Assembly (NCBI GenBank): GCA_020351025.1
Contig: CP070728.1
Coordinates: forward strand, 2,028,104 to 2,062,723
DNA length: 34,620 nt
From: Planctomycetota bacterium
GTDB taxonomy: Bacteria > Planctomycetota > Phycisphaerae > Sedimentisphaerales > Anaerobacaceae
Reading direction: 5' to 3'
The notes below the pieces were generated by a model, which saw only the letters and a program-made list of their open reading frames with translations, searched no databases and was not told the origin of the DNA. This document shows, one piece after another, positions 1 to 34,620 of this stretch. The translations under genes were made by a program, and so were the position numbers. Within the stretch, counting starts at the first letter, position 1, and each line of letters starts with the position of its first letter.

Positions 1-209
1 TTCGAAGTGGCAACGTAAAAGAAGTCATTATGGCTACCAATCCTAACATAGCAGGGGACGGCACAGCTCTTTATATAAGCTCACTACTTAAAAATACGAG
101 CGTTAAAATCACCCGCCTGGCCAGGGGTTTGCCCACCGGAAGCACGATCGAATACGCAAGCGGTAAAATGCTCACCGACGCTATAATTGGGAGACAGCAA
201 ATAGAGTAA
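1..209 (+). CDS. recR: Recombination mediator protein RecR, C-terminal end (partial)
   Basis: This is the last 68 codons of a gene that starts outside the window, read in the frame beginning at base 3 and ending with TAA at 207-209. RecR works with RecF and RecO to load RecA at single-strand gaps. The visible part is the end of the Toprim domain and the C-terminal tail. It carries the family pattern of a hydrophobic strand followed by A-T-N-P, then G-D-G-T-A-L-Y-I, then the motif T-R-L-A-R-G-L-P-T-G, and a final E-Y-A segment. These match RecR closely. The zinc finger and helix-hairpin-helix parts lie upstream, outside the window. The gene is followed by 120 bases and then rpoN on the same strand. 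Confidence 0.9.
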   Translation, partial: RSGNVKEVIMATNPNIAGDGTALYISSLLKNTSVKITRLARGLPTGSTIEYASGKMLTDAIIGRQQIE

Positions 210-275
210 CACCCATCTTATAGAAGTTTTTGAGCTTACGCCCCACAAAATTGCCTAAATTTCCAGGCACATTTA

Positions 276-284
276 TGGTATAAT
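276..284 (+). promoter_or_regulatory. Extended -10 promoter element for rpoN
   Basis: TGG-TATAAT is a perfect -10 hexamer (279-284) preceded by the TGn extension. No good -35 lies at the normal distance: TTGCCT at 251-256 is 22 bases away. An extended -10 promoter can work without a -35. A start near 291 would give a leader of about 40 bases before rpoN. This rests on sequence match alone. Confidence 0.5.
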
Positions 285-329
285 AGATAAAGACTGAAAT
301 CAGAACAAAAAGTTTACTCAGGTGCTTTT

Positions 330-1775
330 ATGAAGTTGGAGATGAGAGAACAAATGCGGCTGGAGCAGAGAATGAAGCTTGCTCCGCGCATGATTCAATC
401 AATGGAGATTCTCCAGCTTCCGATGCTTGCTCTTGAGGAAAGGATAGAGCAGGAGCTAAACAGCAATCCTGTTCTGGAGACAGAAGGGCCCTCAAAGCCC
501 GAAGAGGAGCCTTCCTCAGGCGAGCTATCCCAGGCTGATATTGACACCGAAAGACTTGAAGATTTCGGACGAATTGAACGTCTCGACGAGGACTACAAAG
601 ATTGGATGGACCGCTCAGAAACCTTTCGGTACCGTCCTCGTACTGATGAGCCTGACCTTAAACTCGAGGCCATAAAAAACACCGCAGCGCCACCTCAATC
701 GCTGCATGAACATCTATCTGACCAGTGGCGTTTAGTCGAAGCCGATGACCAAGTAAAAAAGGCCGGCACCACAATAATTGATTACATCAACGACAGAGGC
801 TATCTGACCGTAAGACTGGAGCATTTGCACAATAAAGATAGAGCCGATTTCACATTCGATGATTTAAAAAAAGCGCTCAAGCTGATTCAAAGCTTAGAAC
901 CAGCAGGTGTCGGTGCTCAAAACCTCAAGGAATGTTTGCTTATACAAATAGCCCAAAGCAGCGACAACATGAGTTTTGAAACAAAGCTAATCGCTGAACA
1001 TATGAACGAATTGATCGAGAATCGCCTGCCCGAAATCGCCAGAAAAATGAATTGCAGGATAGAAAAAATCAATCAAGCCATCGAGCGAATGAGCAAGTTT
1101 GACACATCCCCAGGGCTGCAAATCAGCAAAGACCAAAACCATCCAATCACCGCCGATGTAATAGTGGAACGAATCGAAGATTCAGCGGATTTCTCCGTAC
1201 GACTGGCTGATTCTAATCTGCCGTCCCTGAGAATAAACGACTACTATGCTAAAATGACCAAAGAGAGCGGGCTTAATGCAAAAACCAAGAAGTTTCTGCA
1301 AAACAACATTCGCTCCGCCAAATGGATTATAGATGCGATAGAGCAGCGAAAAAACACACTTCTTAAAGTTGCAAGTGCAGTGGTCAAATTCCAGAGAGAG
1401 TTTTTCGATAATGGGCAGCTGTATCTAAAGCCGTTGCCTATGTCAAAAGTGGCGGATGAGATTGGGGTGCATCTAGCTACCGTTTCCCGCGCTGTCGCGG
1501 GCAAATATATCCAGTGTTCCTGGGGCATATTGCCGCTTCGAAAATTCTTCAGCGGCGGGACAGAAGATGCCCACGGAACCGAACTTAGCTGGGAAGCCAT
1601 ACGGGCAAAACTGCAGCAAATCATCGACAACGAAGATAAATCCAAACCGTTGAGTGACGACCAAATCCGAAAAAAACTGGCCGAGGCCGGCATCAAAAAC
1701 CTTGCCCGACGAACTGTTGCAAAGTATCGAAAGCTCCTAAATATCCCCTCGGCAAGATTCAGAAAAAAGTATTAA
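330..1775 (+). CDS. rpoN: RNA polymerase sigma-54 factor
   Basis: Sigma-54 directs RNA polymerase to -24/-12 promoters and needs an AAA+ activator to open them. The protein has 481 residues, normal for the family. Residues 1-50 are the glutamine- and leucine-rich activator-interacting region I. Residues 60-110 are the acidic, variable region II. The core-binding domain follows, with the conserved S-L-E-P-A-G-V-G-A-Q-N-L segment near residue 190. A helix-turn-helix lies near residues 375-395, and the RpoN box ARRTVAKYR sits at 459-467, complete. The ATG is preceded by a weak CAGGTG. It follows recR but appears to have its own extended -10 promoter. No sigma-54 activator gene is visible in the window, so its regulon cannot be read from here. 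Confidence 0.97.
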   Translation: MKLEMREQMRLEQRMKLAPRMIQSMEILQLPMLALEERIEQELNSNPVLETEGPSKPEEEPSSGELSQADIDTERLEDFGRIERLDEDYKDWMDRSETFRYRPRTDEPDLKLEAIKNTAAPPQSLHEHLSDQWRLVEADDQVKKAGTTIIDYINDRGYLTVRLEHLHNKDRADFTFDDLKKALKLIQSLEPAGVGAQNLKECLLIQIAQSSDNMSFETKLIAEHMNELIENRLPEIARKMNCRIEKINQAIERMSKFDTSPGLQISKDQNHPITADVIVERIEDSADFSVRLADSNLPSLRINDYYAKMTKESGLNAKTKKFLQNNIRSAKWIIDAIEQRKNTLLKVASAVVKFQREFFDNGQLYLKPLPMSKVADEIGVHLATVSRAVAGKYIQCSWGILPLRKFFSGGTEDAHGTELSWEAIRAKLQQIIDNEDKSKPLSDDQIRKKLAEAGIKNLARRTVAKYRKLLNIPSARFRKKY

Positions 1776-1807
1776 AATCTCCGATAGGCTCCCCACCGTG
1801 AACCATT

Positions 1808-1876
1808 GTCATTTTGAGCGAGCCGTCTTCCATAGCAGTAGCTGTGCTACTGTAGAGGACGGAAGTTAAGAATCTC
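1808..1876. repeat. Possible intergenic hairpin or REP/MITE-like repeat
   Basis: This lies in the 253-base gap between rpoN and arsR. A perfect 7-base inverted repeat, CAGTAGC-TGT-GCTACTG (1836-1852), has outer partial pairing of CCGTC with GACGG. It is flanked by TCATTTTGAGCG on the left and AAGAATCTC on the right. That pair of flanks resembles dispersed short repeats seen in many bacterial genomes. Only one copy is present in the window, so repetition is an inference. There is no T-tract, so it is not a convincing terminator for rpoN. Confidence 0.35.
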
Positions 1877-1968
1877 ATTGCTTTAGCTAACATATATAGT
1901 CCTTGGGACCTCGTGATTTTGAGGCTAACACCCGAAGATCCTATCCTGAAAAATATTTAACATTTTGC

Positions 1969-2006
1969 TTGAACTTTATTGGCTTATGTGAGTATATAAT
2001 CACATA
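1969..2006 (+). promoter_or_regulatory. arsR operon promoter with overlapping operator palindrome
   Basis: TTGAAC (1969-1974) is a plausible -35. TATATA/TATAAT (1993-2000) is the -10, at a spacing of 18-20 bases. A perfect inverted repeat with 7-base arms, TATGTGA (1985-1991) and TCACATA (2000-2006), brackets the -10. A palindrome lying over the -10 just ahead of an ArsR-family gene is the usual layout for ArsR autorepression. The operator role is inferred; the repeat is seen directly. Confidence 0.65.
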
Positions 2007-2028
2007 GTCATTTAGTTGGAGCTCTTTT

Positions 2029-2358
2029 ATGTTAAGCAAGGAAAAACAGTTGCTGTTTGAAAAACAGGGGGAAATTGCAAAGGCTATAGCTCATCCTCTG
2101 CGAATCGCTATCCTTAATTTTTTAAAAGATGGCCCGCAATGTGTCTGTGATATCGCCGAATACATCGGTTCTGAACGCTCAAATGTCTCAAGGCATCTTT
2201 CACTTATGACAAAAGCGGCCCTTTTGGAACACCGCAAAGAAGGACTCAAGGTCATTTACAAACTCAAAACACCATGCATCCTCGATTTCTTCTCATGTGT
2301 AACCGCCTGTTTGAAGCAGCAGGCCAAAGACAGCGAAAAATTGCTAAAAGCCCTATAG
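2029..2358 (+). CDS. arsR: ArsR-family winged-helix repressor
   Basis: This 109-residue repressor probably binds the palindrome just upstream and lets go when a trivalent arsenical (or another soft metal) binds its cysteines. Residues 15-85 form the winged helix, with the usual A-H-P-L-R-I-A-I-L start and an S-N-V-S-R-H-L-S recognition helix. The cysteine pair C-V-C-D in the second helix of the fold matches the C-V-C-D metal site of E. coli ArsR. Further cysteines near the C-terminus (C-I-L-D-F-F-S-C-V-T-A-C) could supply a third ligand. TTGGAG lies before the ATG. It is the first gene of a seven-gene run ending with acr3, which supports arsenic as the signal. Other thiophilic metals cannot be ruled out. 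Confidence 0.9.
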   Translation: MLSKEKQLLFEKQGEIAKAIAHPLRIAILNFLKDGPQCVCDIAEYIGSERSNVSRHLSLMTKAALLEHRKEGLKVIYKLKTPCILDFFSCVTACLKQQAKDSEKLLKAL

Positions 2359-2385
2359 CCGATGTCCGTTTACAAGGATAAAAGT

Positions 2386-3696
2386 ATGAAAAAGGAATTT
2401 AAAATATTGGCAACTCTTGTAACTATCTTTATTGTTGCATACGCTTTGCCTTTAGGAAATCCTAAGATTCAGCAAGCGATTCAGGAAGCATTTCGGCTTC
2501 TTCAGTGGTACGCTCGTAATCATACATTGGCCTGCGTTGTCCCCGCTTTATTTATCGCCGGTGCTATCATAACGTTTTTGTCACAGGCCTCCGTAATGCG
2601 CTATCTGGGACCAAAATCTAATCCAGTCACAGCATACGCCATCGCATCAGTATCGGGTTGTATCCTGGCGGTTTGCTCCTGTAGCGTGCTGCCAATGTTC
2701 GCAGGCATCTACAAACTCGGTGCCGGTCTGGGACCAGCCTCGGCCTTTTTGTATTCAGGGCCAGCTATAAACATCCTCGCCATATTCTTAAGTGCAAGGG
2801 TATTGGGGTTCTCCATTGGAGCAGGGCGAGCTGTCGGTGCTGTAGTCTTTGCAGTGGTGATCGGCCTGCTGATGGCGACAATGTTTCGCAAAGGCGAGCG
2901 AGCAAAGGTCGAAGCCGCCCTCCAGATGCCCGAACCCGAAAAACCTCGCCGTCATATCACAAAGACAGCCATCTTCATGGCCTGCATGATCCTGTTTCTT
3001 GTCTTCAGCGACTGGTTCAACCCAGGAAATGTCGTCGTGAAAACAACTGATGGTCAAGAGTTCAAGGCCGTAGTTATTAACGAGACCGCCGATGCTATTC
3101 GCCTCCAACTCGAACAAGATATCGATACAGCCAAATTTGGCGAAAAAATAACACTACCTAAATCCGAGATCGCCGATATGCAGGAACAACAGACATGGGT
3201 AATCGCTGTCTACCATATTCGATGGTACTTGGCAGGACTATCAGGACTGGCAGTTCTGATTATGGCCTGGCATTGGTTTGAAAGGAATGAACTTCGAGAA
3301 TGGATGCAAAACACCTGGCAGTTCACGAAGCTACTTGTTCCGCTGCTATATGGCGGCGTCTTTATCGTCGGCTTCATCAGTGTCCTTCTGCCCGAAAAAC
3401 AGGTGGCGCAGTTGGTTGGTGACAACAGCCTGCGGGCCAATCTCGTAGCCAGTGTCATTGGTGCATTCTGGTATTTCGCCACACTAACTGAAATCCCCAT
3501 CACACAGGCCCTGATGAAGCTCGGGATGCACCATGGGCCTGTCCTGGCGCTACTGCTGGCCGGTCCTGCACTCTCATTGCCCAATATCCTTGTCATTCGA
3601 AAGGTTATGGGAAACACCAAAACGCTCGTCTTCATCTTGCTGGTAGTCGTAATGTCCACGATTGTTGGGATGTTCTTCGGCACCTTTTGGGGATAA
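2386..3696 (+). CDS. ArsP/DUF318-family permease with an inserted soluble loop
   Basis: This is a polytopic inner-membrane permease of the Pfam ArsP_1 (DUF318) family, whose studied members export trivalent organoarsenicals; related members move other soft metals. I chose the ATG at 2386, because AAGGA (2374-2378) lies 7 bases ahead of it. The in-frame ATG at 2362 has no ribosome site. The product is 436 residues. The first half has about five membrane helices and the cysteine motif C-S-C-S (residues 97-100). The second half repeats the fold, with the typical P-A-L-S-L-P-N segment. Between them lies a long non-membrane stretch. Its residues of about 215-270, with a strand-rich K-T-T-D-G-Q-E-F start, look like a small beta-barrel domain. 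It follows arsR with a 27-base gap. The substrate (methylarsenite, aromatic arsenicals or another metal) is inferred. Confidence 0.8.
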   Translation: MKKEFKILATLVTIFIVAYALPLGNPKIQQAIQEAFRLLQWYARNHTLACVVPALFIAGAIITFLSQASVMRYLGPKSNPVTAYAIASVSGCILAVCSCSVLPMFAGIYKLGAGLGPASAFLYSGPAINILAIFLSARVLGFSIGAGRAVGAVVFAVVIGLLMATMFRKGERAKVEAALQMPEPEKPRRHITKTAIFMACMILFLVFSDWFNPGNVVVKTTDGQEFKAVVINETADAIRLQLEQDIDTAKFGEKITLPKSEIADMQEQQTWVIAVYHIRWYLAGLSGLAVLIMAWHWFERNELREWMQNTWQFTKLLVPLLYGGVFIVGFISVLLPEKQVAQLVGDNSLRANLVASVIGAFWYFATLTEIPITQALMKLGMHHGPVLALLLAGPALSLPNILVIRKVMGNTKTLVFILLVVVMSTIVGMFFGTFWG

Positions 3697-3700
3697 ATGA

Positions 3701-4390
3701 ATGGCTGAAATTAGAAAAAATGAACCGGCGCCAGGCTACCCGCCGGAAGAAGGTTGTTACCTTCGCGGCAATGACTATTCACCGGTCGCGGTGGTTGTGA
3801 TTTTAAAATGGAGAAGAGAGAAGATACCTCAATCAATAGAAGAGTTTGTTAGAACAGGATTAGAAAGTGGCGCGGCATTATCCGGGACACTGCAAACTGA
3901 AAATGTAGGATTAGAAAAAGTAATTTGCAATATAATTGCCAACCCCAACATCAGATATCTGATTGTGTGTGGTCCAGAGTCTCCCGGCCATTTGGTTGGG
4001 GATTGTATCAGGGCTTTGTATGAGAATGGAATCGATGAAAATCGAAGAATAATCGGAACAAAGGCGCCGGCACCTTATCTTTTTAATATCCCTGTGGAGT
4101 GGGTGGATAGATTTATAGAGCAGACAAACTTAATTGATTTGGTTAACGAAGGCTCATGCGAGATTATTAAAGACGCGGTGTGGTCTTGTTATCAGGAAAA
4201 ACCAACAAGATTTAGAGGCTATGAGCTTTCCGATATTGGAGCATATGAGGGAGAGGCGATTTGTGGAAAAATTACCTGGAAAATTACAAATCCTGCTTAT
4301 GCTCCAAAGGATAAGCGAGAACAGGAGGCTTTAGAAAAAATGCAAAAATTGATAAAAAGCTTAAGGAAAGGAGTAGTCGATGAGGATTGA
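3701..4390 (+). CDS. MtrA-like corrinoid-binding protein
   Basis: The 229 residues match tetrahydromethanopterin S-methyltransferase subunit A (Pfam MtrA), the cobamide-carrying methyl carrier of methanogens. Visible signatures are E-S-G-A-A-L-S-G (55-62), T-E-N-V-G-L-E-K-V (66-74), N-I-I-A-N-P-N-I-R (78-85) and C-G-P-E-S-P-G-H (90-97). Then come I-I-G-T and an N-I-P-V-E segment. In archaeal MtrA a histidine is the lower ligand of cobalt; His97 is the natural candidate here. There is no C-terminal membrane helix, so the protein should be cytosolic. No other mtr gene is nearby. It starts 4 bases after the permease, with GGGGA ahead of the ATG, and its end overlaps the next gene by 11 bases, so it belongs to the arsenic operon. 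A role as methyl carrier for arsenic is my inference. Confidence 0.8.
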   Translation: MAEIRKNEPAPGYPPEEGCYLRGNDYSPVAVVVILKWRREKIPQSIEEFVRTGLESGAALSGTLQTENVGLEKVICNIIANPNIRYLIVCGPESPGHLVGDCIRALYENGIDENRRIIGTKAPAPYLFNIPVEWVDRFIEQTNLIDLVNEGSCEIIKDAVWSCYQEKPTRFRGYELSDIGAYEGEAICGKITWKITNPAYAPKDKREQEALEKMQKLIKSLRKGVVDED

Positions 4391-4610
4391 AATATTGGGT
4401 ACTGGTTGCCCAAAATGCAAGAAGCTGGCTGAAAATGCGGAAGCGGCCGCCAGAGAACTTGGTATCGAGTATGAACTAAAAAAAGTTACGGACATCAGCG
4501 AGATTATGAAATTCGGCGTGATGATGACACCGGCTCTGGCAGTAGATGGTCAGGTAAAAGCCTCCGGCAAAGTGCCGTCCGTACAAGATATTAAAGCAAT
4601 GCTGGTATAA
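4380..4610 (+). CDS. Small thioredoxin-like redox protein (ArsE-like)
   Basis: This is a 76-residue glutaredoxin/thioredoxin-fold protein of the 'redox-active disulfide protein 2' (TM0996/MTH895) type. The active site is G-C-P-K-C-K (residues 9-14), and the cis-proline strand is M-M-T-P-A-L. A strong AAGGAG lies ahead of the ATG, and the gene overlaps the end of the MtrA-like gene by 11 bases, which implies coupled translation. Such small proteins commonly sit beside ArsP/DUF318 permeases. With the next two genes it makes a set resembling arsEFG, which I recall being described in Shewanella for nitroaromatic arsenicals. It would supply thiol reducing power in the cytosol. Its exact partner is not shown by the sequence. 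Confidence 0.8.
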   Translation: MRIEILGTGCPKCKKLAENAEAAARELGIEYELKKVTDISEIMKFGVMMTPALAVDGQVKASGKVPSVQDIKAMLV

Positions 4611-4652
4611 ACAGGGCCTTCGGCACGCCCCTTGAGATAAAGGAGACACAAT

Positions 4653-5180
4653 ATGAAGACCAAAACCATAATTAAGATAGTACTGTTACTATTCATTTCC
4701 GGCAGTGTGGCATATCTGGTTGTCGAAGAGGTAGGTTCGAGGCCCGTGTCCTCTCCAGCGGAGAAAGTCCTTCCGGAAGTTGAACCCAACCAAGGACCGT
4801 CCTCGGAGGCGGTGGTCACTCCAAATGCGCCACCTGAGGCGTCACAAAAGGTCGTGGTCTATTATTTTCATGGAACTTTCCGCTGCCCGACCTGCAGGAA
4901 ATTTGAGGCTTTTTCCAGTGAAGCTCTTCGGGAATCGTTCTCGGACGAACTTGAAGATGGGCGCCTAAAGTGGCAAGTGGTCAATGTTGACAAACCCGGT
5001 AACGGACACTTCGTAAGGGACTATCAATTGCACACCAGAGCCATCGTCATTGTGAAAATCCGAGATGGCAAGCAGACCGAGTGGAAGAACCTTGAGAAAA
5101 TATGGGGTCTGGTCGGTGACAAGAAGGCTTTTGTCAAATACATTCAGAGCGAAGTCAGTACGTATTTAGGAGCAAGTTGA
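4653..5180 (+). CDS. Membrane-anchored thioredoxin-like protein (ArsF-like)
   Basis: This 175-residue protein has one N-terminal membrane helix or uncleaved signal (residues 5-24). A proline-rich linker follows (about 30-62), then a thioredoxin-like domain outside the inner membrane. The domain opens with V-V-V-Y-Y-F-H-G-T and has the redox motif R-C-P-T-C-R. It ends with a helix containing F-V-K-Y-I. It resembles the family annotated as 'nitrophenyl compound nitroreductase subunit ArsF'. AAAGGAG precedes the ATG. Its TGA overlaps the ATG of the next gene by one base, so the two are probably made together as partners. A periplasmic electron acceptor for the ArsG-like protein is an equally good reading. 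Confidence 0.8.
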   Translation: MKTKTIIKIVLLLFISGSVAYLVVEEVGSRPVSSPAEKVLPEVEPNQGPSSEAVVTPNAPPEASQKVVVYYFHGTFRCPTCRKFEAFSSEALRESFSDELEDGRLKWQVVNVDKPGNGHFVRDYQLHTRAIVIVKIRDGKQTEWKNLEKIWGLVGDKKAFVKYIQSEVSTYLGAS

Positions 5181-5872
5181 TGTCCGAACTTTTCCTTGGA
5201 GCGTTGTCGGCGTTGTGGGTGGGCATTTTGACCTCTATTAGCCCCTGCCCGTTGGCCACGAATATAGCCGCCATTTCTTTCATTAGCAGACGTATCAGCC
5301 GGACCCGTGTGGTGTTTTTGATGGGTCTACTCTATACACTTGGCAGAATGTTGACATATGTAATTCTCGCGATTCTTCTTGTAACCAGCATTTTGTCTAT
5401 ACCGCAGGTCTCGCATATCCTCCAGAAATATATGAATAAGCTCTTAGGCCCAATATTGATCTTTGTAGGTATGATTTTATTGGAGCTCATACATATTAAT
5501 GTCTCCAGTTCCGGTTTGACGGAAAAAATGCAGAAGCGAGTCGAAGCAGGTGGAATCTGGGGAGCCGGGCTGTTGGGGTTTCTCTTTGCGCTCTCCTTTT
5601 GTCCCATCTCGGCGGCACTTTTTTTCGGAAGTCTAATCCCGCTGTCGGTAAAATGCTCTTCGAGTCTCATGCTCCCAGCCCTATATGGGATTGGGACCGG
5701 CCTGCCAGTCTTTCTGTTCGCTCTCCTCATCGCCTTTGGTGCTCAATCGGTGGGAAAAACATTCAACAAACTGACACAACTCGAATGGTGGACTCGACGT
5801 ATAACAGGCATAATATTTATCTTAATTGGGATTTACTTTTGCCTCGCACACATTTTCGCCATCTTTCAATAA
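5180..5872 (+). CDS. ArsG-like / CcdA-fold membrane protein
   Basis: This is a 230-residue protein with about six membrane helices. The ATG at 5180 has AGGAG 7 bases ahead and overlaps the stop of the ArsF-like gene. An in-frame TTG three bases earlier is less likely. It matches the family annotated as ArsG, described as an efflux permease for aromatic arsenicals. The fold and motifs are those of the CcdA/DsbD electron carriers: S-P-C-P-L in helix 1 and F-C-P-I-S in the matching helix of the second half, one cysteine in each repeat. In CcdA that pair carries thiol electrons from cytosolic thioredoxin to outside proteins. With a thioredoxin on each side of the membrane encoded just upstream, electron transfer is at least as likely as efflux. 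Confidence 0.78.
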   Translation: MSELFLGALSALWVGILTSISPCPLATNIAAISFISRRISRTRVVFLMGLLYTLGRMLTYVILAILLVTSILSIPQVSHILQKYMNKLLGPILIFVGMILLELIHINVSSSGLTEKMQKRVEAGGIWGAGLLGFLFALSFCPISAALFFGSLIPLSVKCSSSLMLPALYGIGTGLPVFLFALLIAFGAQSVGKTFNKLTQLEWWTRRITGIIFILIGIYFCLAHIFAIFQ

Positions 5873-5920
5873 GAAAAATAGCAATACCGCAAAACTGAAT
5901 AAGCGTATAGAGTTAAAACT

Positions 5921-7108
5921 GTGAGACAACAAATACACACAACGAAAAACGCAAAGGGCCTAAGTGTCTTTGAAAAATATCTGACTTTATGGGTGCTTCT
6001 GTGCATAGCTGGGGGCATAACTCTCGGCAAGCTTGCACCCGAATTCGCAAGATATCTTGACAGTATGGCTATATATGTTGGCAAAGCCCCCGTTGTATCC
6101 ATCCCTATCGCCGTGTGCCTCTTCTTTATGATGTACCCAATTATGGTGAAAATCGATTTCGCCGAGGTCCTCAAAGCCGGCAAAAGTATCAAGCCAGTCG
6201 GATTGACTCTCTTCGTCAACTGGGCAATCAAACCCTTTACAATGTATGCAATCGCCCTGTTTTTCCTCGGCACACTTTTTCACAGTCTAATCGGCCCTGA
6301 TGCCATTGACCAAGTCAGAATGCCTTTGGGACTTGACCTGCCCCTTGGTGCCACCTATGGCGCTGGAAAAGTCGTCGAAGTTGAAGGCATCAAGATGCTA
6401 CAGGTTCCGCTCTGGAGAAGCTACTTGGCTGGTTGTATACTTCTTGGAATAGCCCCCTGTACTGCTATGGTTCTCGTTTGGGGATACCTTGCTAAGGGAA
6501 ACGATGGACATACGCTTGTAATGGTGGCAATCAACTCATTGACTATGCTCTTTCTTTATGGCCCATTGGGCGGCTTCTTGCTCGGCATCGGCCGCCTGCC
6601 CGTTCCCTGGCAGGCATTGTTACTATCTATTGCTATATACGTTGCTTTACCATTGGTTGCTGGATACCTGTCACGAAAGGCAATTATTGCCGCAAAAGGT
6701 CAAGACTGGTTCAAAGAAAAATTCCTGCACTTTCTCACACCAGTTACAATAATCGCTTTGCTTATTACATTAGTCTTGCTGTTCTCTTTTAAGGGAGATG
6801 TTATTCTTTCTAACCCATTAACAATCCTCTGGATAGCTATACCTCTTTTTATTCAAACAAATCTTATTTTCTGGCTGGCTTACGGACTCTCGAAAGTCTT
6901 GAAACTTCGCTACCGCGATGCAGCCCCATCTGCAATGATAGGAGCGTCAAATCACTTTGAGGTTGCTATTGCCACCGCAACAATGCTGTTCGGCTTATCA
7001 TCCGGAGCCGCTTTGGCAACAGTCGTTGGTGTGCTTATTGAGGTACCGGTTATGTTGATGCTGGTCAAAATATGTGTGCGAACCCAAAATTGGTTTGCGA
7101 AACACTAA
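5921..7108 (+). CDS. acr3: Arsenite efflux transporter Acr3
   Basis: Acr3 exports arsenite from the cytoplasm using the proton gradient. The 395 residues form about ten membrane helices. The key cysteine is present in [13 protein letters not shown] (Cys180), and the late helix has the conserved glutamate in I-E-V-P-V-M. Between residues 125 and 168 there is a loop (P-D-A-I-D-Q-V to P-L-W-R-S-Y) that seems longer than in most Acr3 proteins. That loop explains a length above the usual 350 or so. The start is GTG with no clear ribosome site, 48 bases after the ArsG-like gene. It closes the arsenic operon. No arsC, arsM or arsA is visible nearby, so arsenate reduction and methylation genes, if any, lie elsewhere. 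Confidence 0.94.
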
Positions 7109-7137
7109 GATGTAGTTACTTGAGTACCTATTCGTTG

Positions 7138-7166
7138 TTGACATTTCTCAGCACCGGAGGTATATA
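7138..7166 (+). promoter_or_regulatory. Sigma-70 promoter for the phosphomannomutase gene
   Basis: A consensus -35, TTGACA (7138-7143), is followed after 17 bases by TATATA (7161-7166). The spacing is ideal. Transcription would start near 7173 and give a leader of about 35 bases. It separates the following gene from the arsenic operon. Confidence 0.7.
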
Positions 7167-7206
7167 TTATCCGCTGAATCTCTTAAGCAATTAAGGAACT
7201 TACACA

Positions 7207-8646
7207 ATGGATTTCTCTATTTTCAAGGCATACGATATAAGAGGCATCTATCCTGACCAGCTCAACGAAGAAGATGCGTGGAAAATCGGTTGCGCAACTG
7301 CGCGATTCCTGCCGTCTCTGGTCACCGGCTATGAACGAGGCCAGGCTAATGCACGCTCACTTTGCGTCGGGCGCGATATGAGAACACACAGCAAAGCCTT
7401 AGCAAACGCCCTTATAGAAGGTATAAACGCCGCAGGAATAAACGTTATTGATATAGGAATGATAGATACACCACAAATGTATTTTGCAGTCAATCATCTC
7501 GGCACTTGTGGGGGTGTGCAGGTTACAGCCTCGCATAACCCTGCCAAGTACAACGGCTTTAAAATATCCGGCCTGCAGGCCAAACCTGTTGGTGTTGATA
7601 CCGGCCTAAAAGACATAAAGCACATCGCAACTGCCTTAATTCATACAAAAGGCAGGGTCACAGGTTCCATAGAAAAGTATGATTTGACTGCCGATTACAA
7701 AAATCACGTGCTTAAATTCCTAAAGCCAAATATTAAGCCAATGAAAATTGCCATCGACGCTTCAAACGGAATGGCAGGAAAAATGATTCCTGCACTGTTC
7801 GGTGACCTGCCGATAGAAATTATCGCCCTTAACTTCGAGCACACCGGCAAATTCAAACACGAGCCAAATCCACTCATCGAAGAAAACCTCGCTGGCGTAA
7901 AAACCACCGTAAAGAAAAACAAATGTAATTTCGGCATCTGCTTTGACGGCGACGCCGACAGATTAATGATGGTTGATGAAAAAGCAGCTAATATCAGTTG
8001 CGATTTATTGACTGCCCTGATGGTGCCATACTTTCTGAAAAAGCAGCCCAAGGCCACTGTCGTCTACGACCTGCGAAGCAGCTGGGTCGTCATTGAAGAG
8101 ATTATCAAAAATGGGGGCACGCCGCGAAGAGAACGTGTCGGCCACGCCTTTATGAAAAAGGCCCTGCGAGACTCACACGCCATCTTCGGCGGGGAAGTCT
8201 CCGGCCATTTCTATTATCGCGACAACTTCTATGCCGACTCAGGTTTGATTACATTCGTCCACGTATTAAACATCGTCAGCGAAGCTAAGGTGCCCATAAG
8301 CGAGCTTATAAAACCATTACGAAGATACTATAGCAGCGGGGAGGTAAACTTCGAAGTCGAAGATAAACAAGCCAAAATGAACGAACTCGCCAAAAGATAT
8401 AACGACGGCGATATCGACTACCTCGACGGCGTTACCGTCCGCTATAAAGACTGGTGGTTTAACTGCCGACCCAGCAATACTGAACCACTGCTGCGACTTA
8501 CAGTAGAAGCCAAAACCAAAAAGACCTTCGAAGAAAAGTTCCCCGAAATTGCAAAACAACTCGGCAGGCCGGTCAAAGAGAAAAAGAAAACCAGAAAAAA
8601 AAGAAAAAAAACAGCAATCAAAAAGAAAAAAACGCACAAAAAGTAA
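7207..8646 (+). CDS. Phosphomannomutase/phosphoglucomutase with lysine-rich C-terminal tail
   Basis: This enzyme of the alpha-D-phosphohexomutase family interconverts mannose (or glucose) 6-phosphate and 1-phosphate for sugar-nucleotide synthesis. All four active-site loops are visible: the phosphoserine loop T-A-S-H-N-P (Ser109), the magnesium loop D-G-D-A-D-R, the sugar loop G-E-V-S-G-H, and the phosphate-binding loop R-P-S-N-T-E-P. The start is chosen on AAGGA ahead of the ATG. The enzyme proper ends near residue 452. The last 27 residues (453-479) are almost entirely lysine, arginine and threonine, encoded by an adenine-rich stretch, and are not part of the enzyme fold. The tail may bind nucleic acid or acidic surfaces; its use is unknown. 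ManB-like specificity is a guess. Confidence 0.93.
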   Translation: MDFSIFKAYDIRGIYPDQLNEEDAWKIGCATARFLPSLVTGYERGQANARSLCVGRDMRTHSKALANALIEGINAAGINVIDIGMIDTPQMYFAVNHLGTCGGVQVTASHNPAKYNGFKISGLQAKPVGVDTGLKDIKHIATALIHTKGRVTGSIEKYDLTADYKNHVLKFLKPNIKPMKIAIDASNGMAGKMIPALFGDLPIEIIALNFEHTGKFKHEPNPLIEENLAGVKTTVKKNKCNFGICFDGDADRLMMVDEKAANISCDLLTALMVPYFLKKQPKATVVYDLRSSWVVIEEIIKNGGTPRRERVGHAFMKKALRDSHAIFGGEVSGHFYYRDNFYADSGLITFVHVLNIVSEAKVPISELIKPLRRYYSSGEVNFEVEDKQAKMNELAKRYNDGDIDYLDGVTVRYKDWWFNCRPSNTEPLLRLTVEAKTKKTFEEKFPEIAKQLGRPVKEKKKTRKKRKKTAIKKKKTHKK

Positions 8647-8710
8647 AAAGCAACTATCGAGCCAAAAGACTCTTTGTCTCGATATAAAGTGCATTTTTCA
8701 GGTTAACGAT

Positions 8711-9019
8711 ATGGAAATACATACAAAAACATATCAAACGCCAAATGGCGTCGTAGAAGGCACGCAAACCAAATGGGCCAGCTTCAATATATTATTGGTA
8801 ACAGGTTCCAAAGGTTTCTTAGCCTGCCCTGCGATTGATGTCGACGCCTGCCAACGCTACGGAGTTGCCGCAGCTCTGGTCGAAAGCTCCCCCGACAATC
8901 CCATTGGCACACTCGAGCGTTTTCCAAATCGCAAGATTAGCAAGGTAAACCCAAACGCACAAGCCCTCGGCATCACGGAAGGGATGGACGTCACCGATGC
9001 CTTCGGCCTTATTGCGTAA
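8711..9019 (+). CDS. DUF1805 family protein (YunC-like)
   Basis: A 102-residue cytosolic protein. The whole length matches DUF1805: a start of paired strands, the segment L-L-V-T-G-S-K-G-F-L-A-C, then D-V-D-A-C-Q-R-Y-G-V-A-A-A, and a closing G-M-D-V-T-D-A-F. Its function is not known to me. I took the ATG at 8711, because the in-frame sequence upstream is only the frame-shifted shadow of the lysine-rich tail of the previous gene. The ribosome site is weak (CAGG). It lies 64 bases after the mutase and may share its transcript. Confidence 0.85.
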   Translation: MEIHTKTYQTPNGVVEGTQTKWASFNILLVTGSKGFLACPAIDVDACQRYGVAAALVESSPDNPIGTLERFPNRKISKVNPNAQALGITEGMDVTDAFGLIA

Positions 9020-9064
9020 AATTACAAAAACAACAGTTAAAACCTAAAAGAAGGAAAGAGGAAA

Positions 9065-9799
9065 ATGAAAAAATATTGTCTTACGTTAGCTGTTGTCACT
9101 GCGATGTCGTTGCTCGCAATCTCAGCCGATGCCAAGCACGTTTTAGCAGATATAGACACCTTACACATTACCATTATTCACCCCGACCAAGAACCCAACA
9201 CCGACGGTCTTATATGGGAAAGGTTAAAAGCTCAAATAAACAACCTCATAAGCCAAGCCGGCATCAAAGTATTTTCGCCATCGCCGGATGTAATATACAA
9301 ATTACCTATTTGGCCCGAACTTAAAATTAAAGTCGATATGCTCAAGCTCAAAGATTCGCAACAATATGTGTTCCACATCCAAACACTACTGGCTAAAAAT
9401 ATCTATTTACAAGTAAAACCTCCACTTCGTCAAAAAGCGGACGTCTGGCAAACCGAGCCTGTGATGCAAATTGCAGCGATAAAAAATATGCCCGCTAAAA
9501 TAACAGAAATAGTTCTACAGCAAGTTAACCTGTTTATTCAATCCTACAATGCAGCAAAAGCGCAACCCACCCAAGCGCCCGATGTCAATGACACAACAAC
9601 GGTGACCAAAAGTCAAACAAAGACCGTTAAATCTGAAGCAATTCAATATGAATATATCGCATCAAAAAACAGTCAAGTCTTTCATGGACCCAATTGCAGC
9701 TCAGCCAGGAGAATCAACCCGGAAAATCTCGTCGGCTACAACAACCGAGACGAAGCAATACAAGCTGGAAAAAGACCCTGCAAAAGATGTAAACCATAG
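9065..9799 (+). CDS. Secreted protein with C-terminal Ada-like zinc-binding domain
   Basis: A 244-residue protein with a clear signal peptide (residues 1-23, ending A-D-A). The middle (25-165) is an unrecognised domain with D-T-L-H-I-T-I-I at its start, followed by a low-complexity linker rich in threonine and lysine (170-192). Residues 197-244 form an Ada-type zinc module: Y-I-A-S-K-N-S-Q-V-F-H, then P-N-C-S-S-A and a closing R-P-C-K-R-C-K-P. The Cys pair and the C-x-x-C supply four ligands. This module is often attached to extracellular nucleases and hypothetical proteins, where it may bind DNA or metal. AAGGAAAGAGG precedes the ATG. The next gene begins 23 bases on and is probably cotranscribed. 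Confidence 0.75.
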   Translation: MKKYCLTLAVVTAMSLLAISADAKHVLADIDTLHITIIHPDQEPNTDGLIWERLKAQINNLISQAGIKVFSPSPDVIYKLPIWPELKIKVDMLKLKDSQQYVFHIQTLLAKNIYLQVKPPLRQKADVWQTEPVMQIAAIKNMPAKITEIVLQQVNLFIQSYNAAKAQPTQAPDVNDTTTVTKSQTKTVKSEAIQYEYIASKNSQVFHGPNCSSARRINPENLVGYNNRDEAIQAGKRPCKRCKP

Positions 9800-9822
9800 C
9801 TCAAATCCTAAAAGGACACATA

Positions 9823-10341
9823 ATGGCTGAAGAAAAAAAGCTAATCTTCCGTGAAGTCCAGAGTTTTCCTTTGTGGCTTCGTCTGGCCGTTGCTTTTTCG
9901 ATGGGATTCGCCGTAGTAATTGATTTTTTTGCTCTACACAAGATGCTTTCCCAGCAGAACTTACCCAAACCTTTTTCAATTGCTTCACTCATTATCTGTG
10001 GCATCTTACTTCCCATGGCAATCGCCACACTTTTTCTGCTCTTGAAAATGCAAACAAAAGTCCACAGTGATGGTTTGTATGTCCGTTTTTTCCCATTTCA
10101 CATCCATTATAAAAAGTTTACTGCTGACGATATAAGCGAATGTTTTGCCCGGACATATAAACCGATACGCGAATATGGAGGCTGGGGAATTAGATGTGGC
10201 TTCCGCAGCGGCAGGGCGTATAATGTAAGCGGAAACAAAGGTGTCCAACTCGTCTTGAAAAACGGTAAACGACTGCTTATCGGCTCCCAAAAATCAGAAC
10301 TACTCGCTGAAGCAGTCAGCTCTTTTATCAAGAGCACTTAG
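9823..10341 (+). CDS. DUF6141 family membrane protein
   Basis: A 172-residue protein with two membrane helices (about 18-40 and 50-72), then a cytosolic domain of beta strands and a final helix resembling a PH-like fold. The pattern includes Y-V-R-F-F-P-F-H, then Y-G-G-W-G-I-R, A-Y-N-V-S-G-N-K-G-V-Q-L, and a last I-G-S-Q-K-S-E-L-L-A-E-A. These fit the uncharacterised DUF6141 family. AAAAGGA precedes the ATG. It follows the Ada-like secreted protein closely. No function can be assigned. The 240 bases after it hold no clear gene. Confidence 0.75.
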   Translation: MAEEKKLIFREVQSFPLWLRLAVAFSMGFAVVIDFFALHKMLSQQNLPKPFSIASLIICGILLPMAIATLFLLLKMQTKVHSDGLYVRFFPFHIHYKKFTADDISECFARTYKPIREYGGWGIRCGFRSGRAYNVSGNKGVQLVLKNGKRLLIGSQKSELLAEAVSSFIKST

Positions 10342-10581
10342 CCATTACAAACTGTCCTTAACTTACTGATGGCAAATTTTCCCATTGAATTTTCTACATC
10401 TCCAAATTAGTATTCATACCGTTTAACATTTAACCGTAGCTTAAAAAAGCAAAAAATACATTTCAAAACTTGGAAACAACAGATGAAGACTATCGAAAAC
10501 GTGCTGCAAACTTTAATAAGCGTCCGCATCCCCCTACGAGCGGGTCAAGAACAATCCTCATTATAACGGGAGGCTTTAGGG

Positions 10582-11244
10582 ATGCTTAAAAGGAACTTCC
10601 CCATGAGCAGACAAAACCAAATTCAAACAAATGAAATTTACAAAAATATACCGCTTGAGGACATTCCCTGGAACATAGAAACTCCCCCACAGCTTCTGGT
10701 CGAATTGGTCGACGGCAGGAAAGTGCAGCCGTGCAAAACTATTGATTTGGGCTGTGGTAGCGGTAATTACGCCATTTATCTTGCAACCAGAGGATTCGAG
10801 ATGACGGGAATGGATTGTGCGCCGACAGCCATAAAGATAGCCAAAGAAAACGCACAGAAAAAAGGAGTGAAGTGTAACTTCTTCGCAGCAGATGTTGTGG
10901 ATGACCTCGGTAAAATCAATCAAACCTGGGACTTCGCCTACGATTGGGGCCTGTTGCACCATATATTCCCCCGGCAAAGGCCAAAATACCTTGCAAACGT
11001 CCATCGGATACTTAACCCGAGATGTAAATATCTATCCGCATCTTTGAGTGAAAAGGATAGGGGTTTCGGAGGCTCGGGCAAATACAGGAAAACACAGTTG
11101 GGCACTCTTTTATACTTCTCCAGCGAAGATGAATTGAGGGAATTATTTGAGACGCACTTCGAGATAATCGACCAGCGGACAGTTGAAATAAAAGGTAAAT
11201 TTGAATCTCACACATTCAACTACCTTTTTACGGAAAGAAAATGA
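10582..11244 (+). CDS. Class I SAM-dependent methyltransferase
   Basis: A cytosolic methyltransferase of 220 residues. The SAM-binding motif I is T-I-D-L-G-C-G-S-G-N-Y (about residues 53-63). Motif II ends in G-M-D, followed by A-A-D-V-V-D-D and the post-motif region W-D-F-A-Y-D-W-G-L-L-H-H-I-F. This arrangement resembles TehB/thiopurine-type small-molecule methyltransferases. The conserved cysteines of ArsM arsenite methyltransferases are not evident, so I do not tie it to the arsenic island. Two starts are possible: ATG at 10582 with GGGAGG 8 bases ahead, or ATG at 10603 with AAAGGA ahead. Homologues often begin at the second. The substrate is unknown. mntP follows 91 bases later. Confidence 0.85.
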   Translation: MLKRNFPMSRQNQIQTNEIYKNIPLEDIPWNIETPPQLLVELVDGRKVQPCKTIDLGCGSGNYAIYLATRGFEMTGMDCAPTAIKIAKENAQKKGVKCNFFAADVVDDLGKINQTWDFAYDWGLLHHIFPRQRPKYLANVHRILNPRCKYLSASLSEKDRGFGGSGKYRKTQLGTLLYFSSEDELRELFETHFEIIDQRTVEIKGKFESHTFNYLFTERK

Positions 11245-11335
11245 AATTGAACCCAGCAGGGGCAAAATTACCGGTATTCCAACAAAAGATGGAATAATAA
11301 AAGATAAACAGCAGCAGAAGAAACGTAAAGCAGTT

Positions 11336-11896
11336 ATGGGTTTAATCACAATAATAATTATATCTGTAGGCCTCGCAATGGACGCCTTTGCCGTCTCTAT
11401 CGTCAGCGGCTCAGTCTATAAACAGTTAAAAATAAAGCACATCTTTCGAATAGCCCTTTTCTTCGGAAGCTTTCAGGCATTTATGCCCCTATTGGGGTCT
11501 CTTGCAGGTATGAGTGTAAAACAACATCTGGCAAACTATGACCACTGGATAGCCTTTGGCCTCTTAAGTTCGGTGGGCGTCAAAATGATTTACGAATCAT
11601 TCAAAATCGCACCTGCCAAACAAAACTTTAATCCATCGAATATTTTTATTTTACTAATTCTCTCTGTTGCTACCAGTATTGATGCCCTGGTCGTGGGCAT
11701 AACGCTCTCATTTCTGGAAGTCTCAATCGCAATCGCTGTGGTAATCATTGGCCTGGTAACTTTCACGCTCTCATATCTCGGCGTTTTTATTGGCAAGAAG
11801 GTCGGGCACTTTTTCGAAAGCAAAATAGAAGCCGCCGGCGGCCTGATCCTCATCATACTGAGTGTAAAAATACTCCTTGAGCACCTGCTCCTCTAA
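11336..11896 (+). CDS. mntP: Manganese efflux pump MntP
   Basis: MntP exports excess manganese across the inner membrane. From the ATG at 11336 the protein is 186 residues, the family's normal length, with six membrane helices. Each half has the signature of the family: G-L-A-M-D-A-F-A-V-S (about residues 12-21) and S-V-A-T-S-I-D-A-L-V-V-G in the second half. The acidic residues in these motifs are the likely metal ligands. The reading frame stays open upstream to 11201, but that part overlaps the methyltransferase gene and has no membrane or family features. I saw no yybP-ykoY manganese riboswitch in the 91 bases upstream. Confidence 0.9.
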   Translation: MGLITIIIISVGLAMDAFAVSIVSGSVYKQLKIKHIFRIALFFGSFQAFMPLLGSLAGMSVKQHLANYDHWIAFGLLSSVGVKMIYESFKIAPAKQNFNPSNIFILLILSVATSIDALVVGITLSFLEVSIAIAVVIIGLVTFTLSYLGVFIGKKVGHFFESKIEAAGGLILIILSVKILLEHLLL

Positions 11897-12019
11897 GCAG
11901 CTCACGCAAATCTCTGCTCTGCTATATCTCACCAGAGCGCCGAACTTCGCTGGCCCAGACAACCAAAACACCAGGTACCTTTCAAAAAAACCCGGCACAG
12001 TTATCTCTCAAAAGCACAC

Positions 12020-12048
12020 TTGTCAAGAGCCCTTGTATATGCTATAGA
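12020..12048 (+). promoter_or_regulatory. Sigma-70 promoter for the metallopeptidase/ATP-grasp pair
   Basis: TTGTCA (12020-12025), 17 bases, then TATAGA (12043-12048). This sits in the 251-base gap after mntP and would give a leader of about 95 bases. Nothing else was recognised in that gap. Confidence 0.5.
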
Positions 12049-12147
12049 TGATATTACAGTGCGCATTCGAACAGTGTACGGTCGTAGCTGACTTGAAATT
12101 TGCTCGCTGACCGCTTGTTCCAAACAGTATGAGCCGGGAAAACAGCT

Positions 12148-13170
12148 ATGGCAAAAACGCATAAACCAAAAAATTGGCAGCAGCTGCCCGACGAAGAAAT
12201 TCTGCAAATGAGGATTCGAGACCTAAACGTACAGATCCAAGGCTCGGCCCTCGAGCCACTTATACAAAGGATTTACGATGAACTAGATAGCAAGGGTATT
12301 TCCTTTCACCCGCCATGTTATCTCTCCGACGAGTGGCTCTGCCCTGACAAACTTCCAATTATAGGCATCCCTTTTTGTCTGGCACATCCACGTCTCAAGA
12401 ACATCGAGCAGAAAATAATGCTTGATGTTGAAGGTGGAAGCGAAAAATCGTTTATGAAACTCCTCCGTCACGAATGCGGTCATGCCTTGAACTACGCATA
12501 CCAGCTCTACAGAAGAACACGATGGCGAGAGCTGTTCGGACCTTTCTCTGCAAGGTATTCGGACTCTTATTACTTCCAGCCATACTCCAGACGCTTTGTC
12601 ATTCACTTAGATGGCAATTATGCACAGGCCCATCCGGATGAAGACTTTGCCGAAACGTTCGCCGTCTGGCTTACTCCGGATAGCAAGTGGGAACAAAAGT
12701 ACCGCGGTTGGCCGGTTATCAAAAAACTCCTCTATGTTGACCAGCTAATGAGCAAAATCCGAAACCAAAAGCCGCTCGCTACCGCTCGACAGACACCTCC
12801 ATGGTCAGCCTCGCGAATGACTTCAACCCTCGCCGCACACTATCAACGCAAACGAAGAGTTCTTGGAAGTGAATTCCAAGGATTCTATGACGACAGCCTA
12901 AAAAACCTCTTCACCACAAGGCATAGCGATTCACCTTTTAAAGCCTCAAAGCTCCTGCGCCGTCACCGGCGTCAGATTATTGACAATCTCTCAAGGTGGA
13001 CCGGACACCGAAAGTTCGACATCCATCAGCTCGTGAATAAATTCATTCAGCGATGTGATGCACTTGAGCTGTACGCCAGAACCACCGAGCCGGAAAATGT
13101 CATAGGGGTAACGGCTCTGCTCACCGCTATTGCAAGTAATACGCTGAGGATTACAAAGGATAAACGTTAA
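12148..13170 (+). CDS. Putative zinc metallopeptidase (zinc-binding metallopeptidase, Pfam 15887-like)
   Basis: A 340-residue cytosolic protein without signal peptide. The zinc motif is H-E-C-G-H (His108, Glu109, His112), a form of HExxH. A third ligand is likely Glu169 in D-E-D-F-A-E-T-F-A-V-W. Both fit the uncharacterised family named 'putative zinc-binding metallopeptidase'. Residues beyond about 190 form a basic, helical region. The stop codon overlaps the ATG of the ATP-grasp gene by one base, so the two are translationally coupled and probably act together. The substrate is unknown; with a peptide-ligase-like partner, a small peptide or peptide-modified compound is a reasonable guess. 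Confidence 0.78.
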   Translation: MAKTHKPKNWQQLPDEEILQMRIRDLNVQIQGSALEPLIQRIYDELDSKGISFHPPCYLSDEWLCPDKLPIIGIPFCLAHPRLKNIEQKIMLDVEGGSEKSFMKLLRHECGHALNYAYQLYRRTRWRELFGPFSARYSDSYYFQPYSRRFVIHLDGNYAQAHPDEDFAETFAVWLTPDSKWEQKYRGWPVIKKLLYVDQLMSKIRNQKPLATARQTPPWSASRMTSTLAAHYQRKRRVLGSEFQGFYDDSLKNLFTTRHSDSPFKASKLLRRHRRQIIDNLSRWTGHRKFDIHQLVNKFIQRCDALELYARTTEPENVIGVTALLTAIASNTLRITKDKR

Positions 13171-14186
13171 TGAAGCGCCGATTAAATATCACTGTTCTGG
13201 TCGATACAACGGCCATACCTTCAAACGACCCTGAGTTCAAGGCCGCTCCAAAAGTCCCCACCACTGAACACCACGTCATCGGTTCTTTACGCACATTACA
13301 GCACAAGGTATCAGTCCTCGGTGCAGCAAACGACATCGGAACAATCATAAACTCACTCAAAGAACTAAAGCCTGATATCGTTTTCAATCTGACCGAGCAA
13401 TTCGCTGGCGACCGGCAGATGGACAAAAATATTACTGCGCTCCTTGAATTAACAGACATACCTTTCACCGGCTCCGGTCCCACAGGTCTGATGCTGTGTC
13501 GCGACAAGCGTCTCTGCAAACAACTGCTATCTCTGCACAAAATTCGCGTCCCGGGCTTCATCTACCTACCACGTGACCATTTAGTCGTTATCCCCAAAAA
13601 ACTCCGCTATCCCCTCGTGGTCAAACCCGCATTCGAAGACAGCTCTGAAGGCATCTCAAACGCTTCACTTGTTGCAAATGAAACTGCCCTGAGAGACCGA
13701 GCCAAATTTGTCCACGAACGATGGCAACAAGCTGCCATTGCCGAAGAATACATCGAAGGACGAGAACTTTACATCAGTATCCTCGGCAACAAAAGACTGG
13801 TTGTCTTTCCAATCCGCGAATGTCTGTTCGACTTTAACACAAATGAAGGCCCACAACTTGCCACCTACCGCGTAAAATGGAACGAAGAATTTCGCAAGAA
13901 ATGGAATATTGAATTCGGGTTCGCCAAGCTTGAACCATCAATACTTAGGAACATCGAGCGTACCTGCAAAAGGGTTTATCGCGTTCTGCAGATTAGGGAC
14001 TACGGCCGAATAGACCTCAGACTTACGCCAGAAAATAAGCTTGTAATTCTCGAAGCTAATCCCAACCCCGATATCGCTTATGGGGAAGATGTAGCAGAAG
14101 CGGCCGAAAAGGCTGGTATCTCTTATGAGGAGCTTATTGAACGTATCCTCTTTATCGCCCTGCGAAGATATGACCGATCCTTCTAA
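13170..14186 (+). CDS. ATP-grasp ligase related to D-alanine-D-alanine ligase
   Basis: A 338-residue ATP-grasp enzyme. Visible parts are F-T-G-S-G-P-T-G (99-106), the ATP-binding strand P-L-V-V-K-P-A-F-E-D-S-S-E-G-I (148-162), the E-E-Y-I-E-G-R-E-L segment, and the metal-binding end R-I-D-L-R-L ... I-L-E-A-N-P-N-P-D-I. The order matches D-Ala-D-Ala ligase, which joins two amino acids through an acyl phosphate. The N-terminal substrate domain differs (V-F-N-L-T-E-Q-F-A-G in place of the usual H-G-x-x-G-E-D-G), so cell-wall D-Ala-D-Ala may not be the product. It overlaps the metallopeptidase by one base, and the DUF362 gene follows 29 bases later. Confidence 0.8.
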   Translation: MKRRLNITVLVDTTAIPSNDPEFKAAPKVPTTEHHVIGSLRTLQHKVSVLGAANDIGTIINSLKELKPDIVFNLTEQFAGDRQMDKNITALLELTDIPFTGSGPTGLMLCRDKRLCKQLLSLHKIRVPGFIYLPRDHLVVIPKKLRYPLVVKPAFEDSSEGISNASLVANETALRDRAKFVHERWQQAAIAEEYIEGRELYISILGNKRLVVFPIRECLFDFNTNEGPQLATYRVKWNEEFRKKWNIEFGFAKLEPSILRNIERTCKRVYRVLQIRDYGRIDLRLTPENKLVILEANPNPDIAYGEDVAEAAEKAGISYEELIERILFIALRRYDRSF

Positions 14187-14215
14187 AAAACACATTCTAA
14201 CGACGAAAGTAAAAT

Positions 14216-15307
14216 ATGAGTTCGAAAGTATATTTCATCAAAGCATCAGTAAGCGACGGCGAGCAATTGCTCTCCGACAAAGCCGTTAAATTATTTAATG
14301 CCGCCGGATTTGAAAACTGCTTCACTGAAAATGATTTCACTGCTGTTAAGGTCCACGTCGGAGAAGCAGGTAACACCACATATATAAAGGCCCCTTATAT
14401 TAAAGGTCTTGTCGAAAAACTGCTCTCACTAAAAACAAAACCGTTCTTGACCGACACGAATGCGTTATATTCAGGCCTAAGGCACAACGCTATCGACCAT
14501 CATATTACCGCCGCCGAGCACGGCTTCTCTTTAGAAACCTTAGGAATACCATTCATTGTCCCCGATGGAATTAACGGGACCGCTGAGGCAGCAGTGCAGG
14601 TCAACGGCCAGATTAACAAAGAAGTTTTCATAGCCTATGGTATCGCAAAATGCCAGTCTATCCTCTCGATAGCTCACTTCACCGGCCATATGGCTACCTG
14701 CGCAGCGGCCACATTAAAAACGCTCGGCATGGGCTGCGCAAGCCAGAAAGGAAAAATGCTCCAGCACGCTGCCCTCACACTTACCATTGGCGACAATTGC
14801 AAACGCTGTGGCGAATGTTTTAAGCACTGCCCCGCCGATGCTATTACCATCGATGATGTCAAAGCTCACATCAACCAGGAAAAATGCATTAGCTGTGCAG
14901 AATGTTTGGCCGTCTGCAGATTCTCCGTCGTACAATACAACTGGGGCGAGGAGGACGAAACACTACAAAAAAGCATGGCAGAACACGCCCTCGGCGTACT
15001 CAAAGGAAAAACGCATAAAGCCTCATTTTTTAATTACCTCATCTCCATCACAAAAGACTGCGACTGTTTTGACACGCCTGACATGCCAACAGTCGTCGAT
15101 GATATCGGCATTGTTGCATCGACAGACCCGGTGGCCGTAGATAAAGCAGCTATTGATTTGGTCGAAGAGAAAGCCGGGAAAAAACTGCCTCAACTGGTCA
15201 AGTACGAAAAGATAAAGCCACAATACCAGCTCGAACATGCCCAGCGTATCGGCCTCGGCACTATCAATTACCAGCTTAAAGAAGTTAAATACAAGCAAAC
15301 AAAGTGA
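14216..15307 (+). CDS. DUF362 domain protein with two 4Fe-4S clusters
   Basis: A 363-residue iron-sulfur protein. Residues 1-190 and the C-terminal part form the DUF362 domain, seen in K-V-H-V-G-E-A-G-N-T-T-Y, D-T-N-A-L-Y and the late V-A-S-T-D-P-V-A-V-D segment. Inserted at about 195-245 is a bacterial ferredoxin with two Cx2Cx2Cx3C sets: C-K-R-C-G-E-C-F-K-H-C-P and C-I-S-C-A-E-C-L-A-V-C. These should hold two 4Fe-4S clusters for electron transfer. Such proteins are common in anaerobes; their partner is unknown. It may be cotranscribed with the two genes before it. Confidence 0.88.
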   Translation: MSSKVYFIKASVSDGEQLLSDKAVKLFNAAGFENCFTENDFTAVKVHVGEAGNTTYIKAPYIKGLVEKLLSLKTKPFLTDTNALYSGLRHNAIDHHITAAEHGFSLETLGIPFIVPDGINGTAEAAVQVNGQINKEVFIAYGIAKCQSILSIAHFTGHMATCAAATLKTLGMGCASQKGKMLQHAALTLTIGDNCKRCGECFKHCPADAITIDDVKAHINQEKCISCAECLAVCRFSVVQYNWGEEDETLQKSMAEHALGVLKGKTHKASFFNYLISITKDCDCFDTPDMPTVVDDIGIVASTDPVAVDKAAIDLVEEKAGKKLPQLVKYEKIKPQYQLEHAQRIGLGTINYQLKEVKYKQTK

Positions 15308-15336
15308 ATTTCGTTAAATATTTATCTAACTTTTGC

Positions 15337-15364
15337 TTGCATTTGCTCAAAACACCGCTATAAT
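15337..15364 (+). promoter_or_regulatory. Promoter of the S24 repressor gene (leaderless layout)
   Basis: TTGCAT (15337-15342), 16 bases, then a perfect TATAAT (15359-15364). The ATG of the gene begins 8 bases after the -10, which is where transcription should start. No ribosome site lies between. The mRNA is therefore predicted to begin at or next to its start codon. Confidence 0.65.
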
Positions 15365-15371
15365 TCGTCCT

Positions 15372-16148
15372 ATGTCCTTAGGCCAAATAATAAGAAAAAA
15401 GCGTGAGCAGTTAAATCTAACGCTTGACGAGGTCAGCAGAAGCATCGGCTTCTCCAAACCCTATCTATCCACCATCGAAACCGGCAAGGTCAAAAACCCA
15501 CCCAGCGACCAGCTGCTGACAAAGCTTGAAAAGGCACTTAAATTTGAGCCCGGCCTGCTTCTACACATCGCTCATATGGAACAGATTCCACCCGACATCC
15601 GCCAGAAATACGAATCTACTGAGGCCGAAAAGCAAAAATTACGACAGCTTATAAAAAACCTAATTCACAAAAAAACAGGTAAAGGCAGGCTCGATAAACT
15701 CCTGGCCGAAAGCAAATTGGATACCGAAAGCGACAGCCTGCCCTTATCGGCCGGTCGTCTCGTGCCTGTCATAAACAAAGTCGCAGCCGGCTATCCTGCC
15801 GATTTCAATGACCTCGACTATCCTGTCGGCGTAGCTGACGATTACGTCAGGTGTCCCGACCTCCACGACCCCAATACCTTCGCCGTCCGTGTCGTCGGTG
15901 ATTCTATGGAGCCAAAATTCTGCGAGGGCGATATCGTCGTCTTCTCACCAGCAGCTGAGGTCCACAATGGAGACGACTGTTTTATTCGCCTTGCAACACC
16001 ACACGAAACAACATTTAAAAGAGTCTTCTTCGAACCCGACAATCAAGTTCGGCTCCAGCCGCGAAACGAAAAGTACTCGCCGATAATCATTGACGGCAAA
16101 CGAATCAACGGCATATACCGTGCCATCATAAAATACGAAAAATTATAG
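15372..16148 (+). CDS. LexA-like transcription repressor: HTH-XRE plus S24 peptidase
   Basis: A 258-residue regulator. Residues 3-58 are an XRE-type helix-turn-helix (L-G-Q-I-I-R-K-K-R-E-Q and K-P-Y-L-S-T-I-E-T-G-K). Residues 128-255 are the S24/LexA domain with nucleophile Ser178 in V-G-D-S-M-E-P and general base Lys216 in T-F-K-R-V. An Ala-Gly pair at 139-140 is the candidate self-cleavage site. Such proteins cut themselves after DNA damage (with RecA) and release their target genes. The longer frame back to 15333 runs into the promoter, so I use the ATG at 15372. It could be a stress regulator or a phage-derived repressor; no phage genes are near. Confidence 0.87.
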   Translation: MSLGQIIRKKREQLNLTLDEVSRSIGFSKPYLSTIETGKVKNPPSDQLLTKLEKALKFEPGLLLHIAHMEQIPPDIRQKYESTEAEKQKLRQLIKNLIHKKTGKGRLDKLLAESKLDTESDSLPLSAGRLVPVINKVAAGYPADFNDLDYPVGVADDYVRCPDLHDPNTFAVRVVGDSMEPKFCEGDIVVFSPAAEVHNGDDCFIRLATPHETTFKRVFFEPDNQVRLQPRNEKYSPIIIDGKRINGIYRAIIKYEKL

Positions 16149-16351
16149 TCCTTTAAAGGCAAATTTGGTAAATAAAGTAGCGCCTAAAATTCTCCGCCGC
16201 AATCTGCTAAAGTTTCTCTACTCCAAAGACTTGATGATAACGGAAAAGAAGGACCGTTACCGTCAGGAAAACGACCCCACCCCCTTCACAAAATAGGAAG
16301 TTTCTCTCCCTTCTAATCTCCAGTAACAGCAAAACCAACCTACAACCTCAA
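16149..16351. other. Gap between convergent genes, no gene seen
   Basis: Between the S24 repressor and comF, which face each other. A short inverted repeat, TAACGG (16238-16243) with CCGTTA (16254-16259), is present but has no T-tract. No coding sequence or RNA gene was recognised. Confidence 0.4.
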
Positions 16352-17146
16352 TTACCTGACATCTTGACCGGCAACAGCCAGAACTAATGCAAAGACTTTC
16401 GAAGCACCGGCCTGTTTCAATGTCTTTGCACACTCATTCAACGTCGCACCGGTCGTCTTTATATCATCTACAAGACAAATATTTCTGCCAGCTAACTTAT
16501 GTCCCCTCCGTACACCAAAAGCACCCTTAACATTCCTCGCTCGTGCTGCAGCACTTGCCATTAAAGGCTGCGATTTCGTCCTCCGAATCCTAACAAGCTC
16601 CGTATTTATCTTACCTGCCGAATGCTTTAACTTCTTAGCAACAATCAGTGACTGATTATAACCGCGCAATAACCGCCTCGACCAGTGAAGTGGAACAGGA
16701 ACAAAAATCTCTATTTCATTTATAAAACCGCTCCCCTCAAATGCTGAATTTGCCAAATGTCCCAGAACTTTATCCAACTCCGTCCCGCCTCTCTTAAAGG
16801 AAAGTATCATTCTTTGTAGCGCATCCTTATAAACTCCGCTTCGTCCTATCCCGTCAAAATAAATCTCCTTCCCCTGACAATCCGGACATGCCCCTTCAAG
16901 CAAACCGAATCTACTAACATCTCTCCCGCACCGCCGGCAATAATCACCCCCGGTACAACTTAGAAGTTCATCCCAGCAATGGTTACATAAATTGTCTTCC
17001 TCACTAATACTCGCTCCGCAATTGATACAAACCGCAGGCCACAGAAGCTGCTTCAACCCCTGAAAACCAATTCCAGTTAACTCTTTAAGCTTCCGCGAAT
17101 CCACACCCCTGATTTTATGAAGTTTATCACGTAAGATAAATATCAA
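16352..17146 (-). CDS. comF: ComF family phosphoribosyltransferase-like protein
   Basis: ComF proteins help take up or process DNA in competent bacteria, and elsewhere their role is unclear. The 264 residues hold eight cysteines as four CxxC pairs: 40/43, 54/57, 70/73 and 87/90, a double zinc ribbon. A phosphoribosyltransferase-like domain follows, with F-V-P-V-P-L-H-W, R-G-Y-N-Q-S and the PRPP loop I-C-L-V-D-D-I-K-T-T-G-A-T-L. The reading frame begins with TTG at 17146, overlapping the TGA of the gene before it as TTGA. No ATG lies before residue 112, so a TTG or nearby GTG start is required. It is the last gene of the riboswitch-led cluster. Confidence 0.87.
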   Translation of the reverse strand: MIFILRDKLHKIRGVDSRKLKELTGIGFQGLKQLLWPAVCINCGASISEEDNLCNHCWDELLSCTGGDYCRRCGRDVSRFGLLEGACPDCQGKEIYFDGIGRSGVYKDALQRMILSFKRGGTELDKVLGHLANSAFEGSGFINEIEIFVPVPLHWSRRLLRGYNQSLIVAKKLKHSAGKINTELVRIRRTKSQPLMASAAARARNVKGAFGVRRGHKLAGRNICLVDDIKTTGATLNECAKTLKQAGASKVFALVLAVAGQDVR

Positions 17147-17823
17147 TTTTCAACTGCTATCAGGTCGCAATAACAAAAACGCTTCTCCCTAAAAACAATT
17201 TCACCCTTCTTATGTAATACCCTCTTGTCGAACATAGGCCCATCATACACAAACGAATGAAATTCCCCATTCTCACCACACCGGTCAACACCAGCAGGAA
17301 GTTCTGATAAAAACCGCTCATCAAAGCTCCTGCCGGCAAATTTCCTGTCAAGCACATTACAGTCAACGCTTGTAACAACCGCCCTGTACCCCAGTTCTAT
17401 AAATTTATCGACAGCTTCACTCGTATCAGTCCCCCATATAGGAAATACCCCCTTCATGTCAATCTTCGACAGATTCTCCTCTCGGTATTTCCTTACATCC
17501 TCTAAAAAAATATCTCCGAAAACTACCGATGAAACCCCTACTCTCTGATACTTTTCCAGTACCTCTCGCATCCTCGATTCATATTCCTCATCAGTTGCAC
17601 CCTTTGAAATGAACACCTTCTCAAGAAATAATCCGAGCGACTCCGCCTGCCGCTCAATCAAAACACGATGAACTCCGTGCATACTCACTCTGTCATAGTC
17701 CTGCACTACAGTCGTTAATAAAGCTGCCACCTCATATTCCCCCATCCCCTGAAGCTCATCAAGTGCTAAAACACTGTCTTTACCTCCACTCCACGCAACC
17801 AACACTTTCTCCCGCTTAGCCAT
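17143..17823 (-). CDS. DUF71/Dph6-type adenine nucleotide alpha hydrolase
   Basis: A 226-residue ATP-pyrophosphatase-fold enzyme of the DUF71/COG2102 family. The PP-loop is S-G-G-K-D-S (12-17), and the family signature G-E-N-G-E-F-H-S-F lies at 183-191. Archaeal and eukaryotic members amidate diphthine; bacteria lack diphthamide, and as I recall a bacterial subgroup was predicted to act in vitamin B12 salvage. That fits this position exactly: it is the fourth gene behind a cobalamin riboswitch. It begins 6 bases after the prepilin-like gene and overlaps comF, so all are likely in one transcript. The reaction (amide formation on a corrinoid side chain or another acid) is inferred. Confidence 0.85.
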   Translation of the reverse strand: MAKREKVLVAWSGGKDSVLALDELQGMGEYEVAALLTTVVQDYDRVSMHGVHRVLIERQAESLGLFLEKVFISKGATDEEYESRMREVLEKYQRVGVSSVVFGDIFLEDVRKYREENLSKIDMKGVFPIWGTDTSEAVDKFIELGYRAVVTSVDCNVLDRKFAGRSFDERFLSELPAGVDRCGENGEFHSFVYDGPMFDKRVLHKKGEIVFREKRFCYCDLIAVEN

Positions 17824-17829
17824 CCCTCG

Positions 17830-18633
17830 TTAGTCTAAATCAAAAAGTGAGTTATCCAGCGGCTCAAACCACCCCAAATCCATCCGGTCGAAACCCTCAT
17901 CGTACGCCTTTGTTCCCTCGCAGTCGGCCTTCTCACGCCAACTGCAATGTCCATCAGACCAGCCAATATTTACGCCTCCGCGGTGGCGAAAATGAATGCT
18001 CGGAAGGGGGTGAAATCCCATCACTCGACCATCATATACCCAAAAATACGGCTCAGCGAATGAATATTCTATGAGTTTATCATCCTGATTAAAACCCGTG
18101 TCGGCAAACATCAGTGTCTCATAAGGTTTCGATATCGTAGTAATACGAGCTGTTCTGCCGTACCTGTCCTTAAAATCAAGCCCACTCAGCCAAAGACAAC
18201 TACCAAGATATGTCATATTATAGCCGTAACCACCACAGCCTTTCTCAAAGCTGTCCTTCCATTTTTGGCCCCTCGTAAATTTTACCTTCGCCGGGCATTC
18301 CTTGACCTGCCCACCAGCTAAATAACCAGCCAGTGGACCTCTGCACGGGTCAAAAGCTTCGTCTTTGTCGTCCCTTACACCATGCCAGCGTTCGTAACCC
18401 CCAGCGCCGTCCCATATATCGCTCGCAGCAGGAACACAAAAACCATCATGCTCGTCACTATACCCCATATTCGCCAAGACAAGCTGACGAAGATTTGACC
18501 TGCAAACCGCAATTTGGGCTCCCGACCTCGCTGTAACCAAAGCAGGCACCGATACCGCCATAAGCAAACCAATCGTGGAAATTACTACGAGAAGTTCAAC
18601 CATACTAAATGCTTTTGACTTTTTAGCATCCAT
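17830..18633 (-). CDS. Prepilin-like protein with N-terminal methylation motif
   Basis: I place the start at the ATG at 18633, giving 267 residues with a short basic leader, M-D-A-K-K-S-K-A, followed by F-S-M-V-E-L-L-V-V-I. A TTG start at 18657 would overlap the previous gene but would make an untypically long leader. The leader and helix are the class 3 (prepilin) signal, but the residue before the cleavage point is Ala in place of the usual Gly. The rest resembles the planctomycete DUF1559-like pseudopilins, with G-W-S-D-G-H-C-S-W near the end. These are exported and held by the N-terminal helix. Its position in the B12-controlled cluster is unexplained; it could build a surface fibre or serve as a carrier. 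Confidence 0.8.
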   Translation of the reverse strand: MDAKKSKAFSMVELLVVISTIGLLMAVSVPALVTARSGAQIAVCRSNLRQLVLANMGYSDEHDGFCVPAASDIWDGAGGYERWHGVRDDKDEAFDPCRGPLAGYLAGGQVKECPAKVKFTRGQKWKDSFEKGCGGYGYNMTYLGSCLWLSGLDFKDRYGRTARITTISKPYETLMFADTGFNQDDKLIEYSFAEPYFWVYDGRVMGFHPLPSIHFRHRGGVNIGWSDGHCSWREKADCEGTKAYDEGFDRMDLGWFEPLDNSLFDLD

Positions 18634-18653
18634 AAAATACCCGCAAAAATATT

Positions 18654-19745
18654 TCAATTACGCCAGCTTTCTTTACCAAGCCATTGCTTAGTAAACTCAC
18701 AAAGGTCAAATTCATCAATCACTAAATCCCTCGGTTCCGCCAAATCACTCCTGCTTATCCAATCACCGCTGCCAAAATGATTCCGCCATGCTGACCCAAA
18801 CAGCGCAAAATCAAACATATCAACTACACCATCCAGATTGATATCCGCAGAATATTTTTGCTCTCGGAGAACACCTACAGCCTCTAAATCAAGACCGCCC
18901 GAACCGAATGTCATCCAGGCGTCATATATCGGGTGGTTAACATCAAAGTTATCCCAACTTGGCCAGCTATTAGGGTCAATATGCTTAACAGCTTCATCTT
19001 TAAAATCACCGCTGCCGGGTATATCAACTATCCTAACGTAATTTATATTGTTGATATCGACTACTCCTGAGACAACACACGGGTCATCGGCAATGTCACC
19101 CAAATCAAACAGCGTACCGGTACACACACCTGCGGCATTAGGGTGTTTGCCAACAAGCCTGAAAACATCGCTAATCTCAAGAGTCCCATATGAACCAACA
19201 GGCCCTGGCGTCAATGATACTGCCGGAAACCTCACAAAATTACTGCCGTCCGAAGACACTTCCACATATCCCAACTCCGCAAACATTTCACCTGCAACCG
19301 AGCCGCCGGATGTGTCATAATCGCTAATAAAACCATTCTCGAAAATGGCAAAATCATAGCCTGCTCTGTCACGAATCGTCTCGCTAAACGATAAAGTTAT
19401 CCATCCCGGCTCGCAGCCATCGTTTATGGCATTAACGTCCAAATCACCCAGGCTGACAATATCAGTATAATCTCCCATAGCTGGACCTAAGGCCTTGTTC
19501 GGGTCTGACCATTGGCTGTCTACTCCGGGTGCAGGACTATAGCTGACTACGCCTATCGCCCAGCCCTGAAATATCGGATTCACTATCGCATTCGCGTCAC
19601 ACGGGTCAGCGTGACGCCAATGGTCTCCGATATATCCGTTAACTCCCGCTTCTGTATAAGGCCCAGCCATGCTAACCGACCGCATGTTAATACAAACCGT
19701 AAAAACCAGATAAACTATTAACCTTTCTTTCCCAGCCACCACCAT
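18654..19745 (-). CDS. Secreted surface protein with dockerin-like C-terminus
   Basis: A 363-residue exported protein. The signal peptide spans about residues 1-27, ending S-M-A. The main domain (30-295) has strand-rich segments: G-Y-D-F-A-I-F-E-N-G-F, then Y-V-E-V-S-S-D-G-S-N-F-V-R-F-P, and V-R-I-V-D-I-P-G-S-G-D-F. I have seen that pattern in uncharacterised surface proteins of Bacteroidetes and planctomycetes, some beside TonB-dependent B12 receptors; this is recollection, not a search. Residues 305-360 look like a pair of dockerin repeats (D-I-N-L-D-G-V-V-D-M-F-D and a second I-D-E-F-D-L-C-E-F). GAGGGGAG lies just ahead of ATG/GTG/GTG, so the exact start could be one or two codons later. 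It follows the DUF4465 gene by 65 bases. Confidence 0.7.
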   Translation of the reverse strand: MVVAGKERLIVYLVFTVCINMRSVSMAGPYTEAGVNGYIGDHWRHADPCDANAIVNPIFQGWAIGVVSYSPAPGVDSQWSDPNKALGPAMGDYTDIVSLGDLDVNAINDGCEPGWITLSFSETIRDRAGYDFAIFENGFISDYDTSGGSVAGEMFAELGYVEVSSDGSNFVRFPAVSLTPGPVGSYGTLEISDVFRLVGKHPNAAGVCTGTLFDLGDIADDPCVVSGVVDINNINYVRIVDIPGSGDFKDEAVKHIDPNSWPSWDNFDVNHPIYDAWMTFGSGGLDLEAVGVLREQKYSADINLDGVVDMFDFALFGSAWRNHFGSGDWISRSDLAEPRDLVIDEFDLCEFTKQWLGKESWRN

Positions 19746-19810
19746 TCTCCCCTCTTATAAGCGCCCCAATGGTTGCAAACGCACCGAAGCGTCTAAGATA
19801 AAAATTCATA

Positions 19811-20605
19811 TCAAATAGCAGCGACTCTTGCGGTCTTCCTGCCTCTCAGAAACAGGCCACCTAAGCCCAACATTAACAAAGTAGCAGGCTCAGGTACAAC
19901 CGTATCCGCCGCAAAATACGCCGGTGTATTCATACCAAATTCACCAACATCGCTCGAGGACAGTGTAAACTCCAAACTCTTAACCACACCCAGCGATGTC
20001 AAATCAATACTCTGCCATGTATCTACAATGTAATCGAGCTCGTTGTCCGCAAAGCGGTAATCAGCCAGATAAAAAACAACACTATCGGTAACATCACCAC
20101 CGACATCTTTGCCCGTAATCGTCACTAAAAACCAGTCCTCGTCATCTCCACTCGCACCGCCAAACTTCTTAGCGTAGGCATCTCCGTAAAGCATCGAATA
20201 ATACGCATAGTTATTGTTCGTGACGTATAAACTATCGAGAGCGCCCGCCGTATCCAGCGTAACAGTAGGCGGCTCGGCCCAGCCGACATAGCCAATGGCA
20301 TAATTACTCGAACCGCCCTGACCAGCGCCGACTATAGCATTATATTGACTATCCATCCCGCTTGTTGTCGTGTCCGTTATATTCGAGTAAGCAAAACCGT
20401 CCCACGAACCAAACGTGGAATCATAATTATTGTGATAGTAGGCGCTGCCGCTTTGGAAACCGCCCGACTCATCTGAACCATTCCAGTAAGACTCTGGCCC
20501 AAGCGACAAATCCTCAAAATCACTCACTATTGCAGCACACGCTGAAGCTGCCATCGCAAAAAAAATGATAGTAAAAACCAAATGCATCACTCTCCCCGAA
20601 GCCAT
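19811..20605 (-). CDS. DUF4465 domain protein with PEP-CTERM anchor (possible B12-binding surface protein)
   Basis: From the ATG at 20605 (AGGAG about 8 bases ahead) the protein is 264 residues. A longer frame back to a TTG at 20623 lacks a ribosome site. Residues 1-24 are a signal peptide. Residues 25-235 match DUF4465: a start of D-F-E-D-L-S-L, S-Y-W-N-G-S-D-E-S-G-G-F, then F-G-S-W-D-G-F-A-Y-S-N, N-Y-A-I-G-Y-V-G, and W-F-L-V-T-I-T-G. The C-terminus (237-264) is a PEP-CTERM tag: V-P-E-P, a hydrophobic helix, then R-G-R-K. It is cut and anchored by an exosortase. DUF4465 is, as I recall, the domain of the Bacteroides B12-binding protein BtuH. As the first gene behind a cobalamin riboswitch, a corrinoid-binding role is likely. 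No TonB receptor is in the window. Confidence 0.88.
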   Translation of the reverse strand: MASGRVMHLVFTIIFFAMAASACAAIVSDFEDLSLGPESYWNGSDESGGFQSGSAYYHNNYDSTFGSWDGFAYSNITDTTTSGMDSQYNAIVGAGQGGSSNYAIGYVGWAEPPTVTLDTAGALDSLYVTNNNYAYYSMLYGDAYAKKFGGASGDDEDWFLVTITGKDVGGDVTDSVVFYLADYRFADNELDYIVDTWQSIDLTSLGVVKSLEFTLSSSDVGEFGMNTPAYFAADTVVPEPATLLMLGLGGLFLRGRKTARVAAI

Positions 20606-20831
20606 AATTCCGTCTCCTCTCAATCCGAAATATCAAAACTCCCTTTTTCAAATCTTACCCTTCTTTCTCCCTCGCTCACGACACACCAAAAAACCTTAAG
20701 ACACAAAGTAAAAAAATAACGAATAAACAGAATAGAACTCCACAATTTTGAATTTTTAGTTTTAAGCTTTCAGTTTCTTTGGCCTCCTTTCGCGCTGTTC
20801 GGCCCCTCTTGTGAGGGCTCTAAGACAAAAC

Positions 20832-20871
20832 AATAAAAAAGACCGCCATTCCCGCGAAAGGAACGGCGGCC
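20832..20871 (-). terminator. Rho-independent terminator downstream of the cobalamin aptamer
   Basis: Read on the minus strand, GGCCGCCGTTCC pairs with GGAATGGCGGTC around a short loop and is followed at once by TTTTTT ATT. The stem is 12 base pairs with one or two G-T pairs, GC-rich and strong. It lies about 200 bases after the aptamer and 230 before the DUF4465 start, so it is placed to stop transcription of the cluster when B12 is present. Confidence 0.88.
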
Positions 20872-21073
20872 TAAATCACCAACATCTCCACACTCCAACC
20901 CAGCAATTGCGAAGCAATCACAGCGGTCTTCTCAAGCTGGATAGTCGCACTCTGTCCCTAATCGCGAGAACACCTCAGCTCCCATCTTGCTACTTTTTCC
21001 CACAACCAAAACGCACATCTTTTGGGCGCTTGGCTACCAGCAAAATGGGACCCGCTATATGCCAACCAACCAC

Positions 21074-21342
21074 AGGCAGGTTTTCTGACTTGCGTCTTAC
21101 CTCAAGACTCCTTCCCATCCGCCGAGCCTTATTTTGCATCACATTGCAAAATCAAAAGCCTATTGCGAACAGTGGAGAGTGGCTCCCAAACTCCCCTCCT
21201 TGTGTTTGGAAGCCCATACTATGTCTCTCGGATTTCCAAGCTTTCTCGGAACAGACGCTCACAGCGGCGCGACCGTCGCGGACTTTAAAACCGCGTTCCC
21301 GTTTGACTATCCCATAGCAACACAATGCCTTGGGACCTGCAG
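21074..21342 (-). ncRNA. Cobalamin riboswitch
   Basis: The minus strand shows the conserved parts in order. The closing arm GCAGGT (21340-21335) pairs with ACCTGC (21081-21076). Then come A-A-A-C-G-G-G-A-A-C and CGCGGT (about 21303-21289), CCGCGACGGTCGCGCCGCTG (about 21282-21263), and a long peripheral arm with CCACTG and G-G-G-A-A-G-G. It ends with the B12-box end AAGTCAGAAAACCTGCC. These match the adenosylcobalamin riboswitch core. The peripheral region is long, and there is more than one CCACTC/CCACTG segment. It controls the minus-strand genes starting with the DUF4465 protein; binding would favour the terminator at 20832-20871. Confidence 0.9.
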
Positions 21343-21473
21343 TTAGGCTATATACTTTTCAAAGAACATTCTATTTGCCTTCTATCACAGCACGGAATTG
21401 CCTTCAAGCAAAAAAATAAAATTTTTTACTATCGTTAGAAGCTTTTCTCCCTAAGTTCCCTTTTCAACAGCTC

Positions 21474-22241
21474 TTACTGCCTCAGATAAATAATAACAAC
21501 CGTTAGTATCAAGATCGCTAAAAGGCACACACCCATAGCTATCGTAAATACCCACATAAAGCTCTTGCGCTGCCTCGACAAAATGTATTTAAGATACCTG
21601 TCACTGGCAGCAAAGGTCTTGCTCATCTGCATAATACCATCGGTCTGGCCGATAGTGCTCTGGTTCAGCTTGTCTAATGTCTCGGTAAATTTGTTAAAAG
21701 TCTGTGCCATTTGCACATCGATATCGGCCGCAGCGGCGAGCTGATGGTCGATATCAACCAGAGCATCAGTTTGCTTGGCGGTCTCATTCGGAATTTTTTC
21801 AACCGTATCCATAAACTGCTGCTGCTTGGTAGCTGCTGCTTTTAACTGCTCCATCAGCTGCTCGGTCAACTGCTTTTGATTCTCCACAACAGATGGAAAG
21901 CTCTCCAGCAATCTCGGCAACTGTTCCATTCGGCTCATCAAATCTTCATTCTGAGCAAGCTGGCTGTTCAAATGCTCGTTGATACCCTGCAACTGCTCAA
22001 TGAGCTTATCGAAACCAGCCTGCAGCTTCTCAAGCGATTGCGCTTTGTCCGCCGGCTGAACAGCCTTGACCATGACTCGATTGCTCTGGGCGTCCTTATC
22101 GTCAGCAGTTGTTTCCGTTGGCTCGCCATCTGTGCTGATGAGGCCATCATCATCTACCTGCAGCTGATAACTTTTAAGACTTGAAGGCTTGTGTGCCCGC
22201 ACCCAGTTACTTGTCCTCGACCAAATATCCTTTATAGCCAT
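21474..22241 (-). CDS. Coiled-coil protein with one C-terminal membrane helix
   Basis: I do not recognise a family. From the ATG at 22241 (GGGGA 8 bases ahead) it is 255 residues; a TTG start six codons earlier is less likely. Residues 60-210 are a long coiled coil, rich in glutamine, leucine and glutamate. It has repeated spacing and M-E-Q-L-P-R-L-L and M-E-Q-L-K-A-A-A segments. Residues 228-252 are a single membrane helix near the C-terminus, with only a few residues after it. The bulk therefore should lie in the cytoplasm, tail-anchored. It resembles structural or scaffold proteins and chemoreceptor-like coils without a signalling domain. It is upstream of the riboswitch region and faces the same way, but the 130 bases between are not clearly linked. 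Confidence 0.65.
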   Translation of the reverse strand: MAIKDIWSRTSNWVRAHKPSSLKSYQLQVDDDGLISTDGEPTETTADDKDAQSNRVMVKAVQPADKAQSLEKLQAGFDKLIEQLQGINEHLNSQLAQNEDLMSRMEQLPRLLESFPSVVENQKQLTEQLMEQLKAAATKQQQFMDTVEKIPNETAKQTDALVDIDHQLAAAADIDVQMAQTFNKFTETLDKLNQSTIGQTDGIMQMSKTFAASDRYLKYILSRQRKSFMWVFTIAMGVCLLAILILTVVIIYLRQ

Positions 22242-22442
22242 CTTTAAAATCCCCAACAATAAGTGCGTAAGTCATAAGGCATAAGTGCACAAGTCTTGTG
22301 CTTGCACTGTTCAATTCATAGCTGCGTTACAGCTCACATTTGCCGCGTTTCAATGACATTAGAAGATTTTTCCGCTGTAAATTCAAGGTAATTTTGCTAC
22401 ATTAGCAGACGGATATTCCAACAAAATTAGAAAGGCGAGGCG

Positions 22443-23378
22443 ATGAAATTAGTCACATTCTCCAAGGACAAGACAATTTCCTGCGGAATATTGACAGATA
22501 GGGGGATAATTGACATACCAGGGGCCTGGCAGTGGGGTAAACCGCCTCGAAGCATAAAAGAAATCCTCAATCGCAGCGAGTCGTGCCTTGCAAAACTTGC
22601 TGAAATGAGCCAATCAACACAAATCCTAACACCCAAAGATGAGGTCAAATTGCTTGCGCCTATCCCCCGCCCGCCTAAAGTCCTCGCACTTGCCGGCAAC
22701 TACTCAGAACATATCGCCGAAGCCGGCCTAACACTGGGTCTATCTGATTCTCCGAGGCATACGACGGTGCCAAGGCCGTTCCTTATGCCCGCAACTGTTG
22801 TAATAGGCCCCGATGACGAAATTCCCTGGCCGGCATACAGTAACAAAATCGATTACGAAATTGAACTCGCCGTGATAATCAGCAAAAAGGCTAAATGTAT
22901 AAAACCTGATGAAGCTCTTGATTACGTCGGAGGCTATACAATTTGCAACGATATATCTGCTCGAAGCTTAACCTTCGCTAAAGGAAGGGCCGAGAGGCCG
23001 TGGGACGAATTCTACGACTGGTTAAACGGAAAATGGGCGGATGGCTTTTTACCGATGGGGCCATATCTTCTAACTCCCGATGAAATCGCAGACCCCCAGA
23101 ATCTCGAAATGTCACTCAACATCAATGGCCAGGTCCGACAAAAGGCCAACACAAGCCAGATGATTTACCCTGTTGCAGATATCGTCTCATTTTTAAGCTA
23201 TCTAATGACCCTTGAGCCGGGAGATATTATTGCCACCGGCACACCGGCAGGCGTTGCTATAGCTAGCGGAAAATTTCTCCAACCGGGCGACTGCATAGAA
23301 TGCTCCATCCAAAGACTCGGCACACTGACCAACACCCTCGGCCCAAAACCAAAGAAATTCTACCAACCATTAGCATAA
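22443..23378 (+). CDS. Fumarylacetoacetate hydrolase family protein
   Basis: A 311-residue cytosolic enzyme of the FAH family, which includes 2-hydroxyhepta-2,4-diene-1,7-dioate isomerases and acylpyruvases. They act on beta-diketo acids with magnesium. The metal ligands are visible in I-D-Y-E-I-E-L-A-V-I (Glu139, Glu141) and C-N-D-I-S-A-R (Asp170). Other family marks are L-A-L-A-G-N-Y near residue 81-87, K-W-A-D-G-F-L-P-M-G-P and the closing G-D-I-I-A-T-G-T-P-A-G-V. The ATG has GGCGAGGCG ahead. It is divergent from the coiled-coil gene. The exact substrate cannot be read from sequence. Confidence 0.9.
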   Translation: MKLVTFSKDKTISCGILTDRGIIDIPGAWQWGKPPRSIKEILNRSESCLAKLAEMSQSTQILTPKDEVKLLAPIPRPPKVLALAGNYSEHIAEAGLTLGLSDSPRHTTVPRPFLMPATVVIGPDDEIPWPAYSNKIDYEIELAVIISKKAKCIKPDEALDYVGGYTICNDISARSLTFAKGRAERPWDEFYDWLNGKWADGFLPMGPYLLTPDEIADPQNLEMSLNINGQVRQKANTSQMIYPVADIVSFLSYLMTLEPGDIIATGTPAGVAIASGKFLQPGDCIECSIQRLGTLTNTLGPKPKKFYQPLA

Positions 23379-23414
23379 AATTTTAGTGATTGATTTTATT
23401 TGAAAGGGCGAAAA

Positions 23415-23675
23415 ATGGATGTTGATTTAACGAAACGTATTTTGATTCGGTGTTTTTTATACGGCTGGGCTTTATTGCTCTTATGGTTTCTGATGTATGT
23501 AATAATGGCCGACTGGATATACACCGTTCATAGCAAGTTCTTTGATATCAGCATGCACGATTTTGCTCTTATGAATTACTATGGCATGGCCCTTGTTAAG
23601 TCATTCATCGTCCTTGTTTTCCTAATCCCGTATGTCGCCATTCATTTCGCAGATAAGAAAAGGTCGTCTAACTAA
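23415..23675 (+). CDS. Small two-helix membrane protein (DUF6868-like)
   Basis: An 86-residue protein with two membrane helices (about 9-33 and 53-75) separated by a loop with D-W-I-Y-T-V-H. It resembles the small DUF6868 family. I chose the ATG at 23415 with AAAGGGCG ahead, not the TTG at 23400 that begins the open frame. Function is unknown. It lies 36 bases after the FAH gene, likely on the same transcript. Confidence 0.65.
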   Translation: MDVDLTKRILIRCFLYGWALLLLWFLMYVIMADWIYTVHSKFFDISMHDFALMNYYGMALVKSFIVLVFLIPYVAIHFADKKRSSN

Positions 23676-23720
23676 TCTTTTCAGCGGCTGATTGTAATTA
23701 TCTGGCGGGTTAATCATTAA

Positions 23721-23753
23721 AATAAAAAAGGCCCCGCATCTCGGCGGGGCCTT
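23721..23753 (-). terminator. Terminator between DUF6868 and csp genes
   Basis: GCCCCGC (23731-23737) pairs with GCGGGGC (23744-23750), extended by AAG/CTT. Read on the minus strand it is followed by TTTTTTATT, so it ends the cold-shock gene. On the plus strand the T-run is weaker (TTGAGTTTT), so it may also serve the FAH/DUF6868 pair. Confidence 0.85.
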
Positions 23754-23778
23754 GAGTTTTCACGACAATTGCCTTGTG

Positions 23779-23982
23779 TTAGCTGGGGATTACATCGGTC
23801 GCACAGGGGCCTTTTTTGCCCTGCCCGACAGTAAACTGAACCTTCTGGCCTTCGTGAAGACTGGCATAGCCAGTCGTCTTGATTTCCGAGTGATGGACGA
23901 ACAAATCATCCTCACCGTCATCAGGAGCTATAAATCCATATCCTTTGCTTTCGTTAAACCATTTTACTGTACCTGTACTCAC
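23779..23982 (-). CDS. Cold-shock protein
   Basis: A 67-residue OB-fold RNA/DNA-binding protein of the CspA family, a single-strand nucleic-acid chaperone. RNP1 is K-G-Y-G-F-I (residues 13-18) and RNP2 is D-L-F-V-H-H (26-31), with T-G-T-V-K-W-F-N at the start. The start is GTG with AAAGGAG 7 bases ahead. The predicted promoter at 24090-24118 gives a leader of about 100 bases, which is normal for cold-shock genes whose leader sets translation at low temperature. A strong terminator follows the gene. Confidence 0.95.
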
Positions 23983-24089
23983 TACTTGTCTCCTTTGGCC
24001 CTGTAAACGGCCATAAATTAACCTTTGTCTCTCACATTTTTTTCAGAGAATATTCCTGAGAGGCGAAAGAATATACCCCATGAGCCAGC

Positions 24090-24118
24090 AGAATACCAGA
24101 AAGGCTCGCTCGTGTCAA
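24090..24118 (-). promoter_or_regulatory. Promoter of the cold-shock gene
   Basis: On the minus strand TTGACA (24118-24113), 17 bases, TATTCT (24095-24090). Spacing is ideal. The start would be near 24083. The 177 bases between this promoter and the HNH-AP2 remnant hold no gene that I can recognise. Confidence 0.75.
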
Positions 24119-24295
24119 ATAAAAATAAAATTAAATAACCCTGCCCAACGTTCAAATTTTACCAACCATTTAAATAGCGGATAGGGATTAGCGGATGGCG
24201 TAAAGAGCGATGGAGACGCGGTACCTGCCTTCGCGGGCACAGGCTACACGGGGACACGTGTCAGTGACATGCTGGGATAAGAAAGGGGGAAAAAT

Positions 24296-24886
24296 ATCAA
24301 AGTTGTTATTGACATTCCGGGGTGGTTAGAAAGGCCTATTGTATTTGTCCTGCTATTGTATCGACGACTTAGCTACGGATATCCTTTTCGGCGGATAGCT
24401 CTTACGCAGGATAAATGCGCCATAGTGGACCCAGAAGATTACGCACAGCTTAGCAAATATAAATGGCGGGTTTGCGGCAGGGGCGGCAGATATTACGCAG
24501 AGCGAGGTGTCAAACGAGGTAAGGGTAAGAAGTGGGGAAGTGTGCGGGTGCACCGTGAGATAATCAGTGTGCCGGAAGGGATGGTATGTGACCATATCAA
24601 TCATAACGGGCTGGATAATCGCAAGGCAAATCTGCACGTGGCGACAGTGGCTGAGAACGCCTGGAACAGCAGAAAGAGAAAGAGCAGGTCGAGATACAAG
24701 GGTGTGTGGTGGAATAAGCAGTTAAAGAAATAGCGGGTGGAAATATGGTTTAACCGGAAAAGAAAGCATATTGGGTATTTCAATGATGAGAGGGAGGCGG
24801 TGAATGCATATGATATGGCGGCGAAAAAGTACCACGGGGAATTTGCCGCTCTAAACTTTCACAAAAGAGCACAAGAGCACAAGTAG
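24296..24886 (+). pseudogene. HNH-AP2 homing-endonuclease-like gene, broken
   Basis: Reading one frame from 24296 to the stop at 24884 gives an intact-looking domain order. There is a short N-terminal part with I-P-G-W-L-E and G-Y-P-F-R-R-I. An HNH domain (about 70-105) follows, with V-H-R-E-I, C-D-H-I-N-H-N-G-L-D-N-R and N-L. An AP2-type DNA-binding domain then carries Y-K-G-V-W-W-N, R-K-H-I-G-Y-F and A-V-N-A-Y-D-M-A-A-K-K-Y-H-G-E-F. Two lesions are seen. An in-frame TAG at 24731-24733 falls where the family has tryptophan (TGG). The expected ATG is ATC at 24296, right after a good AAAGGGGG. A TTG at 24356 opens a shorter frame but lies inside the conserved part. Such genes are selfish DNA-cutting elements common in planctomycetes. 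Confidence 0.75.
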
Positions 24887-24898
24887 GTTGTGCACTGG

Positions 24899-26671
24899 TT
24901 AAGCTGATTTGTGGTCGAGGAAACCTTCGAGCTTTCGTGCTCTTACGGGGTGCTGGAGCTTGCGTATGGCCTTTGCCTCGACCTGTCTGACGCGCTCTCG
25001 GGTTACCTTGAAGATTCTGCCGACCTCCTCGAGCGTATAGGTATAGCCATCACCAATTCCATATCGCAGTTTGATAATCTCGCGTTCTCGATATGAAAGT
25101 GTTTTTAAGATAGAATCGATTCTTTCCTTGAGCATTTCCTGTGTGGCGGAGGATACAGGTGAATCGATACCTTCATCTTCAATAAAATCACCGAAATAGC
25201 TATCTTCGCTCTCGCCTATTGGCTTATCAAGACTGATGGGATGCTTGGACATCTTGACAACCCTGGCGGCTTCGTCCACGCTCATCTCAGCTTCCTTGGC
25301 GATTTCTTCGATAGTAGGCTCCCTTCCGAGACTCTGGTGCAACGTTTTGCTTGCGGTTCTCAGGCGGCTCATGGTCTCTATCATATGTACAGGGATGCGA
25401 ATCGTTCGCGCGTGGTCGGCAATTGCTCTGGTAATTGCCTGACGAATCCACCAAGTGGCATAAGTGCTGAATTTGTAGCCCCTGCGGTATTCGTATTTAT
25501 CGACGGCACGCATCAGGCCGGTATTTCCCTCCTGGATTATATCGAGGAAGCTCAAACCGCGGTTTCGATATTTCTTGGCGATAGAAACCACAAGTCTGAG
25601 GTTTGCGCTGGAGAGCGTCCGTTTTGTTTGCTCGTACTGGTTAAAGACCCTATCGATAGCGCGGAGTCTCTTATCGAGCTGTCTTGGGGTTTCCATCACG
25701 AGCTCTTGCAGGCCGGACAATTCCTGCTTTACCGCCTCAATATCTTCGCTGGTTATATCATCAGTGACGCCACGTGCGATAATCTGCTCCAGCTGGTGCA
25801 TCTTATGGTTGATACCATGCAGTTTATTTTTCATCGGCTGAATTCTGCTCGTGCGGAGGCTGAGTTCCTCCAGCAGCGTTGCAACTTTGCGCTTGTTTCT
25901 ATGCATCCGTCTCAAATCCACCTTTTCAAGAGCCTTGCTGCCGTCGCCAGAGAGGGATTTCCTAAACAAACGCTCGTTAGCCTTTAGCAGCTCGTTCACC
26001 GTCTTAATGTTGCCTGGTAGTCGCCTTTTTATCACACCTCTTACAAGGTTTTCGGTGGTGCTAATCTTCATCGTTCTGTCAAAGCTTAAAGTACCCTCGT
26101 GGACTTGTTGAAGGACTTCCAGGGCGGCTCTGGCGCAATAATCACTCTGGAGCATTTTTCTCCTAAAGCCCTTACGGGTGAGCTCTATCTTGCGGGCAAG
26201 GGAGATTTCCTGCTCCCTCGTCAGGAGTGAAATCTCTCCCATCTGGGTTAGATATGTTCTGATAGGGTCATCAATGCGCCGAATAACTTCCGCGCCGACG
26301 AGTTGTTTTTCGAGCAGCTCATCCTCCTTGAGCTGTTCATCCTTGGTAACCTCTTGCTCACCTTCTGTCGGGCCAAACTCTGCTTCAGCCTGCTTTTCTA
26401 CATCAGCTTCATCGAGGAGACTAACTCCCATCTCATCGAGCGTTTCTAACAACTTATCCAGATGGGCAGGAGTAATGGCTTCGTCGGAAAGGTCTTCATT
26501 CATCTCCTCGTAGGTAAGGTATCCTTTTCTCTTGCCCTTTTCGGCAATTGCCTTTATCTGCCGCTCGGCACCTTTGATTCTGTCCGGGCTGGTGGGAGTT
26601 GAGGGCTCACCATCGAGCCCTGTTTCATCGAAGACATTTGGTTTATTCGCTCTTATCCTTTTCTTTGCCAC
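24899..26671 (-). CDS. rpoD: Primary sigma factor RpoD (sigma-70)
   Basis: The housekeeping sigma factor, 590 residues from the GTG at 26671. AAGGG lies 8 bases ahead of that GTG, while an in-frame GTG at 26680 has none. Region 1.1 is visible at about residues 35-95, and region 1.2 has [13 protein letters not shown]. The non-conserved insert follows. Region 2 has [25 protein letters not shown] and the -10 binding [10 protein letters not shown]. Region 4 has Y-T-L-E-E-V-G and T-R-E-R-V-R-Q-V-E. It follows dnaG, as in the macromolecular-synthesis operon of many bacteria, with a 137-base gap. Confidence 0.97.
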
Positions 26672-26808
26672 AATTGGCACCCTTACATATGATTTATAAA
26701 ATTAAGCCCTAATAATTCAGAACTGAAAAAACTACCGTTAATGCCGACCCAATTGTTACACGTTGTTTTATACACTCAATTTTACTACTATTCTAGAGCT
26801 ATTGTTCA

Positions 26809-28623
26809 CTACACCATTCCAAGGCTATGTGGGTTTTCCTTTTCAGTATTTTCACTGACACGGCGCAGAAATTTGGTTTGGTCTTCGGTTGCTTTTATCC
26901 GGCTTTTTCTCTCTTGTGCCTGATAGCGCTTTACTGCATCCAAGGCTCCGGTCAGGCGTGACTTGAAATTAGCTTTTTGTTCACCAGCGTGGGCTAAGTC
27001 CACAATGACACTTCCTTCCTCTACCGATTCTGCCGCAGCCAATATATCAGCGAGGCGAACATCAGGGTTGCGATTTAGCATTTTAAAGAGTATCGTTGCA
27101 ATTTGTTTCAATATCGGAACCTCAAAAAGCTCAGCAGTAATATTTGGTTTTACAATTTCAAACAGCTTTGGTTCATTTAGCAGCACTTCTAAAATCTCCC
27201 GTTGAGCTTCGGCGAAAAAACCGCTGCCTAAATCTAAGCTTTGGACCTTTTGATTTTTCGTCAGGATTGTATCCGGATAACTTGCAACTCTTGCAGCAGT
27301 TTTGATTCTTTTGGCCAACTCGGCATTTATTTCCTTGGCATCTGTAGCGATAATCTTTGAAAGGCGGTTAACAATCAAGCCCCTATCAATGGCCGGCAGC
27401 TTACCCGACCAGACTGCTGCAGCTACTGTTTGCAAAAACTCTTCGATAGCAGCTTTGTTGTCGACAAGCGTACGTTCAGTTCCGAAAGCTTCTATAAGTC
27501 GGTTCCACTTGAACCGGAAGACATCAACAGCATCTTCTACCAATTGGTCGAAGGGCTCTTTGCCATCTGTGAGAAGAAAATCACAGGGGTCCTTTGCCTG
27601 CGGCACCGAAGCAAGCTTGATATCTATACGCTGGGAGACACAAACCTCGAGGGCTCTGTTAGCAGCTTCGACGCCGGCGGTATCACTATCGAAGACGAGG
27701 ACTACCTTTTTTGCGTAGCGGCGGAGGATACGACCATGTCCGGCGGTGAAACTTGTACCTAAAGACGCAACAACATTTTCACATCCGCACTGATGGGCCA
27801 TTATGCAGTCGGTGTAACCTTCAACAACGATAGCCAGGCCGGTGGAGACGATGTGATGTCGTGCCTGCTGGAGGCCATAAAGTGAATTACTTTTGTCGAA
27901 CAAAGCGGTCGTCGGCGAATTTATGTATTTAGCACCTCTGTCATCGAGGGCACGCCCGCCAAAAGCGATTACTCTACCAGTGACATCTGTAATAGGGAAC
28001 ATCAGGCGATTTGCAAATTTATCGCCAAAGGTCTTAGTTCCCATCTGAGCTACAATCAAGCCTGCTTGTTCGAGGAGTTTTGTTGGGATTTTTCTTTTTT
28101 TTGCGGCCTTTAGCAAATCACCATTTGCAACAGCCAAACCAAGCCGCCATTTTTTTACACTCTGCGGGGTTATTTTCCGTTGAGCGATATAATGCCGGGT
28201 ATTTTTGCCTTTGTCTTCATCAGTGAGATTTTTCTGGAAGTACTTAGCAGCCCACTCGTTGACCCTTGCCAGCTCGTTGGGGTCGACATCGGCTGGGTGT
28301 TCTGTGGTCTGGTCCTTTGCAGCTCTTGCAGGCAGCTTTATTGCGACCCTCTCTGCCAATCTTTCTATTGCCTGAGGGAACGAGAGATTTTCTCTCATCT
28401 GCAGGAACTTGAAGACATCGCCGCCTGCACCACAAGCAAAACATTTGTATATCTGCTTGGCGCTATTAACATAGAGGCTTGGTCGATGGTCTTCGTGGAA
28501 GGGGCAGAGGCCAACCATTTCCTTTCCCTTTTTCGCCAGGCTGATGTGTTCGCCTATTACATCAACAATGTCATTGGCCTGCTGAACCTGGCTAACTATA
28601 GTTTGGTTATACAGCCCTGCCAT
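26809..28623 (-). CDS. dnaG: DNA primase DnaG
   Basis: DnaG makes the RNA primers for DNA replication. The 604 residues hold the CHC2 zinc domain at the start (Cys40, His43, Cys61, Cys64). The RNA polymerase core follows, with L-M-F-P-I-T-D and G-R-V-I-A-F-G-G-R. The Toprim part has V-V-E-G-Y-T-D and V-L-V-F-D-S-D-T-A-G-V. A C-terminal helicase-binding region of normal length follows. The start ATG is supported by the family pattern at the N-terminus. A predicted promoter lies about 110 bases upstream. It precedes rpoD on the same strand. Confidence 0.97.
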   Translation of the reverse strand: MAGLYNQTIVSQVQQANDIVDVIGEHISLAKKGKEMVGLCPFHEDHRPSLYVNSAKQIYKCFACGAGGDVFKFLQMRENLSFPQAIERLAERVAIKLPARAAKDQTTEHPADVDPNELARVNEWAAKYFQKNLTDEDKGKNTRHYIAQRKITPQSVKKWRLGLAVANGDLLKAAKKRKIPTKLLEQAGLIVAQMGTKTFGDKFANRLMFPITDVTGRVIAFGGRALDDRGAKYINSPTTALFDKSNSLYGLQQARHHIVSTGLAIVVEGYTDCIMAHQCGCENVVASLGTSFTAGHGRILRRYAKKVVLVFDSDTAGVEAANRALEVCVSQRIDIKLASVPQAKDPCDFLLTDGKEPFDQLVEDAVDVFRFKWNRLIEAFGTERTLVDNKAAIEEFLQTVAAAVWSGKLPAIDRGLIVNRLSKIIATDAKEINAELAKRIKTAARVASYPDTILTKNQKVQSLDLGSGFFAEAQREILEVLLNEPKLFEIVKPNITAELFEVPILKQIATILFKMLNRNPDVRLADILAAAESVEEGSVIVDLAHAGEQKANFKSRLTGALDAVKRYQAQERKSRIKATEDQTKFLRRVSENTEKENPHSLGMV

Positions 28624-28730
28624 ATATAGAATACTGTGAATCCCTCACAAATCGATAAATGATGACCAAATAAGGCGTTAATAAAAATCAATAGTAGATA
28701 ATCAACTATCATTTTGCAGCCAACTACTTA

Positions 28731-28758
28731 AATATAGCCCGATTTGATAAAAAGTCAA
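28731..28758 (-). promoter_or_regulatory. Promoter of dnaG (and probably rpoD)
   Basis: On the minus strand TTGACT (28758-28753), 16 bases, TATATT (28736-28731). It lies about 110 bases ahead of the dnaG start. The rest of the gap up to 28930 has no gene that I can see. Confidence 0.6.
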
Positions 28759-28930
28759 GTCGGAGGGCTGAAACACCGTTTTTAATACTGTTAAAGCCGT
28801 TTTTGATTTAACTGGACACCTGGTAAAATAAGACAAATGTGTGGATGAATATTGTCTCAAGATGATTGAAAAAGGCTGAATATGCTCTAAACCGCCATAC
28901 AAACAACGGTGCTAACGCACGAGCTTAGAC

Positions 28931-30367
28931 TTAAGGCCGGGGCCAGAGTTTTGTTTCGAGCCATTCATCTGCAAATTTGGAAAAGTCACAGAAGTCAATC
29001 TGGTCGTTTACAGGTTGTTTGGGTCACAGGGGTCTTTTCTACCCACACACAAATCAGCTTTAGAGTTCAATGGTACATATATCTTTCCATCCATTTCAGA
29101 CAAACCCTTAATCTCAGCTGGCGACAGGGAATAATTGTAAATGTGGATATCATCCATACAACCTCTGAAGAATCTATCGTCGCTAATTTCATCGCCGGCG
29201 ATAAGTGTCCTGCCATCGAACTCTTCTGAATCCGCAGGTGCACCGATGGCCATACGGAGGACATCATCGTTGGAGTCGAAAGGGTTATTGAAGTCAGCAA
29301 AATACAGGGTGTTTGTTCCGGCTCTACTACAAGGGCGACCATAGACCACTGCCAGTCAGGTATAGAGGAGATATAGACAAAACACGGCCACGACCAGCAC
29401 CAAATTTCGCCCCACTCGTACGTTAAGGAACCATCGTAGGTAAAGCCCAGGTCGGCTCCATACGTAATGCCGGCTATGGTGTTGGCACCTCGGGTGTGGA
29501 CTATTCCGGTGAAGGTAGCTTTCTGCTCATATGTGCCTTTTTGGGGGTCAGTAAGCCAGGGGTCCGGCTTTATCCAAGCCGTTATTGAGACGGTGTTAGG
29601 ATTTAGATTAAGTGGAGGTATTACGAGGTAATCGCCGCCATCGGCATTTACATCTGGATGTAAGCCGAGTTCTCCATCGAAGAACAGGCACCAGCCACGA
29701 CAGGGGTCGTTCACCCAGCAGGGTCATTGTTCGGCTCCATGACAGGGTCGCCATTTACGTCCCAGCTCATACCTATGGTGAGGTCGTAGCCGTTAGAATC
29801 ACCCCAGGTGCCGGTATTGTGGACAATGGTACCGCTGCCTTCATCAAAGGTATACTGAATCACACCGTTTGTCTCAGGTAGCACCGGGTAGGCCCATTGC
29901 CCGCTCTTACACCAATCTCCTGCAACGATGCGCAAATCATTGATGTCAACGGTGCAATCATCGTTGAAATTGGCTACAGATCCATACTCTGGGAAGCATC
30001 TCGGCGGGTCAGGGACACTGTTCACATCGCCGAAAAAGTCTATCTCTAACGCCGTAACGCCAGCCCCTGCATAACCCCAGTTCTAGCCGGTTGCATAACT
30101 TCTCCTGGTCTCAGAATGGAAGGGATTCGAGGTGTTATAGTATTCGAACCGCATCGAGTTACCATCGACAGCGAAGTTAGAATCCGTGCAGACGTAGACC
30201 ACACCCTCGCCGGTGTGACCCGTTAGCGAGTCTTTCCATACAGACCTCAGCGCATCATCATCTGTGTACGAGTCAAAATCATCGATAACTATATAATCGA
30301 CAGCAACTGCAACGCTCGCACCAACTGCCAAAACGAGAGGGATTAAAAGAATCAGTTTCCCGCGCAT
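28931..30367 (-). pseudogene. Decayed LamG/dockerin-type surface protein gene
   Basis: Read from the ATG at 30367 (AAGGAG ahead) the gene begins with a signal peptide and a start-domain, I-D-D-F-D-S-Y, ending S-Y-A-T-G. A TAG at 30083-30085 then interrupts it in frame. The same frame goes on to a dockerin-like stretch (D-I-N-D-L-R-I-V-A-G-D-W) and stops at 29711. A LamG (concanavalin-like) domain continues in another frame from 29714, with I-T-A-W-I-K-P-D and W-S-M-V-A-L-V-V-E-P. It shifts again near 29310 (T-N-T-L-Y-F-A-D-F) and once more after 29008, to end F-A-D-E-W-L-E. Three shifts, one nonsense codon and internal losses show decay. Intact relatives are large secreted sugar-binding proteins. 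Confidence 0.75.
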
Positions 30368-30595
30368 AATTTTTCTCCTTAAAAGCACTCAATCCTTCGA
30401 AGAAATCCTCAGCATTACGGAGATGAAAGGCTTTGCTTAAACAGAAAAACCCCTTATTCACTTTATCTCTGTTACAGCGTCATTACGAATTTTACGCTAT
30501 TTAGGGCGCGTTCGTCAAGGGAATTACAGGACTTCTTTACACCTTTAATACAAGATGGTTGCGGATTTCATAGTACTGTGCGGGGAAAAACGGCT

Positions 30596-31369
30596 TTAAG
30601 ACAGGTTGAAGAAAGTCTTGCTTGCTGCGGTTACGGCTTGTGCAAAAGTGTTCACATCCATTCCCTTCAATTGAGCTATGAATTTAGCGGTGTGGAGCAT
30701 AAGGGCAGGCTCATTTACCTTCTGCTTTCGCATCGGCTCAGGGGACATATAGGGACAGTCGGTCTCGAGCATTAATCTATCGAGGGGGACGATTTTAGCA
30801 GCCTGTTGCTTTAAGCGGGCATTTTTGAAAGTAACTACGCCGGTAAAAGAGATATAAAATCCCCTGTCGAGAACAATTTTTGCCTGCTCGGCTGAACCAC
30901 TGAAACAATGAAACACAACTTTCTTAACATCGCCTCCAAATTGCTCTAAAATATCCATTGTTTCATCGAATGCCTTTCTGCAGTGGATAATTACGGGAAG
31001 ATTTAATTCGGCGGTGATTTTTAGGTGCTGAGCGAAGACCCTTCTCTGGTCGGTTCTTTTTGAGAAGTCATAATGATAATCCAGGCCTGTTTCACCGATG
31101 GCAACGACCCTTTGGTTTTGAGCCTGCTTTTTTAATTGCCCTATTGTCTGTGCAGTTACCTGTTTGGCGTCGTGAGGATGTATTCCGACAGCAGCGTATA
31201 AATTGTCAAATTGTTGCGTAAGCTCGATTGCCTTTAGATTTTCCTGTAAATCGGTGCCGACAGTTATCCAGCTTGTAACGCAGGCTGCTTTACTGCGCTG
31301 TAAAACCTGCTCGACATCACCGGCCAAATCCTGAAAAGTCAGATGACAATGCGTATCAATCAGTTCCAT
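30596..31369 (-). CDS. tatD: TatD family metal-dependent hydrolase
   Basis: A 257-residue TIM-barrel enzyme with two metal ions, of the TatD DNase family (3'-5' exonuclease, DNA repair and quality control). Metal-binding motifs are all present: D-T-H-C-H-L (residues 5-10), G-E-T-G-L-D-Y-H, I-I-H-C-R-K-A, F-H-C-F-S-G and L-E-T-D-C-P-Y. Length and start are normal for the family. It is divergent from the TPR membrane gene with 134 bases between. The 228 bases after it, before the decayed LamG gene, show nothing I can name. Confidence 0.95.
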   Translation of the reverse strand: MELIDTHCHLTFQDLAGDVEQVLQRSKAACVTSWITVGTDLQENLKAIELTQQFDNLYAAVGIHPHDAKQVTAQTIGQLKKQAQNQRVVAIGETGLDYHYDFSKRTDQRRVFAQHLKITAELNLPVIIHCRKAFDETMDILEQFGGDVKKVVFHCFSGSAEQAKIVLDRGFYISFTGVVTFKNARLKQQAAKIVPLDRLMLETDCPYMSPEPMRKQKVNEPALMLHTAKFIAQLKGMDVNTFAQAVTAASKTFFNLS

Positions 31370-31503
31370 TGTTTTTTTACCAGCATTTTTTTAGCTTTTT
31401 ATGTATTAAGAATAAGTTCCATAATGAATCCAGTCAAAAACAAAAACTTTGAAATTATCAGTTCAGGGTTTTCACATAGCCGGTTTGGCGGTAACATCAC
31501 AGT

Positions 31504-33204
31504 ATGAGCAAGGCATTTCAACAATGTCGGCACTTTCTGATATACGTTATTCTAATCTTAGTAACTTTTGTGTCATTTAGTCCGGTTCTCAATCACGGTT
31601 TTGTAGATTATGATGACAATGACTATGTCACTGAGAATCCACACGTCAAGGCTGGGCTGACGCGTGACAGCATTATCTGGGCATTTACGGCAGAGCACTC
31701 CAGCAACTGGCATCCACTGACGTGGCTGAGTCATATGCTGGATTGTCAATTGTTCGGCACCGAGCCGTGGGGGCATCATCTTATGAGCCTGCTCATACAC
31801 ATAATAAATACGGTACTACTTTTTGCCATGCTCAAAAAAATGACTGGTACACTTTGGCGAAGCTTTTTTGTTGCAGCGGCATTTGCACTTCACCCGCTAC
31901 ACGTTGAGTCTGTAACGTGGATAGCAGAGCGTAAAGACGTTCTCAGCGGATTATTTTGGTTCCTTACAGTAGCAGCTTATTTGCAATACGTCAAACACCC
32001 CGGCAAGATAAACTATTCGTTAATAGTGGTTGTCTTTGCACTGGGCCTAATGGCCAAGCCGATACTCGTGACATTGCCGTTTGTACTGCTGCTTCTTGAC
32101 TTTTGGCCTCTCGAGCGTTTTCAAAGACACAACGCCTGCCGTTTAGTTGGAGAAAAAGTTCCATTGCTCTGCCTTTCTGCCATCTCAAGCGTTATCACTT
32201 TCATTGTACAGCAAAGAACGGGTGCAGTAGCGCGAATCGAGCAGGTTGCTTTTGATAGTCGCGTCGCTAATGCCTTTATTTCTTACATTGTTTACCTTTC
32301 AAAAATGATTTGGCCGAGTCGCTTGGCAGTATTTTATCCGTATCCCACCGGCGCAGTGTCGATATGGTTAGCTGTGCTTGCGGCTTTATTGGTGGTTTGT
32401 ATATCCATTTGCCTAATTTGGCTGGCGCGAAATCGCAAATATCTACTGACCGGATGGTTCTGGTATATCGGGGCGCTGGTGCCGGTCATCGGTTTGATAC
32501 AGGTCGGCGGACAAGTGCGAGCAGACCGTTATACCTATTTACCATCGATTGGTATTTTCATTATCGTTGCGTGGAGTGCTGCAGAAGTCCTAGCTAAATG
32601 GCGATATCGAAGAGTTGTTTTATCGGTATCAGGAGGACTTGTTATTTGCGCTATGGTGCTATGTGCCCGGCTACAGCTGCGTCACTGGCAAGATAGTTTT
32701 ACGTTGTTTAAACATTCAGTTGAAGTGACCAAAAACAATTACGTTGGTCATACTGGTCTGGGCAAGGCCCTTCGAGCACAGGGTAAACTCGATGAAGCCA
32801 TTGAACAATACCACGAGGCGCTGCGAATCAAACCTGACTATGCCATAACGCATTACAACTTAGGTAATGCGCTTCTTGCCCAGGGTAAGGTCGACGAAGC
32901 GATAGACGAATATCATCAGACAATACAGTTTGACGAAAATTATACACCTGCGTTTACCAACCTTGGTGGCGCGCTGGCAACAAAAGGTAATTTAGATGAA
33001 GCAATCGATTGTTTTCGTAAGGCTGTGGATTTAGAACCCAACGAAGCGAGAACGCATTACAATCTGGGTTATGTACTTGAATTAAAGGGTTCGCTCGATG
33101 AGGCAATTAAGCAATACCGTCTGACACTGCAAATCAATTCTGTTCACACCAAAGCTCGAGACCGTTTAGAAGCCACATTAGCAAAGCAGAAACGGAGCAA
33201 ATAG
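31504..33204 (+). CDS. TMTC-like membrane glycosyltransferase with TPR repeats
   Basis: A 566-residue protein. Residues 1-410 are about ten membrane helices with the GT-C pattern. The acidic loop after helix 1 reads D-Y-D-D-N-D-Y-V-T-E-N-P, followed by N-W-H-P-L-T-W-L-S-H-M and, later, H-P-L-H-V-E-S-V-T-W-I-A-E-R-K-D. This resembles TMTC/O-mannosyltransferase-like proteins. Residues 412-560 hold four or five TPR repeats (for example G-K-A-L-R-A-Q-G-K-L-D-E-A-I-E-Q-Y). TPRs probably lie on the outer side and hold the protein to be modified. The donor is likely a lipid-linked sugar. A GT39-like gene follows 129 bases later. Confidence 0.85.
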   Translation: MSKAFQQCRHFLIYVILILVTFVSFSPVLNHGFVDYDDNDYVTENPHVKAGLTRDSIIWAFTAEHSSNWHPLTWLSHMLDCQLFGTEPWGHHLMSLLIHIINTVLLFAMLKKMTGTLWRSFFVAAAFALHPLHVESVTWIAERKDVLSGLFWFLTVAAYLQYVKHPGKINYSLIVVVFALGLMAKPILVTLPFVLLLLDFWPLERFQRHNACRLVGEKVPLLCLSAISSVITFIVQQRTGAVARIEQVAFDSRVANAFISYIVYLSKMIWPSRLAVFYPYPTGAVSIWLAVLAALLVVCISICLIWLARNRKYLLTGWFWYIGALVPVIGLIQVGGQVRADRYTYLPSIGIFIIVAWSAAEVLAKWRYRRVVLSVSGGLVICAMVLCARLQLRHWQDSFTLFKHSVEVTKNNYVGHTGLGKALRAQGKLDEAIEQYHEALRIKPDYAITHYNLGNALLAQGKVDEAIDEYHQTIQFDENYTPAFTNLGGALATKGNLDEAIDCFRKAVDLEPNEARTHYNLGYVLELKGSLDEAIKQYRLTLQINSVHTKARDRLEATLAKQKRSK

Positions 33205-33333
33205 AAAAAAGCTAAGGCACATTCAGGTCTTTCACGACTGTACATGGTGATAACCGGCATTTGTTGACTTGGCTTCGAGCCAATGATATTATTGTTGAAT
33301 TAACAGAACAGCCGTGAGTACAGTGGAAAGAAA

Positions 33334-34620
33334 ATGCAGGATGCCGGTGAAGAGCTGAATTTTTCGAAAGGTCTAAGAGAATTGCCAAGGAAGGTCGATA
33401 AGCAGACGTTGCTTATTGGTTTCGGTATCTTTGGCCTGGCCTTGGTTGTACGTCTTCTTTATCTTTGGGGCAGTTCCGCCAATCCTTTTTTTCTAAATCC
33501 TATAGTGGATTCTGCCAGCTATGTTAATGCAGCCGGAAAACTGGCTGCAGGTGACAGGTTGAGCAGCCGTTTTTTATTTCAGCCGTTCTTCTATCCTTTC
33601 TTTTTATCAGCAGTTTTTTGGTTTACCAATTCATCAATTATCTGCGCGAAGGTTATTCAGGTTTTAGTGGGAGCGGGAACCTGCGTTTTGACATTTTTGC
33701 TGGGAAAGAAAGTCTTCGGTCGAAAAGTCGGTATTATAGCAGGTTTTATAACGGCCTTTTATGGGCCTCTGATATTTTTCGAAGCGGAGTTGTTGGCAAC
33801 CGGATGGGCGGCGTTCTGGTCGGTCGTGCTTATTTTGCTTTTTCTTAAATGTTCATCAAAGAAAAGTACGCTCCTGTGTGTGTGGCTTGGGGTCTGCACA
33901 GGTTTAAGTATTCTGACACGACCTACTTTTGTTATTTTTGCTGTGGCAGGTGTTCTGTGGCTGGCGATTGTTTTTTATTTAGCTGGTGATGGTTTGCATA
34001 GATTTATTTTAAGGGTATGTGCAATAGCCTTCGGGTTTCTGTTGGTAGTGATACCGGTTGGGATTGTAAATTTTCGCCTGAGTGGACGTTTTGCGATACT
34101 TCCGTATTCGGGGGGCTTAAACTTTTATGTAGGGAACAATCCGAATTATGCCAAAACAATAACGGCCCGGCCTGGACCGGAATGGGAACAGATAATCAGT
34201 ATGCCTATAAGAAGTGGCATTAGCAGTGACCCCTGGGAGCGGCAAAAGTTCTTCAGACAAAAGGTAATAGAGTACGTAATCAGCGAGCCTTTTGACTTTG
34301 CTAAGGGTCTGCTGCATAAGACTATCGAATTTTTAAGTTCGCGTGAAATACCACGAAATATAGATATTTACTTTTTTAGAAGATGGTCAGAATTATTGTC
34401 TCTTTCAACCTGGAAACTTGCAGGTTTTGGCTTTCCATTCGGGGTGATTCTACCTCTGGCTTTGTTAGGCTTAGTTAGTTACCGGCGGCAGCTTCCCGTA
34501 CCTATACTACTGTTTTTGATTTTCTATCCATTGTCGATAATCCTGGTTTTTGTTGCCGGCCGGTATCGGGTGCCCATAATTCCTGTTATGTCGGTTTTAG
34601 CAGGTGCGGGATTTCTAAAA
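33334..34620 (+). CDS. GT39-like membrane glycosyltransferase (partial, runs off the window)
   Basis: An open frame of 429 codons without a stop up to the window edge. It is a polytopic membrane protein with an acidic first loop, P-I-V-D-S-A-S-Y, followed by P-F-F-Y-P-F-F-L-S, F-Y-G-P-L-I-F-F-E-A-E-L and later L-S-I-L-T-R-P-T. These resemble the PMT/ArnT (GT-C, Pfam PMT_2) family, which transfers sugars from polyprenyl phosphate. A periplasmic loop with G-G-L-N-F-Y-V-G-N-N-P lies near residues 260-270. The ATG at 33334 has GGAAAG ahead; an upstream GTG is out of frame. It probably forms an envelope-glycosylation pair with the preceding gene. Confidence 0.8.
   Translation, partial: MQDAGEELNFSKGLRELPRKVDKQTLLIGFGIFGLALVVRLLYLWGSSANPFFLNPIVDSASYVNAAGKLAAGDRLSSRFLFQPFFYPFFLSAVFWFTNSSIICAKVIQVLVGAGTCVLTFLLGKKVFGRKVGIIAGFITAFYGPLIFFEAELLATGWAAFWSVVLILLFLKCSSKKSTLLCVWLGVCTGLSILTRPTFVIFAVAGVLWLAIVFYLAGDGLHRFILRVCAIAFGFLLVVIPVGIVNFRLSGRFAILPYSGGLNFYVGNNPNYAKTITARPGPEWEQIISMPIRSGISSDPWERQKFFRQKVIEYVISEPFDFAKGLLHKTIEFLSSREIPRNIDIYFFRRWSELLSLSTWKLAGFGFPFGVILPLALLGLVSYRRQLPVPILLFLIFYPLSIILVFVAGRYRVPIIPVMSVLAGAGFLK

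Follow-up and report, generated by a model that had tools for sequence, protein, structure and literature searches.

The locus analyzed here raises the question of what a DUF4465 protein, a secreted dockerin-like protein, a prepilin-like protein, a DUF71 ATPase and a ComF-like protein have to do with one another, and with vitamin B12, behind a single cobalamin riboswitch in a planctomycete. The first-pass annotation had described a full cobalamin aptamer and a terminator ahead of these five minus-strand genes, and had proposed from them a new system for B12 capture and salvage. The arrangement is found as described in the window (the whole 34.6-kb stretch of DNA analyzed, part of a 2.27-Mb single-contig genome), with the following features:

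21058..21355, minus strand: cobalamin riboswitch aptamer, RF00174 (49.7 bits)
20840..20872, minus strand: intrinsic terminator between the aptamer and gene 1 (14-bp hairpin and T run)
19811..20605, minus strand: gene 1, DUF4465 protein, predicted BtuJ-like, with signal peptide and PEP-CTERM (PF14717, 185.8 bits)
18654..19745, minus strand: gene 2, secreted protein with predicted BtuH-like domain and dockerin-like tail (profile and model)
17830..18657, minus strand: gene 3, prepilin-like protein of a pseudopilin family of the PVC B12 regulon (profile, model and riboswitch recurrence)
17143..17823, minus strand: gene 4, DUF71/COG2102 PP-loop ATPase (PF01902, 135.5 bits; ENGEFH signature)
16352..17146, minus strand: gene 5, ComF-like phosphoribosyltransferase (comF match below cut-off)

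The riboswitch and its genomic context

Checked against the Rfam cobalamin model, the aptamer spans its full length (1-189), exceeds the gathering score of 31.5 bits and is the sole RF00174 match in the whole genome. The terminator that follows it, a GC-rich hairpin of -24.4 kcal/mol ahead of the T run, is likely to be the expression platform of the riboswitch. A hairpin of near-identical sequence occupies the same place in about 11 relatives, including most of those of Sedimentisphaerales type, and hairpins of different sequence do so in three further loci (L014, L020 and L051). Retention of the hairpin after the aptamer fits what is expected of a riboswitch that attenuates transcription, and switching is predicted on these grounds; any alternative pairing of the aptamer with the terminator was examined by folding alone, and we make no claim on it. 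Across related loci the hairpin is conserved in sequence, beyond its structure (CCGCCGTTCC...GGGAACGGCGG), which suggests additional pairing elsewhere. The five open reading frames that follow are separated by 7-66 nt or overlap by 4 nt, and are presumably co-transcribed. Beside them, at 12148-15307, lies a plus-strand run coding for an Mx-type zinc peptidase-like protein, a D-Ala-D-Ala-ligase-like ATP-grasp protein and a DUF362 ferredoxin-type protein.

The expectation that the gene set recurs behind planctomycete B12 riboswitches is borne out. Among DUF4465 loci drawn from a sample of 392 planctomycete genomes, all ten that have upstream sequence carry a cobalamin riboswitch there; one of them (L017) presents genes 1-5 in the same order, and in L014 genes 1-3 are followed by BtuF-BtuD-BtuC-like genes. 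In the genome under study, a single BtuF-BtuC-BtuD-like set is encoded near 699 kb, no part of it scoring above the curated cut-offs shown. The genome also encodes two matches above cut-off to the B12-dependent ribonucleotide reductase NrdJ, and B12-binding domains occur eight times, in proteins 434-503 aa long; no PF00593 match, the mark of a TonB barrel, and no CobS were found in it. The combination of NrdJ with one BtuCDF-like set, and of neither TonB barrel nor CobS, indicates that the organism probably imports cobamides, and probably depends on them for NrdJ at least. A B12-controlled capture operon is well supported as the general reading of the locus.

The secreted proteins

Gene 1 begins at the ATG at 20605, preceded by GAGGAG, with an in-frame TTG at 20623. 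Its identification as a DUF4465/PEP-CTERM protein stands, the PF14717 match lying far above its cut-off of 25 bits and the PEP-CTERM match reaching 25.2 bits (cut-off 20.7). It is the only DUF4465 gene in the genome, and its nearest relatives are solved DUF4465 proteins (PDB 9hmu, 9e-25). Residues Y133, N226, T227 and Y230 align with Y146, N241, T242 and Y245 of BtuJ1, which contact cobalamin (PMC12751083), and these positions, in the DE and HI loops, are almost invariant across 12 planctomycete sequences. Cobalamin binding was shown in 2026 for eight diverse DUF4465 members (PMC13398666), including one from Mucisphaera calidilacus, a planctomycete (PMC8882080). By its sequence, gene 1 is therefore a BtuJ-like predicted B12 binder. 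The link drawn earlier between DUF4465 and BtuH had to be given up: DUF4465 is the BtuJ family (PMC12751083, PMC13398666), and the BtuH-like protein of this locus is that of gene 2. With DUF4465 binding already published, planctomycete protein included, a B12 binder in gene 1 is no longer a new idea; what is upheld of the proposal is the surface capture operon with its regular pilin-like member. Two or more tandem DUF4465 copies occur in four B12 loci (L036, L046, L082 and L098).

Gene 2 had been described as dockerin-like, which is correct for its tail and overlooked its main domain. The Pfam search yields a weak dockerin match alone and the single sequence has no match in PDB; the BtuH identity surfaced only with a profile of 43 homologues and a structural model. 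The profile matches the H-domain of BtuG1 (8blw_B, E 9.6e-4), an extension homologous to BtuH2 according to its paper. With the model (pLDDT 89.9, pTM 0.88), Foldseek returns 8blw_B as the sole match below 0.001 (7e-7), and VIA ranks BtuH2 first (7biz_B, Z 12.0, 163 residues, 3.1 A) and BtuG1 second (8blw_B, Z 11.4). Residues 293-361 match dockerin (VIA Z 8.6; rmsd 1.3 over 60 aa with 2y3n). Taken together, these profile and structural matches define gene 2, as modeled, as a predicted BtuH-like domain (approximately residues 60-295) with a dockerin-like tail (approximately 293-361). The type of tail suggested at first is also upheld, both proteins bearing PEP-CTERM or dockerin tails and no evident lipidation signal. 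Binding of cobamide by the two would follow by analogy with the published activity of the DUF4465 and BtuH families.

A contig scan detected at least 542 relatives of gene 2 in genome contigs from many phyla, and a cobalamin riboswitch lies within 4 kb upstream on the same strand in 38 of 50 such loci, as mapped by contig coordinates and confirmed by direct scan in ten. These relatives adjoin DUF4465 and/or BtuFCD genes, and extend BtuH-like proteins, known mainly from gut Bacteroidetes, to the Planctomycetes, Verrucomicrobia, Desulfobacterota, Proteobacteria and Cyanobacteria.

Several variants were observed along the way. In L023 (8200-10356) the BtuH-like and DUF4465 domains of genes 2 and 1 are fused in a single 718-aa frame behind a cobalamin riboswitch, and on L040, a short contig attributed to the archaeon Methanosarcina spelaei, a BtuH-like domain (909-1574) occupies a frame open throughout the contig. 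The C-termini of gene 2 relatives (L066-L101) vary by clade, comprising PEP-CTERM, dockerin, GGCFI-like (Desulfobacterota) and FYR-ending (Verrucomicrobia) types. Finally, a Phycisphaerae-class locus (L152, 2994-4079) encodes a secreted protein with no Pfam match, its gene standing after the cobalamin riboswitch and ahead of the BtuH-like gene; similar frames occur in L154 and L155, and this protein is possibly a further surface binder.

A pilin-like family that follows B12 riboswitches

Gene 3, for which the ATG at 18633 is a likelier start than the TTG at 18657, falls just below the cut-off for the pilin N-methyl motif (21.0 against 21.2 bits). Its description as prepilin-like is nonetheless confirmed: it has a prepilin cleavage motif with Glu5 (AF/SMVELLVV, the slash marking the cut), its family profile matches solved pilins (geopilin, E 6.7e-13), and the model (pLDDT 88.9) presents a pilin N-helix, at residues 9-59, and a large head. 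All seven structural neighbors listed at Z 2 or above belong to the pilins or pseudopilins, PilA4 scoring best (Z 5.4); structure searches gave weak pilin matches only, and the head may yet have a known fold. The family shows 17 invariant columns in a comparison of 31 planctomycete, verrucomicrobial and related sequences; its conserved head is large, with abundant W, Y, H and G, and its C-terminus has the form GWFxPxDNSLFDL.

When the profile of gene 3 was searched alone against the 392 planctomycete genomes, 53 gave matches at the threshold of 1e-30 or better. Twenty loci, each from a different genome, were examined; in 16 of them a cobalamin riboswitch precedes the gene on its own strand, at distances of 153 to 2862 nt, where about 0.015 would be expected by chance if 1.5 riboswitches are assumed per 5-Mb genome. 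Three of the other loci are complete and have no riboswitch match, even below threshold, in a sensitive scan, and the fourth (L160) begins at a contig end. This association of gene 3 with riboswitches greatly exceeds chance and does not depend on genes 1 and 2. Gene 3 homologs also occur with BtuF, BtuC or BtuD (L146 and L160-L162), adjoin CobT in L164 and lie near BluB in L151. No report of a B12-controlled pilin emerged from our literature search; the pseudopilin belongs to the B12 regulon as a real and recurrent component, undescribed as far as searchable papers go.

The same link is seen from the side of gene 2, whose relatives have a pilin beside them in 40 of 48 PVC loci and in one of 32 others, a Sumerlaeota locus (Fisher p 1e-13, uncorrected for relatedness). 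Pirellulales-type loci carry DUF1559-type pilins instead, directly behind the riboswitch in L015, L016 and L018; in L016 (18295-18829), two divergent cobalamin riboswitches stand back to back, one leading to DUF4465 and the other to such a pilin. In seven verrucomicrobial loci (L043, L045, L056, L058, L061, L063 and L064) the default scan found no Rfam riboswitch, and a more sensitive one, applied to L058, L063 and L064, found only a sub-threshold AdoCbl-II, in L063.

The first-pass annotation had also envisaged a route different from TonB-dependent uptake. This holds for the present genome, in which no TonB barrel was found, and does not generalize: TonB barrels are encoded in 23 of 31 genomes carrying gene 3, so that the pseudopilin is no simple replacement of TonB, and a strict rule to that effect was rejected. 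In the Lentisphaerales locus L046, a riboswitch-led TonB gene lies beside the pilin operon. A Methylobacillus run of riboswitch, gene 2 and gene 1 is followed by a TonB receptor, the N-terminal part of which resembles B12 receptors, and the presence of a receptor there and, usually, of a pilin in the PVC loci suggests that the pilin may act at the outer-membrane step. Two cyanobacteria and one planctomycete carry BtuH-like genes with neither an adjoining pilin nor a TonB barrel.

Gene 3 is most likely a minor pilin or pseudopilin specific to the B12 system, and three alternatives are considered for its mechanism. It may be an export component, a type II-like pseudopilin assisting in secretion or display of the DUF4465 and BtuH-like proteins and having no direct part in B12 transport, a possible though doubtful reading that draws on its pilin fold and its frequent position after the genes for secreted binders. 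Other phyla, however, encode the same binders without gene 3, and in six loci (L151, L156 and L160-L163) gene 3 stands alone behind the riboswitch or with BtuFCD or BluB, with no recognized surface binder. Similarly tentative is the reading of gene 3 as an envelope B12 binder, anchored by its pilin-type N-terminus, that would pass cobamide to BtuF without forming a filament; its aromatic-, histidine- and glycine-rich head and the position of the gene, adjoining BtuF in L146, near it in L162 and after BtuD in L160 and L161, are in keeping with this, whereas the retention of the pilin Glu5 and helix and the failure of structure searches to recognize a B12-binding fold in the head speak against it. 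The third alternative, rather unlikely in our estimate, is a B12 pseudopilus of the PVC group, in which a pilin made only under B12 shortage would bind cobamide or cobamide-loaded surface proteins and transport them through the outer membrane, either alongside BtuB or in its place. If true, it would constitute a non-TonB route of outer-membrane uptake for a vitamin.

Proposed function and relation to known systems

Gene 4 is indeed the DUF71 ATPase announced, the only one in the genome. Its motif CGENGEFHSF, also found in L017, L029 and L094, has ENGEF/YH in place of the EGGE/DxE of Dph6, the replacement that defines the DUF71-B12 subgroup (PMC3541065), to which gene 4 is assigned by this signature. 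The salvage role proposed for it rests on that motif as its sole support, and the missing CobS, which is required for rebuilding a cobamide, implies that any cobamide rebuilding driven by DUF71 would be incomplete in this genome. Gene 5 is present as called, with a double zinc ribbon in addition to the sub-cut-off comF match; nine related loci (L017 and eight others), mostly lacking DUF71, have it after gene 3 or 4. As comF has no B12 link outside one order, we rejected it as a B12 gene, and it is probably a syntenic passenger. The notion that the capture genes alone matter, the pilin, DUF71 and comF being chance neighbors of a BtuJ/BtuH operon, might appeal to this behavior of comF and to the few compared loci in which DUF71 is found, but it is already disfavored for gene 3 by the riboswitch association. 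The B12-subgroup motif of DUF71, and the presence in L078 of a DUF71 gene alongside BtuFCD and a gene 2 relative, also speak against it, and we regard it as very improbable.

We consider it quite probable that the locus is a B12-repressed operon for cobamide capture, with BtuJ-like and BtuH-like surface binders, a pseudopilin and a DUF71-B12 protein. In such an operon, low cobamide would leave the aptamer empty, the terminator would be avoided and the five genes transcribed. The PEP-CTERM-sorted BtuJ-like and dockerin-tailed BtuH-like proteins would be displayed at the surface and bind cobamide, and the dedicated pseudopilin, with whatever partners it may have, would help to move it inward across the outer membrane or assemble surface machinery. 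The cobamide would then pass to BtuF-BtuCD, whose genes lie elsewhere in this genome and, in relatives, within the operon itself; DUF71-B12 might act on it in the cytoplasm, and NrdJ would use it.

Our literature search found no description of outer-membrane B12 import in TonB-poor PVC bacteria. The present finding supplies a gene set that is named and open to testing, together with a pseudopilin family tracking B12 riboswitches across the Planctomycetes and adjoining BtuH-like genes across the PVC group; this family is the new part of the operon, and hints at an undescribed role in B12 uptake. Given that Planctomycetes are suspected of drawing in large molecules along fibers from crateriform structures (PMC5394234), a pilin link would be directly relevant.

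The closest known systems are the Btu loci of Bacteroides thetaiotaomicron (BtuB, BtuG, BtuH, BtuJ, BtuK and BtuFCD; PMC8941943, PMC10404256, PMC12751083), which share B12 riboswitch control and the joint encoding of BtuJ (DUF4465) and BtuH types. The planctomycete operon, in contrast, has neither BtuB nor BtuG, in a genome with no detected TonB barrel; it bears PEP-CTERM and dockerin tails where Bacteroides uses lipidation, and contains a pseudopilin and DUF71, with BtuCDF elsewhere in the genome. Gene 1 shares with the DUF4465 B12-binding family (including Mucisphaera 'Pan' and Coraliomargarita D5EK51; PMC13398666) the domain and the binding-site residues Y, N, T and Y; the paper on that family makes no mention of PEP-CTERM, pilins or planctomycete riboswitch context. 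Gene 4 shares with the DUF71-B12 subgroup (PMC3541065) the ENGEFH signature and a placement with B12 uptake genes, and differs in lying behind a riboswitch with surface binders in a genome without CobS. Finally, gene 3 has the prepilin N-terminus of the planctomycete and verrucomicrobial H-X9-DG and DUF1559 prepilins, with weak matches to both; only the N-terminal part of its profile aligns with the DUF1559-type pilins of B12 loci, and it constitutes a family of its own, linked to B12 riboswitches.
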